From the NCBI GenBank assembly GCA_017466405.1, contig JAFTUF010000007.1, positions 1 through 64,000 on the forward strand: 64,000 nucleotides of DNA, read 5' to 3'. Each line of letters opens with the position of its first letter. Position 1 is the first letter of the stretch. The notes beneath the pieces are model-generated. The model ran no database searches. It saw nothing but the letters and a program-made list of their open reading frames with translations, and was not told the origin of the DNA. This DNA comes from Bacteroidales bacterium (lineage in GTDB: Bacteria > Bacteroidota > Bacteroidia > Bacteroidales > F082). Of the stretch, positions 1 through 64,000 are shown one piece after another. The position numbers and the translations under genes are program-made.

Positions 1-582
1 TTGTTGTTGCTGCTGCTGTTCTTGATTCTGTTGTTGCTCTTGATTCTGTTGTTGCTCTTGATTCTGCTTCTGTTGCTGTTGCTGTTCTTGCTCTTGTTCT
101 TGATTCTGCTGTTGTTGCTCTTGATTTTGCTGTTGCTGCTGTTGCTGCTGCTGAATCATTTTCATGCGAGCATAATTCAGATTGTAGATAGCGTCTTCGT
201 CGTCTGGATTTATTTCCAATGATTTCTTAAATGAATTGAACGCTTCGGCATATTTTTCTTGTGCCATCATGGTGTTGCCGAGATTATAATATGCAGACGC
301 TTCCATTTCTTTGGAAGTATTTCTTTCTGTTACTCCAGTAAATGCTTGTGCAGCGTTCTCATAATTCTTTTGCTCGTATAGTGCGTCGCCTAAGTTGAAT
401 TCTGCTTTTGGGTTGTATTCTTTGTCTAAAGATTTTCTGTAATTGACTTCAGCCTCAGAATAATTCCCTTTCTTGAAGTCACTATTGCCGTGACGGATAA
501 AACCTTTGTCAGTCTGCGCATTAAGCGACAAACATAGAAAAGCAAATAATATGCTTGTTGATATTTTATTGATTGTCTTCAT
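1..582 (-). CDS. batC: BatC-type TPR protein of the aerotolerance operon (C-terminus outside window)
   Basis: Last visible gene of the Bat operon; it reads off the left edge of the window, so its C-terminus is missing. The protein starts with a signal peptide (about residues 1-22, ending in LSLNA), followed by TPR-type helical repeats to about residue 140 (motifs such as AEFNLGDALYEQKNYENA and SAYYNLGNTM). After that comes a run almost entirely of Gln with some Glu/Asn, to the edge. BatC/BatE-type proteins are periplasm-facing TPR partners of the vWA proteins BatA/BatB. The start ATG at 582 overlaps the batB stop by 17 bp, which indicates translational coupling. The Gln-rich CAA/CAG/GAA tract is a low-complexity region prone to length change. 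Confidence 0.85.
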   Translation of the reverse strand, partial: MKTINKISTSILFAFLCLSLNAQTDKGFIRHGNSDFKKGNYSEAEVNYRKSLDKEYNPKAEFNLGDALYEQKNYENAAQAFTGVTERNTSKEMEASAYYNLGNTMMAQEKYAEAFNSFKKSLEINPDDEDAIYNLNYARMKMIQQQQQQQQQNQEQQQQNQEQEQEQQQQQKQNQEQQQNQEQQQNQEQQQQQQ

Positions 583-1630
583 CTTTTGGTTCAAAAAAAT
601 TGAATTTGTTTTCCCAATCTTTCTTTCCGGAAGAAATTAAGATTTCGATTAATAAAAGTATGATGGCTGCGCCTAAGAACCATTGGAACTGATCTTCGTA
701 ATCAGTAAACACCTTTGAGTCTATTTCTGTTTTTTCAGATTGGTTTATTTCATCAAATATTTCGTCTAAGCCTACATTGGAGTTGCTTGCTCTTCTATAG
801 ATGCCGTCTCCGATCTCTGCTATTTGACGTAACATATTGTCATCTAATTTTGTAATGACGATGTTGTTTTCTCTGTCTTTCTTATATCCGATTCTTTTTC
901 CGTATTGGTTGTAAATTGGAATTGGGGCGCCATCTTCAAGACCCATACCTATAGTATATATTTTTATTCCTAACTGTGCAGCATCTTGTGCGGCTTTAAT
1001 GGCATTGCCGTTTTCGTGGTCTTCACCGTCTGAAATAATCACGATAGCTTTTTGGTGTTCGCTTTCTCCAAAAGATTTAGCTGCTAAGTTGATAGCTGCA
1101 CCTATTTCGGTTCCTTGTGATGGAATGAGACTGGTGTTTATTGTAGAGAGAAACATCTTTGCAGCTGCATAATCTGTCGTGATAGGGAGTTGTACGTATG
1201 CATTGCCAGCGAAAATAATAATACCGATTCTGTCGCCGTTGAGTTTGTTAATGAGATTGTTAATGGCTTGCTTAGAACGTTCTAAACGATTTGGTGCTAT
1301 GTCTTCTGCATTCATTGAATTTGAAATGTCGATGCAGAAGTACAGGTCGATGCCTTCTCGTTTTACTTCTTCCATCTTGGAGCCTGTCTGTAAGTTTGCC
1401 AAGGCGACAATGCCTAAGGCTAAGACTATCATATAAATTGCAAATTTTGTATTGCTCCTTGATTTCGATGCAAGTGGTACAAGAAACTCTGCAAACTTGC
1501 TGTCTGCAAACTTCTTGAATTGTCTCTTGTTAATAATTCTTAACAGTATATATAACGCAATGAAGATTGGTATTACAAGAAGTAAATACAAATATTCAGG
1601 ATGTTCAAATCTTAATATATTGGTTTCCAT
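566..1630 (-). CDS. batB: BatB, vWA-domain aerotolerance membrane protein
   Basis: 354-aa membrane protein with two N-terminal membrane segments (about residues 13-33 and 62-80), a von Willebrand A domain with a MIDAS metal site DISNS (D101, S103, S105) plus the later GTEIG and SDGEDH elements, and a C-terminal membrane segment near residue 320. This is the BatA/BatB layout. I chose the ATG at 1630 because the open frame upstream of it overlaps batA and lacks family similarity; from 1630 the protein begins with the usual short N-terminus before the first membrane segment. It lies 11 bp after batA. The Bat operon was named for aerotolerance in Bacteroides fragilis; the molecular task of the complex is still poorly defined. 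Confidence 0.9.
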   Translation of the reverse strand: METNILRFEHPEYLYLLLVIPIFIALYILLRIINKRQFKKFADSKFAEFLVPLASKSRSNTKFAIYMIVLALGIVALANLQTGSKMEEVKREGIDLYFCIDISNSMNAEDIAPNRLERSKQAINNLINKLNGDRIGIIIFAGNAYVQLPITTDYAAAKMFLSTINTSLIPSQGTEIGAAINLAAKSFGESEHQKAIVIISDGEDHENGNAIKAAQDAAQLGIKIYTIGMGLEDGAPIPIYNQYGKRIGYKKDRENNIVITKLDDNMLRQIAEIGDGIYRRASNSNVGLDEIFDEINQSEKTEIDSKVFTDYEDQFQWFLGAAIILLLIEILISSGKKDWENKFNFFEPKDEDNQ

Positions 1631-1641
1631 TTGTTTTAAAT

Positions 1642-2637
1642 TTAATCGGTTATTGATTTGAAAATCGTATGTCTTAATATTAAAGATAAAACGAGTGCGA
1701 GTAGTCCCCAAAATACGAGAGGATAAAATTCTTCGTGTAATCTCTTGAATTCGTTTACTTCTATTTTTGAACGTTCCATCTTGTCAATCTCATCGTAAAT
1801 CTGTTGCAGTTTTTCCTTTGTCTCTGCGCGGAAATATTTGCCGCCTGTTTCATCGGCAATTTGTTGTAATAATTCCTCGTTGATATTTACAGGAACTTGT
1901 TGGTATTTAATGCCGCTGAATGTTTGTACTGGATATGGTGCTGTGCCTCTTGTGCCAGCGCCAATAGTGTAAACTCTGATTCCATATAATTTCGCCATTT
2001 CAGCAGCTGTCGCTGGGTCAATAGAACCTGCGTTGTTGTCACCGTCAGTAAGTAAAATAACTACTTTGGAAATAGCTTCGCTGTCTTTAAGTCTGTTAAT
2101 GGCCGAAGCTAAACCGTCGCCAATGGCGGTGCCATCTTCCAACATTCCGCACTTCATGTCTTTTAACATGTTGAGCATCATGCCGTGGTCTGTAGTTAAA
2201 GGTACTTGCGTAAAGGTTTCACCACTAAAAACAACTAATCCCATTCTGTCGCCTGGACGTCCGTTGACAAAGTCGGAGGCTACGGCCTTTGAGGCTTCTA
2301 ACCTGTCAGGCTTTAAGTCGGCTGCCAACATACTGCTTGAGATGTCCATCGCTAAAACGATGTCGATTCCTTCAATATTGATCTTCTGGTTTTTAGAACT
2401 GCTTTGCGGACGAGCTAATGCCACAATAAATAATGATAAAGCAATTATTTCTAATGCAAAGACGATATGTCTCAGATACGCTTTCCACGATTTTGGAAGC
2501 TTGTTGAAGAATCCGGTGTCTGAAAAACGTAGATACGCTTGCTGTTTGTTGCAGTTGAAAATATACCATATAATCAATAGCGGTATGATAATCAGTCCAA
2601 AAAGGAAATGCTGTGACGCAAACTCTATTGAATTCAT
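1642..2637 (-). CDS. batA: BatA, vWA-domain aerotolerance membrane protein
   Basis: 331 aa with the same architecture as its neighbour BatB: an N-terminal membrane segment (about 10-28), a second near 57-75, a vWA domain with MIDAS residues D98, S100 and S102 (MDISSSM) and a C-terminal membrane segment near 305-322. Later MIDAS-associated motifs GTAIGDG and LTDGDNN are present. The start overlaps the stop of the upstream gene by ATGA (2634-2637), so the two are translationally coupled. With BatB it probably forms a membrane-anchored vWA pair that is acted on by the MoxR ATPase encoded at the head of the operon. Confidence 0.92.
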   Translation of the reverse strand: MNSIEFASQHFLFGLIIIPLLIIWYIFNCNKQQAYLRFSDTGFFNKLPKSWKAYLRHIVFALEIIALSLFIVALARPQSSSKNQKINIEGIDIVLAMDISSSMLAADLKPDRLEASKAVASDFVNGRPGDRMGLVVFSGETFTQVPLTTDHGMMLNMLKDMKCGMLEDGTAIGDGLASAINRLKDSEAISKVVILLTDGDNNAGSIDPATAAEMAKLYGIRVYTIGAGTRGTAPYPVQTFSGIKYQQVPVNINEELLQQIADETGGKYFRAETKEKLQQIYDEIDKMERSKIEVNEFKRLHEEFYPLVFWGLLALVLSLILRHTIFKSITD

Positions 2638-3677
2638 TTTGTTTCCTCCATTTCTTGATTTTCGCTTGCTTGTTCTTCAAATTTGTATTTCTTTGCCTTG
2701 GCTTCTTCTTCTTTTTGCTTTTCTAATTCCTGATGGAAGATGTAACTTTCTTCAACAAAAGTATTGATGTCGTTGAATGCCATCTCATTTTGTGATGAAT
2801 CTGGATTTGCTTTGGCAAATTTTACAAGATCGGCAGTTACAAGTGTTTCTTGCAACTTTCTGTAAATATTGTCGCTAAGATTCAATCTTCTGACTTCTTC
2901 TAAAATTTCGTCAGATGTCATTTCTATAGCTTCAATGTTGAATTGACCTTCGAGATATTCTCTTGCGATATCCGTTAAATCTGTGTAATATTCTTTTGAC
3001 TTACCTGATTGCCAGAGATTTGATTCCTTAAGGCTGAGAAGTTTCTCTCTTGCAGTTACGATAGCTGGAATAGAGGGCTTTGTTTCCTCTTCTTCGATTC
3101 TATCTTTCTTCTTGGAACGCTTGATGAGATATGTTATCAACAGTATCAATCCTGCCAAAACTATGACTCCGCCAAAGTATGGTATTGTTTCTTCGACAGT
3201 TAAGCTTTGTTTGATCGGCATTTTTATGGGCTTATATGCCACCGTCGTATCAACTGAAACACCTTTTACGTAGATGTCTTTGTAATCGGTGAAACAAGTG
3301 AATTTTGTAGTGTCATCTGCTGACTTTGAATATTTTATGCCAATACTTGGAATCTCGATGTAGCCAGTATCGAATGTCGTCATTATTAAATCTTGAGATA
3401 AAATGACATCATTACTATTATTAATAGGTGTCCTGGTAACTTCACCTTTCTTAATAATTTCAATATTGTTGATGCTGTCTTTAATTCCATTCCAGTCGAT
3501 GATGTAACTGTCTGGGGATTTTACTTCTAATTTGAAATTAAAAGGCTGACCAGCGGAGATACTATCTCTGTCGATGGTTCCACTTGCAATGACGTTTTGT
3601 GCATAGCAATGAATATCAATGAAAAATATTATTGCTAAAACGATGATTGTACTTATTGAATGCAATTTTTTTCTCAT
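2634..3677 (-). CDS. BatD-like membrane protein between DUF58 and BatA
   Basis: 347-aa protein with a signal peptide (about residues 1-26), a periplasmic beta-rich half resembling the first domain of BatD proteins (phrases such as SAGQPFNFKLEVKSP), one membrane segment around residues 165-185, and a charged cytoplasmic tail with helical segments ending in a Glu/Lys-rich stretch. It is the third gene of moxR-DUF58-X-batA-batB-batC, a position normally filled by a poorly characterised BatD/DUF4381-like protein. It overlaps both neighbours by 4 bp (ATGA). The function is inferred from position and topology only. Confidence 0.7.
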   Translation of the reverse strand: MRKKLHSISTIIVLAIIFFIDIHCYAQNVIASGTIDRDSISAGQPFNFKLEVKSPDSYIIDWNGIKDSINNIEIIKKGEVTRTPINNSNDVILSQDLIMTTFDTGYIEIPSIGIKYSKSADDTTKFTCFTDYKDIYVKGVSVDTTVAYKPIKMPIKQSLTVEETIPYFGGVIVLAGLILLITYLIKRSKKKDRIEEEETKPSIPAIVTAREKLLSLKESNLWQSGKSKEYYTDLTDIAREYLEGQFNIEAIEMTSDEILEEVRRLNLSDNIYRKLQETLVTADLVKFAKANPDSSQNEMAFNDINTFVEESYIFHQELEKQKEEEAKAKKYKFEEQASENQEMEETK

Positions 3678-4552
3678 CTTCTTGATTCTCTTTTCTTAAA
3701 TAACTGCATTAAAGGTTTTACGTAATCTATGTCAGTATAAATCAAAGCATTATCAATACCATTGTTAGCAAAAATCTTATTTAGTTTTATAGACTCTGCT
3801 TGAATGTATTTCTGATAGGCTTCGTTCCAAGAACTCATTGAGGTATCTACCCAAACGTCTTTGTTTGTCTCTGAATCTCTGAATTTTACAAGACCTATTT
3901 TAGGGAGAACGAGTTCTCTTTTATCCGTTATTCTTAAACATACGAGGTCGTGCTTGTTAGCGGCGATTCTTATCTGTTGTTCAAAAGGTTTCTTCGAGAT
4001 GAAATCGGAAATAAGGAATGCTGTCGTACGTTTTTTAATAGCACTTGTTAAAAAACGCAGACCTTCACCGATGTCTGTTCCTTTATGTTGTGGTGTAAAT
4101 GTAACAATCTCTCTGATAATACGTAAGATATGACTTGAACCTTTCTTAGGAGGAATGAATTTTTCAATCTGGTCGCTGAAGAATATCACACCTACTTTAT
4201 CATTATTCTGAATCGCTGAGAATGCCAATACGGCTGCTAATTCTGCTGTGAGATCTCTCTTTGAAATGTTGACTGAACCGAAATCGTTTGAACCCGATAC
4301 GTCGATAAGCAACATCACTGTCATCTCGCGTTCTTCTTCAAAAATCTTTACGAAGGGACGATTGAAACGTGCTGTGACATTCCAGTCGATGTTGCGAATG
4401 TCGTCACCATATTGATATTCACGAACTTCGCTGAAGGTCATACCACGACCCTTGAAGGCACTATGATACTGACCAGAGAAGATGTTGTTGGTCAAGCCAC
4501 GTGTCTTGATCTCGATTTTTCTAACCTTTTTAAATAGTTCGTTTGTTTCCAT
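3674..4552 (-). CDS. DUF58 family protein
   Basis: 292-aa soluble DUF58 protein. The family signature is clear around residues 37-70: GMTFSEVREYQYGDD, then IRNIDWNVTARF and FVKIFEEERE. A vWA-like metal site DVSGS follows (D84, S86, S88). DUF58 genes sit next to moxR in nearly all MoxR-type operons and are thought to link the ATPase to vWA partners. The gene starts 14 bp after moxR and its stop overlaps the next start (ATGA), so it belongs to the Bat transcript. Confidence 0.92.
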   Translation of the reverse strand: METNELFKKVRKIEIKTRGLTNNIFSGQYHSAFKGRGMTFSEVREYQYGDDIRNIDWNVTARFNRPFVKIFEEEREMTVMLLIDVSGSNDFGSVNISKRDLTAELAAVLAFSAIQNNDKVGVIFFSDQIEKFIPPKKGSSHILRIIREIVTFTPQHKGTDIGEGLRFLTSAIKKRTTAFLISDFISKKPFEQQIRIAANKHDLVCLRITDKRELVLPKIGLVKFRDSETNKDVWVDTSMSSWNEAYQKYIQAESIKLNKIFANNGIDNALIYTDIDYVKPLMQLFKKRESRR

Positions 4553-4566
4553 AATTCAAAAATAAA

Positions 4567-5559
4567 TCACGGCACTTCAACAATATTGAGGATTTCGTTG
4601 ATGATTTCTTCAGTTGTAATGTTCTCGGCTTCAGCTTCGTATGTTAATCCGATACGATGTCTCATTACGTCAGGAGCGATGGCGCGCACGTCTTCTGGGA
4701 TTACATAACCGCGACGTTTAATGAAAGCGTATGCTTTTGCTGCCATGGCTAAATTGATTGTTGCACGTGGAGAACCGCCGTAGCTAATAAGACCTGCGAA
4801 TTTCTTCAGTTTATAATCGTTAGGATAACGTGATGCAAAGACGATGTCGGTGATGTAGTTTTCAATCTTTTCGTCGAGATAAACTTCACGGCAAACTTTT
4901 CTTGCATTTAAGATTTCCTTCGTTGATGTGACAGGTTTGATTTCTGGATATTCTCTTGTAATATTTTGACGAAGAATGATTTTCTCCTCTTCTTTCTTAG
5001 GATAGTCAATCACGACCTTAAGCATGAAACGGTCAACTTGAGCTTCTGGAAGTGGATATGTACCTTCTTGTTCTATAGGGTTTTGTGTTGCCATTACGAG
5101 GAATGGATCTGGTAAAGCAAACGTATTTTCACCAATTGTAACCTGATGTTCCTGCATCGCTTCGAGCAATGCACTTTGCACCTTAGCAGGTGAACGGTTA
5201 ATTTCGTCTGCTAAGACAAAATTTGCGAAAACTGGACCCTTACGAACTATAAATTCTTCGTTCTTCTGACTATAAATCATTGTACCGATCAAGTCGGCAG
5301 GCAAGAGGTCTGGAGTGAACTGAATACGACTGAAGTCGGCATCAATAATGCTTGATAATGTCTTGATGGCAAGTGTTTTTGCTAATCCAGGAACACCTTC
5401 GAGAAGGATGTGCCCGTTTGATAATAAACCTATTAATAATCTCTCAGTCATGTGTTTCTGACCAACGATTACTTTACTCATTTCAAGATTAACAAGGTCA
5501 ATGAACTGACTTTCTCTCTGAATTCTTTCGTTAAGTTCACGAATATCTGTCTCTATCAT
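4567..5559 (-). CDS. moxR: MoxR-family AAA+ ATPase
   Basis: 330-aa MoxR ATPase, the first gene of the Bat operon. Visible motifs are Walker A GVPGLAKT (residues 55-62), Walker B LADEINR (about 116-122), sensor-1 ATQNP (157-161) and the MoxR-typical PEAQVDRF (171-178), followed by the C-terminal lid with RGYVIPEDVRA. MoxR ATPases work as chaperones that help assemble or activate vWA-containing partners, here BatA/BatB. Length is normal for the family. A -7 box lies about 29 bp upstream of the start, so transcription of the whole operon probably begins there. Confidence 0.95.
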   Translation of the reverse strand: MIETDIRELNERIQRESQFIDLVNLEMSKVIVGQKHMTERLLIGLLSNGHILLEGVPGLAKTLAIKTLSSIIDADFSRIQFTPDLLPADLIGTMIYSQKNEEFIVRKGPVFANFVLADEINRSPAKVQSALLEAMQEHQVTIGENTFALPDPFLVMATQNPIEQEGTYPLPEAQVDRFMLKVVIDYPKKEEEKIILRQNITREYPEIKPVTSTKEILNARKVCREVYLDEKIENYITDIVFASRYPNDYKLKKFAGLISYGGSPRATINLAMAAKAYAFIKRRGYVIPEDVRAIAPDVMRHRIGLTYEAEAENITTEEIINEILNIVEVP

Positions 5560-5587
5560 AGTTGACTTTTTTTATTTAATTAATGTG

Positions 5588-5595
5588 CAAATTTA
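5588..5595 (-). promoter_or_regulatory. -7 element for the Bat operon
   Basis: On the minus strand this reads TAAATTTG, an exact match to the Bacteroidota -7 consensus TAnnTTTG, 29 bp before the moxR start. I do not see a TTG at the usual 19-bp spacing. Confidence 0.5.
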
Positions 5596-5640
5596 ACAAG
5601 AATTTGTCAATTTTATTGTATGACGACCTAACAATTTTTT

Positions 5641-5674
5641 CAATCAAGACAAATCAAACGACTTGTCTTGATTG
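5641..5674 (-). terminator. Perfect 12-bp hairpin after the sigma-factor gene
   Basis: CAATCAAGACAA at 5641-5652 pairs exactly with TTGTCTTGATTG at 5663-5674 across a 10-nt loop. It lies 9 bp after the sigma-factor stop and before the moxR promoter, the right place for a terminator. On the minus strand it is followed by an A-run rather than a T-run, so termination is not certain. Confidence 0.45.
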
Positions 5675-5683
5675 TAGTAAAAT

Positions 5684-6193
5684 TTAATTAGGACAATATT
5701 CGCTCATTTGACTCATCAATTTTTTGCGACTGTAGAAAATTCTGCTTTTTACAGTGCCGATGGTCAGGTGTAAACAATCTGCGATTTCTTTGTATTTATA
5801 TCCGTCGTTGTACATATCGAATGCGCGTCTAAATTCTTCGTCTAATTTCTTTATACCTTTTTCTAATTCTATTGCGTTAAGCATTGACTCTGGGTCGGTA
5901 TCGGTATGTGAATTGCTGATGTTCAAATAGTAAAGATCTTCACTTTGGTCGATGATAGTTTGTGCTTTTTTAGTTCTACGATAGTTGTTGATGAAAATGT
6001 TTTTCATAATTGTGTAAACCCATGCTTTGAAATTGTTATGGTTTACATACTTTTCTCTGTAAATCAAAGCTTTGAGAAAAGTTTCTTGTGTTAAATCTTT
6101 GGCGTCGTCTTCGTTGCCTGTTAACTGTTTTGCAAATGCTTCTAAATTTCCTTGAAGGTTTGTCAAGCTGCTGTTGAATTCGATTGCTGTCAT
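5684..6193 (-). CDS. ECF-type sigma-70 factor
   Basis: 169-aa extracytoplasmic-function sigma factor with region 2 (DAKDLTQETFLKAL and WVYTIMKNIFINNYRR) and region 4 (EIADCLHLTIGTVKSRIFYSRKKL), and no region 3. No anti-sigma gene lies beside it. I chose ATG 6193 rather than the upstream in-frame ATG at 6250 because a complete Bacteroidota promoter (6248-6277) would start the transcript near 6241, downstream of the earlier ATG. This gives a leader of about 48 nt. The target regulon cannot be read here; the adjacent Bat operon and the divergent envelope operon are candidates. Confidence 0.9.
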   Translation of the reverse strand: MTAIEFNSSLTNLQGNLEAFAKQLTGNEDDAKDLTQETFLKALIYREKYVNHNNFKAWVYTIMKNIFINNYRRTKKAQTIIDQSEDLYYLNISNSHTDTDPESMLNAIELEKGIKKLDEEFRRAFDMYNDGYKYKEIADCLHLTIGTVKSRIFYSRKKLMSQMSEYCPN

Positions 6194-6247
6194 TTTAATG
6201 TTGTTTTTAGTTTTTAAAAAATCGGTTGTTTGTTGTTGTTGTGCTTG

Positions 6248-6277
6248 CAAAAATAATAATCAATTAAATTTTGTCAA
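6248..6277 (-). promoter_or_regulatory. Promoter of the sigma-factor gene
   Basis: On the minus strand, TTG at 6277-6275 and TATTTTTG at 6255-6248 are separated by exactly 19 bp, a full match to the Bacteroidota housekeeping promoter TTG-N19-TAnnTTTG. It decides the start codon of the sigma-factor gene. Confidence 0.75.
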
Positions 6278-6376
6278 GACCCTTTGAGCCTCAATGACCT
6301 ATGATTTTGGCCTTGGGTGTTCTATGTAATTGATTTATTGAGTGTTACTAAATGTTAAATTTTTGTTAAATTTAAA

Positions 6377-6447
6377 AAGTTAACGGATTTTAATATAAAG
6401 TTAACGGAAATTAAGGTAAGTTAACGTTTTTTAAGATTAAGTTATCG
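6377..6447. promoter_or_regulatory. Four AAGTTAACGG-type direct repeats in helical phase
   Basis: The core GTTAACG starts at 6379, 6400 and 6420, with a variant GTTATCG at 6441. Steps are 21, 20 and 21 bp, about two helix turns, so all copies face one side of the DNA. They lie in the 354-bp divergent spacer between the sigma-factor gene and the DUF2520 gene. Apart from these, the sigma promoter and a weak -7-like TATCTTCG at 6524, I see nothing else in this spacer. Confidence 0.5.
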
Positions 6448-6547
6448 GGTCTTTTTTGGAGCTTATTTTGCTCTTTTTTTCCACATGGCAGATGTGTCAA
6501 TATTTTGGTAAAGATATTTTTTGTATCTTCGTGAAAATTTATTTTAT

Positions 6548-7330
6548 ATGATTCCATTTAAGAAAATAGCTTTGATTGGTGCGGGAAATGTGGCGTGTAA
6601 TATTGTTAAAGTGTTGAGAAATAATGGAATCGAACCTTTTTGTATTTATACTCGTTCTGTAAATAAGGTTCAAGAAATACAAGAAAAGATAGGTATAAAA
6701 GCGGTTTGTAATTATAGCGAAATGCAAGATTGCGATTTGGTTATAATTGCAGTGAAGGATGATGCGATAAAGGAAGTTTCGTTAAATCTTAATAATTTTA
6801 AAGCATTGGTAGTTCATACTTCTGGAACTCAGAGTTCTTCTTTGTTGAATCATCTTGATAATTACGGTATTATGTATCCTTTGCAAACATTTTCAAAAGA
6901 CGTTGAAGTGGATTTTAAGCAAATACCTTTTTTGATTAATGCATCATCCGCAGAAAATTTGGAAAAGTTGAAAATGTTTGTCAAGAGATTGTCTGATGTT
7001 GTAATAGAATGCACTGACGAAAATAGAAGCTTTATACACATGAGTGCAGTGTATGTTTCTAATTTTGTTAATGTTATGCTTCAGATTGGGAATAAATTTC
7101 TTGAAGAGAAGGGTCTTGACGTATCAGTTTTGCAGCCCTTGGTGATGGAAACTGTTAAAAAAGCTTTCGCAATGGGAGCTGAAAATGCTCTGACAGGTCC
7201 TGCAAGAAGAGCAGATTATGACACCATTAATAAGCATAAGCTCTTGCTAAGTGATTATGATGATGAGAAAAAAATATATGAATTGTTAACAAATTATATC
7301 TTAAAAAATATAACAAATGAAAAATTATAA
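6548..7330 (+). CDS. DUF2520 Rossmann-like NAD(P)-binding protein
   Basis: 260-aa protein with an N-terminal Rossmann nucleotide-binding motif IALIGAGNVA (G11, G13, A16) and a helical C-terminal DUF2520 domain containing FIHMSAVYVSNFVN and LTGPARRAD. This resembles ketopantoate/pyrroline-carboxylate reductase-like folds; the substrate is unknown. I start it at ATG 6548, before MIPFKKIALIG; an earlier TTG frame overlaps the likely promoter. It heads a plus-strand run (DUF2520, KdsC-type HAD, UbiA, Maf, lpxB) with overlapping ends, a linkage common in Bacteroidota genomes. Confidence 0.88.
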   Translation: MIPFKKIALIGAGNVACNIVKVLRNNGIEPFCIYTRSVNKVQEIQEKIGIKAVCNYSEMQDCDLVIIAVKDDAIKEVSLNLNNFKALVVHTSGTQSSSLLNHLDNYGIMYPLQTFSKDVEVDFKQIPFLINASSAENLEKLKMFVKRLSDVVIECTDENRSFIHMSAVYVSNFVNVMLQIGNKFLEEKGLDVSVLQPLVMETVKKAFAMGAENALTGPARRADYDTINKHKLLLSDYDDEKKIYELLTNYILKNITNEKL

Positions 7331-7841
7331 GGAAAAATTAAAAGATATTACAACTTTTATCTTTGATTATGACGGTGTTATGACTCAAGGTGATGTTTTG
7401 GTGGATGCTGATGGCGTGCCTTTACGTAGCAGCAATGTCAAAGATGGTTATGCTGTTCAACTTGCGGTGAGACTTGGTTATAATGTCGCTATAATTACAG
7501 GTGGCTATTCAGTTTCTATCGAGAAGAGAATGATGATGTTGGGTGTTAAAGATGTTTTCGTTCGTTCTGCAAATAAAGTTGAAGTCTTGCAAAAATATAT
7601 GGAAACCAATAATTTAAAACCTGAACAAATTGTTTATATGGGTGATGATATCCCTGATTATCCTGTGATGAAAATGGTTGGATTGCCTGTTTGTCCAGCT
7701 GATGCTTCTTCTGAAATTAAGGATATCAGTTTATATATCAGTCATTATAATGGTGGTAAGGGCGCTGTGAGAGATATTATCGAACAAGTGCTTAAAGCCC
7801 AAGACAAATGGATGAAGGATTTTGCTTGTTATATCTGGTAA
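7317..7841 (+). CDS. KdsC/YrbI-type HAD phosphatase
   Basis: 174-aa C0-type HAD phosphatase without a cap domain, the family of 3-deoxy-D-manno-octulosonate 8-phosphate phosphatase. Motif I is FDYDGVMTQG (nucleophile D17, acid D19), motif II IITGG, motif III near the conserved Lys of SANKVEVL, and motif IV MGDDIPDYPVM. KdsC normally has DVDGVLTDG, so Y18 and Q24 are mild variants. It overlaps the upstream gene by 14 bp. With lpxB in the same run, a role in Kdo-lipid A synthesis is plausible, though some family members act on other sugar phosphates. Confidence 0.88.
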   Translation: MKNYKEKLKDITTFIFDYDGVMTQGDVLVDADGVPLRSSNVKDGYAVQLAVRLGYNVAIITGGYSVSIEKRMMMLGVKDVFVRSANKVEVLQKYMETNNLKPEQIVYMGDDIPDYPVMKMVGLPVCPADASSEIKDISLYISHYNGGKGAVRDIIEQVLKAQDKWMKDFACYIW

Positions 7842-7842
7842 A

Positions 7843-8796
7843 ATGATAAGAATGAATAAGATAAAGGCTTTCTTTAAGTTGACTCGATGGTCAAATCTTC
7901 TTATGATAGCAATAATGATGTTAATCGTATATTATTGCTTGATGTCGCCTTTGTTTGTTTCAGGTATTGCTTCAGTAATGCCATCTCCGCCGGCATTTCT
8001 GTTACTTCTTATTTCATTGGTTTTCATAGTAGCCGGTGGCTACGTAATTAATGATTTGTTCGATGTGGAAATTGATAAACTGAATAAACCTGATAAACTT
8101 ATCGTAACAAAAAACTTTACAGAAAAAGAAACAAAAATTTCATATATTATGCTGACAACCATTGGACTTGCTTCAGGATTGGTATCAAGTCTTATGATTG
8201 AAAAAAATGATTTCCTTACACTATTTGCATTATTGTCTTTATTGGTCGCATTGTTGTATTCTTACTCGTCAACGTATAAGAAGAAATTTTTTGTAGGTAA
8301 TTTAATAGTCTCATTGTCAGTGGCTTTTGCCGTGTTTTTACCTTGGCTGTTTGAATTGTTATATTTATCCGACAATCTTTTGGTTTTATCAGCAAGTAAG
8401 GAATTGATGATGGGAGTTCTTCCTTTCGTGTTGATATATACAGCCTTTGCTTTTTTAATGACTTTGATTAGGGAAATTATAAAAGACGCTGAAGATTATA
8501 AAGGCGATTCTGTGACCCGTTGCAGGACAATACCAATTGTCTTAGGTATAAATAAAACAAAAACAATACTTTGTATAATGGTAGTTGCTTTGATGTTACT
8601 TTTGTTCTATTATAGTTTTATCCTTTTTAATTTGAAATTATATGTCGCATTTGCAATGATGTTACTAATTGTTGTATGTTCGATTTTTCTTCTTGTTAAA
8701 ATTTATAAAGCTGATGTTAAAAATGATTTTCATTTCATGTCAGGCTTGTCTAAGATAATGATGCTCATAGGAATATTGTCAATGTTATTTATATGA
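7843..8796 (+). CDS. UbiA-family prenyltransferase
   Basis: 317-aa polytopic membrane protein of the UbiA superfamily, with about nine membrane segments and both Asp-rich sites. The first is NDLFDVEIDKLNKPDK (about residues 72-87) and the second is REIIKDAEDYKGD, followed by RTIP. These bind Mg2+-prenyl diphosphate. The variant NDxxDxExDxxNKP resembles geranylgeranylglycerol-phosphate geranylgeranyltransferase-like members seen throughout Bacteroidota, whose substrate is not settled. I chose ATG 7843, two bases after the HAD stop; ATG 7852 is also possible. Its stop overlaps the maf start by ATGA. Confidence 0.9.
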   Translation: MIRMNKIKAFFKLTRWSNLLMIAIMMLIVYYCLMSPLFVSGIASVMPSPPAFLLLLISLVFIVAGGYVINDLFDVEIDKLNKPDKLIVTKNFTEKETKISYIMLTTIGLASGLVSSLMIEKNDFLTLFALLSLLVALLYSYSSTYKKKFFVGNLIVSLSVAFAVFLPWLFELLYLSDNLLVLSASKELMMGVLPFVLIYTAFAFLMTLIREIIKDAEDYKGDSVTRCRTIPIVLGINKTKTILCIMVVALMLLLFYYSFILFNLKLYVAFAMMLLIVVCSIFLLVKIYKADVKNDFHFMSGLSKIMMLIGILSMLFI

Positions 8797-9380
8797 TGAT
8801 GTTAGAAAACTTAAAGAAATTTAATATAATCCTCGCTTCAAAATCGCCGAGGCGACAGGATCTTTTGAAAGGAATTGGTATTGATTTTCAAATATTAACT
8901 AAAGATGTTGATGAGTCATATCCAGAGAGGATGTCGGTTTTTGAAGTGGCTCCATATCTTAGCGTTAAGAAAGCTAAGGCTTTTGAAGAAAATGAACTTC
9001 CTGATAATTATATGGTTATCACCGCTGATACCATAGTCGTGGTTGATGATAAAATATTAGGCAAACCGAAAGATGCCGATGATGCTCGCAGAATGTTGCG
9101 TTTGATGTCAGGTAAAAAACATTCTGTTATCACTGGCGTTACAATCTTGACTAAAGAAAAATCCAAAACGTTTTCTGTTACATCTAAAGTGTCGTTTGAT
9201 GTTCTAGATGAAGAAGAGATAAATTACTATATAAATAATTATAAACCAATGGATAAAGCAGGTGCATACGGCGTTCAGGAATGGATTGGGTATATTGGCG
9301 TTAATTATGTTGAAGGTTCATACTTTAATGTGATGGGATTGCCGACGCAGAAGTTGTATCAAATGTTAAAATGTTTTTAG
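8793..9380 (+). CDS. maf: Maf family nucleotide pyrophosphatase
   Basis: 195-aa Maf protein. The N-terminal signature LASKSPRRQDLLK and the active-site stretch VITADTIVVVDDKILGKPKD are intact, as are SGKKHSVITGV and DKAGAYGVQ. Maf proteins hydrolyse dTTP/UTP or modified pyrimidine nucleotides to monophosphates and are linked to septum control or nucleotide-pool cleaning. The start overlaps the ubiA stop (ATGA); ATG 8796 or 8799 would give nearly the same protein. Next gene starts directly after the stop. Confidence 0.93.
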   Translation: MMMLENLKKFNIILASKSPRRQDLLKGIGIDFQILTKDVDESYPERMSVFEVAPYLSVKKAKAFEENELPDNYMVITADTIVVVDDKILGKPKDADDARRMLRLMSGKKHSVITGVTILTKEKSKTFSVTSKVSFDVLDEEEINYYINNYKPMDKAGAYGVQEWIGYIGVNYVEGSYFNVMGLPTQKLYQMLKCF

Positions 9381-9653
9381 ATGAAAATGTTAAAAAAAGA
9401 TAGTTTTTTCATAGGCGTAATCTTGACAATAGTCGTCTTTTTTGTGTTGTATAGCGTGATAAGTTTTTTTACAGATTATCCATATTTTTCACAAGAACGC
9501 GACTCTTTGTGGGTTTATATGATTTCTCTTATACCAAGTCTGATATTGTCGCGTTTTATGTTGGTGAAAAATAAAATGGAATCGACGGGAAAAGGAATGA
9601 TGTTTACTACGTTGATTGCCATAGTTTTAGTAATGTTTGTTGTGTTAAAATGA
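9381..9653 (+). CDS. Small three-segment membrane protein, unknown function
   Basis: 90-aa hydrophobic protein with three likely membrane segments (about residues 8-30, 46-60 and 72-89) and a short charged N-terminus MKMLKKDS. I do not recognise a family. It starts on the base after the maf stop and ends in an ATGA overlap with lpxB, so it is surely translated as part of this operon. Position suggests an envelope role, but nothing in the sequence says which. Confidence 0.75.
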   Translation: MKMLKKDSFFIGVILTIVVFFVLYSVISFFTDYPYFSQERDSLWVYMISLIPSLILSRFMLVKNKMESTGKGMMFTTLIAIVLVMFVVLK

Positions 9654-10771
9654 AATATTATATAATAGCGGGTGAGCCTTCTGGTGATTTACATGGCTCG
9701 AATTTAATTGCATCAATAAAACAAAAAGATCCTCGTGCAAAGATCCGTGCGTGGGGCGGTGACCTTATGAAGCAACAAGGTGTGACTTTGGTGAAACATT
9801 ATAGAGACCTTGCTTTTATGGGTTTCGTAGAAGTGTTAAAGCATCTTGGGAAAATCTTAAATAATCTTAAGTTTTGCAAAAAAGACATCTTGAAATTTGC
9901 TCCAGATGCGATAATTCTTATTGATTATCCGGGCTTTAATATAAAGGTCGCGAAGTTTGCTCATGAACATAATATAAAGGTTTATTATTATATCTCTCCA
10001 CAGGTTTGGGCATGGAAAAAACAACGTGTTCATACTCTTAAGCGAGTCGTTGACAAGATGTTGGTTATCTTGCCCTTCGAAAAAGATTTTTATAATAATT
10101 ATAATGTTGATGTACATTTTGTTGGGCATCCAATCCTTGATGAATTGTCGAAGTTAAAACCTGTTAACAAAAATATCTTCTCTAAACAGAATAATCTTAA
10201 TCCTAAAAAGGAAATTATCGCTCTTTTGCCTGGGAGTAGAAAGCAAGAAGTGTCGCGTATGCTAGAAGTGATGCTTAAAGTTGTTAAGATGTTTCCTGAA
10301 TATCAGTTTGTTATTGGAGGAGCACCTTCTTTGTCGGAGGATTTCTATAGAAGTATAATAGGAGAGGAGAATGTTGATATTGTTTTTAATAAAACACATC
10401 AATTGATGCAGGTGTCGAGCGCTGCTGTGGTTACTTCGGGAACCGCTACATTAGAAGCTGCATTGCTGTATGTGCCTGAGGTTATTTGCTATAAGGGAAA
10501 TCAGATTTCATATCTCATAGCTAAGAATCTTATTAAAGTTAAGTTTATTTGTCTTGTAAATCTTATTATGAACAAACCTGTGGTTAAAGAGCTGATACAG
10601 CATGATTTAACTCCTGAAAATATCGCTGAAGAACTGAAGCAGATTCTGACTAATCCTAAGAAACAAAGAGCTCTTCTTGAAGATTATGAAGAACTTAGGT
10701 CTGTTTTGGGAAATGCCGGCGCCTCAAATAATGCTGCGTCAATTATAGTTTCAGATCTTAAAAATAAATGA
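9650..10771 (+). CDS. lpxB: Lipid-A-disaccharide synthase
   Basis: 373-aa GT19 glycosyltransferase that joins UDP-2,3-diacylglucosamine and lipid X to form the lipid A disaccharide at the inner face of the cytoplasmic membrane. Typical LpxB motifs are the N-terminal IIAGEPSGDLHGSNL, then FIDYPGFN-like IDYPGFNIKVAK, YYISPQVWAWK, FVGHPI, LLPGSRKQEV and SGTATLEAAL. Length is normal. It overlaps the upstream small gene by 4 bp. This confirms an outer membrane with lipid A. Confidence 0.95.
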   Translation: MKYYIIAGEPSGDLHGSNLIASIKQKDPRAKIRAWGGDLMKQQGVTLVKHYRDLAFMGFVEVLKHLGKILNNLKFCKKDILKFAPDAIILIDYPGFNIKVAKFAHEHNIKVYYYISPQVWAWKKQRVHTLKRVVDKMLVILPFEKDFYNNYNVDVHFVGHPILDELSKLKPVNKNIFSKQNNLNPKKEIIALLPGSRKQEVSRMLEVMLKVVKMFPEYQFVIGGAPSLSEDFYRSIIGEENVDIVFNKTHQLMQVSSAAVVTSGTATLEAALLYVPEVICYKGNQISYLIAKNLIKVKFICLVNLIMNKPVVKELIQHDLTPENIAEELKQILTNPKKQRALLEDYEELRSVLGNAGASNNAASIIVSDLKNK

Positions 10772-10859
10772 TAAATCTTAATAAATTTTAACATAAAATA
10801 TTGAAAATCATTTGATTGTGTATTAAAAATTTTATTATCTTGCAGCCGTGTTTTAAGAT

Positions 10860-12992
10860 ATGTGCTGTATGGAAATTTCGTGGTTTAAATATCCGTTTAT
10901 CAGAATATTGATACCTTTTGTCGCTGGCGTCTTTATTGGATTTTCCACAGATAATCTCTCTTTTTCAAAAAATACCATCCTTCTTTTGTTAATAATTCTT
11001 ACGTTTTTATTAACAATTTTGATTGCTGCTTCTCAACTGATAAAGAACTATCGTTATAGATGGGTTTTCTTTATGTTATTTAATGTGTTCTTTTTTACGC
11101 TGTCATTTACATTAGTTGTAATTCGTGACTATAAGTTGAGTTACAATGCGTTGGATAATGTAAATGCTGATCCTGAATATTATGTGGCGCGTCTTTTTGA
11201 ATGTCCGACAATCAAAGATAAGTCTGTGAAAGTCAATTTAGAACTCTTAGGAGTTGCCGATTCTGTTAATTATTTGATTGAGAAAAATACAAAAGTTATT
11301 TCTTATTTTGAGAAAAATGAAAGTTCGCTTTCATTGAAATATGGCGACTGTATTGTTTTTTTTACAAATCCTAAAGAGATTGAAAAACCTCCGAATCCAG
11401 AGCAATTTGACTATAAAGATTATATGTATAAAAAAGGTGTGAACTATCAGGTTTATCTGAAATCTGATGATTGGTTTAATCTTGAATATAATAAGTCGAA
11501 TGTAATATTCGAGTTCTCTTACAAGATTAGAGATTACCTTCTTGAGACTATGCAGCGACTTGGTGTTCAAGGTGAAGAATATGCTGTTGCATCGGCTATA
11601 TTGCTAGGTTATGACGATAGTCTTCCTTTGGATCTGCGGCAGAAATATGTTGCTGCAGGGGCAATGCATATCTTATGCGTGTCGGGACTTCATGTGGGAG
11701 TGGTGTTTATGGTATTCTCTTATATTCTTGTATTTCTGAATGATAGAAAGAGAATTCAAAGTGTGATAAAGCAATTATTGCTTCTTTTGCTTGTGTGGTT
11801 TTATGCTTTGCTCGCAGGACTTGCGCCTTCAATATTGCGTTCAACGATTATGATTTCTTTTGTGATAATAGGAAATATAATCAATAGAAAGGGTGTGTTG
11901 CTTAATTCGCTCGCTGCATCAGCTTTTATATTGTTGTGTTTTAATCCTTCAAATTTGTTCGATGTTGGATTCCTTCTTTCGTATGTCGCTGTGATTGGGA
12001 TTGTTGTGCTTCAAAAACCTATTTCAAGAATGTTTTATTCTAAATATAAAATTGTCAATAAGATATGGGAAATTACTTCTGTGACAATTGCTGCTCAGAT
12101 TGCAACGACACCTTTTAGCATATATTATTTCCATCAGTTTCCAATCTATTTTTGGCTGAGCAATCTCTTTATGACGCCAATTTCTTCCATAGTGATTATC
12201 GGTGGAATGATAATGCTGTTAGTGTCCTTTGTACCTTATTTAAATATATTTGTGGCTTGGTTTGTCTCAAAGATGATTTTTGTGATGAATTACGGAGTGT
12301 CGTGGATTGAGACGCTGCCTTACTCTATAATAAAAGGTATCTATATTGATTCGGTTCAATTCGTGATACTTTTAATAACATTGCTCTTGATATTATTGAT
12401 GGTTGAATTGAAACGTAAAAGAAACATAATTCCTATAATGATTATGACGTTTTTGTTTTTGTTGATAAATGTTAAAAATAGTATGAATAATAATAAGCAG
12501 AGAGGGATAATGATTTATTCGTTAAATAATATGACGGCTGTTGATTTTATCAATGGAAGGGAACATTTGCTTCTGGTGGATTCTGCCTTTTTGGAAAACA
12601 AATCTGCTTTTTCATATAACATTGAGAATTTTTTGATAAAAAATGGACTTTTTTATAATGGAAAAACAAGGCTTATTCAAGACGATTTTGATGAGGTTTT
12701 TGTGAAAAAACGAAAAAGTGTCGTAACTTTTGATGAAAAACTGCTTGCTTTGTGCGAAAATGATGATTTTTTTGAAGATAGTCTCAGTTATAGAATACCG
12801 GTAGATTATATGTTGGTTTATGGTAAGAATAATAAAAAACTATCGCAGCTTTTGAAGGTGTATGATATTGGTAATCTGATAATTGACTCGAGTGTTCCTT
12901 ATTATATTTCGTTGAAAATAACAGAAGAAGCGAATGTTTTAGGTATAAAATGTCATTCTTTAAGAGAAAATGGTGCAATTTTTATTAAATAA
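10860..12992 (+). CDS. comEC: ComEC/Rec2-type DNA uptake channel
   Basis: 710-aa membrane protein. It has N-terminal membrane segments and a DUF4131-like region (residues 10-200). The Competence domain (about 230-510) contains AVASAILLGYDDSLP, AAGAMHILCVSGLHVG and LAPSILRSTIM. The C-terminal part (about 540-710) sits where many ComEC proteins carry a metallo-beta-lactamase domain, but no HxHxDH motif is visible, so this domain is absent or degenerate. ComEC passes single-stranded DNA through the inner membrane in natural transformation. Start could be ATG 10860 or 10869. It follows lpxB after 88 bp and may have its own promoter near 10836 (TATCTTGC, imperfect). Confidence 0.92.
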   Translation: MCCMEISWFKYPFIRILIPFVAGVFIGFSTDNLSFSKNTILLLLIILTFLLTILIAASQLIKNYRYRWVFFMLFNVFFFTLSFTLVVIRDYKLSYNALDNVNADPEYYVARLFECPTIKDKSVKVNLELLGVADSVNYLIEKNTKVISYFEKNESSLSLKYGDCIVFFTNPKEIEKPPNPEQFDYKDYMYKKGVNYQVYLKSDDWFNLEYNKSNVIFEFSYKIRDYLLETMQRLGVQGEEYAVASAILLGYDDSLPLDLRQKYVAAGAMHILCVSGLHVGVVFMVFSYILVFLNDRKRIQSVIKQLLLLLLVWFYALLAGLAPSILRSTIMISFVIIGNIINRKGVLLNSLAASAFILLCFNPSNLFDVGFLLSYVAVIGIVVLQKPISRMFYSKYKIVNKIWEITSVTIAAQIATTPFSIYYFHQFPIYFWLSNLFMTPISSIVIIGGMIMLLVSFVPYLNIFVAWFVSKMIFVMNYGVSWIETLPYSIIKGIYIDSVQFVILLITLLLILLMVELKRKRNIIPIMIMTFLFLLINVKNSMNNNKQRGIMIYSLNNMTAVDFINGREHLLLVDSAFLENKSAFSYNIENFLIKNGLFYNGKTRLIQDDFDEVFVKKRKSVVTFDEKLLALCENDDFFEDSLSYRIPVDYMLVYGKNNKKLSQLLKVYDIGNLIIDSSVPYYISLKITEEANVLGIKCHSLRENGAIFIK

Positions 12993-13071
12993 TTTTTTTA
13001 AAAATAAAATATTGATTATCAACTAAATGAAAAATATTTTTAAAAAAAGTGAATTTTTTTTAAAAAAAAGC

Positions 13072-13101
13072 TTGCAGGTTTGAAAAAAGGTCGTATCTTT
13101 G
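13072..13101 (+). promoter_or_regulatory. Promoter of tRNA-Asp
   Basis: TTG at 13072-13074 and TATCTTTG at 13094-13101 are exactly 19 bp apart, a perfect Bacteroidota promoter, 30 bp before the tRNA. Confidence 0.85.
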
Positions 13102-13130
13102 CACCCGTAATCAAGAACAAAACAAGCGCT

Positions 13131-13205
13131 GGTGCTGTAGTTCAGTTTGGTTAGAATGCCTGCCTGTCACGCAGGAGGTCGCGAGTTCGAGTCTCGTCAG
13201 CACCG
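13131..13205 (+). tRNA. tRNA-Asp (GTC)
   Basis: The acceptor stem GGTGCTG (13131-13137) pairs with CAGCACC (13198-13204). The anticodon stem CCTGC/GCAGG encloses the loop CTGTCAC with anticodon GTC at 13166-13168. The T arm contains the standard GTTCGAGTC. The 3' CCA is not encoded. A perfect promoter lies before it and a strong terminator after it, so it is a single-gene transcript. Confidence 0.97.
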
Positions 13206-13206
13206 C

Positions 13207-13239
13207 AAAAGCCTCTCAAAATCTGAGAGGCTTTTTTTT
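13207..13239 (+). terminator. Rho-independent terminator of tRNA-Asp
   Basis: GCCTCTCA (13211-13218) pairs with TGAGAGGC (13224-13231) over a 5-nt loop, followed by eight T residues; the stem is preceded by AAAA. Confidence 0.93.
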
Positions 13240-13240
13240 G

Positions 13241-13738
13241 TCCGCGAATCGGCGCGAATCTGACGCTAAATGGTTCCTGTTTTACTCTAAAAAAGATTAG
13301 CGTAATATTAGCGACGATTAGTGGTCAGTATTTTGTCCACGAATCGGTGCGAATCTGATGCTAAATGGTTCCTGTTTTACTCTAAAAAAGATTAGCGTAA
13401 TATTAGCGATGATTAGTGGTCAGTATTTTGTCCACGAATCGGCGCGAATCTGACGCTAAATGGTATCCTATTTTACTCTAAAAAAGATTAGCGTAATATT
13501 AGCGATGATTAGTGGTCAGGGTTTTATCCGCGAATTGGCGCGAATCTGACGCTAAATGGTATCCTGTTTTACTCTAAAAAAGATTAGCGTAATATTAGCG
13601 ATGATTAGTGGTCAGGGTCTTGTTCGCCAATCGGCGCGAATCTGACGCTAAATGGTATCCTATTTTACTCTAAAAAAGATTAGCGTAATATTAGCGACGA
13701 TTAGCGGTCAGTATTTTGTCCACGAATTGGCGCGAATT
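13241..13738. repeat. Five 95-96 bp tandem repeats plus a partial sixth
   Basis: Copies start at 13241, 13336, 13431, 13527 and 13623; a sixth, about 20 bp, starts at 13719. Each unit contains TCCRCGAAT, CGCGAATCTGACGCTAAATGG, a conserved ACTCTAAAAAAGATTAGCG, and AATATTAGCGAYGATTAG. Copies differ at scattered bases. There are no variable spacers between units and no open frame runs through them. This 540-bp gap between the tRNA terminator and the next gene holds nothing else. The words CACGAATC, CGCGAATC and GATTAGTG recur in the in-frame block of the methyltransferase gene at 31062-31343. Confidence 0.92.
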
Positions 13739-13746
13739 ATGATTCG

Positions 13747-15072
13747 TTAAAATTTCCTGAAAAGGTTTGCTAAGGTGTTTTTTAATGAAATCATAAAGTT
13801 GGTGTTCTTGCAGTGGTCTTTTGGTGTCCTGTATTTTATCACATCAGAACATTCTGCTTTAAGATCTAATTTCGCTGCCTCTTCAAGAAAGGCGTCAACA
13901 TATTTTCTGTCTTCAAAGTTCTGCAAGAAATCGACGGTGAATGTTTCTCCAACCGACATCATTTGTAAGCTTATTCCTTTTGTGCCACTGCTGTAAACGT
14001 GAATTGAATCGATGTATTTTTCGGCGTCGCCCATATTCGCTTTACCAGTGTAACTGCAAATAAATGAGTTTATTGGTCTTGATGTGAAATTACTTACAGT
14101 CTCGACTTTCTTTTCGTAACTTCCGAGAGAATCGAGCATATCGGACATATATTTCATCGTGTAGGCGCTACATCTCGCAGAATTAGTTTCTTTCTGCTTG
14201 GAAATCAGTTCTCTGAAATTACTTCCTATATCTTTCAGTTCTAGATTATCTTCTTTGTTGCTGTAAGGTAAATAGATGGATGTTACGCAGTTGCGGAATG
14301 TATTGGGTAACCCAATAGCATCTCTCCAGTCGCTGCTCATGCTACAAAGTATCGGCTCTTTTGCGAAAGGATTATTATTCTTAACGCCTTTTTGCATCAG
14401 AATCGTCATTAAAATAGCTGGCGTGCAATTGTTCTCCTTACAAACTCTCATAACTTCGTTAACGTCAAAAGTTAGCTCGTATCTCCAGCTGTCGCCGCCT
14501 GCGTTTTCGCCGTTTTGTACTTCTGGAATGGCAAATGCGGTTCTGTCAGCTTGATATGCTTTTGCTTTGTCGAAGTTGAAGTTTCCTTCGTTGACAGGGT
14601 CTGATAGCTCGTTTCTCTTAAATCCTTCTCCAACAAGTCTCACATCTGGAATTAAGACGTTGTTGTGCTTGTATCTGAAATTAAGGTAATAGTAAAGTAA
14701 TGTCTTGATAAACTGCATTATACCTCTGCCATCACACATGGCGTGATGAAAGGAAATGAAGATTCTGTTTTTGTAGAACGTAATGTCTAGAAGATTGTTG
14801 GCGGTAGTGCTTCCGCCGAGTGGACGTAATTTTCTGATTCTAGCTGGCGCTGGAGAGACGACATTTTCACAAAGATAAACGCTTCCTTCGATTGTTTTGA
14901 ATCTGCTCTTGAAATAAGGATAGCGTTTGTAAGCCAATTTCGCGGCTTTTGTGATACAGAACTGATTGACGTTATTTTTCATACGAATTTCAAACACTTG
15001 ACTTTCTGTGCCTTCTTCTCTATATAAAAAAGTTTCGCCAGCTCTGATTTTAAGTTTGAATTTATTCTTCAT
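13747..15072 (-). CDS. Condensation/CoA-acyltransferase-like protein with HHxxxDG motif
   Basis: 441-aa soluble protein. Residues around 105-125 contain ISFHHAMCDGRGIMQF, the HHxxxDG catalytic signature shared by condensation domains, alcohol acetyltransferases, chloramphenicol acetyltransferase and WS/DGAT enzymes. The remainder fits the two-lobed fold of that superfamily (SMSSDWRDAIGLPNTFRNC in the second lobe). No carrier-protein or adenylation domain is adjacent, so a stand-alone acyltransferase is more likely than peptide synthesis. Acceptor and donor are unknown. A -7 box lies 25 bp upstream of the start. The gene ends just inside the tandem-repeat field. Confidence 0.72.
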   Translation of the reverse strand: MKNKFKLKIRAGETFLYREEGTESQVFEIRMKNNVNQFCITKAAKLAYKRYPYFKSRFKTIEGSVYLCENVVSPAPARIRKLRPLGGSTTANNLLDITFYKNRIFISFHHAMCDGRGIMQFIKTLLYYYLNFRYKHNNVLIPDVRLVGEGFKRNELSDPVNEGNFNFDKAKAYQADRTAFAIPEVQNGENAGGDSWRYELTFDVNEVMRVCKENNCTPAILMTILMQKGVKNNNPFAKEPILCSMSSDWRDAIGLPNTFRNCVTSIYLPYSNKEDNLELKDIGSNFRELISKQKETNSARCSAYTMKYMSDMLDSLGSYEKKVETVSNFTSRPINSFICSYTGKANMGDAEKYIDSIHVYSSGTKGISLQMMSVGETFTVDFLQNFEDRKYVDAFLEEAAKLDLKAECSDVIKYRTPKDHCKNTNFMISLKNTLANLFRKF

Positions 15073-15097
15073 ATAGTCACAATTATTTTGTCATACG

Positions 15098-15105
15098 CAA
15101 AAATA
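15098..15105 (-). promoter_or_regulatory. -7 element for the acyltransferase-like gene
   Basis: Minus strand TATTTTTG, exact TAnnTTTG, 25 bp before the start at 15072. No clear -33 TTG at 19 bp. Confidence 0.5.
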
Positions 15106-15172
15106 TTGTTTGAATATAATCTCGGTTGGTATATACTTCTGTAGAATTGGTTGAAAGTTCTAACAAACACTT

Positions 15173-15229
15173 TTTATGTTTGGGTTTGTTACAAAAAAAT
15201 GCTAATTTATGTTTGGATTTGTTACAAAA
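15173..15229 (+). repeat. 24-bp direct repeat overlapping the M20 promoter
   Basis: TTTATGTTTGG-R-TTTGTTACAAAA occurs at 15173-15196 and 15206-15229 with one mismatch and a 33-bp period (about three helix turns). The second copy contains the -33 TTTG of the promoter below, so the pair may be an operator or a duplicated promoter. Confidence 0.7.
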
Positions 15230-15241
15230 GTCTTATTTTTG
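15213..15241 (+). promoter_or_regulatory. Promoter of the M20 amidohydrolase
   Basis: TTG at 15213-15215 and TATTTTTG at 15234-15241, spacer 18 bp. The predicted transcript start leaves a leader of only about 10 nt before ATG 15259, which rules out the longer open frame beginning at 15151. Confidence 0.65.
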
Positions 15242-15258
15242 TGAAAACATCTTTCAGT

Positions 15259-16452
15259 ATGATTGAGAAAATAAAAGCATTAACAGAAGAGATAAAAGAT
15301 GATATTGTCGCTTGGCGTCGTCAGATTCATAAGTCGCCGGAGTTGAGTTTTGAAGAATATGAGACTTCGCAAATGATTCGTAATCAGCTTGATTCTTGGG
15401 GAATAGAAAATATAATTGTCAATAATACTGGAGTTGTCGCTACTGTTAAAGGCAGAAATCCTGATTATAAAGTAGTTGCTCTTCGAGCCGATATCGACGC
15501 TCTTCCGATACAAGAGATTTCGACGGCTGAATATTGCTCGGAAAATGAGGGCGTGATGCATGCTTGCGGTCATGATGCTCATACCGCGATGTTACTTGGT
15601 GTGGCTTACGTACTTAATCAGTTGAAAGACAGTTTTGAAGGGACCATAAAACTTATTTTCCAACCCGGAGAGGAGAAACTGCCAGGCGGAGCCTCTCTCA
15701 TGATAGAAAAAGGTGTGTTGGAAAATGTTGATGCCATCATAGCGCAGCATGTCTATCCTGATCTCCCTTGTGGAGAGGTCGGTTTTTATGCCGGCGATTA
15801 TATGGCTTCCTGCGATGAGATAAACATCACCGTAAGAGGAAAAGGCGGTCATGCAGCGAAGATAAAAGAACGCAACAATACAACAGTCGCTGCTGCTAAG
15901 ATATTGTGCGCCATATCAGAACTGAGTTCTGAGTTTAACAAAGAAGAAAGAGACAATCCCATAATAATTGCTTTCGGAAGTTTTATTGCAGATGGTACTT
16001 ACAACGTGATTCCAAACGAAGTGACGCTTAAAGGAACGATGCGTACTTTCAACGAAGAGGAAAGAATGTTAATAAAAATTAAGATTAAGAATATCTGTTC
16101 TGAGGTAGATGATGAATTCGGAGTTGAGACTACGGCTTTTATTGAAGAGGGCTATCCTGTTTTGATAAATGATGTAAGTCTCACAGAATCATTGAAGGAC
16201 GGTGCTATAGAATATTTAGGAAACGACAACGTTAAACCTATTCCCCAACTGTTTACCGCAGAAGACTTCGCTTGGTATTCGCATAAAGTAAGGTCATGCA
16301 TGTATCGTATAGGAACTTCCAATATTGAAAAAGGCATTGATTCTAAACAGCATACGCCGACTTTTGACATTGACGAAGATGCAATGGAGACGGGAGTAGG
16401 GTTGATGGCGTATTTGGCAGTGAAAACTTTGTTAATTAGGAATTATGAGTGA
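15259..16452 (+). CDS. M20 family amidohydrolase (aminoacylase/hippurate hydrolase type)
   Basis: 397-aa zinc amidohydrolase of the M20D type. The metal site begins with HACGHD (H101, C103, H105), followed by QPGEEKLPGG, then AQHVYPDLPCGEVGF and the C-terminal FTAEDFAW. The dimerisation domain with GKGGHAAKI is intact. Such enzymes remove acyl groups from N-acyl amino acids or open related amide bonds in the cytoplasm. The start was chosen from the promoter position. The last codons (RNYE, stop TGA) read through a 7-bp word array (AATTAGGAATTATGAG), so the C-terminus has been remade by repeat DNA. Confidence 0.93.
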   Translation: MIEKIKALTEEIKDDIVAWRRQIHKSPELSFEEYETSQMIRNQLDSWGIENIIVNNTGVVATVKGRNPDYKVVALRADIDALPIQEISTAEYCSENEGVMHACGHDAHTAMLLGVAYVLNQLKDSFEGTIKLIFQPGEEKLPGGASLMIEKGVLENVDAIIAQHVYPDLPCGEVGFYAGDYMASCDEINITVRGKGGHAAKIKERNNTTVAAAKILCAISELSSEFNKEERDNPIIIAFGSFIADGTYNVIPNEVTLKGTMRTFNEEERMLIKIKIKNICSEVDDEFGVETTAFIEEGYPVLINDVSLTESLKDGAIEYLGNDNVKPIPQLFTAEDFAWYSHKVRSCMYRIGTSNIEKGIDSKQHTPTFDIDEDAMETGVGLMAYLAVKTLLIRNYE

Positions 16453-16550
16453 GGAATTAGGAATTATGGGGGATTGAAAACTGAAAATGGAAAATTGAAA
16501 ATTGAAAACGGAAAATTGACTTTAGACCTTTGAGCCTTTGAACCTTTACC
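16434..16550. repeat. Tandem 7-bp word arrays after the M20 gene
   Basis: First AATTAGGAATTATGAG-type words (also coding the end of the M20 protein), then a run of period 7 (AAAACTG, AAAATGG, AAAATTG twice, AAAACGG, AAAATTG), then CCTTTGA/GCCTTTGA/ACCTTT words. Positions 16492-16535 recur exactly at 20325-20368. Confidence 0.85.
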
Positions 16551-16571
16551 AAAAATAATTTTATAAAACGA

Positions 16572-16602
16572 TTGAACTGATATTCTTTAATTCTTACCTT
16601 TG
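16572..16602 (+). promoter_or_regulatory. Promoter of the PEGA-repeat gene
   Basis: TTG 16572-16574, TACCTTTG 16595-16602, spacer 20 bp; 26 bp before the start. Confidence 0.55.
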
Positions 16603-16627
16603 TGCATTGCAAATTTTACTTGATACT

Positions 16628-18355
16628 ATGAAGAAGTTACTACTTATATTATTGATATTTATATCTTTGAATGTTTTCTCGCAGATTAGGGTGAAAGAAA
16701 ATTCCTTTCATCAGATTGATGGGTTTGTGATGTTGGATAAGACAAAGCATTTAGATGTTAACGACGCTCCAATGGCATTGATAAAAATCTCTACCGAAAA
16801 TATCAGTGCCGAACAGAGACGCCGTATCACTTTTAAGGGAAACCTTGCAACTTATTTTGACGTGCAGTTTGAACCTTCGGAGATTTATCTTTATATCACA
16901 GCAGAGGCGGCTAACTTCATAGAGATTCATCATCCCGACTACGGCAAGACCGAATATTGGCTGCCTCAGACTTTAAAACCATACTGCGGTTATGAGATGG
17001 TGGTGCAATATGTGCCGTTGATTAATAATGCAGAACAAAATTATCTTATCATAAAGACAGACCAAGCCAATGCCGATATTTATATTGATAATGAATATGT
17101 AGGAAAACAATTTGCGCATAAGCAATTGATAGTTGGTTCATCATACAATTGGAGGATTGAATGTGAACTTTACCGTACTGAAAGTGGCAACATTACAATA
17201 ACGAATGAGGAAAACTTAGTCGAAGTGACGATGCAACCTGAATATGGTTTTCTCAATGTTACGACATCTCCTGAAAATGGAGCATTAGTATATATCGATG
17301 ATGTGATGGTGGGTGGAACGCCTTATAAATCTGATAAATTGTCTGTTAGAGATTATACCGTGAAAGTTGAGAAAGACCAATTCAAGACCACGGAGAAATT
17401 GGTTACGGTTAACGACAAAAAGACGATAGATGTTAATATAGAGATGCTTTCGATTTACGTTGATGTGACTATAAATACAGATTCCAATTCCGAAATTTTT
17501 GTAAACAATGAATATAAAGCCAAAGGTAAATGGAACGGTAAATTACTCGAAGGAACATATACTTTTGAAGCAAGGAGAAAGAATTATAGAACGACACAAA
17601 AAATAGTGACGCTTGTTTCCGGTAATAAGCAAACAGTAAAATTAGATACTCCGGAAGCTATTTATGGTAGTATAGAAATTAGCAGTTATCCCACTGGTGC
17701 TGATGTTTATATCGATGGTAAACATTATGGAAGTACGCCTATTTATATCAAAGAAATGCTTATAGGAAAACATGAGTTGAAGATAGATAAAGATAGATAT
17801 AAGCTGATAACCAAGAATGTTACTATCAAAGAAAATGAAATCTTGAAAATAAACGAGAGACTTCAACCGGAGAAAGTGTCATTAGATAGATATTTAAGTA
17901 GAGGCGTTAAGTTTATTACTGTTAATGGTGCTTATTCTTCTGCACCGCAACTTTCATACGGAATTAGTTTCGGTTCCGTTAAACAAGTGGGATGGTTTGT
18001 CAGTGCGATGAGTAATTTTGATTTTACAGGATTTGATGTAATTGACAAATCACACGAGGAAGTGATTCTTACCGGTGAGAGCAGAAGTACGCGTCTTTCT
18101 GTGACAGGAGGTGTTATTGCGCGCATTGGCGGACCAGTATATTTTAAAGCAGGTGCGGGTTATGGTGCGATAATTAGAGTTGCAGAGACAATAGACGGTA
18201 ATTATGCGGAATACAAACCGGATACATTTAAAGGAGTAGATCTTACAGCAGGATTGCAATTTAATTTGAGAAACATAACATTTGGAATTGACGCTGTAAC
18301 GACAAACTTTAAAATGACGGAAATTAAATTAGGAATAGGAGTGAATTTTAATTAG
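16628..18355 (+). CDS. Exported PEGA-repeat protein
   Basis: 575-aa protein with a signal peptide (residues 1-19, ending NVFS). It has about four PEGA-type beta modules at roughly 137-205, 207-275, 275-340 and 344-415 (phrases ADIYIDNEYVG, ALVYIDDVMVGGTPY, EIFVNNEYKAKG, ADVYIDGKHYGSTPIY). A C-terminal Gly/aromatic-rich beta region of about 150 residues follows, with regular strands ending in F-x-x-N-F-N, which could be an outer-membrane barrel or beta-sandwich. PEGA modules are surface or S-layer-like ligand-binding units. The next gene encodes a lipoprotein with FGE fold, and the two may act together at the cell surface. The spacer on both sides carries word arrays. Confidence 0.8.
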   Translation: MKKLLLILLIFISLNVFSQIRVKENSFHQIDGFVMLDKTKHLDVNDAPMALIKISTENISAEQRRRITFKGNLATYFDVQFEPSEIYLYITAEAANFIEIHHPDYGKTEYWLPQTLKPYCGYEMVVQYVPLINNAEQNYLIIKTDQANADIYIDNEYVGKQFAHKQLIVGSSYNWRIECELYRTESGNITITNEENLVEVTMQPEYGFLNVTTSPENGALVYIDDVMVGGTPYKSDKLSVRDYTVKVEKDQFKTTEKLVTVNDKKTIDVNIEMLSIYVDVTINTDSNSEIFVNNEYKAKGKWNGKLLEGTYTFEARRKNYRTTQKIVTLVSGNKQTVKLDTPEAIYGSIEISSYPTGADVYIDGKHYGSTPIYIKEMLIGKHELKIDKDRYKLITKNVTIKENEILKINERLQPEKVSLDRYLSRGVKFITVNGAYSSAPQLSYGISFGSVKQVGWFVSAMSNFDFTGFDVIDKSHEEVILTGESRSTRLSVTGGVIARIGGPVYFKAGAGYGAIIRVAETIDGNYAEYKPDTFKGVDLTAGLQFNLRNITFGIDAVTTNFKMTEIKLGIGVNFN

Positions 18356-18480
18356 GATTTCAGGATTTCAAGAACTCTGGATTTCTGGGGAATCTCAAAA
18401 TTTCAGAACTTCAGAAACTCAAAATTATAGAATATTTGAAACTCATAGACACATAGACTTATAGACTCATAGACTTTTAA
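18352..18480. repeat. 7-8 bp word arrays between PEGA and FGE genes
   Basis: AGGATTTC-type words right from the PEGA stop codon, then TCAGAACT/TCAGAAAC words, then period-8 ATAGACWY words (ATAGACAC, ATAGACTT, ATAGACTC) up to the next gene. No promoter is visible, so the FGE gene is probably co-transcribed with the PEGA gene. Confidence 0.8.
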
Positions 18481-18492
18481 AGAATAAAAATT

Positions 18493-20181
18493 ATGAAAAA
18501 AACGATATTACTATTAAGCGCGATAATACTTCTCTTTGCAGGATGCAAGAAATTTGATGATATAGAAGCCAGCAAACTTGAGATAAAAACTGAAAATATA
18601 GAAAAAGGCTGGGATTATATTAAGATAAGTGGTGAGTATTCTTATCCTGTGGAGTTGGAGTCTCTGACATTGTTACTTTCCGAGATAGAAGACATGAGCG
18701 GAGCGAAGACATACGACTGTGTTTTAGAAGGAAAGATATTTAGTGTTGAAGCAACAGATTTGAATGATGGAATATCATATTACTATTGTTATGAATATGA
18801 CAATGGATATACAAAGGAGAAAGGAGAAATAAGTACGCACGCCAAACCTATTGTTGTTACAGAAGATGCCACTAATGTTACTACCAAGTCTGCCATGTTG
18901 AAAGGTAGTGTTACTAACAGCGACGCCATAAACAAAATTACAGCGCGAGGATTTTGTTGGAGCATCATGCCGAATCCTACAATAGAAAACGACTTCGTTG
19001 ACAACGGCAGCAGCAGCGGAACAGGAACCTCAACCTTTACCCATTCGTTTATTAACTTAACAGAAAATACAACTTATTATTACAAAGCCTACGCCACCAC
19101 AGACTGGGGAATAATTTACGGAGAGGAGAAGAGTTTTAAGACGGTGGAGATAATGACGCCGGAATTAACAACTAATAACGTTACAGATATTACAACAAAT
19201 TCTGCTAAATGTGGAGGTAATGTTACTTCAGATGGTAATGCCACCGTAACAGCAAGAGGTGTTTGTTGGAGTACATCTCCAAATCCGACGATAGAAGATA
19301 ATAAGACAACTGATGGTAACGCTACAGGAAACTTTATTTCGAATCTAACGAATCTAACAGATAACACTACATATTACGTTAGAGCCTACGCAACGAATGA
19401 GAAAGGACCGAGTTATGGAGAGGAGAAGAGTTTTAAGACGGCAAAAGTATTCGACGAGACAATTGATTCAAGTGGAAATAGGATAATAACATTGAATGGA
19501 AATGTGGTCTTTACTATGATAGCAGTGGAAGGAGGTACTTTCCAAATGGGTGCTACCTCAGAACAAGGTGGCGACGCTTATAGTAATGAAAGCCCTGTTC
19601 ATAATGTTACCTTAAGTGATTATTATATTGGAGAGACAGAGGTGACACAAGAACTATGGCAAGCTGTTATGGGCAGCAACCCGAGTCATTTCAGTGGTTA
19701 CCCTCAAAGACCAGTGGAATATGTTTCATGGAACGATTGCCAAGAGTTTATAACGAAGCTTAACGAATTAACAGGCAGGAATTTCCGACTTCCTACGGAA
19801 GCGGAATGGGAATATGCAGCAAGAGGAGGCAATAAATCTCAAGGTTACAAATACAGCGGCAGCAATACTTTAGGCAATGTTGCGTGGTACGATGACAACA
19901 GCAGTTCTACACATAACGTAAAGACCAAATCTCCAAACGAATTAGGCATTTACGATATGAGTGGTAATGTATATGAATGGTGTCAGGACTGGTACGGCAG
20001 TTACAGCAGCAGCTCACAGACCGATCCTACAGGACCTTCATCGGGCTCTCTCCGCGTTCTCCGTGGCGGCAGCTGGAACCACTACGCGAGGTACTGCCGA
20101 GTGTCGTATCGTGACCGCAACAATCCCGACTACGGGTACGACGGCTACGGCTTCCGCCTTGCCTTACAGGAACTACAATAA
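18493..20181 (+). CDS. Lipoprotein with two FN3-like modules and an FGE-sulfatase (C-type-lectin-like) domain; candidate DGR target
   Basis: 562 aa. Lipobox LFAGC (C18) gives a membrane-anchored lipoprotein. Two fibronectin-III-like modules follow, about 116-217 and 220-315, sharing the phrases ITARGFCWS/VTARGVCWS and YGEEKSFKT. The FGE-sulfatase domain occupies about 341-560 (VEGGTFQMG, ETEVTQELWQAV, RLPTEAEWEYAARGG, YDMSGNVYEW, LRGGSWN). The cysteine pair of true formylglycine-generating enzymes is not evident, so this is a binding or structural version of the fold. The last codons (residues 529-552) change abruptly to GC-rich NAC/NAT/NGC codons, as expected for a DGR variable region. The lipoprotein would display this variable face outside the cell. 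Confidence 0.85.
   Translation: MKKTILLLSAIILLFAGCKKFDDIEASKLEIKTENIEKGWDYIKISGEYSYPVELESLTLLLSEIEDMSGAKTYDCVLEGKIFSVEATDLNDGISYYYCYEYDNGYTKEKGEISTHAKPIVVTEDATNVTTKSAMLKGSVTNSDAINKITARGFCWSIMPNPTIENDFVDNGSSSGTGTSTFTHSFINLTENTTYYYKAYATTDWGIIYGEEKSFKTVEIMTPELTTNNVTDITTNSAKCGGNVTSDGNATVTARGVCWSTSPNPTIEDNKTTDGNATGNFISNLTNLTDNTTYYVRAYATNEKGPSYGEEKSFKTAKVFDETIDSSGNRIITLNGNVVFTMIAVEGGTFQMGATSEQGGDAYSNESPVHNVTLSDYYIGETEVTQELWQAVMGSNPSHFSGYPQRPVEYVSWNDCQEFITKLNELTGRNFRLPTEAEWEYAARGGNKSQGYKYSGSNTLGNVAWYDDNSSSTHNVKTKSPNELGIYDMSGNVYEWCQDWYGSYSSSSQTDPTGPSSGSLRVLRGGSWNHYARYCRVSYRDRNNPDYGYDGYGFRLALQELQ
20077..20151 (+). other. Candidate DGR variable region (VR)
   Basis: Between the fixed GGSW and GFRL motifs, nearly every codon that would be AAC/AAT in a DGR template is AAC, CAC, TAC, GAC, GGC, CGC or TAT. 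The protein reads N-H-Y-A-R-Y-C-R-V-S-Y-R-D-R-N-N-P-D-Y-G-Y-D-G-Y. Non-AAY positions (GCG AGG, TGC CGA GTG TCG, CGT, CCC GAC) keep one GC-rich codon choice unlike the rest of this AT-rich gene. FGE-fold domains with exactly this C-terminal motif order are known DGR targets in Bacteroidota and Treponema. The template repeat and reverse transcriptase are not in this window, so it would have to be diversified in trans. Confidence 0.6.
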
Positions 20182-20211
20182 CATTCATCATTTTGTACTA
20201 AGCTAAGGGAA

Positions 20212-20288
20212 CCGAGTTCAATGAATGCAGTGGAGCAAACGAAGTGAGGGACGAACGAAGTAAGCGGAACGGAATACATTGAACTCGG
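20212..20288. other. 12-bp inverted repeat just after the candidate VR
   Basis: CCGAGTTCAATG (20212-20223) pairs exactly with CATTGAACTCGG (20277-20288) around a GC-rich 53-nt interior with GAAGTGAGGGACGAACGAAG-like sequence. It starts 31 bp after the FGE stop. In the Bordetella phage DGR, a hairpin/cruciform downstream of the VR promotes retrohoming; this may be the counterpart, or simply a terminator-like element. Confidence 0.6.
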
Positions 20289-20300
20289 GAACTATATAGA

Positions 20301-20324
20301 GACGTCACTCCTGTGGCGTCTTTT
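20301..20324 (+). terminator. Hairpin of the GAGACG palindrome family
   Basis: GACGTCAC (20301-20308) pairs with GTGGCGTC (20313-20320; one G-T pair) over TCCT, followed by TTTT. A likely terminator after the FGE gene. Confidence 0.55.
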
Positions 20325-20785
20325 AAATTGAAAATTGAAAACGGAAAATTGACTTTAGACCTTTGAGCTTAATCTGACTTTGACGGATACGAAATTTTAA
20401 ATCTACAATCCAATTTTTGTATTCTGATGTGATTATGTTTTTATCCTCCGATTCAAAAGTAATGTCTTTCAGATAATGTTTGTCGTATTTTTTTTCATGA
20501 AATTTTGGTTAATAAGTTTAGGCGCAAAATTAAACCATTCTTTTCAAATAAAAAAGTTAAAAATTGTTAAAAGTAAAGTCATCGAGGTTTGGGAACGATT
20601 TGAATCACAAATTCAAAATTGAAAATCTAAAAAAACTCAATTGTCAACTGTAAATTGTTAATTGTAAATTCCATCACACCTCCTTCGTGTCACAGTCGTA
20701 CCAAGTTCGTGTCAGGTTCGAGTGAGCGTGTAATGAAAGCGGAGATAAAAAAATCTATTGTCCGTTGTCCGTTGTCCGTTGTCTT
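20325..20785. repeat. Gene-free spacer with word arrays
   Basis: 20325-20368 repeats 16492-16535 exactly (44 bp). 20370-20600 shows no gene, RNA or array that I can recognise. 20600-20670 has AATTGTCAACTGTAAATTG-type 7-bp words. 20757-20785 is GTCCGTT in tandem, ending at the promoter of the next gene. Confidence 0.75.
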
Positions 20786-20789
20786 TTAT

Positions 20790-20797
20790 TATCTTTG
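20790..20797 (+). promoter_or_regulatory. -7 element for the nucleosidase gene
   Basis: TATCTTTG, 15 bp before ATG 20812. The GTCCGTT array directly upstream offers several TTG triplets, none at exactly 19 bp. Confidence 0.5.
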
Positions 20798-20811
20798 TAA
20801 AAAATAATTAC

Positions 20812-21354
20812 ATGAAGATATTAGTGACTTACGCCTTTGAGGAAGAAGTTTTTCCCTTTGATATTCAAAATGCTGAATTGACATTCTTAAAAACCGGAAT
20901 GGGTAAGGTGCTCTCAGCTTTTAACCTCACCAAAGCTCTATGCGAAAACAAATACGACTTAGTACTTAATGTTGGAACTGCCGGAACGCTGAATCATAAT
21001 GTTGGCGACATCTTCGTCTGCCATCGTTTCGTGGATCGCGACATGGAGAAGATAGAACTTCCTAAGGTGTGTCACGATATTTCTTTCATAGAGAAAGTCG
21101 GAGTGGAACTTGTTGATAATTATGAGAATATCGGCGTATGTAACACAGGCGACAGTTTCGTGACAAAGGTCGGTAATTTCACTGGCGACGTCATCGATAT
21201 GGAGGCTTTCGCTCAGGCTCAGGTCTGTAAGGAAATGAATGTTAACTTTGTTTCAGTAAAATATGTTACCGATGTCATCGGACAGAACTCGGGACAGGTT
21301 TGGTTGGATAAGCTTCGTGACGCACGCGAGGCGTTAAAAGAGTTTTTCGCATGA
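20812..21354 (+). CDS. MTAN/futalosine-hydrolase-like nucleosidase
   Basis: 180-aa member of the phosphorylase/nucleosidase (PNP/UDP) superfamily. Motifs are the N-terminal VTYAFEEE with the conserved acidic pair, LNVGTAGTLN, CNTGDSF, VIDMEAFAQAQVCK (purine and ribose binding Met-Glu) and a late KYVTDVIG carrying the catalytic Asp. It is shorter than typical MTAN (about 230 aa). Possible substrates are methylthioadenosine/S-adenosylhomocysteine or futalosine; the sequence does not decide. I chose ATG 20812 because the upstream frame is made of the GTCCGTT array. The stop overlaps the start of the radical SAM gene (ATGA). Confidence 0.8.
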   Translation: MKILVTYAFEEEVFPFDIQNAELTFLKTGMGKVLSAFNLTKALCENKYDLVLNVGTAGTLNHNVGDIFVCHRFVDRDMEKIELPKVCHDISFIEKVGVELVDNYENIGVCNTGDSFVTKVGNFTGDVIDMEAFAQAQVCKEMNVNFVSVKYVTDVIGQNSGQVWLDKLRDAREALKEFFA

Positions 21355-23132
21355 ATCTATTAGACTGGCTTCCGATAACAAAGAAAGAGACCGACTTACG
21401 CGGTTGGAGCGAAGTCGATATTGTCATTATCACTGGTGACGCTTACGTTGATCATCCTGCTTTCGGCGCTGCTGTGATAGGTCGCGTCCTCGAAAGTCAC
21501 GGCTATAAGGTGGCTCTGATTCCGCAGCCTAACTGGCGCGACGACCTCCGCGACTTCAAGAAATTCGGCAAGCCTCGTCTTTTCTTCGGCATCTCCGCCG
21601 GTGCTATGGACTCTATGGTGAATCATTATACCGCCAACAAACGTCTGCGCTCTAACGACGCATATACTCCTGGCGGCGAGGCTGGCTTCCGTCCCGACTA
21701 TGCGACAATAGTATATTCCAACATATTAAAAAAATTATATCCCGACACACCTGTCATCATCGGCGGCATCGAGGCTTCTCTGCGAAGAGTGACGCATTAC
21801 GACTATTGGGCTGACGAGCTGAAACCTACGATAATGCTCGACTCTAAAGCTGACCTCGGCGTCTATGGCATGGGAGAACTCGCTATAGTGGAAATCGCTA
21901 AGGCGCTGGATGAGAATAAGAAAATTGAAGAAATAACAAACATACCACAGACTTTCTTCCTAAAAAAGAAAACGCAACACATCGCATCAGATTGGAATGA
22001 CTTGCGTCTCGCTTCACACGAGGAATGTCTTAAAGACAAGAAGACATACGCCTCGAATTTTAAGAATGTCGAGATAGAATCGAATAAGAAGCATGCCAAC
22101 CGTCTTCTTCAGGATGTGAAAGATTACACCTTATATATTAATCCTCCTTATCCGACGATGACGGAGCAGCAGATTGATGCTTCTTTTGATCTTCCTTACA
22201 CTCGTCTGCCTCACCCGAAATATGCTAAACGCGGCGTCATTCCGGCTTACGAGATGATTCGTCACTCGGTGAACATCCATCGCGGATGTTTCGGAGGCTG
22301 CGCTTTCTGTACGATTTCGGCACATCAAGGTAAGTTCGTGGCTTCTCGAAGCAAGGCTTCTATCATGAAAGAAGTGAAGCAAGTTGTTGAGATGGAAGAT
22401 TTTAAAGGATATATCTCCGATCTCGGCGGTCCTTCTGCCAATATGTATAAGATGAAAGGCAAGGACGAGAGTCTCTGTGAGAAATGTGTCCGCCCGACTT
22501 GCATACAGCCTAATGTTTGTAAGAACTTAGATACTAACCATCATCCTCTGATAGAGTTATATAAGGAAGTGGATAATATGCCGCAGGTGAAAAAAGCTAC
22601 CATCGGCTCTGGCATTCGTTACGACTTGTTTTTGACTAATGAAGACCCTTCAGGAAAATTGGGTTATGATGAATATTTCGAGCAGCTCATGAAACGTCAT
22701 GTGAGCGGTCGTCTGAAAGTGGCCCCAGAACATTCGAGCGACGCTGTCTTACGCCTGATGAGAAAACCGACTTTCAATCTCTTCGTGAAACTGAAGAAGA
22801 AATTTGATAAGGTCAATGAGAAATATCATCTTAATCAGCAGCTGATTCCTTATTTTATATCAAGTCATCCGGCTTGTACATTGACAGATATGGCGGAACT
22901 TGCTGTGAAGACAAAGGAACTTGGTTATAGATTGGAGCAGGTTCAAGACTTCACGCCAACGCCAATGACATTAGCGACGGAGATTTATTATTCTGGTTAC
23001 GACCCATATACTCTACAACCGGTATTTGTCGCCAAGACAAAACAAGAGAAATTAGATCAGCAGAGATTCTTCTTCTGGTACAAACCAGAAAACCGACAAT
23101 TCGTGAAGAATGCTATGCGAAGGAAAAGGTAA
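21351..23132 (+). CDS. YgiQ-family radical SAM protein
   Basis: 593 aa, the usual length of YgiQ/UPF0313. The radical SAM cluster motif is RGCFGGCAFC with C313, C317 and C320 (Cx3Cx2C). A second Cys group, CEKCVRPTC...NVC, lies near residues 395-412, and the C-terminal DUF3362 region begins around 490 (SSHPACTLTDMAEL, EQVQDFTPTPMT). The N-terminal 170 residues form the YgiQ domain. The reaction is unknown. It overlaps the nucleosidase by 4 bp; a nucleosidase that removes SAM by-products (5'-deoxyadenosine or MTA) next to a radical SAM enzyme would make sense. Codon use is more GC-rich than the spacers around it. Confidence 0.93.
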   Translation: MNLLDWLPITKKETDLRGWSEVDIVIITGDAYVDHPAFGAAVIGRVLESHGYKVALIPQPNWRDDLRDFKKFGKPRLFFGISAGAMDSMVNHYTANKRLRSNDAYTPGGEAGFRPDYATIVYSNILKKLYPDTPVIIGGIEASLRRVTHYDYWADELKPTIMLDSKADLGVYGMGELAIVEIAKALDENKKIEEITNIPQTFFLKKKTQHIASDWNDLRLASHEECLKDKKTYASNFKNVEIESNKKHANRLLQDVKDYTLYINPPYPTMTEQQIDASFDLPYTRLPHPKYAKRGVIPAYEMIRHSVNIHRGCFGGCAFCTISAHQGKFVASRSKASIMKEVKQVVEMEDFKGYISDLGGPSANMYKMKGKDESLCEKCVRPTCIQPNVCKNLDTNHHPLIELYKEVDNMPQVKKATIGSGIRYDLFLTNEDPSGKLGYDEYFEQLMKRHVSGRLKVAPEHSSDAVLRLMRKPTFNLFVKLKKKFDKVNEKYHLNQQLIPYFISSHPACTLTDMAELAVKTKELGYRLEQVQDFTPTPMTLATEIYYSGYDPYTLQPVFVAKTKQEKLDQQRFFFWYKPENRQFVKNAMRRKR

Positions 23133-23184
23133 TTTATAATTCATAATGCATAATTCATAATTCATAATTATGCATTATGAATTG
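23133..23184. repeat. ATAATTC/ATAATGC 7-bp word array
   Basis: Begins one base after the YgiQ stop: ATAATTC, ATAATGC, ATAATTC, ATAATTC, then an inverted run TGCATTATGAATT. It provides the last codons and stop of the four-helix-bundle gene on the minus strand. Confidence 0.85.
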
Positions 23185-23533
23185 TACTCGTACTTGTCTT
23201 TACAATAGATGTAAGTATCTTAATAAGTTCTCGGCAATCGTTTAAAATACTTTCAGTCTCGGGTTCTGTTAAATAATTTGATTCATTTAATATTTCAATC
23301 CAATATTCGGTTTCGCTGGCTTCTTTTAAAGCGATGTTCATTTTAGATTTAAAATCAGCTTTGCTTTGTCCTCGGATAGCTTCTTTGATATTGGCACCAA
23401 TAGAAGTCCCACTTCTAAGCAGTTGTTTTGAAATGATGTACTCGTATTTTTCATTGCACAAAAACTGATATAGTTTGATGCATTTTAAAGCGAAAGACTT
23501 GCTCTTCGCCACCACGATATTATTAGGTTTCAT
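23168..23533 (-). CDS. Four-helix-bundle protein (23S rRNA intervening-sequence protein family)
   Basis: 121-aa small helical protein with the family signature LLRSGTSIGANIKEA (about residues 40-54) followed by FKSKMNIALKEASETEYWIEIL. The family (IVP, TIGR02436-like) was first found inside 23S rRNA intervening sequences and is also scattered as single genes; its role is unknown. It has no operon partner and lies between two ATAATTC-type arrays. Its last residues (IHNA) and stop codon come from the array itself. No clear promoter on its strand. Confidence 0.85.
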   Translation of the reverse strand: MKPNNIVVAKSKSFALKCIKLYQFLCNEKYEYIISKQLLRSGTSIGANIKEAIRGQSKADFKSKMNIALKEASETEYWIEILNESNYLTEPETESILNDCRELIKILTSIVKTSTSTIHNA

Positions 23534-23565
23534 AAAATGTAATTGGTTTTAAGTTAATTAATAAT

Positions 23566-23641
23566 TATGAATTAAAAAAGCATAATTCATAATCATTCGG
23601 TTCCAAAATAATTATGAATTATGCATTGTGAATTATGAATT
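23566..23641. repeat. AATTATG word array on the other side of the IVP gene
   Basis: AATTATGAATT and GCATAATTCATAAT words, a short unique piece, then AATTATGAATTATGCATTG-type words to the end of the next gene. With 23133-23184 it brackets the IVP gene with near-inverted copies. Confidence 0.8.
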
Positions 23642-23643
23642 GA

Positions 23644-24504
23644 TTATTGAATCGCCAATCTAAATCCTGTGTTATAGTCGCGGTAGTGGATTCCTTGTTG
23701 GTAGCGTGTTGTCACTCTTGCTTGTTGAGCGTTGGTATTCCAGCTTCCGCCGCGGAACACTTTATAACCTTGATTATAAACATCGCCTACTGGGTCTGTC
23801 ACGGCTTCTTCTGTATAGTCATAATACCAGTCTTGGCACATTTCCCATACGTTGCCGCTCATGTCGTAGAGACCTAAGCCGTTAGGGTCTTTCTTTCCTA
23901 CTTCGCTACACATATCGCTGTTTTGGTCAATCCATGCTACTTCGAGAACATTGCCGCCACCTGCATATAAGCTATATGATGTTGAAGCACCGCCTTTTGC
24001 AGCATATTCCCATTGAGCTTCTGTTGGAAGAGCGAAGTTCAAGCCTGTGAATTCGTTTAACTTAGCGATGAAAGTCTCGACTTCGTCGTATGAAATTCTG
24101 TAAGCTGGGAAGTTGTCGCCTTTACCGAATTCTTTTTCCCATTGCATATCGTTCTCGTTGTTAGGAGTTGCGTTCATCACGGCTTCCCATAAACTTTGTG
24201 TCACTTCGTATTTGTTGATATAGAAGTCGCTGACTGTTACCTCATGAACTGGAGCTTCGTTAGGAAGGGCCTCTTCGTCGTAACAGTAATATAAGACAGA
24301 GTCTTTCTGTGCGCCCATGTAGAATGTGCCGCCATCGACTTTTACCATATTGGTAATCATGTCTCTGATAGCGTCTTTTTCTGTTTTGCCTAAATCGCCA
24401 GTCCAATTGATTTCAAAACCGTTGATAGTTTCATTTTTTGTATTGTCTTTATCGCATGATTGTAATGCCAAAAAACAACATAAGATTACTAATACTTTTT
24501 TCAT
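23644..24504 (-). CDS. FGE-sulfatase-domain lipoprotein
   Basis: 286 aa, lipobox LQSC (C17). After a short linker, the FGE-sulfatase fold runs from about residue 52 to the end: VDGGTFYMGAQ, KYEVTQSLWEAVM, LPTEAQWEYAAKGG, YDMSGNVWEMCQDW, FRGGSWNTNAQQARVTTR and NTGFRLA. It is a smaller relative of the protein at 18493-20181 but lacks the FN3-like modules. Its C-terminal codons show ordinary AT-rich usage (CAA, ACA, AGA), so it does not look like a DGR variable region. Such surface lipoproteins in Bacteroidota are of unknown function. A near-consensus TATATTTA box lies about 80 bp upstream. Confidence 0.85.
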   Translation of the reverse strand: MKKVLVILCCFLALQSCDKDNTKNETINGFEINWTGDLGKTEKDAIRDMITNMVKVDGGTFYMGAQKDSVLYYCYDEEALPNEAPVHEVTVSDFYINKYEVTQSLWEAVMNATPNNENDMQWEKEFGKGDNFPAYRISYDEVETFIAKLNEFTGLNFALPTEAQWEYAAKGGASTSYSLYAGGGNVLEVAWIDQNSDMCSEVGKKDPNGLGLYDMSGNVWEMCQDWYYDYTEEAVTDPVGDVYNQGYKVFRGGSWNTNAQQARVTTRYQQGIHYRDYNTGFRLAIQ

Positions 24505-24694
24505 AACGTTATGATAATAAATGATTTAATTCTAAATGAAAAATATTGTCGCAATTTAAGACGACATTTTCTTTTCGGTTGTAAATATAATTATTTTTTA
24601 AATATGTAAGAGATATAGAGGAAAATTATTTTGTTGTCAAAAGTCTAAAGATGAAAGACAAAAGAAAATAATATTAAATGTGCATTGAAAATTT

Positions 24695-24702
24695 TATCTT
24701 TG
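24695..24702 (+). promoter_or_regulatory. -7 element for recX
   Basis: TATCTTTG, 9 bp before ATG 24712, which would make the transcript nearly leaderless and excludes the TTG-started longer frame at 24685. Confidence 0.5.
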
Positions 24703-24711
24703 CATATAAAA

Positions 24712-25173
24712 ATGAAGAATATGGATAGGGAAGAGGCTTTGAAGAAATTATTGCATTATTGTAATTATCAGGATAGGTGTGAGAAAGAGATAGTTACGAA
24801 GTTAAATTCTTTTGAATTGGAAGAATCCGACAAACGATTCGTTCTTGAATTTCTTCGTGAAGAAGGTTTCGTTAATGATGAGCGTTATTGTCGTTCTTAC
24901 GTAAAAAGCAAGTTGAATCTCAAGAAATGGGGTGTCAATAAGATAAAGCTTTCTTTGATTGCTAAAGGTGTTGGTAAAGAAATAATCGATGCTGTTCTTT
25001 CTGAGATCGATAGAGATTCATATAAAGAAGAACTTGTGAATCTTTTGAGAAATAAGAAGATAGAAGAGAGCGATCCTTATAAGCGTAGGGCAAAACTCAT
25101 TCGATATGCAATGAGCAAAGGATATTCATATTCTGAAATTATTGAGGCGATAGACTTGGGAATTGAAAACTGA
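24712..25173 (+). CDS. recX: RecX-family regulator of RecA
   Basis: 153-aa RecX. Three-helix repeats are visible: REEALKKLLHYCNYQDRCEKEI, then FLREEGFVNDERYCRSYV (family signature), KWGVNKIKLSLIAKGV, and YKRRAKLIRYAMSKGYSYSEI at the end. RecX binds RecA filaments and limits recombination. It stands alone; recA is not adjacent. ATG 24712 or 24721 are both possible. The stop TGA lies inside an AATTGAAAACTGAAAGTTG word array, so the final residues IEN derive from repeat DNA. Confidence 0.9.
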   Translation: MKNMDREEALKKLLHYCNYQDRCEKEIVTKLNSFELEESDKRFVLEFLREEGFVNDERYCRSYVKSKLNLKKWGVNKIKLSLIAKGVGKEIIDAVLSEIDRDSYKEELVNLLRNKKIEESDPYKRRAKLIRYAMSKGYSYSEIIEAIDLGIEN

Positions 25174-25199
25174 AAGTTGAAAATTGAAAGTTGAAAATC
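25158..25199. repeat. Period-7 array TTGAAAA/CTGAAAG at the recX end
   Basis: ATTGAAAACTGAAAGTTGAA and following copies in seven-base steps, beginning inside the last recX codons. Confidence 0.85.
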
Positions 25200-25236
25200 T
25201 TGGCACGTATTTTCTCTTTTGATTTGAAAAAAATCT

Positions 25237-25266
25237 TTGAATCGTGATTTTTTTTCTTTAGATTTG
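25237..25266 (+). promoter_or_regulatory. Promoter of the purine permease gene
   Basis: TTG 25237-25239 (preceded by T), TAGATTTG 25259-25266, spacer exactly 19 bp. Leader about 43 nt, too short for a purine riboswitch. Confidence 0.8.
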
Positions 25267-25315
25267 TACCCGTTAATTTTACAAGGACAATTATTGTATA
25301 ACTAAAACTATTATT

Positions 25316-26608
25316 ATGTTAAACAAATTATTCGGTTTCGACCCAATGAAGCACAATCTCCGTACTGAGATTGTCGCAGGTATCACAACCTTCCTAACTA
25401 TGTCTTACATCTTGGCAGTGAATCCGTCGATGTTTTCTATTCTTGACGGAATGCCTGCTGGTGCTGTCTTCACAACCACTGCTCTCGCAGCTTTAGTTGG
25501 TACTCTTGCAATGGCGCTTTTAGCTAAGCTGCCATTTGGTCTCGCCCCTGGAATGGGACTCAACGCATTCTTCGTATTCTCTGTATGTCTCGGAATGGGA
25601 TACTCGTGGCAGTTCGCTCTGACAGCAGTTTTTATCGAAGGTATCTTATTCATAATAATGACAATAACAAACATACGCGAAGCTATCGTTAATGCTATTC
25701 CTAAGAATCTGCGTTATGCTATAGGCTCAGGTATCGGTCTCTTCATAGCCTTTATCGGTATGCAAAACGCCGGTATCATCGTTAAAGATGATGCTACACT
25801 CGTAGCTCTCGGTGACATCACTTCTGGAACAGCACTTCTCGCTATGATTGGTCTCGTCATTACAGCTGTGTTATATATATTAAAGGTGAAAGGCGCTATG
25901 CTGATTGGTATCCTCGCAACAACAGTGATTGGTATCCCAATGGGAATCACCGAGTTCAAAGGCATCGTCTCGGCTCCAGAATCTATAGCTCCAATATTCT
26001 GCAAATTTGAATGGGATAATATCTTCACTCTCGATATGCTCGTCATCGTCTTCACATTCCTCTTCATAGACTTGTTCGACACCGTTGGAACTCTCGTCGG
26101 CGTTTGTACCAAAGCCAAGATGATTGACGAAAACGGTCGTATCCCAAAACTGAAACAAGCTTTCATGGCTGACGCTATCGCTACAACAGCCGGCGCTATG
26201 TTAGGTACATCAACAACAACAACATACGTCGAAAGTGCTGCCGGCGTGACCCAAGGCGGCCGTACAGGTGTTACAGCTTTCGTTATTGCCTGCTGCTTCG
26301 CTATAGCAATGTTCTTCTCACCATTATTCCTCTCAGTGCCAGGAGCTGCTACAGCACCAGTGCTTATCATAGTAGGTATGATGATGTTGGAACCAGTACG
26401 TAACATCGACTTCGACGACGCAACAGAAGCAATACCAAGTTTCATCTGCCTCGTTATGATGCCTCTCGCTTATTCAATCTCAGCAGGTATCCTTCTCGGC
26501 ATGATTTCTTACGTTGTTATCAACTTAATATCAGGTAACTATAAGAAACTGACACCTGCGATGTATATATTAGCGGTGTTGTTTATTTTGAAATACATAT
26601 TTATATAG
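25316..26608 (+). CDS. AzgA-type NCS2 purine permease
   Basis: 430-aa polytopic membrane protein of the AzgA/GhxP branch of NCS2 (adenine, guanine, hypoxanthine uptake). The N-terminal AGITTFLTMSYILAVNP, the pore motif FGLAPGMGLNAFF, FLFIDLFDTVGTLVG and GTSTTTTYVESAAGV are typical. About 12-14 membrane segments; full length. It is a single-gene transcript between a perfect promoter and a strong hairpin terminator. The exact purine cannot be told from sequence. Confidence 0.92.
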   Translation: MLNKLFGFDPMKHNLRTEIVAGITTFLTMSYILAVNPSMFSILDGMPAGAVFTTTALAALVGTLAMALLAKLPFGLAPGMGLNAFFVFSVCLGMGYSWQFALTAVFIEGILFIIMTITNIREAIVNAIPKNLRYAIGSGIGLFIAFIGMQNAGIIVKDDATLVALGDITSGTALLAMIGLVITAVLYILKVKGAMLIGILATTVIGIPMGITEFKGIVSAPESIAPIFCKFEWDNIFTLDMLVIVFTFLFIDLFDTVGTLVGVCTKAKMIDENGRIPKLKQAFMADAIATTAGAMLGTSTTTTYVESAAGVTQGGRTGVTAFVIACCFAIAMFFSPLFLSVPGAATAPVLIIVGMMMLEPVRNIDFDDATEAIPSFICLVMMPLAYSISAGILLGMISYVVINLISGNYKKLTPAMYILAVLFILKYIFI

Positions 26609-26642
26609 TCTGAAGGCTAAAGACGAAAGTCAAAAGGTAGAG

Positions 26643-26695
26643 ATGCATCAATCGCACATTAAAAATTAACGATGTGTGATTGATGCATTTTTTTT
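26643..26695 (+). terminator. Strong terminator after the purine permease
   Basis: ATGCATCAATCGCACAT (26643-26659) pairs with ATGTGTGATTGATGCAT (26672-26688; one G-T pair), followed by eight T. It is nested in a larger element whose arms are GGTAGAGATGCATC and GATGCATCTCTACC (26636-26713). Confidence 0.8.
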
Positions 26696-26700
26696 GTTTG

Positions 26701-26836
26701 ATGCATCTCTACCCTCGGCGACTTGGTGACTTGGAGACTTGGTGACTCAAAATGTCCGTGGACAAAGTCTGTTGTCCGTTGACCGTTGTCTGTTGACAAA
26801 AAAATATTGTTGAGACAATATTTTTTTTATCTTTGC
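26701..26836. repeat. Left direct repeat flanking the ORF6N gene
   Basis: Contains CATCTCTACCCTCGG, period-8 GACTTGGT words, GTCCGTGGACAAAG, GTCCGTT words and the hairpin-promoter unit ending TATCTTTGC. Nearly the same sequence recurs at 27997-28139, on the other side of the ORF6N gene; the last ~95 bp are almost identical. Confidence 0.85.
26807..26835 (+). promoter_or_regulatory. Promoter of the ORF6N gene, overlapping a hairpin
   Basis: TTG 26807-26809, TATCTTTG 26828-26835, spacer 18 bp. The -33 TTG is in the left arm of the hairpin AAATATTG-TTGAGA-CAATATTT (26802-26823) that is followed by T5. Confidence 0.6.
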
Positions 26837-26862
26837 CATGAGAAACAAAAATTAGTAATTGT

Positions 26863-27888
26863 ATGAAACATGGTAACAATTTGAAAGACCTTATTTACGT
26901 AGTTCGCGGGGTGCAGGTAATGCTTGATGCCGATTTAGCATTAATATATGGTTATACAACAAGAACGTTTAACCAACAGGTAAAAAACAATATCGAGAAA
27001 TTTGATGACGATTTTAGATTTCAGCTGACCAAGGATGAATATCATGAAATTCTCAAATCAAAAGAGACGGCAAGAGAACGAAATATAAATCTTTACAAAC
27101 CAAACGATGAAAATAATCAGGACAACTTGATATCAAAAAAATTGACATCAAATTGGGGTGGAACGAGAAAACTTCCATTCGCTTTTACAGAACAAGGTAT
27201 TTATATGCTTATGACAGTCCTAAAAGGTGAAATGGCTATCAAACAAAGTAAAGCTCTGATAAGAACCTTCAAAGAGATGAAAGATTTTTTAGTCGATAAC
27301 AGGTACATAATAGGAGCTGGCGAATTGTTGCGACTTTCAATACAAAATTCTAGAAACACAAATGATATCGCAGAAATCAAAGAAATAATGGTTACTAAAT
27401 CCGAGTTGGCAAAGGTAATACAAAACTTTTCAAACATTGAGATTCGACGAGAATACCTTATACTAAACGGAAAGACTGTAGAAGCTAATATGGCTTATAG
27501 CGATATATACAAAACTGCAAAACGAACAATACATATTATTGACAATTACATTGGTATTAAAACATTAGCATTACTTAAAGATGTAAAATGTAATGTTGAA
27601 ATAACAATCTTTAGTGACAATATTGGTCATGGCTTACACCAATGCGATTATAACGATTTTCACAAACAATATCCGAATGTCAAGATTCTATTACGTAAAA
27701 CATGCGGCATTTATCATGATAGATATATAATTATAGATTACGAATCTGAAGACGAAAGAATATATCACTGTGGCTCTTCATCAAAAGATGCCGGCAATAA
27801 AGTAATGAGTATCACTGAAGTTTATGACCGTCAAGTGTATCGCCAAATAATAGACACTTTGTCTAATAATCCTATTCTTCCTTTATAA
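26863..27888 (+). CDS. ORF6N-domain protein with PLD-like C-terminal domain
   Basis: 341 aa. The N-terminal ~125 residues form an ORF6N/KilA-N-type DNA-binding domain (YVVRGVQVMLDADLALIYG, TRTFNQQVKNN, FTEQGIYMLMTVLKG), a domain of phage and poxvirus origin. The C-terminal half resembles a phospholipase-D-like fold with one HxR/K-type motif HDRYIIID (about residue 284) and a later GSSSKDAG; the usual HxK lysine is replaced by Arg. Proteins with this combination are common, strain-variable accessory genes in Bacteroidota. The gene lies alone between long direct repeats that carry its promoter, so it looks like an inserted or duplicated cassette. Function unknown; a nucleic-acid-linked role in phage conflict is only a guess. 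Confidence 0.78.
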   Translation: MKHGNNLKDLIYVVRGVQVMLDADLALIYGYTTRTFNQQVKNNIEKFDDDFRFQLTKDEYHEILKSKETARERNINLYKPNDENNQDNLISKKLTSNWGGTRKLPFAFTEQGIYMLMTVLKGEMAIKQSKALIRTFKEMKDFLVDNRYIIGAGELLRLSIQNSRNTNDIAEIKEIMVTKSELAKVIQNFSNIEIRREYLILNGKTVEANMAYSDIYKTAKRTIHIIDNYIGIKTLALLKDVKCNVEITIFSDNIGHGLHQCDYNDFHKQYPNVKILLRKTCGIYHDRYIIIDYESEDERIYHCGSSSKDAGNKVMSITEVYDRQVYRQIIDTLSNNPILPL

Positions 27889-27996
27889 AATGTATTAATT
27901 ATTGCAAAACCTAAAAACCTTAGCATCTTAGTAACTCTGAATCTCAAATCTGAGACGCATCAATTACATATTTCTCATTTATTTAGGTGTAATAGA

Positions 27997-28139
27997 TACA
28001 TCTCTACCCTCGGTGACTCGGTGACTTGGCGACTCGGCGACTTGGTGACTCAAAATGTCCGTGGACAAAGTTTGTTGTCCGTTGACTGTTGTCTGTTGAC
28101 AAAAAAATATTGTTGAGACAATATTTTTTTTATCTTTGC
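27997..28139. repeat. Right direct repeat flanking the ORF6N gene
   Basis: Second copy of 26701-26836 with extra GACTCGGC-type 8-bp words; it ends in the identical hairpin-promoter unit, which now serves prfB. The region 27889-27996 contains AAAACCTTAGCATCTTAG words and a GAGACGCATCAATTACA...TGTAAT palindrome related to the one at 60146-60198. Confidence 0.85.
28110..28138 (+). promoter_or_regulatory. Promoter of prfB, copy of the ORF6N promoter
   Basis: TTG 28110-28112, TATCTTTG 28131-28138, spacer 18 bp; hairpin AAATATTG/CAATATTT at 28105-28126 overlaps the -33 element. Confidence 0.6.
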
Positions 28140-28166
28140 AAATCAATAATTTTTAATCAAAACACG

Positions 28167-29277
28167 ATGATAACAATAGAAAACTGCAAAGAGTTAAGTA
28201 AGAGGATTGAATCATTGAGGAGGTATCTTTGACATCGACGGTAAGTTGATGCAGATTAAAGAATTAGATGAACAAACTAATGCCGACGGTTTCTGGGACG
28301 ATCCTAAGGCTGGTAAAGTCATCATGCGTAAGTTACGCGACGTGAAGAGCTGGGTGACAGCATACGATGAAATAATAAAAGCCAACGACGACCTCGGCGT
28401 TCTTTTCGAGTTTGCCAAAGAAGGTGAAGCAGAAGAAGAGGAAGTCGATAAACAATATGAAACCACCATTCAACTTGTTGAAGATTTAGAATTTAGAAAT
28501 ATGCTTCACGAAGAAGCCGACCAGATGAGTTGCGTCTTGAAGATTAACTCTGGCGCTGGCGGCACCGAGTCGCAGGACTGGGCCCAGATGCTTATGCGTA
28601 TGTATCTTCGTTATGCCGAGTCGCACGGCTATAAGGTGAGAATAAGCAACTTGCTCGAAGGTGACGAAGCTGGTATCAAGACCGTCACTATGGAAATCGA
28701 CGGTGACTTCGCATACGGTTATCTCAAAGGTGAAAACGGCGTGCATCGTCTCGTCCGTGTCTCTCCTTACAACGCACAAGGCAAACGTATGACATCGTTC
28801 AGCTCCGTCTTCGTGACACCTCTTGTTGACGATTCTATTGAAGTCGTCATCGACCCATCGAAGATTTCTTGGGATACATTCCGCAGCGGTGGAGCAGGTG
28901 GTCAGAATGTTAACAAAGTCGAATCTGGTGTTCGTCTCCGTTATCAATACAAAGACCCTTATACAGGCGAGGAAGAGGAAATCCTCATCGAAAATACCGA
29001 GAGCCGCGACCAACCTAAGAACAGAGAAAATGCCATGCGTCTCTTGAAGTCACAACTCTATGATAAGGAACTTCAACATCGTATGGAAGAGAAGAATAAG
29101 ATCGAGGCTGGTAAGAAGAAGATAGAGTGGGGTTCTCAGATTCGCAGCTACGTCTTCGACGACCGCCGCGTGAAAGACCACAGAACAAACTATCAGTCGA
29201 GCAACGTACAAGGCGTGATGGACGGTAAGATAGATGAATTCATCAAAGCCTATCTGATGGAATTTGGACAAAAATAA
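28167..29277 (+). CDS. prfB: Peptide chain release factor 2, expressed by programmed +1 frameshift
   Basis: Reading starts at ATG 28167; 21 codons later the frame meets TGA (28230-28232) in the context AGGAGG-TAT-CTT-TGA-C. Shifting forward one base at CTT continues with GAC ATC GAC into the long frame, giving about 369 aa in total. The GGQ loop SGGAGGQNVNKVESG that triggers peptide release is present. The SPF stop-codon-recognition tripeptide reads SPY (VRVSPYNAQG). RF2 reads UGA and UAA, and its own in-frame UGA makes the frameshift an autoregulatory switch. A translation starting at 28246 or 28249 alone would miss the N-terminus. Confidence 0.95.
28218..28233 (+). promoter_or_regulatory. 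prfB: prfB frameshift site
   Basis: AGGAGG (28218-28223) three bases before CTT-TGA-C (28227-28233). This is the canonical arrangement: an internal Shine-Dalgarno sequence, slippery CUU and the UGA stop read slowly when RF2 is scarce. Confidence 0.95.
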
Positions 29278-29285
29278 ATTTGTAG

Positions 29286-29310
29286 GGACGTATAGCATAC
29301 GTCCTTATTT
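29286..29310 (+). terminator. GTAGGGACG-family hairpin after prfB
   Basis: GGACGTAT (29286-29293) pairs with ATACGTCC (29297-29304) over AGC, followed by TTATTTT. It begins 8 bp after the prfB stop and separates it from cstA. Confidence 0.65.
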
Positions 29311-29326
29311 TGTAAATAAATAAACT

Positions 29327-30739
29327 ATGGTAACATTTTCAATAGCATTAATAGTCCTTGTATTAGGATATGTCATTTACGGAAGATATATCAGCCGTAT
29401 GTTCGGTGCTGATGAGAAACGTCAGACTCCGGCCATAACAAAAAATGATGGCGTCGATTACATCGTGATGCCTACATGGAAAATCTTCATGATTCAGTTC
29501 TTGAACATCGCAGGACTCGGTCCTATCTTCGGCGCCATCATGGGAGCCAAGTTCGGCACATCGTCATATCTATGGATTGTCTTCGGAACCATTTTCGCCG
29601 GTGCCGTCCACGACTATCTCTCTGGTATGGTGTCGATGCGCAACGAGGGTGCGAGTCTCCCTCAGATAGTAGGTAAATATCTCGGCAAGAGAACAGAGAA
29701 AGTGATGATAATATTCACCTTGTTATTGATGGTTCTCGTTGTAGCTGTCTTCGTCTTACAACCGGCACAACTCATCGCCAATATGACACCTGCTAAACTC
29801 AACGTATATTTCTGGGTCGTGGTGATATTCGCCTATTATCTCATAGCTACAATTTTACCTATCGACAAAGTCATCGGTAATATCTATCCTCTCTTCGGAG
29901 GAGCCTTGATGTTCATGGCTATAGGAATACTCGTGATGTTGTTTGTCAAACAGCCAGATCTTCCTGAGATGTGGAATGGCTTCGGAACAAAATATGAAGC
30001 CGGACCGATATTTCCTATGATGTTCATCTCTATCGCCTGCGGCGCTATCAGCGGTTTCCACGCTACACAGTCGCCTCTCATGGCACGTTGCATCAAGAAC
30101 GAAAAACACGGACGTCCTGTTTTTTACGGTGCTATGGTAGTAGAAGGCATCGTCGCTTTGATATGGGCTGCAGCGGCAACAACGTTCTTCCAAGAAAACG
30201 GATCTGACTTCACCGCTGCTCAAGTCGTTGACTTCATCTGTAAAGACTGGCTCGGAATGTTAGGCGGTATCTTGGCGATACTTGGTGTCATAGCAGCGCC
30301 TATCACTTCTGGCGACACTGCCATGCGCTCGGCACGTCTTATCCTCGCCGATATGCTCCACATGGAACAGAAAAGCATCTCTAAGAGATTATTACTCTGC
30401 GCACCTTTGTTTGTGGCATCATTGGGAATACTCATCTTCAGCATCATCAACGCCGACGGTTTCACAATAATATGGCGTTATTTCTCATGGTGCAATCAGA
30501 CTCTTGCGGTATTCACCCTTTGGGCTATAACGGTTTATCTCGTCCTTGAAAAGAAAAACTACTTCGTGACACTCTTGCCAGCTTTGTTTATGACATGTGT
30601 CGTCACGACATATATCTGTGTGGCACCGGAAGGATTCAGACTTAACGAGACGATAGCTTATATCATCGGAGGTGTTGCTACAATGACAGCTGTCGTTTGG
30701 TTTATAAGTTGGAAAAAGAAAAACGCACCTGTGTTATGA
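29327..30739 (+). CDS. cstA: CstA-family carbon starvation/peptide or pyruvate transporter
   Basis: 470-aa polytopic membrane protein of the CstA family. Signature stretches are GYVIYGRYISRMFG, PTWKIFMIQFLNIAGLGPIFGAIMG-like sequence near residues 47-72, AGAVHDYLSGMVSMR, GAISGFHATQSPLMARC and ITSGDTAMRSARLILAD. It is shorter than E. coli CstA (about 700 aa) but matches the compact form found in anaerobes. Family members import pyruvate or peptides under starvation; which applies here is unknown. No sensor kinase is adjacent. Confidence 0.9.
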   Translation: MVTFSIALIVLVLGYVIYGRYISRMFGADEKRQTPAITKNDGVDYIVMPTWKIFMIQFLNIAGLGPIFGAIMGAKFGTSSYLWIVFGTIFAGAVHDYLSGMVSMRNEGASLPQIVGKYLGKRTEKVMIIFTLLLMVLVVAVFVLQPAQLIANMTPAKLNVYFWVVVIFAYYLIATILPIDKVIGNIYPLFGGALMFMAIGILVMLFVKQPDLPEMWNGFGTKYEAGPIFPMMFISIACGAISGFHATQSPLMARCIKNEKHGRPVFYGAMVVEGIVALIWAAAATTFFQENGSDFTAAQVVDFICKDWLGMLGGILAILGVIAAPITSGDTAMRSARLILADMLHMEQKSISKRLLLCAPLFVASLGILIFSIINADGFTIIWRYFSWCNQTLAVFTLWAITVYLVLEKKNYFVTLLPALFMTCVVTTYICVAPEGFRLNETIAYIIGGVATMTAVVWFISWKKKNAPVL

Positions 30740-30756
30740 TAAACATGTGGAGGCGC

Positions 30757-30791
30757 GTCAACATTACCTGTGAAAAATAAGCAATGTTGAC
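30757..30791 (+). terminator. Hairpin after cstA
   Basis: GTCAACATT (30757-30765) pairs with AATGTTGAC (30783-30791); weaker outer pairing adds GGCGC with CACGTCT. No T-run follows, so termination is uncertain. It has the GAGGCG/CGTCTC arms of the palindrome family. Confidence 0.45.
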
Positions 30792-30819
30792 ACGTCTCTG
30801 TGTCAATAAATTGTGCATT

Positions 30820-32298
30820 ATGAATTATGAATTGAATAAAGATTTTGTAAATGCGCATCTTAACGATGATGTCAATAAGCTGGCGTTATCGAAATTTCCT
30901 GAAGATATTGATAAACAATTTGTCATACGACAGATACAAGCGAGGCAGCTTCTGAAAAAGAAGTTGCCTTCTTGGTCTGAAAACGACGAATTGCTCTTTC
31001 CAAGACGTCTCTCTCTTGAACAATGTTCCTCCGAATTAACAGCAAGATATAAATCATTTCTGACCACGAATCCACACGAATCCACACGAATAGAGATTAG
31101 TGTCGATTCGCGTAAATTAGTGGACGAAACAAAGACCACGAATCCACACGAATCCCCACGAAAGATTAGTGCCGATTCGTGTCAATTAGTGGACGAAACC
31201 AAGACCACGAATCCACACGAATCCACACGAACTGATATTAGTGCCGATTCGTGTCAATTAGTGGACCGAACCAAGACCACGAATCCACACGAATCCACAC
31301 GAAAGATTAGTGCCGATTCGCGTCAATTAGTGGACGAAACCAAGACCTTAGTGGACCTCACTGGTGGTATGGGTGTCGATACTTCTTTTCTCTCTGACAA
31401 TTTCGATGAGACGATTTATGTTGAATCTCAAGAAGAACTCTGTGAGTTGACACGACATAATTTTAAAGTTTTGGGAAAGAATATCACCGTCGTTAATGAT
31501 AAGGCAGAAGACTTTCTTGAACGCTGCCCCGAAGTAGATTGTATCTATTTAGACCCAGCACGCCGCGATGAATACGGTCGCAAGATGGTATCTCTTCATG
31601 ACTGTAGCCCCGATGCCGCTGAACTTCAAGACTTACTATTGAAGAAAGCAAAGACCGTGATGATAAAACTCTCTCCTATGCTCGACATCGACATTATCAA
31701 GAAAGAGTTAAAAAATATTAAGGAGATACATATCGTTGCGGTGAGAAACGAATGTAAAGAGGTGCTTGTGGTTTTAAGACAACAGACAACAGACAACGGA
31801 CAACAGACTTCATCCAAAGTTTGCCCACAACTTATAACAAAAGACCTTCGCGAAGACTGGAATTTTACCTTCACCGAAGATGAAGAACATCAGGCTCAGT
31901 GGACTTTAGCTGATTCGATAGGAAAATATCTCTACGAACCTGGCGTCGCCTGTATGAAAGCAGCGTGCTTTAAACTGTTGTCGCAACGTTTCAATTTGAA
32001 TAAGTTACATAGAAACAGTCATCTATATACTTCCGATGAATTAGTTGCTGATTTTCCAGGAAGAATCTTTGAAGTTATAGGCGTATTCCCATTCGATAAA
32101 AAGATAAAGAATAACTGCTCTCAACTTACGGCTCAAAGTTCAAAAGCCAGCATTGCGGTGCGTAACTTCCCGTTGATAGCTGAGCAGCTACGAAAACAAC
32201 TCGGCTTCAAAGATGGTGATGATCTCTATATCTTTGGAACAACCACGAAAGGAGATAAGAAAGTCGTTATAGTGACGATGAAAATTAATAATGTCTAG
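30820..32298 (+). CDS. THUMP-like class I SAM methyltransferase with in-frame repeat block
   Basis: About 492 aa. The SAM-binding motif I is VDLTGGMGVDTSFLS (just after residue 180), with motif IV IYLDPARRDEYGRKM and a C-terminal THUMP-like part (LADFPGRIFEV-type sequence, DLYIFGTT). This architecture matches the Bacteroidota THUMP-like methyltransferases, which probably modify RNA. Between the N-terminal helical region and motif I lies a block of four 23-24-residue repeats (about residues 82-175: TTNPHEST...ISADSCQLVDETK) absent from the family. A smaller insertion RQQTTDNGQQTSS sits near residue 323. The ATG used lies in an ATGAATTATGAATTG word array, so the exact start is uncertain. Confidence 0.85.
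   Translation: MNYELNKDFVNAHLNDDVNKLALSKFPEDIDKQFVIRQIQARQLLKKKLPSWSENDELLFPRRLSLEQCSSELTARYKSFLTTNPHESTRIEISVDSRKLVDETKTTNPHESPRKISADSCQLVDETKTTNPHESTRTDISADSCQLVDRTKTTNPHESTRKISADSRQLVDETKTLVDLTGGMGVDTSFLSDNFDETIYVESQEELCELTRHNFKVLGKNITVVNDKAEDFLERCPEVDCIYLDPARRDEYGRKMVSLHDCSPDAAELQDLLLKKAKTVMIKLSPMLDIDIIKKELKNIKEIHIVAVRNECKEVLVVLRQQTTDNGQQTSSKVCPQLITKDLREDWNFTFTEDEEHQAQWTLADSIGKYLYEPGVACMKAACFKLLSQRFNLNKLHRNSHLYTSDELVADFPGRIFEVIGVFPFDKKIKNNCSQLTAQSSKASIAVRNFPLIAEQLRKQLGFKDGDDLYIFGTTTKGDKKVVIVTMKINNV
31062..31343 (+). repeat. Four in-frame 72/69/72/69 bp tandem repeats inside the methyltransferase gene
   Basis: Units begin at 31062, 31134, 31203 and 31275 with GACCACGAATCCACACGAA and end in ATTAGTGGACGAAAC. 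All lengths are multiples of three. The words CACGAATC, GATTAGTG and GATTCGCG are shared, on one strand or the other, with the intergenic repeat at 13241-13738. Confidence 0.92.
31778..31808 (+). repeat. In-frame GACAACA/GACAACG 7-bp words in the methyltransferase gene
   Basis: Four copies of GACAACR in seven-base steps; the reverse complement of the GTTGTCY words found in spacers at 20757 and 26765. Confidence 0.8.
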
Positions 32299-32417
32299 AG
32301 CGGAAACTCAAATATATTCAGTCACACGTCCTTGTGACTCTACTTGAGATTCTGTAATTTTCAACTTTCAACTTTCATTTTTCAGCTATTAACTATAAAC
32401 AATACACCAATTTTTTC

Positions 32418-32425
32418 TATCTTTG
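32418..32425 (+). promoter_or_regulatory. -7 element for the CBS/CorC gene
   Basis: TATCTTTG, 50 bp before the start. Upstream spacer 32299-32400 has a GTCACA/TGTGAC hairpin (32331-32348) and CAACTTT words. Confidence 0.5.
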
Positions 32426-32475
32426 GACAATATTATTTTTAAACTTTTGTTAACAATAAAAACAACACAATTTTA

Positions 32476-33747
32476 ATGGAAATACTCATAGTTTTTGTTC
32501 TTATCCTTGTCAATGGATTTCTCTCCATGTCGGAGATGGCTGTCGTCTCGGCTCGTAAGTCGAAGTTGGAAACCGACGCTAAGAAAGGAAGCAAGAAAGC
32601 GAAGGCAGCTCTCGAACTCGCTGATAATCCAGATGATTTCTTCTCGACATTGCAAATAGGAATCACTTTGATAGGAATCCTCACGGGTCTCTTCTCAGGT
32701 GAGGCTTTCGCTGCCGACTTGTCGATATATATCGCGAAAATATCATTCTTAGAGTCATACGCTTTCGTTATTTCAAAAGCTATTATCGTGATATTTGTCA
32801 CCTATCTGACTCTCGTGATAGGAGAACTCGTTCCTAAGAGGTTAGGTCTTGCAAAGGCAGAGAGCATTTCAAAATTCATCGCAAAGCCGATGATGATTCT
32901 TTCTAAGATAACTTATCCTTTGGTTTGGGTCTTGGCAAAGAGTACCTCATTTATTTCCAATCTATTAGGACTTAATAATACCAAAGATAGTCCCGTTACT
33001 GAAGCTGAGATAAAGGCTATGATGAAGGAGTCTCTCGATGATGGTGAGTTGGATGAGGCGGAACATGATATGGTGGAACGCGTCTTTGATTTGGGAGACC
33101 GGAAAATATCTTCCATCATGACGCATCGCTCAGAACTCGTTACTTTGGATATTAAAGATTCTAAAGAAATTTTAAGAAATAAGGTAGAAAAACATCTCTA
33201 TAACAATTATCCTGTCGTATCAGGAAAAATCGATAATGTGATAGGATTTGTAAGCCTTAAGTCCATGTTTGTCACAATCGATGACAAAGATTTCTGTTTG
33301 AAAGATATTATAACAAAAGCGTATTATCTCCCGGAAAGCATGAATGTTAACAAGGCTTTGGAGTTCTTTAAAAATAAGAGGATTAAATCGGCGCTTGTGA
33401 CAGACGAATTCGGCAGTGTGTTGGGAATAGTCTCTCTAAAAGATATTATGGAAGCTATTGTAGGAGAGATGCTTGAAGAAGATGAGCTTGCCGATATAAT
33501 AGAAAGAGAAGATGGAACTTATATCGTGGACGGACGTTATTCTTTCTACGATTTCCTTTCTTATTTCGATAGGGAAGAACTCTTCGACGAAGACATCAAC
33601 TTCAACACTGTGGGAGGCTTGATTATCGATATATTGCAAGAGATTCCTGTTGAAGGTCAGATAATCAGATGGCATAACTTTATTTTTGAAGTTGTGGATA
33701 TGGATGCAGCAAGAATCGATAAGATATTGGTTAAGATAAACGATTGA
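32476..33747 (+). CDS. CNNM/CorC-type membrane protein (hemolysin family)
   Basis: 423 aa. The N-terminal DUF21/CNNM membrane domain (residues 1-180, about four segments; NGFLSMSEMAVVSARKSKLE, TLQIGITLIGILTG, GELVPKRLGLAKAE) is followed by a CBS pair (about 205-325; DRKISSIMTHRSELV, VTDEFGSVLGIVSLKD) and a CorC_HlyC domain (about 340-420). Relatives export Mg2+ or Co2+ or contribute to magnesium balance; the older name hemolysin is misleading. Full length, single gene. Confidence 0.92.
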   Translation: MEILIVFVLILVNGFLSMSEMAVVSARKSKLETDAKKGSKKAKAALELADNPDDFFSTLQIGITLIGILTGLFSGEAFAADLSIYIAKISFLESYAFVISKAIIVIFVTYLTLVIGELVPKRLGLAKAESISKFIAKPMMILSKITYPLVWVLAKSTSFISNLLGLNNTKDSPVTEAEIKAMMKESLDDGELDEAEHDMVERVFDLGDRKISSIMTHRSELVTLDIKDSKEILRNKVEKHLYNNYPVVSGKIDNVIGFVSLKSMFVTIDDKDFCLKDIITKAYYLPESMNVNKALEFFKNKRIKSALVTDEFGSVLGIVSLKDIMEAIVGEMLEEDELADIIEREDGTYIVDGRYSFYDFLSYFDREELFDEDINFNTVGGLIIDILQEIPVEGQIIRWHNFIFEVVDMDAARIDKILVKIND

Positions 33748-33791
33748 TTCTTACGTTTGAAGAAAGTTCTTTAACTTTCAATTTTCAGTTT

Positions 33792-33814
33792 GGACGTATG
33801 CGATACGCCCCTAC
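33792..33814 (-). repeat. GTAGGGGCG palindrome, minus orientation
   Basis: GGACGTAT pairs with ATACGCCC around GCG; on the minus strand it reads GTAGGGGCG...CGTCC like the copies at 29282 and 40708. No T-run on the plus strand. It sits within CAATTTT/CAACTTT word arrays (33768-33850). Confidence 0.7.
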
Positions 33815-33853
33815 AACTTTCAATTTTCAACTTTCAATTTTCAACTTTTTTAT

Positions 33854-33861
33854 TATATTTG
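33854..33861 (+). promoter_or_regulatory. -7 element for the T9SS cargo gene
   Basis: TATATTTG, 28 bp before ATG 33890; the -33 region is inside a CAATTTT word array without TTG. Confidence 0.5.
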
Positions 33862-33889
33862 TAGAGTTTAATAATTAAATAATACCATT

Positions 33890-34672
33890 ATGAAAAAGAC
33901 TTTACTAATCGCATTGTGCTTGTTAGCTTTCTTCAATGTTCAAGCACAGGAAACTACCTTCTCTTACAATTTCGATAACAACTCCTTCGATGGGTGGTCG
34001 GGCTACGACGCTGACGGCGATGGCTATACCTGGGAACTGCATAACTCCACGATATCAGGTGGATTTGATGGTTCTTATGGTTTGTATTCGTCGTGTTATA
34101 TGAACGGACCTCTCACTCCAGACAATTATCTTTATACTACGGCAACTTATTTAATTACAGAAAATTCAATACTGCATTTCTTCCATTGTCAATCAGACAT
34201 AGTATATTTTCAAGAAAATTTCGGAGTGATTATCTCTGAAGATGGAATTAATTTTACTGAGATTTGGAGCAAGGAATATACAGAACCATATCCAAATGAC
34301 AAATGGGGTGAAGAATACATTGACCTTAGTGAGTATGCTGGAAAAAATCTTTATATAGGTTTCCGTCATCACGACTGTAATGGAAACACCGCCAACGGAA
34401 TAAGAATCGACAATGTCGAATTGACATCAGTAGAATCAGTGCAAGAAAATGAAATATCTTTCAAAATATATCCAAATCCAGCGAGCGACTTTGTGAAAAT
34501 TTCTGCTGTCAAGAGTCAACTGTCAAAGGTCATAGTTTATAATAACATCGGAGTTTTAGTCGATGAGATTGAACTTGATTCTGATGAGGTAGAAATCAAT
34601 ATATCAGACTACTCTACTGGAGTTTATTTCTTTGATGTTGATGGAAAAATCGTTAAAATAATTAAGAATTAA
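33890..34672 (+). CDS. T9SS cargo with cleaved-adhesin (choice-of-anchor J) domain
   Basis: 260 aa. Signal peptide (residues 1-19, NVQAQ). The choice-of-anchor J / cleaved-adhesin beta domain covers about 22-180: SYNFDNNSFDGWSGYDADGD near the start and NGIRIDNVEL at its end. The C-terminal type A sorting domain of T9SS runs from about 187 (FKIYPNPASDFVKI, TGVYFFDVDGKIVKIIKN). Export would be across both membranes to the surface or medium. It is small, consisting of one adhesive module plus the sorting signal. Its C-terminal sequence is close to that of the protein at 56904-58907. Confidence 0.88.
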   Translation: MKKTLLIALCLLAFFNVQAQETTFSYNFDNNSFDGWSGYDADGDGYTWELHNSTISGGFDGSYGLYSSCYMNGPLTPDNYLYTTATYLITENSILHFFHCQSDIVYFQENFGVIISEDGINFTEIWSKEYTEPYPNDKWGEEYIDLSEYAGKNLYIGFRHHDCNGNTANGIRIDNVELTSVESVQENEISFKIYPNPASDFVKISAVKSQLSKVIVYNNIGVLVDEIELDSDEVEINISDYSTGVYFFDVDGKIVKIIKN

Positions 34673-34683
34673 CAATTTACAAC

Positions 34684-34838
34684 TGTAGAGACGTATCAAA
34701 ATTCGACAGAATTTTGCTGCGTCTCACAACTCTTTTAATTCGACAGAATTTTGCTGCGTCTCACAACTCTTTTAATTCGACAGAATTTTGCTGCGTCTCA
34801 CAACTCTTTTAATTCGACAGAAATTTTACTGCGTCTCT
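34684..34838. repeat. 37-bp tandem repeats with GAGACG palindrome
   Basis: ATTCGACAGAATTTTGCTGCGTCTCAC... starts at 34701, 34738, 34775 and 34812 (exact 37-bp period; last copy variant). The first copy completes a palindrome GAGACG-TATC-AAAATTC-GACA-GAATTTT-GCTG-CGTCTC; later copies repeat only its right half. Confidence 0.92.
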
Positions 34839-34839
34839 C

Positions 34840-34906
34840 CTCATCTCCCATTCCCATTCCCGTTCCCGTTCCCATTCCCGTTCCCATTTCCCGTTTCCCA
34901 TTTCCC
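34840..34906. repeat. CCCATT/CCCGTT hexamer repeats
   Basis: About ten six-to-seven-base units CCCATT, CCCGTT, CCCATTT, CCCGTTT in tandem, directly before the end of the next gene; a likely site of length variation. Confidence 0.85.
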
Positions 34907-34910
34907 GAAC

Positions 34911-35723
34911 TTATTCCGTCGGAATCTCTGGATGCAAAGACAAATATAAGTTTCTCAATGGAATGCTCAGTGCAAAGCATACATCACCTAAACTTAAGTC
35001 GTGCTTTTTATCTTGACCTTCCTTGTTTTTAATATCGTAGGTTGGGGAGTTGTAAATAAAAATCTTGATATAATCGAATTCTTCTCTTGAACTGCATGCG
35101 ACACATGCCATAAATGCTGCGTTTTCAACATCTAACGCAGTTCTAGGATTGTCGTCGTCAATCTTTGAAATAAGGAAATCTTTGTTATTGTCGATAAAAT
35201 CAAGACCGTTTATCTCTTTCAAAATAAGGTTCCCGAACTCATTGAGTTGCGACGGACTATTCTTGACATTGAGGATTTCCGACGCTTCCTTATGCTCATA
35301 TACTAATATCGATTTTATCGAAGCAAGAACTTCGAATATTTTCCCAATATTTTCTTTAAGCTTGTCAATACTTTCATCATGAGCCTCGCATTTGGCGTTA
35401 GCGGTTTTGTTTTCCAGGACCTCAATACGTTTAGGCAGATTGCATTCTTTCAATTTATTGATACTTTCATCATGAGCCTCGCATTTGGCGTTAGCGGTTT
35501 TGTTTTCCAGAACCTCAACACGTTTCGGCAGATTGCATTCTTTCAATTTATTGATACTTTCATCATGTGCCTCACAATTGGCTTTTGAAGTTCGTTGATC
35601 AATTAGATCGATACGATGTGATGTTTTTCCAAAATTAAAAGCTTTGTTTACAATAAACCAAACACCTCCAAGGATAGTGGCGATACTGCCGACAATAATT
35701 CCAATTAATTCAATAGTATTCAT
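34911..35723 (-). CDS. Membrane-anchored coiled-coil protein, unknown family (paralogue of 43331-44125)
   Basis: 270 aa. N-terminal membrane segment (about residues 5-27; IVGSIATILGGVWFIVN), then a charged helical stalk built of two near-identical 31-residue repeats (CEAHDESINKLKECNLPKR-VEVLENKTANAK) and part of a third, and a conserved C-terminal globular domain (about 150-270; NPRTALDVENAAFMACVAC, YIKIFIYNSPTYD, FALSIPLRNLYLSLHPEI). I do not recognise the family. The C-terminal domain would face the cytoplasm or periplasm depending on orientation; no catalytic motif is apparent. I start at ATG 35723, which matches the paralogue's MNTIEL start. Upstream sequence is also shared with the paralogue. 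Confidence 0.8.
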   Translation of the reverse strand: MNTIELIGIIVGSIATILGGVWFIVNKAFNFGKTSHRIDLIDQRTSKANCEAHDESINKLKECNLPKRVEVLENKTANAKCEAHDESINKLKECNLPKRIEVLENKTANAKCEAHDESIDKLKENIGKIFEVLASIKSILVYEHKEASEILNVKNSPSQLNEFGNLILKEINGLDFIDNNKDFLISKIDDDNPRTALDVENAAFMACVACSSREEFDYIKIFIYNSPTYDIKNKEGQDKKHDLSLGDVCFALSIPLRNLYLSLHPEIPTE

Positions 35724-35753
35724 AAAAGTTATTTTTTGTTTCTCTATGCTTTG

Positions 35754-35761
35754 CAAATATA
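35754..35761 (-). promoter_or_regulatory. -7 element for the coiled-coil gene
   Basis: Minus strand TATATTTG, 31 bp before the start. About 30-60 bp further upstream is a stretch (TTAATAATTTTTAACTATAA) that is conserved in front of the paralogue at 44125. Confidence 0.55.
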
Positions 35762-35880
35762 CAAAGAAAATTTAATACTAAAGCATTGTAATGCAATTTT
35801 TTATAGTTAAAAATTATTAAGATTTATTGTTGATGATTTTAGTGTGTCTAAATGCCAAAAATAAGTTTTCTGTATCAAAA

Positions 35881-35915
35881 AAAATTATGAATTATGCATT
35901 ATGAATTATGCATTA
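35881..35915. repeat. AATTATGAATTATGC word array before hisS
   Basis: AATTATG/CATTATG words in tandem, occupying the place where the -33 element of the hisS promoter should be. Confidence 0.8.
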
Positions 35916-35921
35916 ATTTCC

Positions 35922-35929
35922 TATCTTTG
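35922..35929 (+). promoter_or_regulatory. -7 element for hisS-hutH
   Basis: TATCTTTG, 24 bp before ATG 35954; no TTG at 19 bp because of the word array. Confidence 0.5.
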
Positions 35930-35953
35930 TCATCTATTAACAAATGATTTAAA

Positions 35954-37312
35954 ATGGCTCAGAAACCTTCTATACCAAAGGGAACGCGTGACTTCTTGCC
36001 AGATGTCATGGTGCGTCGTAATTATATTTTCGATACTATAAAATCAGTTTTTAAACGTTTTGGATTTCAGCCTATTGAAACGCCGTCGATGGAGAATCTC
36101 AGCACTCTTCTTGGAAAATACGGCGAAGAAGGCGACAAACTCCTATTCAGAGTCCTTAACTCTGGCGACTTCATGTCGGGTGTGGAACAGAACGGTGAAG
36201 CACTTCAGTCAGAAAAGATTGCTGGAAAGATTTGTGAGAAAGGTCTCCGTTACGACCTCACAGTGCCTTTTGCTCGTTTTGTGGTACAATATCGCGACAA
36301 GATTTCTTTCCCGTTCCGCCGCTATCAGATGCAACCTGTGTGGCGTGCCGACCGTCCTCAGAAAGGTCGTTACCGCGAGTTCTATCAATGTGACGTCGAT
36401 ATTGTAGGAAGTGATTCTCTCCTCAACGAAGCTGAACTCGTACAAATAGTCGATGAGGTTTTCAACGCCTTGAAGATTAACGTAGTGTTGAAAATAAACA
36501 ACCGTAAAGTCCTTGCTGGTATAGCAGAATATATTGGAAAACCAGATGCTTTGGTTGACATCACCGTCGCTATCGACAAACTCGATAAGATTGGCATAGA
36601 TGCTGTCAATGCAGAACTCGCTCAAAAAGGTTTAGACGAGGCTGCTATCGAAAAGTTACAACCAATTCTTTTCATGAAGGGCGACGCTCGCGAGAAATTT
36701 ACTCAGCTTAAGTCTCTCATGAGCGGTATTGAAGTAGGAGAGAAAGGCGTTGAAGAACTTGAAACTCTCTTCAACTACATCGACGCTATGAATCTCGGCA
36801 TCGAATACGAACTTGACCTCACCCTCGCTCGTGGTTTGAATTATTACACTGGTGCTATCTTTGAGGTTAAAGCAAAAGATGTTGCTATGGGAAGTATTTC
36901 CGGTGGCGGTCGCTACGACAACCTCACTGGCATCTTCGGTCTTCCTGGCGTATCTGGCGTAGGTATCAGCTTCGGCGCCGACCGTATTTATGATGTGCTC
37001 ACTGAACTAAATCTCTTCCCAGAGAAAAACGCCGACAGCACAGAAGTGATATTCCTTAACTTCGGAAAAGAAGAAGAACGCTACTGCCTACCTTATCTCT
37101 CGCTCCTCAGAAAGAACGGTATCAACGCAGAGATTTATCCTGACTCGGCAAAAATCCAGAAACAGATGAAATATGCAGACCAACGCGGAATACCTGTAGT
37201 GGTGATGGCTGGCGAAGATGAAAAAAATAATAATACCTTCACCGTGAAATGGATGAAAGAAGGAAGACAAGAAAATATTAAAGCAGAAAACTTATTGGAA
37301 ATAATCAAATAA
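35954..37312 (+). CDS. hisS: Histidyl-tRNA synthetase
   Basis: 452-aa class II aminoacyl-tRNA synthetase. Motif 2 is [20 protein letters not shown] followed by [14 protein letters not shown]. The histidine-specific [14 protein letters not shown] is present, and motif 3 is [13 protein letters not shown]. The anticodon-binding domain covers about 360-452 ([23 protein letters not shown]). It charges tRNA-His. Full length; hutH follows after 11 bp, so a histidine-using and a histidine-degrading gene share a transcript. Confidence 0.96.
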
Positions 37313-37323
37313 TAATTTTAAAT

Positions 37324-38817
37324 ATGAATACTCATTATATTTCAGCAGAAACATTAACATTTGCAAGAGTTAATGAAATCGTAACAAAAGGTTATAAACT
37401 CGCATTGTCAGACGATGCTAAAGCTCGTATCCAAAAATGCCGTGACTATCTAGACAAGAAGATGGAGACTCAGACAACTCCTATCTACGGTATCACAACA
37501 GGTTTCGGTTCTTTGTGCAATCATAACATCTCTAAAGAAGACCTCAGCACTCTTCAGAAGAACCTCGTGATGTCGCATGCTTGCGGTACCGGCGAATACG
37601 TTCCAAAAGAAATCATCCGCATCATGATTTTGCTTAAGGTTCAAAGTTTGTCATACGGTAACTCTGGTGTTCAAGTCGTTACAGTACAACGTCTCATCGA
37701 TTTTTTCAACAACGACGTACTTCCTGTAGTTTATAATCAAGGTTCACTTGGCGCATCAGGCGACTTGGCTCCTTTGGCAAATCTTATGTTACCTTTGCTT
37801 GGCTTAGGCGAAGTTCATTATAAAGGTGAAATCGTTCCTGCTGAAGTGGTTATGAAAGAATTCGGTTGGGAACCTATCACACTCCAATCAAAAGAAGGTT
37901 TGGCACTTCTCAACGGAACACAGTTTATGAGTTCTTACGGTACTTACGTATTACTCAAGGCTTTCCGTCTTTCATATCTCGCCGACCTCATCGGTGCTGT
38001 TTCATTAGACGCTTTCGACGGCCGTATTGAACCATTCTTCGATCAAGTACATCAGATCCGTCATCATGAAGGTCAAATCAAGACTGCTGAACGCTTCCGT
38101 AAATTGTTAAAAGGCAGTGAATTGATAGCACGCGAAAAGAAACACGTACAAGACCCATATTCATTCCGTTGCATCCCACAAGTTCATGGCGCATCAAAAG
38201 ACGCTATCAAATATGTAGCTTCTGTATTCTCAAATGAAATCAATGCTGTTACCGACAACCCAACAATTTTCCCAGATGAAGATTTGGTAATCTCAGCAGG
38301 TAACTTCCACGGACAACCTCTCGCTATCACCTTGGATTTCTTGGCAATAGCAATGGCAGAACTCGGTAACATCAGTGAAAGAAGAGTTTATCAACTTATC
38401 GCTGGCAAACGCGAACTTCCTTCATTCTTAGTAGCAGAACCAGGTCTCAACTCAGGTTTCATGATTCCTCAATACGCTGCTGCATCAATCGTAAGCCAAA
38501 ACAAACAATTGTGCGCTCCAGCTTCAGTAGATAGCATCGAATCATCACAAGGTCAAGAAGACCACGTCAGTATGGGTGCTAACGCAGCAACAAAAGCATT
38601 GCGCGTAGCAGATAACTTGGAAAGAGTTCTTGCTATCGAATTGTTCAACGCTGCTCAAGCTTTAGACTTCAGAAGACCTCTTAAGTCATCAGAAGCAATC
38701 GAAGCTTTCGTGGCAGAATATCGCAAACACGTTGAATTCGTTAAGACAGATAAAGTCATGTACACTGAAATAGCTAAGTCAGTGAACTTTTTACAAAACT
38801 ATAACGTTGAAATATAA
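37324..38817 (+). CDS. hutH: Histidine ammonia-lyase
   Basis: 497-aa member of the aromatic amino acid lyase family. The MIO-forming tripeptide is A144-S145-G146 within GSLGASGDLAPLANL. Other family residues are visible in YGITTGFGSL, GNFHGQPLA and QDHVSMGANAA (here GQEDHVSMGANA). It converts L-histidine to urocanate and ammonia. The other hut genes (hutU, hutI, ftcD) are not in the window. Coding sequence is richer in C-ending codons than its surroundings, suggesting high expression. Confidence 0.95.
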   Translation: MNTHYISAETLTFARVNEIVTKGYKLALSDDAKARIQKCRDYLDKKMETQTTPIYGITTGFGSLCNHNISKEDLSTLQKNLVMSHACGTGEYVPKEIIRIMILLKVQSLSYGNSGVQVVTVQRLIDFFNNDVLPVVYNQGSLGASGDLAPLANLMLPLLGLGEVHYKGEIVPAEVVMKEFGWEPITLQSKEGLALLNGTQFMSSYGTYVLLKAFRLSYLADLIGAVSLDAFDGRIEPFFDQVHQIRHHEGQIKTAERFRKLLKGSELIAREKKHVQDPYSFRCIPQVHGASKDAIKYVASVFSNEINAVTDNPTIFPDEDLVISAGNFHGQPLAITLDFLAIAMAELGNISERRVYQLIAGKRELPSFLVAEPGLNSGFMIPQYAAASIVSQNKQLCAPASVDSIESSQGQEDHVSMGANAATKALRVADNLERVLAIELFNAAQALDFRRPLKSSEAIEAFVAEYRKHVEFVKTDKVMYTEIAKSVNFLQNYNVEI

Positions 38818-38860
38818 AGTTTATAGTTAATAGTTAAAAGTTAATAGCAGTTGGAAAGTC

Positions 38861-38902
38861 GAAAGTCGTTTGGTTTAAAAGTTTATTTACCAAATGACTT
38901 TC
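38861..38902 (+). terminator. 14-bp hairpin after hutH
   Basis: GAAAGTCGTTTGGT (38861-38874) pairs with ACCAAATGACTTTC (38889-38902) with one mismatch over a T/A-rich loop. No T-run. It lies between AGTTAAT word repeats (38822-38850) and CAACTTT/CAATTTT words (38931-38962). Confidence 0.45.
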
Positions 38903-38970
38903 AGCATCCAGCAAATAAACTCTAAACTAAATTTTCAACTTTCAATTTTCAACTTTCAATTTAAAATAAT

Positions 38971-39486
38971 ATGGAATATCAAGAAGATTACAATATCGAG
39001 CAAGAAGAACCTCAGAAGAGACCGGAGATGTTAACGGTCTTATGTATCTTGTCGTTTATCAATGCAGTATGGAATGCAATAAGTAATTTTATCAATTTCG
39101 CCTTTTACGATGTCTTTCAAAATATCTTTGTCCAGATGAAAGAGGGAACTGGTATTTTTGAAGAAGTCACTGAAGAAATGATAGAAGAAATGGGTGATAG
39201 CTGGAATATGATATTAGATGCAGCATCGCTCTCGTATTCAGTAGGAAGAGGATATTATTTCCTTGAGATGGTACTTTTTATAGCTTCATTCATCGGTGTG
39301 TTGATGATGTGGAGATTACAGAAAAAAGGATTCCATGTCTATACTGTTGTTCAGATTCTGATGCTCATTGCAGCTTCAGTATTTGTGACAAGCAAAGTCG
39401 GTGGCGGTTTCCCATTCGGTCCTATATTCTGGACTGCGCTTTTCGTATTTATGTATTACCCACACTATAAAAAAGCTATGAAATAA
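38971..39486 (+). CDS. Four-segment membrane protein, unknown function
   Basis: 171 aa with an acidic N-terminus and about four membrane segments (roughly 20-45, 88-115, 120-140, 145-165). No family recognised with certainty; similar short DUF-type membrane proteins are common in Bacteroidota. Its stop TAA and the next start ATG share one base, so the two proteins are made together. Confidence 0.75.
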   Translation: MEYQEDYNIEQEEPQKRPEMLTVLCILSFINAVWNAISNFINFAFYDVFQNIFVQMKEGTGIFEEVTEEMIEEMGDSWNMILDAASLSYSVGRGYYFLEMVLFIASFIGVLMMWRLQKKGFHVYTVVQILMLIAASVFVTSKVGGGFPFGPIFWTALFVFMYYPHYKKAMK

Positions 39487-39956
39487 TGGAGAAGAAGAGG
39501 AAAAGGATTACGGATATTTTTGTCAGAGGCAGAAAACTGACATTGGGCGTCAAGCTTGTCGGTACTTTCGCCATAACATATTATTCGTTCTATTTCATTC
39601 TTCTTACTATCTTCGGCTTTTATTACAGAAGCGTATATGAACCAGCATATTCCGGAGAGACATTGTTCCAGAATATGCTGATGTCGTTTATACTTTGGTT
39701 TATAGTGTTGATGTTAGTTGTCAGCTTGTTGCTTTTGTTCAGCCGACGACGTTCTGGAAAGTTCCTTTTTATGATATTTTCTGTTTTCTTGATTGCATAT
39801 CAACTTATTACTACAGAGAATCATATCTGGGTGATTTATTTTATCGAAATTATGATAGTGCTCGTTATGGCTCCTCTTAAAGTCTTCGTTAATATCAACA
39901 AGAAGATTGATGAGATTATGAATAATAATGTAGAAGATAATTCAATAACAAAATAA
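39486..39956 (+). CDS. Membrane protein, unknown function
   Basis: 156 aa, with a basic N-terminus MEKKRKRITD, three to four membrane segments (about 20-45, 60-85, 92-112, 118-138) and a charged tail. No recognised domain. Coupled to the upstream membrane protein (TAATG junction) and 5 bp before the kinase gene, so the three form an operon. Confidence 0.72.
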   Translation: MEKKRKRITDIFVRGRKLTLGVKLVGTFAITYYSFYFILLTIFGFYYRSVYEPAYSGETLFQNMLMSFILWFIVLMLVVSLLLLFSRRRSGKFLFMIFSVFLIAYQLITTENHIWVIYFIEIMIVLVMAPLKVFVNINKKIDEIMNNNVEDNSITK

Positions 39957-39961
39957 TAAAT

Positions 39962-40705
39962 ATGATTAATATTACAATAGCTGGCGACCTCGGCAGTGGA
40001 AAAAGTACAGTCGCTAATCATTTGATAAATAATATAAACTATAGAATAGAATCGGCTGGACTGATTTTCAGAAGATTGGCTGAAGAACACGGAATGACGG
40101 CTAAGGAATTTAATCAGTTTATTGAAAGCAACCCGAAGTACGACAATATGGTTGACGATGCCATCAAGGAAATGGGTAGTAAAGAAGAGAATATTATTTT
40201 CGACTCGCGTCTCGCATGGTTCTTCGTGCCTAAGTCGTTCAAGATTTATATGTATGTAGATGTTGATACTGCCACAGAACGTATCTTCAACGACAAAGGA
40301 CGCGTGAGCGAATCGTATTCCGACATGGCGACAGCCAAGAAAGAAATTATCGAGAGACGCCAGAGTGAGGTGTTGAGATACAAGACTTTCTATAATGCCG
40401 ACATCAATAATTTTAAGAATTACGATTTTATTATTGACACAAGTCACGCTACAAAAGACGAAGTCAATGATTTGGTTTTAGGCAGTTTCAGATTATTTGA
40501 ACAAGGTCAGGAATACGACAAGATTTGGCTTTCTCCTAAGAATTTAGATTTAAGCAAGAATGATAATAACGAAGACGTTCAGTCTGAAGAGATAGAAGTC
40601 GTCAAGACAGATGGTAAGTTTTATGTCTTCAGAGGCCACGACAAAGTCAAGGCAGCGATAGAGGAAGGAAAGAACCTTGTCGCAGTGGAAAAGATTTTTG
40701 AATGA
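39962..40705 (+). CDS. Cytidylate-kinase-like P-loop protein
   Basis: 247 aa. The P-loop GDLGSGKST (residues 8-16) opens a nucleoside-monophosphate-kinase fold (ESAGLIFRRLAEEHGM, IIFDSRLAWFFVP, ERRQSEVLRYKTFYNAD, YDFIIDTSHATKDEV), which matches the cytidylate kinase-2 / AAA_33-like branch. A C-terminal extension (about 185-247) with DGKFYVFRGHDKVKAAIEEG resembles a small ParB-like nucleotide/DNA module. Whether it phosphorylates CMP is uncertain; classical cmk is usually elsewhere. Followed by a good terminator. Confidence 0.75.
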   Translation: MINITIAGDLGSGKSTVANHLINNINYRIESAGLIFRRLAEEHGMTAKEFNQFIESNPKYDNMVDDAIKEMGSKEENIIFDSRLAWFFVPKSFKIYMYVDVDTATERIFNDKGRVSESYSDMATAKKEIIERRQSEVLRYKTFYNADINNFKNYDFIIDTSHATKDEVNDLVLGSFRLFEQGQEYDKIWLSPKNLDLSKNDNNEDVQSEEIEVVKTDGKFYVFRGHDKVKAAIEEGKNLVAVEKIFE

Positions 40706-40711
40706 TAGTAG

Positions 40712-40735
40712 GGACGTATCGCATACGTCCTTTTT
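40712..40735 (+). terminator. GTAGGGACG-family terminator
   Basis: GGACGTAT (40712-40719), loop CGC, ATACGTCC (40723-40730), then TTTTT. Six bases after the kinase stop. Confidence 0.8.
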
Positions 40736-40769
40736 AAGTTGCTGAGTTACTGAGTTGCTAAGATTCTAA

Positions 40770-40972
40770 GTAGAGACGTTACATTGTGGCGTCTTTTTTT
40801 TGAGTTACAGAGAAGCTTTTCAGTTTTTCAGATTCTGAGGTTCTGAGTTTTATTTAAAGATTGTTGCTCTTCATTGAAAGGTGTATAATAATATCATCAT
40901 GTTGTTGTTATCAGAGAAAAGTTTAACCTAAAGACAATCAACATGAGTGCAATTGAATTAAGAAATCGTGGC
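40770..40972 (+). repeat. Leader unit of the TerB-like gene (copy 1)
   Basis: Includes a GTAGAGACG hairpin with T-run (40770-40801), TTGAGTTACAG/TTCAGATTC words, the block TTTATTTAAAGATTGT...CTTCATTGAAAG, and AAAGACAATCAAC directly before the start codon, plus the first codons. A second copy follows the gene at 41411-41595. I see no consensus promoter in it. Confidence 0.8.
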
Positions 40973-41377
40973 GACAGAAAGAAGATGATGAGTCACGTTC
41001 GTAACCTGGTAGCTTTGGCGTATGCCGACGGCAAGTTCTCCGATGAAGAAAAACAATATGTCGCTAATGTGGCGGCGGAAGTTGGAATGACTGCCGACGA
41101 GATGAAGCAGATTATCAACGACCCTGAAGGCATCAGATTTGTGATGCCGACAAACGACATTGAGAAGATAGAACAGCTTTACGACCTCATCTTATTAATG
41201 ATGATTGACGGCGACCTCAACGAAAACGAGATGATATTCTGCCGTGCTATGGCGATAAAGATGAAGATACCGTATCAGGTCGTTGATGAGATGGTCGCGA
41301 AAGTCATCAATTTCATCACCGACAATTTCTATATCGAAGATGTCATCGGCGAGTTGGAAGAGACGATGAATGTTTAA
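40943..41377 (+). CDS. TerB-like protein
   Basis: 144-aa soluble helical protein of the TerB family (tellurite-resistance type): RNLVALAYADGKFSDEEKQYV near the N-terminus and LILLMMIDGDLNENEMIFC in the second half, each with the acidic D-G-x-x-x-x-E pattern thought to bind metal. TerB-like domains occur in many stress or metal-related contexts; no other ter genes are near. It is bracketed by two copies of its own leader. Function here unknown. Confidence 0.8.
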   Translation: MSAIELRNRGDRKKMMSHVRNLVALAYADGKFSDEEKQYVANVAAEVGMTADEMKQIINDPEGIRFVMPTNDIEKIEQLYDLILLMMIDGDLNENEMIFCRAMAIKMKIPYQVVDEMVAKVINFITDNFYIEDVIGELEETMNV

Positions 41378-41410
41378 AGTTGCTAAGATGCTGAGTTGCT
41401 GAGACACTGA

Positions 41411-41595
41411 GTAGGGACGTCACACATTGTGGCGTCCTTTTTGAATTGCTAAGATTCTCAGTTTTTGAGGTTTTATTTAAAGATTGTCGTTCTTCATTGA
41501 AAGTCATATATAATGTCATTCCATTCATGTTATAGCAAAAATAATTCTCTTAAAGACAATCAACGAGAGTGCAATTGAATTAAGGAATCGTGGGA
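41411..41595 (+). repeat. Leader unit of the TerB-like gene (copy 2, remnant)
   Basis: Repeats 40770-40972: GTAGGGACG hairpin, words, AAAGATTGTCG...CTTCATTGAAAG, then AAAGACAATCAAC and the first eleven TerB codons with ATG changed to GAG. After GGAATCGTGGG similarity ends. No coding capacity remains, so it is a truncated duplicate. 41378-41410 holds AGTTGCT/GAGTTGC words; the rest of this gap is the promoter below. Confidence 0.85.
41415..41442 (+). terminator. Terminator after the TerB-like gene
   Basis: GGACGTCAC (41415-41423) pairs with GTGGCGTCC (41429-41437; one G-T pair), loop ACATT, then TTTTT. Confidence 0.7.
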
Positions 41596-41626
41596 TAAAT
41601 GAAGTTTCACACTCTGAAAAAATCTA

Positions 41627-41657
41627 TTGCTACTTCCCTCATAAAATTGTATATTTG
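41627..41657 (+). promoter_or_regulatory. Promoter of the T9SS BNR-like gene
   Basis: TTG 41627-41629, TATATTTG 41650-41657, spacer 20 bp; 24 bp before the start. Confidence 0.6.
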
Positions 41658-41680
41658 CGTGTTTTAAAATTTGCATTATT

Positions 41681-43273
41681 ATGAAAAGAAATCTTTACTC
41701 AAAAGTTATCAGAATCATTGCGATGACAATCGTCTTGTGTTGTGCCTGGCCTTCTTTTGCACAGCATAATCCTTGGAAACAGGTTCACAAACTCCCAGCA
41801 ACAAACGCATTCTTTATCACAGAAAACGGAAATATGCTCCTTGCAGACTACCTCTTCGATCTTTCTGGCGGTATCTATGTGTCAACGAATAATGGCGGAA
41901 CTTGGGAAAAATGCGCTGTAGAAGATAGAAACTATAACATCTTTATTGAAAACGACGGTTATATCTTTGCAGGCGGATATGGTGGTTCTATCGCTCGCTC
42001 TGATGATAACGGACTTACATGGGAATTATTTAACTACGGTCCAGCTGTTGTTGACCTTCTCGGCGAAAACCTCGATTACACCGTTTGCTACGCTATGACA
42101 ATGCACGACGGAAAACTTTTCGCTGGTGACTTCAGCGGAGGTGGTATCATCTACTCTGAAGATAATGGCGAGACATGGAATAAGACCGATGTCGCTCCTC
42201 TTAGCTACGAAGTAGAGGGCAAACCATGTGTTGAAAATATCTATAACTTAGTGTCTTACAATGGCGACCTCTATGCTTTCGGCGTCTTCATGATTTTAAA
42301 ATATATCCCAGAACAAAACTCTTGGGAACTTCTCCGCGAAGACAGTAACTTCATGGCAGTGTCAACATTCTATAACGGTATGTTGTGTACAGGCCGCTCA
42401 GTGATGAACGACAACGAGAATGCTGCTTTCATCGAGACGTTGAACGAAGAAGGTGTTTGGGGCCAACTTCCACGTCCTGAGACAGTAGATAACAATATCA
42501 GAGCTATCTACGCTGATGGCAAAGACCTCTTAGTCGGTATGGGAATGTCGGGCTTGTACTATACTGATGACGCTGGTGAGACATGGTACACTCTAAACGA
42601 TGGTATTCCTTACGCTTCAGGTACTTACTTCACACCTATGTTCTTCCAAAGCGATGAGGATTTCATTTACCTCGCAGCCTACGAACCCGATTTCGCAACA
42701 ACAGAAAACAGTGGCCTCTATCGTCTCGCTAAGGCAGACCTTCCAACATGTGAACCTGGTGAAAACAATCTCCCAGACGCTCCTGAAGTAACAGCTGAAG
42801 CTATCAGCGCTACAGAAATTGAGTTGACATGGAATGCTGTAGAGACAGCTACTTCATATAATATATATCTTGAGAATGAATTGCTTGCTTCTGTCACAGA
42901 AACAACATGGGTGGCTCAAGGTTTAATACATAGCACAGATTATTGCTTCGAGGTCGCAGCGGTTAACGATTTTGGAGAGTCTGATAGAACTGAAGCTTGT
43001 GCAAAGACATTATACGACGATACTGTTAATGAGTTAGAATTAGCATTCAATATCTATCCTAATCCAGTAGAAAATGAAATCTTCGTTGAAGCAGATGCTA
43101 ACATAGAAGAAGTCTGTATCTACACATTGACGGGCGTGTTGGTAGTTCAACAATCAACAGTAAATGGACAAAAGTCATTAGGTATTAATGTATCGGAATT
43201 AAACAGCGGAGCATATCTCGTTAAAGTCAGAACTAACGATGGTGTGACAGTTAGAAACTTCATAAAGAAATAA
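41681..43273 (+). CDS. T9SS cargo with BNR-like propeller repeats and FN3 domain
   Basis: 530 aa. Signal peptide about 1-27 (PSFAQ). Residues 30-350 contain repeated BNR/sialidase-type Asp-box-like phrases (STNNGGTWEKC, SDDNGLTWELF, SEDNGETWNKT, TDDAGETWYTL), each S/T-x-D/N-x-G-x-T-W, as in beta-propeller proteins. A fibronectin-III domain follows (about 365-450; PEVTAEAISATEIELTWNAV), then a T9SS type A sorting domain (FNIYPNPVENEIFV to VRNFIKK). Without the full set of sialidase catalytic residues it is better seen as a secreted propeller protein of unknown substrate. A terminator follows. Confidence 0.87.
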   Translation: MKRNLYSKVIRIIAMTIVLCCAWPSFAQHNPWKQVHKLPATNAFFITENGNMLLADYLFDLSGGIYVSTNNGGTWEKCAVEDRNYNIFIENDGYIFAGGYGGSIARSDDNGLTWELFNYGPAVVDLLGENLDYTVCYAMTMHDGKLFAGDFSGGGIIYSEDNGETWNKTDVAPLSYEVEGKPCVENIYNLVSYNGDLYAFGVFMILKYIPEQNSWELLREDSNFMAVSTFYNGMLCTGRSVMNDNENAAFIETLNEEGVWGQLPRPETVDNNIRAIYADGKDLLVGMGMSGLYYTDDAGETWYTLNDGIPYASGTYFTPMFFQSDEDFIYLAAYEPDFATTENSGLYRLAKADLPTCEPGENNLPDAPEVTAEAISATEIELTWNAVETATSYNIYLENELLASVTETTWVAQGLIHSTDYCFEVAAVNDFGESDRTEACAKTLYDDTVNELELAFNIYPNPVENEIFVEADANIEEVCIYTLTGVLVVQQSTVNGQKSLGINVSELNSGAYLVKVRTNDGVTVRNFIKK

Positions 43274-43293
43274 TCTATTAAGATTTGATAACA

Positions 43294-43326
43294 AAAAAGG
43301 ACGTTTCAAAAAGAGACGTCCTTTTT
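43294..43326. terminator. Bidirectional terminator
   Basis: AAAAAGGACGT (43294-43304) pairs exactly with ACGTCCTTTTT (43316-43326). It lies between converging genes, with A/T runs on both sides, so it can serve both. Confidence 0.87.
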
Positions 43327-43330
43327 CGTT

Positions 43331-44125
43331 TTACAAAGTGATTTCCTGATGTTGCGAAAGATATAAATCTCTAAGAGGAATGCTTAAGATGAAACAAACA
43401 TCAACTAATCTAAGATTACATTTCTTGTTATCTCCGTTTTTGTCTTTAACATCATATTCGGGGGAATTATAGACAAAATTCTTGATTTTGTCAAATTCTT
43501 CGTTATCACAAAATGATATACATGCCATAAGCGCAGATGACTCTACATCTAATGCTGTTCTTGGCTTATTATTATCAATTGTTGAAAATAGAATCTCTTT
43601 GTTCCTTTGGATAAGTCCTATTCCGTCAATCTCTTGTAAAATAAACTTTCCAAAGTCGCTAAGACTCATCGGACTATTCTTTAATGAGAAGAATGTCAAT
43701 GCATCTTCATATTTTATAGATAAGAAGTTCTTTATGGAAAAAACATCTTTCTTTAGTTCAGCGACATCAGTCTTTAGTTCAGCGACATCAGTCTTTAGAA
43801 CAGCGACATCAGTCTTTAGAACAGCGACGTCGATCTTCAGGTTGCTAATATCTTCTTTTACAATCTTGAAGTTTTCTCTTGTTTCATCTCTTAGATTGTC
43901 GATGCTTTGTTGAATGTCTCGCTTGAACTCGTAGAGCTGTTTTTTTAATAGCTCTATACTCTCATCATGAGAATCGCACTTCGCATGAGCAGTACGTTCA
44001 TCGATCTGATTGATACGTTGTGTTGTCTTACCGAAATTAAACGCTTGATTTACAATAAACCAAACTCCACCTAAAATTGTAGCAATACTTGCAATGATAA
44101 TGCTTAGTAGTTCGATAGTATTCAT
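43331..44125 (-). CDS. Membrane-anchored coiled-coil protein, unknown family (paralogue of 34911-35723)
   Basis: 264 aa. The same N-terminus (MNTIEL, then IIASIATILGGVWFIVNQAFNFGKT) and same C-terminal domain (KPRTALDVESSALMACISF, KIKNFVYNSPEYDVKDKNGD, FILSIPLRDLYLSQHQEI) as the protein at 34911-35723. The stalk differs: a long amphipathic helix with five tandem heptads of the type LKTDVA-V/E encoded by 21-bp DNA repeats (43745-43830) instead of 31-residue units. So the stalk evolves by repeat gain while both ends stay fixed. No catalytic motif is evident. Promoter-proximal DNA is also conserved between the two loci. Confidence 0.8.
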   Translation of the reverse strand: MNTIELLSIIIASIATILGGVWFIVNQAFNFGKTTQRINQIDERTAHAKCDSHDESIELLKKQLYEFKRDIQQSIDNLRDETRENFKIVKEDISNLKIDVAVLKTDVAVLKTDVAELKTDVAELKKDVFSIKNFLSIKYEDALTFFSLKNSPMSLSDFGKFILQEIDGIGLIQRNKEILFSTIDNNKPRTALDVESSALMACISFCDNEEFDKIKNFVYNSPEYDVKDKNGDNKKCNLRLVDVCFILSIPLRDLYLSQHQEITL

Positions 44126-44150
44126 AACTCTTACTTTTTGGATTACGCTG

Positions 44151-44158
44151 CAAATGTA
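44151..44158 (-). promoter_or_regulatory. -7 element for the second coiled-coil gene
   Basis: Minus strand TACATTTG, 26 bp before the start. Further upstream (about 44190-44215) lies the AT-rich block shared with the paralogue's upstream region. Confidence 0.55.
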
Positions 44159-44266
44159 AGAATTATTTTTGATATTAAAGTGTTGATATGTAATTTTTTA
44201 TAGTTAAAAATTATTAAGATGAAGTCTATGTTTTTTTAACAAAATTGTCAGTGTCAACAGTCGGTG

Positions 44267-45520
44267 TCAATTAATAGTCTTCAATTCTTCATTTCTCATT
44301 GAAACGATTTCGTCAAATGCAGCCTTGTTGGAGTCGTTTACCGGCTCTACAGAAGGCGAGTCGAATGTCAAAGGATTGATATATGTTCCATTCTTACATA
44401 GTCTGAAATCGAGGTGAGGACCTGTTGAAATACCAGTGCTTCCTACGTAACCAATCAGGTCGCCTTGTTTCACTTTGCTTCCTTTCTGTATTCCTTTGGC
44501 GAAACCGTTGAGATGCATGTAGGTTGTTGTATATGTGCTGTTATGTTTTACCTTAAGATAGTTGCCGCCGCCATTGTTATCCCAGCCTTTCTCTATTACA
44601 GTGCCGTCGCCAATGGTATGTACCGGAGTTCCTGTAGGAGCAGCGTAGTCAACACCGTGATGCGGGCGAACGATTTTTGTTACAGGATGTTTTCTTGCGT
44701 GGCTAAAGGAGGAACTGATACGACGATAGTTGAGGGGCGCCTTCAGGAAAGCTTTACGGAGGTTGACTCCGTCTTCATCGAAATATTCGCCTTTGCCGTT
44801 TTGTTCAAAGTAATAGGCATAATGTCCCTTTCCACTGCTTTTGAGATATGAGGCGAGTACGTTGCCAATGCCTATTGGCTCGTCTTTTATATATTTGTTT
44901 TCATATATGACCTTGAAAGTGTCGCCAGGCTGAATGCCGAAGAAATCTACTGTCCAGGCGTATATGTCTGATAGTTTCAATGTCAGATAGGGGTCGTATC
45001 CCTTTGATGTCATTGCTTCCCACAATGAACTTTTTATGACGCCTTCAGCTACCTCTATCCTCGTCTCGACTTCTTTGTGACCAATCCATGCTGTAAGAGA
45101 GTCGGTGAGACTGAATACAGCGTAATCTGTCTTGTTGATTTCATAGATCCAAAAAATCGGTGTCGGTATGCTGTCGCGTGATATAAGGAAAGTGTGTCTT
45201 TGTCCAGGTCTTATCTTTCTGATGTCAAAAACACTTCTATGTTTCTTTTCAATATGAGTGATGACATTGTAATTGATATCTTTATTGAGCATGATGTTAG
45301 ATAGAAACTGGTTCTTTTTGATTGTGTCGATTTCTACGTCTAACGAATCAATGCAGATTCCATAGAGATATTCTGGTTCTTTGGCAATTTTCTTTTCTTT
45401 TCCTTTTTCTTCACTTTTATCATTAGAATTTCCGCATGAGAACAACGATAGGCTCAGAGTGACGAATAACGAGCAAAGAGCAAATAATCTTAAACCTTGA
45501 ATAAGCTTACGGAATGCCAT
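44267..45520 (-). CDS. M23 metallopeptidase lipoprotein
   Basis: 417 aa. N-terminal signal with lipobox-like LFSCG, a middle domain of about 200 residues of the OapA/LysM-like type, and a C-terminal M23 (LytM) domain from about 275. Zinc-site residues are HHGVDYA (H-x-x-x-D) and GPHLDFR. The usual HxH motif reads H-L-D, so the second metal ligand would be Asp; this variant recurs in Bacteroidota M23 proteins and need not be inactive. Such enzymes cut peptidoglycan cross-links or regulate amidases in the periplasm. Start ATG 45520 was chosen over the longer frame because it opens directly into the signal peptide. Confidence 0.87.
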   Translation of the reverse strand: MAFRKLIQGLRLFALCSLFVTLSLSLFSCGNSNDKSEEKGKEKKIAKEPEYLYGICIDSLDVEIDTIKKNQFLSNIMLNKDINYNVITHIEKKHRSVFDIRKIRPGQRHTFLISRDSIPTPIFWIYEINKTDYAVFSLTDSLTAWIGHKEVETRIEVAEGVIKSSLWEAMTSKGYDPYLTLKLSDIYAWTVDFFGIQPGDTFKVIYENKYIKDEPIGIGNVLASYLKSSGKGHYAYYFEQNGKGEYFDEDGVNLRKAFLKAPLNYRRISSSFSHARKHPVTKIVRPHHGVDYAAPTGTPVHTIGDGTVIEKGWDNNGGGNYLKVKHNSTYTTTYMHLNGFAKGIQKGSKVKQGDLIGYVGSTGISTGPHLDFRLCKNGTYINPLTFDSPSVEPVNDSNKAAFDEIVSMRNEELKTIN

Positions 45521-45543
45521 AATGATAAATATATTTTTCAATT

Positions 45544-45579
45544 AAAAAAGACAAGAGATGGTATATCCCGTCTCTTGTC
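45544..45579 (-). terminator. Terminator of the iorA-iorB operon
   Basis: On the minus strand GACAAGAGA (45579-45571) pairs with TCTCTTGTC (45558-45550), followed by six T. Nine-bp perfect stem, 14 bp after the iorB stop. Confidence 0.82.
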
Positions 45580-45592
45580 CTTGTTTTTTATA

Positions 45593-46168
45593 TTATTGAT
45601 TTGAAGCTTGCTTGAAACCTGCTTCAACGGCTTTGAGGTTGAGGTTAACAACTTCTTCGCCTTTTTTTCCGAATTGTTCGCGGATACTGTTTTCAATAGT
45701 TTCCATTTCGAATCCGAGGAACGGAACTGCTGCACCGAATATTACCATGTTAGCTGCACGTACGTTACCGCATTCTTTAGCGATGTTATCAGCATCGACG
45801 ATAACTGCGTTGTGTTTTTTCAACTCAGCATAAACATCTTCTACCTCTGGATAGTTGTCTATATTAATAAAAGGTGTGCTTGCTGTGATGATAACGCCGT
45901 CTTTTGCGAGCATTGGAAGATAGCGGAGAGCTTCCATTGGTTCTACAGAGATAATGAGGTCGGCTTTACCTTCTGGAATGAGGTCTGATGCAATCTCGTT
46001 ATCTGAGAGACGAAGGTGTGACTGAACGTCGCCACCTCTTTGGCTCATGCCGTGGACCTCAGCTTGTTTGAGATACATGTTCTTTTCTACAGCAGCGATG
46101 CCAATACAAGAAGCGATACTAAGGATACCTTGACCGCCAACACCAGCTAAAATTATATCTTTTTTCAT
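45593..46168 (-). CDS. iorB: Indolepyruvate ferredoxin oxidoreductase, beta subunit
   Basis: 191-aa gamma/beta-type subunit of 2-oxoacid:ferredoxin oxidoreductases. The N-terminal AGVGGQGILSIASCIG, then EVHGMSQRGGDVQSHLR and a C-terminal helical end are typical of IorB. With IorA it oxidises aryl pyruvates (from Phe, Tyr, Trp) to aryl-acetyl-CoA, reducing ferredoxin; the reverse reaction is also possible in anaerobes. It lies 21 bp after iorA. Confidence 0.93.
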   Translation of the reverse strand: MKKDIILAGVGGQGILSIASCIGIAAVEKNMYLKQAEVHGMSQRGGDVQSHLRLSDNEIASDLIPEGKADLIISVEPMEALRYLPMLAKDGVIITASTPFINIDNYPEVEDVYAELKKHNAVIVDADNIAKECGNVRAANMVIFGAAVPFLGFEMETIENSIREQFGKKGEEVVNLNLKAVEAGFKQASNQ

Positions 46169-46189
46169 GATTATCTTATTTAAAGTTTA

Positions 46190-47800
46190 TTATTTGTTTT
46201 CTGCTGCTTTTTTTGCACGCATCTTTCTGCTTAATGTTTGGATACATTCACGACGTGGAATGATTACTGATACGCCTTCGTATGCCAACTCTTCTTTAAT
46301 GACTTGAACGTTGATTTCGTGTTGGTTTGGAAGAGGTTTGATAACTCTTACGTGATCAGGATCTACGCCTATGCCCTTACAGATGCTTTCCAAACGGCCT
46401 TCTGCTGATGACTTCTGACCGCCTGTCATACCTGTTGTTGAGTTGTCGAGAATCATAACGACGATGTTGTTGTTATTATTAACAGCGTCGAGTAAGCCTG
46501 TCATACCTGAGTGTGTGAATGTGGAGTCGCCGATACAAGCTACTGCTGGATAGAGACCTGCTTCTGAAGCACCGATGGCCATTGTGATACTTGCACCCAT
46601 ATCGACTGTACTGTTGATAGAGTTGAGTGGAGGTGTAGCGCTGAGTGTGTAGCAGCCGATATCGCCGAATACTCTACCTTTTTCATATTGTGACATTGCT
46701 TCGTTGAGAGCTCTGAATGAATCCCAGTGAGGACATCCATCGCACAATTTTGGAGGACGAGCCTGTACCAATTCAGGGATAGGAACGCCTACCTCGAAAG
46801 GTCTGCCAACAGCCTTAGCAGCGATGTTAGGATTGAGTTCGCCGTCGCGTGGCAATGTGCCGTCTAAACGTCCGTGGATTGGTTTGCCTGTTGCTAAGAG
46901 ACCCTTTAACAATTCTTCAACGATTGGATAACCTTCTTCCATGACTAAGATTTCATCACATTCGTCATAAATCTTTTGAATCATGGCGATTGGAAGTGGA
47001 TATTGGCTGATCTTAAGTACCGGATAAGGTATTGTCTCGTTGTTATAATTTTCTTTCAAGTAGTTATATGAAAGACCGCATGCTATGATACCTAACTTTT
47101 TGTCGGTTCCTTCGAAGTATTTGTTGAAGCCGCTTTCGTTGCTATCTTGTTCCATGACAGCTTGCTTTTCAAGAAGTTGTTTGTATTGTCTTCTAGCAAT
47201 TGCAGGGAGTAATACGAATTGACGTAAGTTTGAAGGAAGAGCCAAAGCGTTTTGTTGACGTTTGTCGGTACATACTACGCCAGCGCGTGAGTGAGCCAAA
47301 CGTGTTGTGACGCGTAACATGACTGGTGTTCCGATTTTCTCTGAGAGGTCGAATGCGTAACGAGCCATGTCGTAAGCTTCCTGTTGGTTTGAAGGCTCGA
47401 GCAATGGAATGAGAGCGAACTTAGCGTAAGTACGTGAGTCTTGCTCGTTTTGTGATGAGTGCATTGATGGGTCATCAGCAGCGAGGACTACCATACCGCC
47501 GTTGACGCCTGTGACTGCTGAGTTGATGAATGGGTCGGCAGCGACATTGACACCGACGTGTTTCATACATACGAGTGAACGTTTGCCTGCGTATGACATA
47601 CCGATAGCACTCTCCATAGCGGTCTTTTCATTGGCTGACCATAAAGCACGAATGCCTAATTCTTTAGCTTCTTTTGAGCCTTGGATGAATTCCATAATCT
47701 CTGTTGATGGTGTGCCAGGATATGCATAAACACCTGAGAGACCAGCGTCGATGGCGCCTTGTGCAATGGCTTCATCTCCAAGTAATAAAATCTTCTTCAT
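46190..47800 (-). CDS. iorA: Indolepyruvate ferredoxin oxidoreductase, alpha subunit
   Basis: 536 aa. The pyrimidine domain (GDEAIAQGAIDAGLSGVYAYPGTPSTEI) is followed by a middle domain and the TPP-binding domain (GDIGCYTLS, GDSTFTHSGMTGLLDAVNNN with the Mg-TPP Asp/Asn, NSTTGMTGGQ). A CDGCPHW motif lies near 356. Archaeal IorA proteins of about 600-650 aa carry a C-terminal pair of [4Fe-4S] ferredoxin motifs; this one ends soon after RRECIQTLSRK and lacks them, as do other Bacteroidota versions. Full promoter upstream on the minus strand. Confidence 0.94.
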   Translation of the reverse strand: MKKILLLGDEAIAQGAIDAGLSGVYAYPGTPSTEIMEFIQGSKEAKELGIRALWSANEKTAMESAIGMSYAGKRSLVCMKHVGVNVAADPFINSAVTGVNGGMVVLAADDPSMHSSQNEQDSRTYAKFALIPLLEPSNQQEAYDMARYAFDLSEKIGTPVMLRVTTRLAHSRAGVVCTDKRQQNALALPSNLRQFVLLPAIARRQYKQLLEKQAVMEQDSNESGFNKYFEGTDKKLGIIACGLSYNYLKENYNNETIPYPVLKISQYPLPIAMIQKIYDECDEILVMEEGYPIVEELLKGLLATGKPIHGRLDGTLPRDGELNPNIAAKAVGRPFEVGVPIPELVQARPPKLCDGCPHWDSFRALNEAMSQYEKGRVFGDIGCYTLSATPPLNSINSTVDMGASITMAIGASEAGLYPAVACIGDSTFTHSGMTGLLDAVNNNNNIVVMILDNSTTGMTGGQKSSAEGRLESICKGIGVDPDHVRVIKPLPNQHEINVQVIKEELAYEGVSVIIPRRECIQTLSRKMRAKKAAENK

Positions 47801-47852
47801 TTGTTATTATTTGATTTTGTTGTTAAATTTACGAAAATGTTTTATAGGATTG

Positions 47853-47882
47853 CAAATGTAACAAATTCTTTCGTTACTGCAA
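47853..47882 (-). promoter_or_regulatory. Promoter of iorA-iorB
   Basis: On the minus strand TTG (47882-47880) and TACATTTG (47860-47853) are exactly 19 bp apart; 52 bp before the iorA start. Confidence 0.75.
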
Positions 47883-47902
47883 ACCTTTTTTGAAAAAAAT
47901 CT

Positions 47903-47910
47903 TATCTTTG
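47903..47910 (+). promoter_or_regulatory. -7 element for the PlsC/GNAT gene
   Basis: TATCTTTG, 19 bp before ATG 47930, back-to-back with the iorA promoter. Confidence 0.5.
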
Positions 47911-47929
47911 CCGTCCGATATAAGGAAAG

Positions 47930-49714
47930 ATGAAAAAGATAGTTAACAAGTCTGATATTACTAAGGTTCTTGGTAAGGATAATATCTTTACCAATGCTCT
48001 TGCTTCCGTAGCTATGAGTGTTCTCGGCTTCAACGAAATAAATAGATTGTATTCTCCATCTGCCGATTTGAAAGATCTTTCTTTCACCGAACACATGCTG
48101 AATATTTATGGTATAACATACGACAAGAACGAGTCGGAGATGAACGTCATCCCTAAGGAAGGTCCTTTCATCATCGTGAGTAATCATCCTTTTGGAGCTA
48201 TCGAAGGCATCATCTTATATGATGCTATCGCACGTGTACGTCCCGACTTCAAAGTGATGGCTAATTTCATCCTTTCTTATATCCCGAATCTTAAAAACGT
48301 TTTCATTCCTGTTAATCCTTTTACCGAGAATCCGGAGTGGGGAAGCAGTGTCGGCGGTATCAAGGCTGCCATGCAACATCTCTCCGAAGGCAAAGGTCTC
48401 GGTATCTTCCCGGCTGGAGAAGTGTCGAGGTATTATAACGACAGCCAACAACCAAAAGACCTTGACTGGTCAATAACGATAGCTAAATTAGCAAAGAAAA
48501 GCGGCGTGCCTGTCATCCCTTTTTATTTCGATGGAACCAACTCAAAGAGATTCTACCGTCTTGCGAAACTCAACTCATTGTTTGGAACAGCGATGTTGCC
48601 TCATGAGATGCTTAACAAACGCAACAAACACATAACGATGAAGATAGGTAAACCAATCGTACCTTCCGAGTTGGAACCTTACACCGATTACAAGAAAATA
48701 GCTGCTTATCTGCGTGCACGCTCATACGCCCTCGAGGCAAATATTCATAAAGACGATATAAAATATCCTAACACAAAAATGGAAACGTTGCCGCCACCGT
48801 TAGAATCTAATATGATGGTCAACGAGTTGGATAATATTCGTAAGAAGTCGTTCCTCTTCGACTGCGCGCAATATGAGTGTTTCTTCGCCGACTATGACGA
48901 TATCCCTAACATTATGTACGAGGTGGGGCTGCGACGCGAAGAGGCTTTCCGTGCGATAGGCGAAGGCAGCGGTAAAAAATTGGATACAGACGATTACGAT
49001 ACTTATTACAAACATCTTATCTTATGGGATAAGGAAGAGAGTCGTCTCGTCGGCGGCTATCGTCTAGGAATAGGAAAGGATATTGTCGAAAAAAAAGGTA
49101 TCGATGGATTCTATATCAGTTCCTTGTTCGAGATACAAGACTCATTCAAAGATGTGCTTTCTAAATCTATAGAACTCGGTCGCTCTTTTGTTACTGTTGG
49201 TTATCAGAAAGATATTCTTCCTTTGATGTTGTTGCTCAAAGGTCTTATGATGGTGGCTTATCGATATAAAGATGTGGAACATTTCATTGGTCCGGTGAGT
49301 ATAAGCAACTGGTATCCGAAGTTTTACAAGAGTCTGATGGTGCATTATATCGTAAATGAATTTCCTAGTCCATACGCCGGCATGGTAAGTGCGCGTACTC
49401 CTTTCATTGCAGACTTCTTAAAAACAGACCCAGATGTCTTGTTGGAAAATAACACTTCTTCTGTCGAGAAGTTTGACCGTTATCTCTTGAAGCTCAGCAA
49501 TGGAGATTATCGTTTGCCGACTCTTTTCAAAAAATATCTCAAAATGCAGTCGAAGTTCTTATGCTTTAACATAGACCATGATTTCAACGATACCCTCGAC
49601 GGACTTCTTTTGCTTACATTCAAAGATATTCCGGAATCAGAACTTCTTATGCTTATGAAAGACAGTAGCGACGAAGAGAAAGAAATGCTGCTGAAGAGGT
49701 TTTTGAGTTGCTGA
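47930..49714 (+). CDS. Bifunctional PlsC-type/GNAT-type acyltransferase (OlsF/GlsF-like amino-acid lipid synthase)
   Basis: 594 aa, a fusion. The N-terminal half (to about 290) is a PlsC-type O-acyltransferase with IVSNHPFGAIEG, NVFIPVNPF and GLGIFPAGEVSR. The C-terminal half (about 300-590) is a GNAT-like N-acyltransferase of the OlsB/hemolysin type (EVGLRREEAFRAIGEG, LVGGYRLGIGKDI, FIGPVSISNWYPK). OlsF of Serratia and GlsF-type enzymes of Bacteroidota make ornithine or glycine lipids with this order. The acceptor here is not determined. In the catalytic NHPFGxxD motif the Asp is Glu. The last codons and TGA stop fall in the GAGTTGCT word array. Confidence 0.85.
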   Translation: MKKIVNKSDITKVLGKDNIFTNALASVAMSVLGFNEINRLYSPSADLKDLSFTEHMLNIYGITYDKNESEMNVIPKEGPFIIVSNHPFGAIEGIILYDAIARVRPDFKVMANFILSYIPNLKNVFIPVNPFTENPEWGSSVGGIKAAMQHLSEGKGLGIFPAGEVSRYYNDSQQPKDLDWSITIAKLAKKSGVPVIPFYFDGTNSKRFYRLAKLNSLFGTAMLPHEMLNKRNKHITMKIGKPIVPSELEPYTDYKKIAAYLRARSYALEANIHKDDIKYPNTKMETLPPPLESNMMVNELDNIRKKSFLFDCAQYECFFADYDDIPNIMYEVGLRREEAFRAIGEGSGKKLDTDDYDTYYKHLILWDKEESRLVGGYRLGIGKDIVEKKGIDGFYISSLFEIQDSFKDVLSKSIELGRSFVTVGYQKDILPLMLLLKGLMMVAYRYKDVEHFIGPVSISNWYPKFYKSLMVHYIVNEFPSPYAGMVSARTPFIADFLKTDPDVLLENNTSSVEKFDRYLLKLSNGDYRLPTLFKKYLKMQSKFLCFNIDHDFNDTLDGLLLLTFKDIPESELLMLMKDSSDEEKEMLLKRFLSC

Positions 49715-49795
49715 GTTACTAAGTTGCTGAGTTGCTAAGTTACTAAGTTGCTGAGTTGCTAAGTTACTAAGTTGCTGAGTTGCTGAGTTGAGTTC
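49703..49795. repeat. Period-8 array TGCTGAGT/TACTAAGT
   Basis: About eleven units of TGCTGAGT, TACTAAGT or TGCTAAGT in exact eight-base steps, starting in the last codons of the acyltransferase gene. The rest of the spacer to 49942 contains AATTGTAAATTG words and AT-rich DNA without a clear promoter match. Confidence 0.9.
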
Positions 49796-49942
49796 AATTG
49801 TTAATTGTAAATTGTAAACTGTTCATTGTTTTCATGCAGCATTTTATAAATTTTATTCGTTACATAATCGAATTTGAATAATAATTGTTATTTTTGAAAA
49901 TGCAATTAAATCATGATTAGTAACTAATAATTTTTATACAAA

Positions 49943-50395
49943 ATGACTGAAAATAAAAAACTTGAACGCAATCCAATGAATAAAGTCGTTGGTGGCGTCT
50001 GCTCAGGATTGGCAGATTATTTCAACTTAGATGTCGCTCTTGTCAGAGTGGCTTTCGTTATCGCCGCATTATTCGCCAGTTTCGGATTCTGGCTTTACAT
50101 CATCTTGTGGATCGTCCTCCCGGAAAATAAGTTAGACATCAATTTCCAAACTCCACCTAATAACGAAACTCGTCAAACTTATGGCGACACTCAGCAATCA
50201 AAGGAAGACGATAATCGTTCTAAGAAGTCAACAACGCTCTTCGCTGGAATCTTAGTCATCTTGATAGGCTTGATATTCTTAATAAACAACTTCATTCCAA
50301 TTTCTTGGGTATGGAAGCTTTGGCCTCTGATTTTGGTTGTCATCGGTGTGGTGATGATTGTTAATGCAAGTAAGAAAGGAGCCGACAATGAGTAA
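49943..50395 (+). CDS. PspC-domain membrane protein
   Basis: 150 aa. The PspC domain covers residues 8-62 (NKVVGGVCSGLADYFNLDVALVRVAFV, YIILWIVLPE). After an acidic/polar linker, a second hydrophobic pair (about 98-140) resembles LiaI/LiaF-type membrane anchors (GILVILIGLIFLINNFIP, LWPLILVVIGVVMI). PspC proteins take part in envelope-stress sensing. Its stop overlaps the start of the next gene by 8 bp; the two are co-translated. Confidence 0.88.
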   Translation: MTENKKLERNPMNKVVGGVCSGLADYFNLDVALVRVAFVIAALFASFGFWLYIILWIVLPENKLDINFQTPPNNETRQTYGDTQQSKEDDNRSKKSTTLFAGILVILIGLIFLINNFIPISWVWKLWPLILVVIGVVMIVNASKKGADNE

Positions 50396-51314
50396 GGAAA
50401 ATAACAAAGATAATGGTTTAATCAACGGTATAGTGCTCATAACGATAGGTGTGATAGCACTCTTGGTTACCGTCTTCGATTTTACTATAGAATGGGCTGA
50501 ATTGGCTAAGTTATGGCCTGTCTTCATCATAATTTTCGGATTGTCAATATTGCCTATAAATAAAATAATAAAGTCAATATTGGTTGTAATAATGATATTG
50601 TTATCTTGCCTTCTTTATTATAATGCTGTAAATGAGGATGATTCATACGAAGAAGAATCTTATTATTATGATTCAAATAATAAAGATGTCAACGTTCAGG
50701 AATTTTCTGAGACTTTCAGAAATAACATCAATACAGCTAAGGTTGAGATAAATTATGGTGCAGGTTCTTTGCGTCTCGGCGCTCCTGTTAGTGAACTTGT
50801 AAAAGCTTCTAATGCAAGTAACTATTATGTTCAAGATTTCTCTGTTAGGTATAATGGAAAGCATGCCGATATTTGTTTCGGAGGAGAAGATAATATTTCT
50901 GTAAATGGAAAGACTGTCGATTCTAATCGTTTTAATATTGCATTAAATAATAATCCAATATATGATTTTGAGATAAATGTTGGAGCCTGCGGATTGGACT
51001 TCGATTTCAGCGATTATAAAGTTTCCGACATCGATATCAATAGCGGAGCTTGCAATATAGAACTTAAGTTGGGCGACATTTATGACAAGACGAAGGTAGA
51101 AATTGAGACGGGCGTCAGCGACTTGAGGATTGGCATTCCTTCAAATTCTGGATGTCGCATTGAATGTGAGTCGGTGATGAGCAGCAAAGACTTCGAAGGC
51201 TTTGATAAAAAATCGTCTAATGTTTATGAGACTCCGAATTATCATACAGCGGATAATGTCATCGACATTCATTTCAACGGAGCCATTTCAGATTTTAAGG
51301 TCTATAAATATTAG
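50388..51314 (+). CDS. LiaF-like membrane protein with toast-rack beta domain
   Basis: 308 aa. Two N-terminal membrane segments (about 14-32 and 40-75; LWPVFIIIFGLSIL) are followed by an acidic/Tyr-rich linker and a repetitive beta-strand domain (about 105-308) with glycine-spaced turns (INYGAGSLRLGA, INVGACGLDFDFS, INSGACNIELKLG, IETGVSDLRIGI). This is the toast-rack/DUF4097-like pattern seen in LiaF and similar envelope-stress proteins. It presumably works with the PspC protein upstream. Start ATG 50388 fits the frame after the PspC stop; earlier in-frame starts lie inside pspC. Confidence 0.83.
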   Translation: MSKENNKDNGLINGIVLITIGVIALLVTVFDFTIEWAELAKLWPVFIIIFGLSILPINKIIKSILVVIMILLSCLLYYNAVNEDDSYEEESYYYDSNNKDVNVQEFSETFRNNINTAKVEINYGAGSLRLGAPVSELVKASNASNYYVQDFSVRYNGKHADICFGGEDNISVNGKTVDSNRFNIALNNNPIYDFEINVGACGLDFDFSDYKVSDIDINSGACNIELKLGDIYDKTKVEIETGVSDLRIGIPSNSGCRIECESVMSSKDFEGFDKKSSNVYETPNYHTADNVIDIHFNGAISDFKVYKY

Positions 51315-51487
51315 ATGAATTTGAGAATTTGAGAATCTGAGAATCTGAGAACTTGAGAATTTTTTATGATAAAAATCGAGTATAGCAAACATTTTAAGTA
51401 TAAAATTGTTAATAACGAATGAAATGCTAAAATATAAATTGCGGAAATAGATTTTCAGATTTTCAAGTTTTCAGATTTTCAGTTTTA
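51315..51487. repeat. Period-8 GAATTTGA arrays around an AT-rich spacer
   Basis: GAATTTGA, GAATCTGA and GAACTTGA units (51318-51362) in eight-base steps after the LiaF-like gene, and CAGATTTT/CAAGTTTT words at 51450-51487 before cbpA. No promoter consensus seen. Confidence 0.85.
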
Positions 51488-51500
51488 AAAGAAATAGACA

Positions 51501-52400
51501 ATGGAATATAAAGATTATTATAAGATTTTAGGTGTTGAGCGTTCTGCTTCGCAAGATGAGATTAAGAAGGCATATCGTAAGTTGGCTGTGAAATATCATC
51601 CCGACAAGAATCCTGACGACAAGGTGGCGGAGGAGAAGTTCAAGGAGATTTCGGAGGCGTATCAGGTTATAGGCAATGCCGATTCGCGCAAGAAATATGA
51701 CGAGCTCGGAGCTAACTGGAAACAGTATGAGAACGCAGGTTTCGGTGGTTTCGGTGGAGGGGGACAAGGCTTCAACACGAGCGGATTCTCCGATTTCTTC
51801 GATATGTTTTTCGGTGGCGCGCAAGGCGGTGCCGGCTTTGATATCAGAGACTTCATGGGTAATATGGGCGGTGGCCGTCGTTCCACACGTCCGGCAAAGG
51901 GCAGCGATCATAATGCGACGATAAGTCTTACTCTTTTAGAGGCGTATCAAGGCTCGCAGCGGCTCCTCGACCTCAACGGCAATACCATAAAAATCTCTAT
52001 AAAGCCAGGAGTGCGCGACGGTCAGGTTTTGCGTATCAAAGGCAAAGGCAATCCGGGAAGAAACGGCGGCGACAACGGCGACCTCATGATAAAAGTGGCG
52101 ATAATGAACGACCCTGCTTATCAACGTGACGGCGACGACCTGATAAAAAATGTCAACATCGATGTTTATACAGCGATACTCGGAGGTAAGATAACTGTCA
52201 ACACACTCAAAGGTGAAGTTAATGTCCCGATAAAACAACAGACACAGAATAACAGTACGTTACGTTTGAAGGGACTCGGAATGCCTCATTACGGCAAAGA
52301 AGGTGCAGGAGCTCTTTTACTTAAAGTGCAGATTCTTCTTCCAGAACATTTCTCACAAAAAGAGTTGGAACTGATAAGGGAAGCGCAAGCTCAACAATAA
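51501..52400 (+). CDS. CbpA-type DnaJ co-chaperone
   Basis: 299 aa. J domain residues 1-70 with HPD at 33-35 ([10 protein letters not shown]), a Gly/Phe-rich stretch (about 72-125) and a C-terminal DnaJ-C domain (about 130-290; [47 protein letters not shown]). There are no CxxCxGxG zinc fingers, so it is a CbpA/class II J-protein rather than DnaJ proper. It delivers clients to DnaK; dnaK is not in the window. Confidence 0.94.
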
Positions 52401-52501
52401 ATTCTCAGCTCTTTCAAATACATAAAAGAAGGTTTGATGTCGCAATTTTGCAGTGTCGTATTTTTTGTGTAGAAAACAATGTTTTTATAACTATTTTTAA
52501 T

Positions 52502-52509
52502 TAACTTTG
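52502..52509 (+). promoter_or_regulatory. -7 element for the TonB receptor gene
   Basis: TAACTTTG, 31 bp before ATG 52541; no exact -33 TTG. Confidence 0.5.
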
Positions 52510-52540
52510 CGTCCTTAATATTTATAATGTTTTTATTAGA

Positions 52541-54874
52541 ATGCAAAGAAATTTACGACTTACAACCATTATCATAACCTTCTTCTTATTCCTTATCAAT
52601 AGTGCTGTTTTCGCACAGAACAACAACGTCAAAGGCTTCGTTTATGAGAAATCGACGGGCGAACCTATGATGTTCTGTAATGTCTATTTCAAAGGAACGA
52701 CCATAGGCGCTTCAACAGATATTAACGGTTTCTTCAACATAACGAAGATTCCTGACGGCGAATATCAGCTTCTTATCACTAACCTCGGTTACGATACTAT
52801 TGCTGATAATATCAGCCTGAAAAATAACGAGGTGTTGAACAAGAAATATTATCTTGAAGAATCTACGGTTGTGCTTCAAGCTGTTAACATCACCGCCGAT
52901 AAGATAGAGGCGAGGACCGAGACTAAGACTTCCGTCGTAAATATCACGCCAAAGACCATCACCAAGATTCCTTCTATGGGAGGACAAGCCGACCTTGCAC
53001 AATATCTTCAAGTCATTCCGGGTGTCGTTTTCACCGGCGACCAGGGAGGTCAGCTTTATATCAGAGGCGGTTCGCCTATTCAGAATAAGGTGCTCCTTGA
53101 CGGAATGGTGATTTATAATCCTTTCCACTCCATAGGTCTCTTCTCGGTATTCGATACCGACATCATCAGAAATGCTGAGATTTATACTGGAGGCTTCGGC
53201 GCCGAATATGGCGGACGTATCTCTTCGGTGATGGATATCACAACTCGTGACGGTAATAAGAAACGTATCGCTGGTAAAGTGGGCGCTAGTACCTTCGGCG
53301 CTAAGGTGACTCTTGAAGGTCCTATAAAAAAAGCTAAAAATCCAGAAGATATGAGTATGTCGTTCATCCTATCAGCAAAGAACTCTTATTTAGAACAGAC
53401 AAGTCAAGGCATTTACAAAGGCATACTGGGTGGTGAAACGTTGCCATATAATTATAGGGACCTTTATGGAAAGATTTCTCTTAACTCTTCAAATGGTAGT
53501 AAGGTCAACTTCTTCGGATTTAACTTCACCGACGATGTGAATAATTATAAGTCAATATCGACATTCGGTTGGGATTCTTATGGCGGCGGTGTCAACTTTG
53601 TCGTTATCCCTGGAAAGTCACCAGTGCTTATTGAAGGTAACATCGCGTTTTCAGATTATGAGGCTGTGTTAGAAGAACAGAACAATCCCGACAGGTCGAG
53701 TTCTATCAATGGTTTTAATGCCGGCTTTGCCTTCACTTATTTCGTCGGAAAGAACTCTCTCAAATATGGTATAGAGATGCTTGGCTTCAAGACGGTCTTC
53801 GATTATACCAAGTCAAATGGAATCAATATCAGTCAGGTGGAAAATACTACGGAGTTAGGTGCATACGTGAAATACAAGGCACAGTTCAACGACTTTATCT
53901 TAGAGCCGAGTCTGAGAATACAGGCTTACGCCTCTCTCTCGGAGGTGTCGCCGGAGCCTCGTCTCGCTCTTAAATATAATGTCACCGACTGGTTCCGTGT
54001 CAAGGCGGCAGGAGGATTGTATTCGCAAAACCTCATAGCGGCCAACAGCGACCGCGATGTCGTCAACCTCTTCTACGGATTTCTATCCGGACAGTCGAAT
54101 ATCCCTACATATTTCAACGGTGAAAAGGTCACGACAAAACTTCAGAAGGCAGCTCATTACATACTCGGTACAGAGTTCGACGTGGCAAACAACACTACTC
54201 TTAATGTGGAAGGCTATTATAAAGACTTTCGTCAGCTGACAAGCATGAATAGAAACCAAGTCTATAGTGAACAAGATGCTCCTCCTGGAACATCGCAGAT
54301 AGAGAAAAAAGACTTTATGATTGAGACAGGCGATGCTTACGGCGTTGACATCTCAATAAAATATGAAGATAAGAGATGGTATCTCTGGGGCGCATATTCC
54401 TTGGCTTACGTCAATAGAGACTTCGAGAACGCTGAAGGTCAGATAATCACTTATAGAACTCACTACGACCGCCGTCATAACGTGAACCTCATCGCTACCT
54501 ATACCGCAGGCGCAAAGAGTCAATGGGAACTCAGCGCTCGCTGGAACTTCGGTACGGGCTTCCCATTCACTATGGTGACTGGCTTCTATGAGGAACTTCC
54601 TTACGATAATATTTATTTCGACCCTTACACAGAAAGCGGTAACCTCGGATTATTATACGGCGACCTCAACCAGGGTCAGTTGCCAACATATCACCGACTC
54701 GACTTTGACGTGAAACGTAAGTTCTACTTCACAGAGTCGGTATTGCTCGAAGCTGACTTCAGCATCACCAACGTATATGACAGACGCAATATATTCTATA
54801 TCGACGTGGTGTCGGCAGAGTTTATCTATCAGCTGCCTCTGATGCCAAGTCTTGGATTAACACTATCATTCTAA
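52541..54874 (+). CDS. TonB-dependent outer-membrane receptor
   Basis: 777 aa. Signal peptide about 1-25 (NSAVFAQ), N-terminal carboxypeptidase-regulatory-like beta domain (about 30-110; GFVYEKSTGEPMMFCNVYFKGT), plug domain (about 120-235; LAQYLQVIPGV, LYIRGGSPIQNKVLLDGM) and a C-terminal beta barrel ending in LGLTLSF with the terminal Phe needed for BAM insertion. There is no SusD partner next to it and no SusC-type Ser-rich plug box, so this is a general TonB receptor rather than a glycan SusC. The ligand is unknown; the gene is followed after 2 bp by an oligopeptidase gene, hinting at peptide uptake. Confidence 0.93.
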   Translation: MQRNLRLTTIIITFFLFLINSAVFAQNNNVKGFVYEKSTGEPMMFCNVYFKGTTIGASTDINGFFNITKIPDGEYQLLITNLGYDTIADNISLKNNEVLNKKYYLEESTVVLQAVNITADKIEARTETKTSVVNITPKTITKIPSMGGQADLAQYLQVIPGVVFTGDQGGQLYIRGGSPIQNKVLLDGMVIYNPFHSIGLFSVFDTDIIRNAEIYTGGFGAEYGGRISSVMDITTRDGNKKRIAGKVGASTFGAKVTLEGPIKKAKNPEDMSMSFILSAKNSYLEQTSQGIYKGILGGETLPYNYRDLYGKISLNSSNGSKVNFFGFNFTDDVNNYKSISTFGWDSYGGGVNFVVIPGKSPVLIEGNIAFSDYEAVLEEQNNPDRSSSINGFNAGFAFTYFVGKNSLKYGIEMLGFKTVFDYTKSNGINISQVENTTELGAYVKYKAQFNDFILEPSLRIQAYASLSEVSPEPRLALKYNVTDWFRVKAAGGLYSQNLIAANSDRDVVNLFYGFLSGQSNIPTYFNGEKVTTKLQKAAHYILGTEFDVANNTTLNVEGYYKDFRQLTSMNRNQVYSEQDAPPGTSQIEKKDFMIETGDAYGVDISIKYEDKRWYLWGAYSLAYVNRDFENAEGQIITYRTHYDRRHNVNLIATYTAGAKSQWELSARWNFGTGFPFTMVTGFYEELPYDNIYFDPYTESGNLGLLYGDLNQGQLPTYHRLDFDVKRKFYFTESVLLEADFSITNVYDRRNIFYIDVVSAEFIYQLPLMPSLGLTLSF

Positions 54875-54876
54875 AC

Positions 54877-56907
54877 ATGGAAAAACCTATAGCAAAGAAA
54901 TATCCCCGTGAACTCATAACTCACGGGGATCTTCGTATAGACAATTATTATTGGCTTAACGAACGCGAGAATCCTGAAGTGATTGAGTATCTTGAACAAG
55001 AGAACCTCTACCAAGAGACAATGATGAAAGATACTGAACAACTTCAAGACGAGATTTATCATGAGATATTGGGTCGCATCAAACAGGACGATGTTTCTTA
55101 TCCTCTGAAAAGAAATGGATATTATTATTATTCGCGCTACGAGGAAGGTAAGGAATATCCTGTGTATTGTCGTCGTAAAGATAATATGGACAACCCGGAG
55201 CAGATTCTTCTCGACGGTAATAAAATGGCTGAAGGTCATCATTATTTCGACATCGGAGCGTATAGCATAAGCCCCGATAATAGACTCATCGCTTATAGCA
55301 TCGACACTGTTAGTCGACGTCAGTATAATATCTATGTTAAGGATATTGAGACGGGCGAGATTTTTAATGATGAGATAAAAAACACCACTGGCAACATGAC
55401 CTGGGCAAACGACAATGCGACGATTTTCTATAGCGAGAAAGATGAGTCGCTGCGTTCATGTAAGATTAAGCGCCATCGCCTGAACGAGGATTCTGAAAAA
55501 GACGAGTTGGTATATTTTGAAGAAGACACTGCCTTCAACTGTTATGTAGGTAAGACAAAGTCAAGACGTTATATCATGATAGTGTCGGAAAGCACGCTTT
55601 CGTCAGAGGTGCGTTATGTGGATGCCGACAGACCTTACGATGAATTTAGGATTTTCCAAAAACGTCAGCATGATATGTTGTATGGAATAGGTCATTATGG
55701 CGACAGCTTCTATATCTTGACTAATGCCGAGGGAGCTAAGAATTTCAAGATTATGAAGACGCCTATTGATAAGACGGAGAAGGAAAACTGGGTAGAGCTG
55801 ATGGCACATCGCGATGATGTGCTGATAGAAGACTTCGACTTGTTTTCAGAATATCTTGTCATAGAGGAACGTCATGAGGGTTTGGTAAAGATAAGGATAA
55901 CTACATGGGACGGAGCTGAGGATTATTATCTCGACTTCGGTGAACCTTCCTACACAGCCTACACTTCTGCCAACCCCGACTTCGACTCGCATACTCTTAG
56001 ATATGGATACAACTCCATGACGACGCCGAGTTCTTTGTATGAATACGATATGAAAGAACGTAAGACGACACTCTTGAAACGACAGGAGATTGTCGGTGGT
56101 TACGAGCCATCGGATTATGTCACGGAGCGTCATTATGCTACTGCACACGATGGCGTCAAGGTGCCTATCTCGTTGGTTTATAAGAAAGGTCTCGTGAAGA
56201 ACGGCGACAATCCTTTGGTGCTTTACGGTTATGGCTCGTATGGAAGCAGCATGGATGCGTATTTCTCAACGCCGCGACTGAGTCTGCTTAATCGAGGTTT
56301 CGTCTGGGCAATAGCGCATATCAGAGGAGGCGAGGAGATGGGTCGTCAGTGGTATGAGGACGGAAAGCTTTTGAAAAAGAAAAACACCTTTTTAGACTTT
56401 ATCTCATGTGGAGAATATCTTGTGAAAGAAGGTTTTACCAATAACAAGAAGATGTTCGCTATGGGAGGTAGTGCCGGCGGACTTCTCGTAGGTGCTGTCG
56501 CTAATATGGCGCCGCAGATGTGGCGTGGAATAGTAGCGCAGGTGCCTTTCGTCGATGTGGTGACAACTATGCTCGACGAGTCGATACCGCTCACCACGGA
56601 AGAATACGACGAATGGGGTAACCCTAATGTTAAAGAATATTATGATTATATGAAGTCATATTCTCCGTACGATAATGTTGATCGAAAAGAATATCCAGCC
56701 ATGTTGGTGACGACGGGCTTGCACGACAGTCAGGTGCAATATTGGGAGCCAGCCAAGTGGGTGGCTAAACTAAGGGAACTTAAGACTGACGACAACCCAT
56801 TATATCTCAAGACCAATATGGACTTCGGACATGGCGGAGCCTCCGGACGTTTTGAGAGCATCAAAGAGATAGCTTTGGAATATGCGTTTCTGATAAGGAG
56901 TTGTTAA
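54877..56907 (+). CDS. Oligopeptidase B-type prolyl oligopeptidase family peptidase
   Basis: 676-aa S9A serine peptidase. The N-terminal beta-propeller (about 60-400) is followed by an alpha/beta-hydrolase domain with the nucleophile S532 in MGGSAGG, D617 in GLHDSQV and H652 in DFGHGG, a complete triad. The sequence RRGGGEMG-like IRGGEEMGRQWYEDGK is typical of the family. Oligopeptidase B cuts short peptides after Arg/Lys; there is no signal peptide, so it is cytoplasmic. It starts 2 bp after the TonB receptor. Its stop overlaps the converging gene by 4 bp. Confidence 0.94.
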   Translation: MEKPIAKKYPRELITHGDLRIDNYYWLNERENPEVIEYLEQENLYQETMMKDTEQLQDEIYHEILGRIKQDDVSYPLKRNGYYYYSRYEEGKEYPVYCRRKDNMDNPEQILLDGNKMAEGHHYFDIGAYSISPDNRLIAYSIDTVSRRQYNIYVKDIETGEIFNDEIKNTTGNMTWANDNATIFYSEKDESLRSCKIKRHRLNEDSEKDELVYFEEDTAFNCYVGKTKSRRYIMIVSESTLSSEVRYVDADRPYDEFRIFQKRQHDMLYGIGHYGDSFYILTNAEGAKNFKIMKTPIDKTEKENWVELMAHRDDVLIEDFDLFSEYLVIEERHEGLVKIRITTWDGAEDYYLDFGEPSYTAYTSANPDFDSHTLRYGYNSMTTPSSLYEYDMKERKTTLLKRQEIVGGYEPSDYVTERHYATAHDGVKVPISLVYKKGLVKNGDNPLVLYGYGSYGSSMDAYFSTPRLSLLNRGFVWAIAHIRGGEEMGRQWYEDGKLLKKKNTFLDFISCGEYLVKEGFTNNKKMFAMGGSAGGLLVGAVANMAPQMWRGIVAQVPFVDVVTTMLDESIPLTTEEYDEWGNPNVKEYYDYMKSYSPYDNVDRKEYPAMLVTTGLHDSQVQYWEPAKWVAKLRELKTDDNPLYLKTNMDFGHGGASGRFESIKEIALEYAFLIRSC

Positions 56908-58907
56908 TTCTTAATTATCTTAACGACTTCTCCGTCAATGTTAAGGAAATAAACGCCAGGATTATAATCTGATATATTGATTTCGATCTCCTTGGAATAG
57001 ACTTCAATTTGTTTTATCAGAACTCCTGTCACATTATAAATCTTTACCGATGACAACTGTCCGTTATTGGCTGATATCCTCACAAAATCTTTTGCTGGGT
57101 TAGGATAGATGTCGTATTCGGCGACTTCGTTTTCTGCAATGTTAAGTTCTAAGTCGTAAAGCTCAACGATACCAACAGAGCTCTTGTCGTCATATAAAGC
57201 CACGACTTCAACAACGTGCATTCCGCTTTCGAGTCTTATGTCGTGTGACAACTCGCTGCTGTTTTCTAATATCTGCTCGTTGTCAATGAATAAATTATAT
57301 CCGGAAGGACTTGCTTCCTCAGGAGCGTTCCAGCTGATATGAAGGTCGCCTTCCTCGTTAGTTTTTTCTATGATAATATCTTCAACAGGATAGGCGTGTC
57401 CTGTGTATTCGTAGGCGAAGCTGCTGTTATAAACCTCGTCTGTCGTTATATCTTGTATCCATAAAGCTACTTCCAAATCGTTGAGCTCTTCGACGAAAGT
57501 GGAGCTCATGTCGTAAGAGAACTCGAGACGCTGATATGAACCGGCGCTGATATTTATTTCGTTGCCTTCCGCGTCGTCTAACATCTTCATCATGATGTGA
57601 TGAAACTCTGTCTCGCCATTACTGCCGGTATTATTTTTTGTCGTTTTCTCGTTGATGCTAACAAAAGCCTCTACATTATTTAAATCGATATACGACATGA
57701 AGTCGGCGGTGATGTTTATGGTGCTACCTTCCATATCGAAAGCGCCTTTTATGTTGACGATAGAAGGAATGTTGTTGACATAGTTCAAGTTGTCTTGGTT
57801 TATGACGCTGAGTTGTTTCTCTCCGTCCAAGTAAAGACTCGGGACGCTTGTCACGCCGTAGTGGTCTCTTCTCACACCACCTTCGTTATTATAATAAGGG
57901 TCGCCGCTGGCAGGCCAGTCCATAGCGTATTTTACGTAAGTGAATTTTTTTATGTTGTTGTTTGTCAGTTCTTCCATCTGAGCGTTAATCTCTACGCAAG
58001 GACCGCAGGTGGAGCTGGAGAAATGTTCTATCAGCGGAGTCTTCTGACTTACGTTGGTAGCAGCTACTATGACTTTCTCGGCGTAGTTGTTCTCGCTTAT
58101 CTCGTCTTCAATTCCATTGACAGAGTTGATGTTGATGCTTAAGTCGTGACTTCCTAATGAGAGTTCTTTTATTGTCTCGAATGTGAATGTTGCGCTTTCC
58201 ATTGATGAGAGGTTTGTGTAGAATGTCTCTGTCACTACTTCATCGTCGATAGTGTATGAAGCTTCGAACGATTCTATGAGAGTCTCTCCAGAGTTGCGTG
58301 CTGTGAAGCTTATCGCGTTCTCTCCGAATACGGTATATTCATGATTGTTGACGGAAGTCAGGTTGATGTCGAGTTGGTTTTGGCTTTGTATGATGATGTT
58401 GTCGAAGAACCAGAAGTTGACGTTGTAAGAGTTACCTTCGAAGAAGAGGCAGAGTTTCACGTTATCTTTTCCTAAGTCTGGAGTGTTGAAGAGAGTATCG
58501 ACTACGTATGTTCCGTCGGTGTCGTACGACTGTGACCATACTGTGTTCCAGGTGTTACCGTTGTCGGATGAGGTGGCGAATCCTATTGTGGAGCTGCCTT
58601 CATAAACATCGACGCTATGAAGCAGCGACAGTTTCGCTGATGTTATTCCGCTTAAGTCGATGGGCTCTGTGGTGACTCGTGAGATACCTTCACATGGTGG
58701 GGTCCATCCGAATTGTAGCTCGTTAGGTTCGCCGCCGGCATTACAGCTCTGCGCTATCATCCAGTTGGCTGCTCCTAAGCCGGTTATCGACCATGTCGAT
58801 GGCAGTGTGGTAGAATCGAAGGTCTCTTGAAAAAGGATGTCTCTGTTCTGACAAAATAAATTCATTGATAAAACAGATAACAATGTGATAAGTAATAATT
58901 TTCTCAT
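56904..58907 (-). CDS. T9SS cargo with thioredoxin-like Omp28 domain
   Basis: 667 aa. Signal peptide about 1-19. An N-terminal adhesin-like beta domain (about 25-175; LFQETFDSTTLPSTWSITG, VNFWFFDNIII) is followed by a CARDB-like Ig module (180-275). Next comes an Omp28-type thioredoxin-fold domain (about 285-500) with a CxxC site in SSSTCGPCVEINAQM and the cis-Pro region TSVPSLYLDG. After a linker/FN3-like part comes the T9SS type A sorting domain (YDIYPNPAKDFVRIS to VVKIIKN). A secreted thiol-disulfide or redox-like protein is plausible; Omp28 domains are abundant in T9SS bacteria and uncharacterised. It ends 4 bp into the converging oligopeptidase gene. Confidence 0.87.
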   Translation of the reverse strand: MRKLLLITLLSVLSMNLFCQNRDILFQETFDSTTLPSTWSITGLGAANWMIAQSCNAGGEPNELQFGWTPPCEGISRVTTEPIDLSGITSAKLSLLHSVDVYEGSSTIGFATSSDNGNTWNTVWSQSYDTDGTYVVDTLFNTPDLGKDNVKLCLFFEGNSYNVNFWFFDNIIIQSQNQLDINLTSVNNHEYTVFGENAISFTARNSGETLIESFEASYTIDDEVVTETFYTNLSSMESATFTFETIKELSLGSHDLSININSVNGIEDEISENNYAEKVIVAATNVSQKTPLIEHFSSSTCGPCVEINAQMEELTNNNIKKFTYVKYAMDWPASGDPYYNNEGGVRRDHYGVTSVPSLYLDGEKQLSVINQDNLNYVNNIPSIVNIKGAFDMEGSTINITADFMSYIDLNNVEAFVSINEKTTKNNTGSNGETEFHHIMMKMLDDAEGNEINISAGSYQRLEFSYDMSSTFVEELNDLEVALWIQDITTDEVYNSSFAYEYTGHAYPVEDIIIEKTNEEGDLHISWNAPEEASPSGYNLFIDNEQILENSSELSHDIRLESGMHVVEVVALYDDKSSVGIVELYDLELNIAENEVAEYDIYPNPAKDFVRISANNGQLSSVKIYNVTGVLIKQIEVYSKEIEINISDYNPGVYFLNIDGEVVKIIKN

Positions 58908-58933
58908 AAGCGTAATGTTTAATTAAGACATAG

Positions 58934-58941
58934 CAAAGATA
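58934..58941 (-). promoter_or_regulatory. -7 element for the Omp28-like gene
   Basis: Minus strand TATCTTTG, 27 bp before the start at 58907. Confidence 0.5.
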
Positions 58942-58998
58942 AGAAAAAGTTACTTCAAAAATCTTTATACTTTTATCTTTAGTCTTTCGACTTTTTAT

Positions 58999-59006
58999 TA
59001 TATTTG
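58999..59006 (+). promoter_or_regulatory. -7 element for the Rpn-family gene
   Basis: TATATTTG, 26 bp before ATG 59032. Confidence 0.5.
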
Positions 59007-59031
59007 CAAGAGCTAATAAAACTCAAACTTT

Positions 59032-60024
59032 ATGAAAACAGAAAAATACATCAGATTCGATTGGGCTATGAAGCGCATGCTTCGCGATAAAGCCAACTAC
59101 GCGGTGTTGGAAGGTCTTCTGACAACTTTATTCAAAGAGAAAATTTCTATCAACAAACTCTTGGAAAGCGAGAGCAACCAAGAAGACGAGTTCGACAAGT
59201 ATAACAGAGTTGATATTCTTGCGGAGAATAGTAAGGGCGAACTGTTTATCATCGAGGTGCAGAATAATGATGAGTACGCTTATTTCCAGAGGATGTTATT
59301 TGGAGTATCTAAGTTAGTGACGGAATATATCAATAGAGGAGAAGGCTATCAAAATATCAAGAAGATTTACAGTGTAAATATCGTTTATTTTGATTTAGGT
59401 CAAGGCAAGGATTATTTGTATCATGGCAAGACAGAGTTCTTGGGAGTCAACACTGGTGAGGTCTTAAATCTCAGTCCGTTCCAAAGACAGAAGTTCAATG
59501 TCGATGTCGTCAGTGAGTTGTATCCCGAATATTACATTTTGAAAGTCAACGATTTCAAAGGCGAGCCGCAGACTCCATTAGAGGAATGGATTTATTATCT
59601 TAGTACCGGCGACATAACTAATGAATCCACAGCGCCAGGACTTGATGAAGCGCGTAAGAAATTAGAGCTGGCTTTGATGAGCAAAGACGAGTTGTCGGCG
59701 TATTATCGTCATTTGGATAATACAGTGATATTGAAAGACAACATCTACACTTCTCGTGGAGAAGGCATGCTTGAAGGCAGAGCTATGGGAAGGAAAGAAG
59801 GAATGCGAGAAGGCTTAGAGAAAGGAATCAAGAAAGGTAGAAAAGAAGGTCTGGCAGAGGGTCTTAAGAAAGGCCGGGAAGAAGGATTGGAGGAGGGAGT
59901 CAAGAAAGGTCGAGATGAGACCATAAAAAATATAGTCACAAATCTTAGGTCGGCTGGTGTTGGCATAGAGATTATAATGGGTGTCACCGGTTTGCCGAAA
60001 GAAGACATAGAAGAACTGTTGTGA
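59032..60024 (+). CDS. Rpn-family PD-(D/E)XK nuclease (recombination-promoting nuclease/putative transposase)
   Basis: 330 aa. The Rpn/PDDEXK_2 domain occupies about 5-235: IRFDWAMKRMLRDKANYAVL, then the nuclease core with D61 (RVDILAEN) and E75-x-Q77 (LFIIEVQNN), followed by YFQRMLFGVSKLV. The C-terminal tail (about 240-300) is a run of E/K-G-x-x-x-G repeats (EGMREGLEKGIKKGRKEG) typical of the family, a region known to be hypervariable, ending in GVGIEIIMGVTGLPKEDI. Rpn proteins cut DNA and promote recA-independent recombination; they multiply in Bacteroidota genomes. Single gene with terminator. Confidence 0.92.
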   Translation: MKTEKYIRFDWAMKRMLRDKANYAVLEGLLTTLFKEKISINKLLESESNQEDEFDKYNRVDILAENSKGELFIIEVQNNDEYAYFQRMLFGVSKLVTEYINRGEGYQNIKKIYSVNIVYFDLGQGKDYLYHGKTEFLGVNTGEVLNLSPFQRQKFNVDVVSELYPEYYILKVNDFKGEPQTPLEEWIYYLSTGDITNESTAPGLDEARKKLELALMSKDELSAYYRHLDNTVILKDNIYTSRGEGMLEGRAMGRKEGMREGLEKGIKKGRKEGLAEGLKKGREEGLEEGVKKGRDETIKNIVTNLRSAGVGIEIIMGVTGLPKEDIEELL

Positions 60025-60047
60025 TTATCACAATTTAAATATGCTAT

Positions 60048-60081
60048 AGACGTCGTTTTAAAATGCGGCGTCTCTTTTTTT
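60048..60081 (+). terminator. Terminator after the Rpn gene
   Basis: AGACGTCG (60048-60055) pairs with CGGCGTCT (60066-60073; one G-T pair), then C and seven T. Confidence 0.75.
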
Positions 60082-60087
60082 CAAAAA

Positions 60088-60440
60088 CATCTCAGCAACT
60101 TAGCAACTTAGTAACTTAGCATCTTCTCAGCGACTCATAAACGCAGAGACGCTTCAATTACATCTTGTTAATTTTTATAGGTGTAATTGGAACGTCTCTA
60201 CCAAACTCCAAAACCTCAGTAACTTAGCATCTCAGCAACTCAGCATCTTCTCAGAGACTCAGAGACTCGGTGACTTGGCGACTTGGTGACTTAAATCGGG
60301 GTGGGGCGAGCGAAGTCTTTGTCACTTCGCCCGCAGCAATGAATCGTGATTGTAAATTCAAACCACCAATATTCTGTATTCTACAAAAACAAATCTCAGC
60401 AACTCAGCAACTTAGTATCTCAGCAACTTAGTAACTCAGT
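60088..60440. repeat. Gene-free spacer with 8-bp word arrays and a long palindrome
   Basis: 60088-60130 and 60210-60285: CAACTTAG/CATCTCAG/CAACTCAG and GACTTGGY words in eight-base steps. 60146-60198: GAGACG...TTCAATTACA with TGTAATTG...CGTCTC, related to the elements at 26636 and 27951. 60285-60390: unremarkable sequence with no gene seen. 60394-60440: CAACTCAG/CAACTTAG words again, ending at the 3' end of the NDK-like gene. Confidence 0.85.
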
Positions 60441-60447
60441 AACTTCC

Positions 60448-60885
60448 CTATTCAAAGAACGTCTCTGCTTCGTGCAAGGCATTTTGGTAACTGTCGGAAC
60501 TGTGCAGGACGTTGCGCATTACGTCGATGCCGTATCGTCTTCTGTATTTGTCTTTCAACAGCTTAAGCGCATCCGTCGATGACTCCCTGTCGGAGAAAGG
60601 CGATTTTAATATCATCCCTATGCACGGTCCACTCGTCATATAGTCGATGAGCTCCCCGAAAAACGCCTTCTCTTTATGGACGCTGTAAATCGTTTCCGCC
60701 TCTTCTCGCGTCAAGGTCTTCTCTAAAGACTCCACGATGATGAAGTCGCGGCGCCGTAAGTCCTTTCTGACATCTTCACAATATTCCAAAAAACCTGGTT
60801 TGAGAATGATGAAACCGTCATAATCTGGCAGCATCGTCTCATTATATCCGAATCCCTCGTTTTGTTTCATAAATATAGGTTCCAT
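60448..60885 (-). CDS. Nucleoside-diphosphate-kinase-like protein
   Basis: 145 aa, the NDK size. The active-site stretch reads NVLHSSDSYQNALHEAETFF, matching the family pattern N-x-x-H-G-S-D-S-x-x-x-A-x-x-E with the phosphorylated His kept but G changed to S. The first strand FIILKPGF and SGPCIGMILK in the middle also fit NDK. The remainder is divergent, so activity on NTPs is likely but not certain. I chose ATG 60885; the upstream part of the frame has no family resemblance. The gene ends at a word array. Confidence 0.8.
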   Translation of the reverse strand: MEPIFMKQNEGFGYNETMLPDYDGFIILKPGFLEYCEDVRKDLRRRDFIIVESLEKTLTREEAETIYSVHKEKAFFGELIDYMTSGPCIGMILKSPFSDRESSTDALKLLKDKYRRRYGIDVMRNVLHSSDSYQNALHEAETFFE

Positions 60886-60957
60886 AAATGTTGTTTTATT
60901 CGTCAAACAATAAAAAACAATAATTGTTTTCTTTCTGAAATATATTTGTTGAAACTT

Positions 60958-60980
60958 GGACACATTCAATGTGTCCCTAC
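60958..60980 (-). repeat. GTAGGGACA palindrome between divergent genes
   Basis: GGACACAT (60958-60965), loop TCA, ATGTGTCC (60969-60976), then CTAC. On the minus strand this is GTAGGGACA...TGTCC. It sits upstream of both adjacent genes, so it cannot be a terminator of either. Confidence 0.75.
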
Positions 60981-60993
60981 GTGAAAAACATCT

Positions 60994-61023
60994 TTGAAAA
61001 AATAAAACTAATTATTATCTTTG
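60994..61023 (+). promoter_or_regulatory. Promoter of the amylase-glgB operon
   Basis: TTG 60994-60996 (preceded by T), TATCTTTG 61016-61023, spacer exactly 19 bp. The start of transcription near 61030 excludes the longer frame from 61021 and gives a 21-nt leader to ATG 61051. Confidence 0.82.
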
Positions 61024-61050
61024 CAACTCATTGTCATTAAGACTTGTAAT

Positions 61051-62763
61051 ATGAACATATATCAACTTTTTGTAAGGACGTTTGGAAACAAAAATACTGA
61101 TGTTGTTTTCGATGGTGACAAATCTCAAAATGGATGTGGTACCTTCTCCGACATCAACGATAAGGCTTTGGATGCCCTTAAGAAAATGGGAATCACACAT
61201 ATCTGGCTGACAGGCGTCATTCGTCATTCTTCGATGTCTTCATATCCGGAATTAGGAATAAAATCTACGAACCCGCTTATTACTAAAGGTAAGGCGGGTT
61301 CGCCGTATTCTATAATGGATTATTACGACATCGACCCCGACTTGGCGACGAACCCGAGTAACAGAATGGAGGAGTTTGAAGAGCTTCTATATCGTATTCA
61401 TGAGAAAGGGTTGAATGTGATAATAGACTTCGTACCTAATCATCTTGCCAGAGAATATAAGTCGTTGAATAAGCCTTATGATGTTGAAGAGTTTGCTGAG
61501 TATGATAATACGTCAGTGGCTTTTGCGCGAGACAATAATTTCTACTATTGTCCAGGTCAAGATTTCGTCGTTCCTAAGTCGGAGCAAAATCCAGACTCTT
61601 CATTAATATATAAGGAGTCTCCGGCGAAGGCTTCTGGCAACAATGTGTTTTCGCCTACGCCATCTGTCAACGACTGGTATGATGCCGTGAAACTGAACTA
61701 TGGCATCGACTATCAGAATGGAACTAGAGATTTTTACCCAATTCCAAATACGTGGTATAAGATGCTGAGCATTATGAGATATTGGTGCGAGAGAGGCGTC
61801 GATGGCTTTAGAGTCGATATGGCTGAGATGGTGCCATTGGAATTCTGGCGTTGGTCGATAAATATGCTCCGCGAGTCATTCGATGTTATTATGATAGCGG
61901 AGATTTATCAGCCTCATCTTTATAAGGATTATGTCAACGCAGGCTTTGATTTTCTTTACGATAAGGTTGGACTTTATAACACTTTGGAAAACATATATCG
62001 TCATGGACAACGCGCAGAGACTATCACCGAGGTCTGGAATTGTCTCGCTGGTCTCGGCGATGCGATGCTACGTTTTATGGAGAATCACGATGAGCCTCGA
62101 TTGGCATCGAAACATTTTATTGGCGACGCTTTTAAAGCATTGCCAGCTGTGGTGATGTCGGCGCTGATGAACCGCGGACCTTTCATGATTTATAATGGAC
62201 AGGAGAGTGGGGAAGACGCAGAAGGAGCTACAGGTTTCAGCGGTGATGACGGTCGTACCTCGATATTCGATTACGCCGTGATGCCGCGACATCAGAAATG
62301 GATGGCAAAAGGTAAATTCGATGGCAGCGACTTCAACGAGGAACAGAAGAAACTTCACGACTTCTATTCAAAACTGCTTAACTTCCGACTTGAAAATAAA
62401 GCTATTAATAAAGGTGCGTTCTACGACCTTATGTGGGTCAACCCTTGGTATTCGCATTTCGACCCTCAATATGTATATGCCTTCCTTCGTTATCATGATG
62501 AAGATAGATTGTTGGTGGTGATAAATTTCAATATGAATGAGAGTCGCTACTGTCAGGTGAAGATCTCGGAAGATGCTTTGGATTATATGAGAATGAAGTC
62601 AACGGACGACAGTCAACAGACAACAGATGATGTGCAACCGACAATGAGAGTAGCGGAGGAAGTGTTTACGGGTGAGAAGGTTGAATATAATTTAGATGAA
62701 GTGAGCAGCAAAGGTATTGAGATGACCATCGAAGCTGCGGGATTTAAAATTTTTAAGTTATGA
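61051..62763 (+). CDS. GH13 alpha-amylase
   Basis: 570-aa cytoplasmic (no signal peptide) GH13 enzyme. Conserved regions are I DFVPNH (126-131), II GVDGFRVDM with the nucleophile D256, III MIAEIYQ with acid/base E284, and IV FMENHDEPR with D347. The C-terminal beta domain (about 470-570) contains an odd low-complexity stretch STDDSQQTTDDVQPT encoded by GTCAACAGACAACAG-type words (62599-62629). Coupled by ATGA to glgB, so it probably works in intracellular glycogen or maltodextrin metabolism. Confidence 0.93.
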   Translation: MNIYQLFVRTFGNKNTDVVFDGDKSQNGCGTFSDINDKALDALKKMGITHIWLTGVIRHSSMSSYPELGIKSTNPLITKGKAGSPYSIMDYYDIDPDLATNPSNRMEEFEELLYRIHEKGLNVIIDFVPNHLAREYKSLNKPYDVEEFAEYDNTSVAFARDNNFYYCPGQDFVVPKSEQNPDSSLIYKESPAKASGNNVFSPTPSVNDWYDAVKLNYGIDYQNGTRDFYPIPNTWYKMLSIMRYWCERGVDGFRVDMAEMVPLEFWRWSINMLRESFDVIMIAEIYQPHLYKDYVNAGFDFLYDKVGLYNTLENIYRHGQRAETITEVWNCLAGLGDAMLRFMENHDEPRLASKHFIGDAFKALPAVVMSALMNRGPFMIYNGQESGEDAEGATGFSGDDGRTSIFDYAVMPRHQKWMAKGKFDGSDFNEEQKKLHDFYSKLLNFRLENKAINKGAFYDLMWVNPWYSHFDPQYVYAFLRYHDEDRLLVVINFNMNESRYCQVKISEDALDYMRMKSTDDSQQTTDDVQPTMRVAEEVFTGEKVEYNLDEVSSKGIEMTIEAAGFKIFKL

Positions 62764-64000
62764 TGAAGATTGTAGAGAAAGATTCGTGGTTGGAGCCTGT
62801 AGCCGATAAGGTGGAGGCTCGTTATAAGAGGTATGAATCTAAGTTGAAATATATTGAGAGTCAGTATGGAAGTCTGAAGTCGTTTGCCTCGGCGCATGAG
62901 TTCTTCGGTTTCAGATACGACAGGGTACGCCGAGGCTGGTGGTACCGCGAGTGGGCTCCATCCGCTCATTACCTCTCGCTCTTCGGCGATTTTAATAATT
63001 GGGACAGATATGCTAATCCTCTTGAAAGAGAAAGCGATGGCGTCTGGACTATATTCCTTCCCGATGCTCAATATAAAGACCGACTCACTCATGGCAGCTT
63101 GCTGAAAGTGTTGGTACAGTCGAGTATCGGCGAACAAGAACGCATCCCTGTCTATATCAACAGAGTGATTCAGAATGAAGATAATAAAGACTTCGCTGGA
63201 CAATTTTGGGAAATGGGTGCGGGAACGAGAGTCCAAAGTCCAAAGTTCAAGTCAGCGTCCAAGTCAGCGTCCAAGTCAGCGTCACTCTTCATTTATGAGT
63301 CTCACATCGGAATGGGACAGGATAAAGAAGGCGTTGGAACTTATAAAGAATTTCAGGATAATGTCTTGCCAAGGATAAAAGATTTGGGTTACAATGCGAT
63401 ACAACTTATGGCTATTGCTGAGCATCCTTATTACGGTTCTTTCGGTTATCATGTCTCTAACTTCTTTGCGGCGAGTTCTCGTTTTGGAACGCCAGAAGAT
63501 TTGAAGAATCTCATCAACGCAGCTCATGAGATGGGTATATTGGTTATCATGGATTTGGTTCATTCTCATACTGTGAAAAACACTCGCGAAGGACTGAATC
63601 TCTTCGATGGAACAGAGACGCAGTATCTCGTTGGAGGTCACGAGGGACATCATCAGCAGTGGGATTCTAAATTATTTAACTACGGTAAGATAGAGACGTT
63701 GAGGTTGTTACTTTCTAACGTGAGATTCTGGCTCGAAGAATATGGCTTCGACGGTTTTCGTTTCGATGGAGTGACATCAATGTTATATCGTAATCACGGC
63801 ATCGGAACAGAGTTCTGTAGTCAGACTGATTATTTCGGCGATAACGTGAACGACGATGCTGTGACATATCTCCAGCTTGCCAACACATTGATTCATCAAC
63901 TGAATAAGGACTATATTAGCATTGCGGAAGACGTCAGTGGAATGCCAGGAATATGCGCTCCTATAGAAGACGGCGGCATTGGTTTCGACTATCGTCTCGG
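62760..64000 (+). CDS. glgB: 1,4-alpha-glucan branching enzyme, partial (runs off the right edge)
   Basis: First 413 residues visible. CBM48-like N-terminal domain (about 55-135; WYREWAPSAHYLSLFGDFNNW), then the GH13_8 catalytic barrel: IYESHIGMG, FGYHVSNFFAASSRFGTPEDL, MDLVHSH, GFDGFRFDGVTSM with nucleophile D336, and ISIAEDVSGMPG with acid/base E390. This is the eukaryote-like GlgB type found in Bacteroidota. A low-complexity insertion (about residues 157-175, PKFKSASKSASKSAS) sits just before the barrel, encoded by 12-bp repeats. The start overlaps the amylase stop by ATGA. Confidence 0.94.
   Translation, partial: MMKIVEKDSWLEPVADKVEARYKRYESKLKYIESQYGSLKSFASAHEFFGFRYDRVRRGWWYREWAPSAHYLSLFGDFNNWDRYANPLERESDGVWTIFLPDAQYKDRLTHGSLLKVLVQSSIGEQERIPVYINRVIQNEDNKDFAGQFWEMGAGTRVQSPKFKSASKSASKSASLFIYESHIGMGQDKEGVGTYKEFQDNVLPRIKDLGYNAIQLMAIAEHPYYGSFGYHVSNFFAASSRFGTPEDLKNLINAAHEMGILVIMDLVHSHTVKNTREGLNLFDGTETQYLVGGHEGHHQQWDSKLFNYGKIETLRLLLSNVRFWLEEYGFDGFRFDGVTSMLYRNHGIGTEFCSQTDYFGDNVNDDAVTYLQLANTLIHQLNKDYISIAEDVSGMPGICAPIEDGGIGFDYRL
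63249..63284 (+). repeat. Three in-frame 12-bp repeats inside glgB
   Basis: AAGTCAGCGTCC at 63249, 63261 and 63273 (last base differs), preceded by AGTCCAAAGTTCAAG words. Encodes KSAS three times. Confidence 0.93.

Follow-up and report, generated by a model that had tools for sequence, protein, structure and literature searches.

The closest described relatives of the locus analysed here belong to the DGR of Treponema denticola, whose FGE targets, as described in parts of PMC4891356, are mostly lipoproteins, several of them remote from one core; the system includes an HRDC accessory gene, and target genes persist in isolates that lack the RT and TR. In its main text neither 'hairpin' nor 'inverted repeat' appears. 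The BPP-1 DGR of Bordetella phage (target Mtd) depends on an inverted repeat just downstream of its VR; sections of PMC3240598 describe GC-rich stems of 7-10 bp, free in sequence, a sequence-dependent 4-nt GRNA loop and a location 4-34 bp after the VR. Hairpins are also mentioned for archaeal DGRs in parts of PMC4372165, together with partial DGRs consisting of a target, a VR and cis elements. For Thiohalocapsa PB-PSB1, parts of PMC10907252 describe VRs identical to a distant template at all non-A sites, read there as activity in trans, besides incomplete DGR loci and some targets with FGE domains. A limited search of titles and the first lines of abstracts gave no paper on DGRs of the genus studied here or on the 3' element described below.

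Target gene and its variable repeat

The window, i.e. the whole stretch of 64,000 nucleotides that was analysed, carries a gene with the following features:

18493-20181, + strand: DGR target gene (very probably), a predicted lipoprotein of 562 aa with a C-terminal FGE-sulfatase (PF03781) domain
18493-18546, + strand: signal peptide, read from the translation and ending in LFAGC, which we take by eye to be lipobox-like, with the cysteine as residue 18
19513-20163, + strand: FGE-fold domain, residues 341-557, with TvpA (2y3c) as the nearest solved structure by sequence
20044-20165, + strand: variable repeat VR1, delimited by homology to the template

A profile search matched PF03781 in the protein with E 1.1e-49, and the top PDB match (E 7.2e-50) was TvpA (2y3c), the DGR target of T. 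denticola, with the VRs of the two proteins aligned. VR1 sits at the C-terminus of the FGE-fold domain, as in TvpA-type (FGE/CLec) variable proteins, and the FGE fold (C-type-lectin-like) proposed in the initial annotation for this predicted lipoprotein was thereby recovered. The locus is like the T. denticola system in its FGE-fold target and in the place of the VR within the domain; it differs in its host, a member of the Bacteroidales, and in that a core DGR of this kind was not found in its own genome. The TvpA end aligned with VR1 is presumably the variable, ligand-binding one. The lipoprotein of the window is predicted to be displayed at the surface and may likewise bind a ligand.

The TR used as the reference for VR1 was that of a sister species (genome G151), as the organism's own TR was not at hand. 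VR1 departs from it at 17 of its 35 adenines and 6 of its 87 non-A bases (Fisher p = 6e-7), in agreement with the adenine-directed footprint originally claimed. The codon pattern read at AAC/AAT sites was also present: of the 15 such codons of the G151 template, 12 are altered in VR1, and the third base is unchanged in all 15. One of the 12, CTC at 20059-20061, is CTT in the templates of two congeners (G001 and G064) and in VR2 and so may not be adenine-derived in VR1. The accompanying statement that the other codons are fixed holds for most of them; 5 of the 19 A-free template codons differ. An adenine excess was found with all eight same-genus templates (p 5.6e-4 to 1.4e-6), whereas with four templates from outside the genus, compared over the RGG..GFR stretch, it was weak (p 0.015, 0.024) or absent (0.36, 0.37), because those templates have diverged. 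The contrast between a GC-rich repeat and an AT-rich gene body was likewise real, with 0.63 for VR1 and 0.40 for the body, where none of 477 windows of 122 bases reaches the VR1 value. The annotated interval, 20041-20181, does contain the VR, but the homology to the template covers only 20044-20165.

The assembly was searched with 20030-20181 as the query, which returned the query itself, a full-length second repeat on another contig (VR2, C17:97372-97523, - strand, 80% identical) and one chance-level match. The latter, 17 bases on contig C21 with E 2.09, was rejected as a third VR. Each of the two VRs ends an FGE-domain protein. Compared with the G151 TR, VR2 is changed at 18 of 36 adenines and at 11 of 87 other bases. 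At first and second codon positions all 21 differences between VR1 and VR2 fall on adenines of the G151 template, which occupy 34 of the 78 such sites (p 1.7e-10), and with four other same-genus templates, over the RGG..GFR stretch, 17 to 20 of 23 differences do so. Third positions differ at 5 of 40 sites, none of them a template A, which means that at least one of the VRs has not been recently rewritten from the same template. Fourfold sites differ between the two genes at 32 of 62 positions in the upstream domain, and within the VR at 3 of 18 (p 0.014); this suggests, without proof, that the VRs were overwritten from similar templates after the genes had diverged. A looser count of same-residue codons gave no significant difference (55/151 in the body, 5/23 in the VR, p 0.24).

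Such a pattern might be sought in processes other than a DGR, namely ordinary diversifying selection or recombination between FGE paralogues. FGE-domain relatives are abundant in the clade (420 candidate stretches), and the alignment of VR1 with the variable, presumably ligand-binding end of TvpA (2y3c) would suit such an origin. The adenine bias with third bases retained, the TR/VR pairs accompanied by an RT in congeners and the lack of any such pattern in a low-GC FGE paralogue of the same window speak against it, and we regard it as extremely improbable. Judged from the sequence comparisons, VR1 is a real DGR variable repeat on an FGE-fold, TvpA-like predicted lipoprotein.

Two neighbouring genes deserve mention. 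The paralogue just referred to is a second FGE-fold gene at 23644-24504 (- strand), with a low-GC C-terminus and without the DGR pattern; lying 3.5 kb from the target gene, it provides a natural control. Upstream of the target gene, at 16607-18355, is a gene for a PEGA-domain protein. In G151 the PEGA and FGE-VR parts are fused in one protein, hinting that the PEGA-domain gene and the target gene of the window may work jointly.

Templates and reverse transcriptases in the genome and the genus

The assembly of the organism comprises 2.43 Mb in 69 contigs and is 95% complete. PF00078 gave a single match in it, on contig C59, and none in the window, as the initial annotation had stated for the RT. 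An FGE-type template was not found in the assembly with VR1 as the query; a 23-base template pattern allowing up to 3 mismatches met only VR1, VR2 and, near 23729, the low-GC FGE gene, and a search with the G151 template, which found VR1 but missed VR2 and hence was not exhaustive, gave no FGE-type template either. The RT search applied to the congeners revealed no close FGE-type RT in the assembly. No short HRDC accessory gene was found there, the two HRDC matches belonging to long frames (755 and 812 aa).

The C59 RT belongs to a DGR with Avd, whose template lies at about 12906-13027 of the contig. Both VRs of this DGR are located within one Lcl_C/FISUMP-type protein (L005, G000:C59, 9405-11717), at 9925-10042 and 11593-11714, and the stretch tested between them was not VR-like. 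They differ from the template at 13/40 and 12/37 adenines and at 1/82 and 0/78 other bases, so that the TR/VR differences are nearly adenine-only, as for VR1; the target domain (Lcl_C), the template and the accessory gene (Avd) are different. Elsewhere in the assembly this template had no match better than E 1.18. A search of the genome for a DGR RT with an adjacent template matching VR1, which the initial annotation had proposed, thus yielded only the C59 DGR, with a template for another target family. The C59 template lies in frame within the 5' part of the RT ORF (L005, 12809-14203), an arrangement also seen in G033 (L065) and G101 (L092).

VR1 was also searched against 149 genomes, including its own, and 21 matched; several of the same-genus matches are template-like (RGGSWNNNARNCRVSNRNNN...). 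The cassette with the target most like the window gene is that of G151, in the order FGE target, 151-aa HRDC protein, RT and TR, whereas T. denticola has its accessory gene between the TR and the RT, according to parts of PMC4891356. The G151 cis VR differs from its TR at 19 of 41 adenines and 2 of 96 other bases. With the G001 RT as the query, matches were obtained in 35 of 99 genomes of the genus at E 1e-10. Close FGE-type RTs, defined by E below 1e-90 (a cut-off that leaves out weaker RTs, e.g. those of G054 and G085), number eight in six genomes, and all eight have an adjacent FGE-type template. An HRDC accessory gene, also described for T. denticola, was present in 4/4 cassettes scanned (G151, G001, G064 and G069). 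Same-genus FGE-type templates (L210, L211, L213-L215, L217 and L218) share the 3' features AGCTTA and ATGGAT, which possibly belong to the template RNA.

These cassettes bear on the idea that the Avd-type DGR on C59 rewrites VR1 via a second template missing from the assembly. Its RT is the only DGR RT found in the organism's own genome, and its own VRs are changed almost exclusively at adenines. Its known template, however, is of the Lcl_C/FISUMP target kind without any better off-contig match than that given above, the eight FGE-type templates of the six congeners all adjoin an RT of a different kind, and the congener cassettes scanned carry HRDC where C59 carries Avd. We consider rewriting by the C59 DGR very unlikely. 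A known mobile carrier of an FGE-type machine is unsupported, since the RTs matched in plasmid and phage collections (30 and 62 records, E 1e-20) were all less than 60% identical to the G151 RT; a scan of IMG/VR for the FGE-type template pattern gave 0 exact matches.

Of the 99 genus genomes 18 had a TR/VR match at E<1e-6, with a close FGE-type RT in 6 of the 18. It is thus common for a target to lack a visible machine, through incompleteness, loss or both. In the six RT-bearing genomes 20 VRs were compared with the resident templates, 8 in cis and 12 on other contigs, which is what 'remote' means in these drafts. Each cis VR departed from its own template at one non-A site at most. Three of the 12 others (G001 C41, G069 C67 and G040 C28) matched a resident template at every non-A site (0/85 each), one more (G040 C21) had 3/85 non-A differences, and eight had at least 8 from every resident template found. 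On the strength of the three 0/85 repeats, a template in these congeners appears to serve genes on other contigs too, and many of the other-contig VRs were not rewritten recently or were written from other templates. The genus resembles Thiohalocapsa PB-PSB1, as portrayed in parts of PMC10907252, in VRs that match a distant template at non-A sites, in incomplete loci and in FGE targets; the Thiohalocapsa targets are putative conflict-system sensors, unlike the one studied here, and metagenome data revealed diversification there.

VR1 could also be a relic, written by a DGR that the lineage has lost, in a gene that has gone on to evolve like any other FGE lipoprotein. The absence from the own assembly of an FGE-type TR, of such an RT and of a short HRDC gene, the presence of a close FGE-type RT in 6 of the 18 genus genomes with a TR/VR match and the five non-A third-position differences from VR2 all fit such a history, and isolates of T. 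denticola without the core DGR are described, in parts of PMC4891356, as retaining target genes. Set against this, the absence of the machine from a 95% complete draft in 69 contigs is weak evidence, fourfold divergence is lower in the VR than in the body of the gene, and both VRs retain the conserved 3' flank and core described below. We find loss of the machine quite conceivable, while leaning slightly against it. Whether a cassette of the G151 kind is still present in the organism and acts in trans we hold to be evenly poised. The initial annotation had proposed the gene as a remote target acted on in trans: it is remote from any RT found, and the matching kind of machine exists in six of 99 congeners. 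The trans part of that proposal is supported in part, and action of this kind may take place in the organism today.

The 3' flank and its inverted repeat

The sequence that follows VR1 contains these features:

20166-20225, + strand: 3' flank, sharing 55 of its 60 bases with that of VR2; the first 16 are coding and 44 non-coding
20198-20206, + strand: CTAAGCTAA motif of the VR 3' flank
20212-20223, + strand: left arm of an inverted repeat (CCGAGTTCAATG)
20246-20260, + strand: conserved core GAGGGACGAACGAAG between the arms
20277-20288, + strand: right arm of the inverted repeat (CATTGAACTCGG)

In relatives such as L022, L042 and L044 a similar flank is located past the stop codon, which comes earlier. 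As in BPP-1, adenine mutagenesis into the VR goes with an inverted repeat just downstream, but the BPP-1 geometry is not reproduced, since a 12-bp stem encloses 53 bases and starts 46 bases after the VR. Inverted repeats of such a kind are not rare by themselves, 10 being present in the window.

An inverted repeat with a GAGGGACGAACG core stands behind both VR1 and VR2. The core GAGGGACGAACGAAG, with at most 1 mismatch, occurs at 2 sites in the assembly of 2.43 Mb, one after each of these VRs. A 22-base version gave 39 matches in 21 of the 99 genus genomes, compared with 7 for the reversed control pattern. Matches with 0-1 mismatch were situated 81-123 bp past VR-ending GFR/GLR codons in 9 of 9 cases (the two own ones included); a location past a VR end was found for 2 of 6 matches with 2 mismatches and for none of the 11 examined out of 24 with 3 mismatches. 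Many of the weaker matches represent a dispersed repeat (GTCATTGCGAGCGAGGAACGA). A dispersed repeat with GTCATTGCGAGCGAGG(A/C)ACGAGCGTGGCAATCC, which resembles the core, has 15 pattern matches in G008 and occurs in other genomes too (e.g. L270 and L284); where examined, it does not adjoin VRs.

The exact core was found behind 16 of 106 VR-like sites and behind none of 12 TR sites, among which one TR appears twice, with 28 of 160 sites unclassed and left out of these counts; it thus marks a subset. The shorter core AGGGACG followed 22 of 106 VR-like sites vs 1 of 14 low-GC FGE ends, a class that includes some VR-like ends, and the contrast was not significant (p 0.30). In three genomes with both RT and TR (G064, G069 and G151) the core had no match within 3 mismatches and must accordingly be dispensable for DGR targeting; G069 nonetheless has one of the 0/85 VRs on another contig.

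The arms of 16 distinct copies of the inverted repeat paired better with their own partner (mean 10.3) than with exchanged ones (6.5), and 0 of 5000 permutations were as good, although the copies are related and this is not a clean probability; 3 of the 16 fell below the exchanged mean. Perfect arms of at least 10 were present in 32 of 104 VR-like flanks vs 0 of 104 upstream control stretches, and in 1 of 12 TR flanks. The loci compared for the 3' element were mostly chosen for their VRs, so the weight rests on the assembly and 99-genome searches. Folding of the hairpin region as DNA was unremarkable (z -0.25 and -1.70), which leaves the case for the hairpin to its recurrence and covariation.

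Rfam gave no match on 20000-20500 up to E 1. A reading of the hairpin as a terminator was rejected, as a pattern scan of 20100-20760 gave no terminator-like site; by eye, the GACGTCACTCCTGTGGCGTCTTTT stretch directly after the hairpin is terminator-like. The 3' flank and the inverted repeat probably form a tag that marks the target site for the retrohoming machinery.

Proposed mechanism and its meaning

The explanation that we favour is that the gene is served by a DGR of the T. denticola (TvpA) type. An error-prone reverse transcriptase would copy a template RNA and insert bases at random wherever the template has an adenine; the resulting cDNA would replace the C-terminal repeat 20044-20165. 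Relative to the sister template, 13 adenine-bearing codons of the FGE-fold lipoprotein are changed, and most of the remaining codons are not. The 3' flank, together with the inverted repeat, would act as the tag for the retrohoming machinery, and the writing machine, absent from the draft, would be an HRDC/RT/TR cassette like that of G151. The adenine-specific substitutions, the VR1-VR2 differences, the homology with TvpA that includes the VR and the association of the core with VRs together make a TvpA-type DGR target, taken as a whole, highly probable. The gene can be placed as an additional member of this known target class, which may still be active.

More broadly, gut Bacteroidales might run TvpA-type DGRs as dispersed systems, in which one RT and template serve several distant lipoprotein genes tagged at their 3' ends. 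The tag would consist of the conserved flank and a covarying inverted repeat, with the GAGGGACGAACG core added in one lineage, and its geometry would be unlike that of the known tetraloop hairpin. We offer this joint reading tentatively and consider it rather doubtful; the lack of the core in three of the six RT-bearing genomes argues against a general role for it as the tag. If it were true, the 3' tag would expose remote targets that searches of RT neighbourhoods miss, and a large survey does state, in a part of PMC8144416, that its own approach would miss remote DGR targets.

The window gene presents a remote DGR target that is recognisable by sequence alone, and the three other-contig VRs without non-A changes provide genome-internal evidence for rewriting in trans in its congeners. 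Should the 3' element be the tag, one could search with it for some remote targets at least, and it would provide a recognition signal that can be tested.
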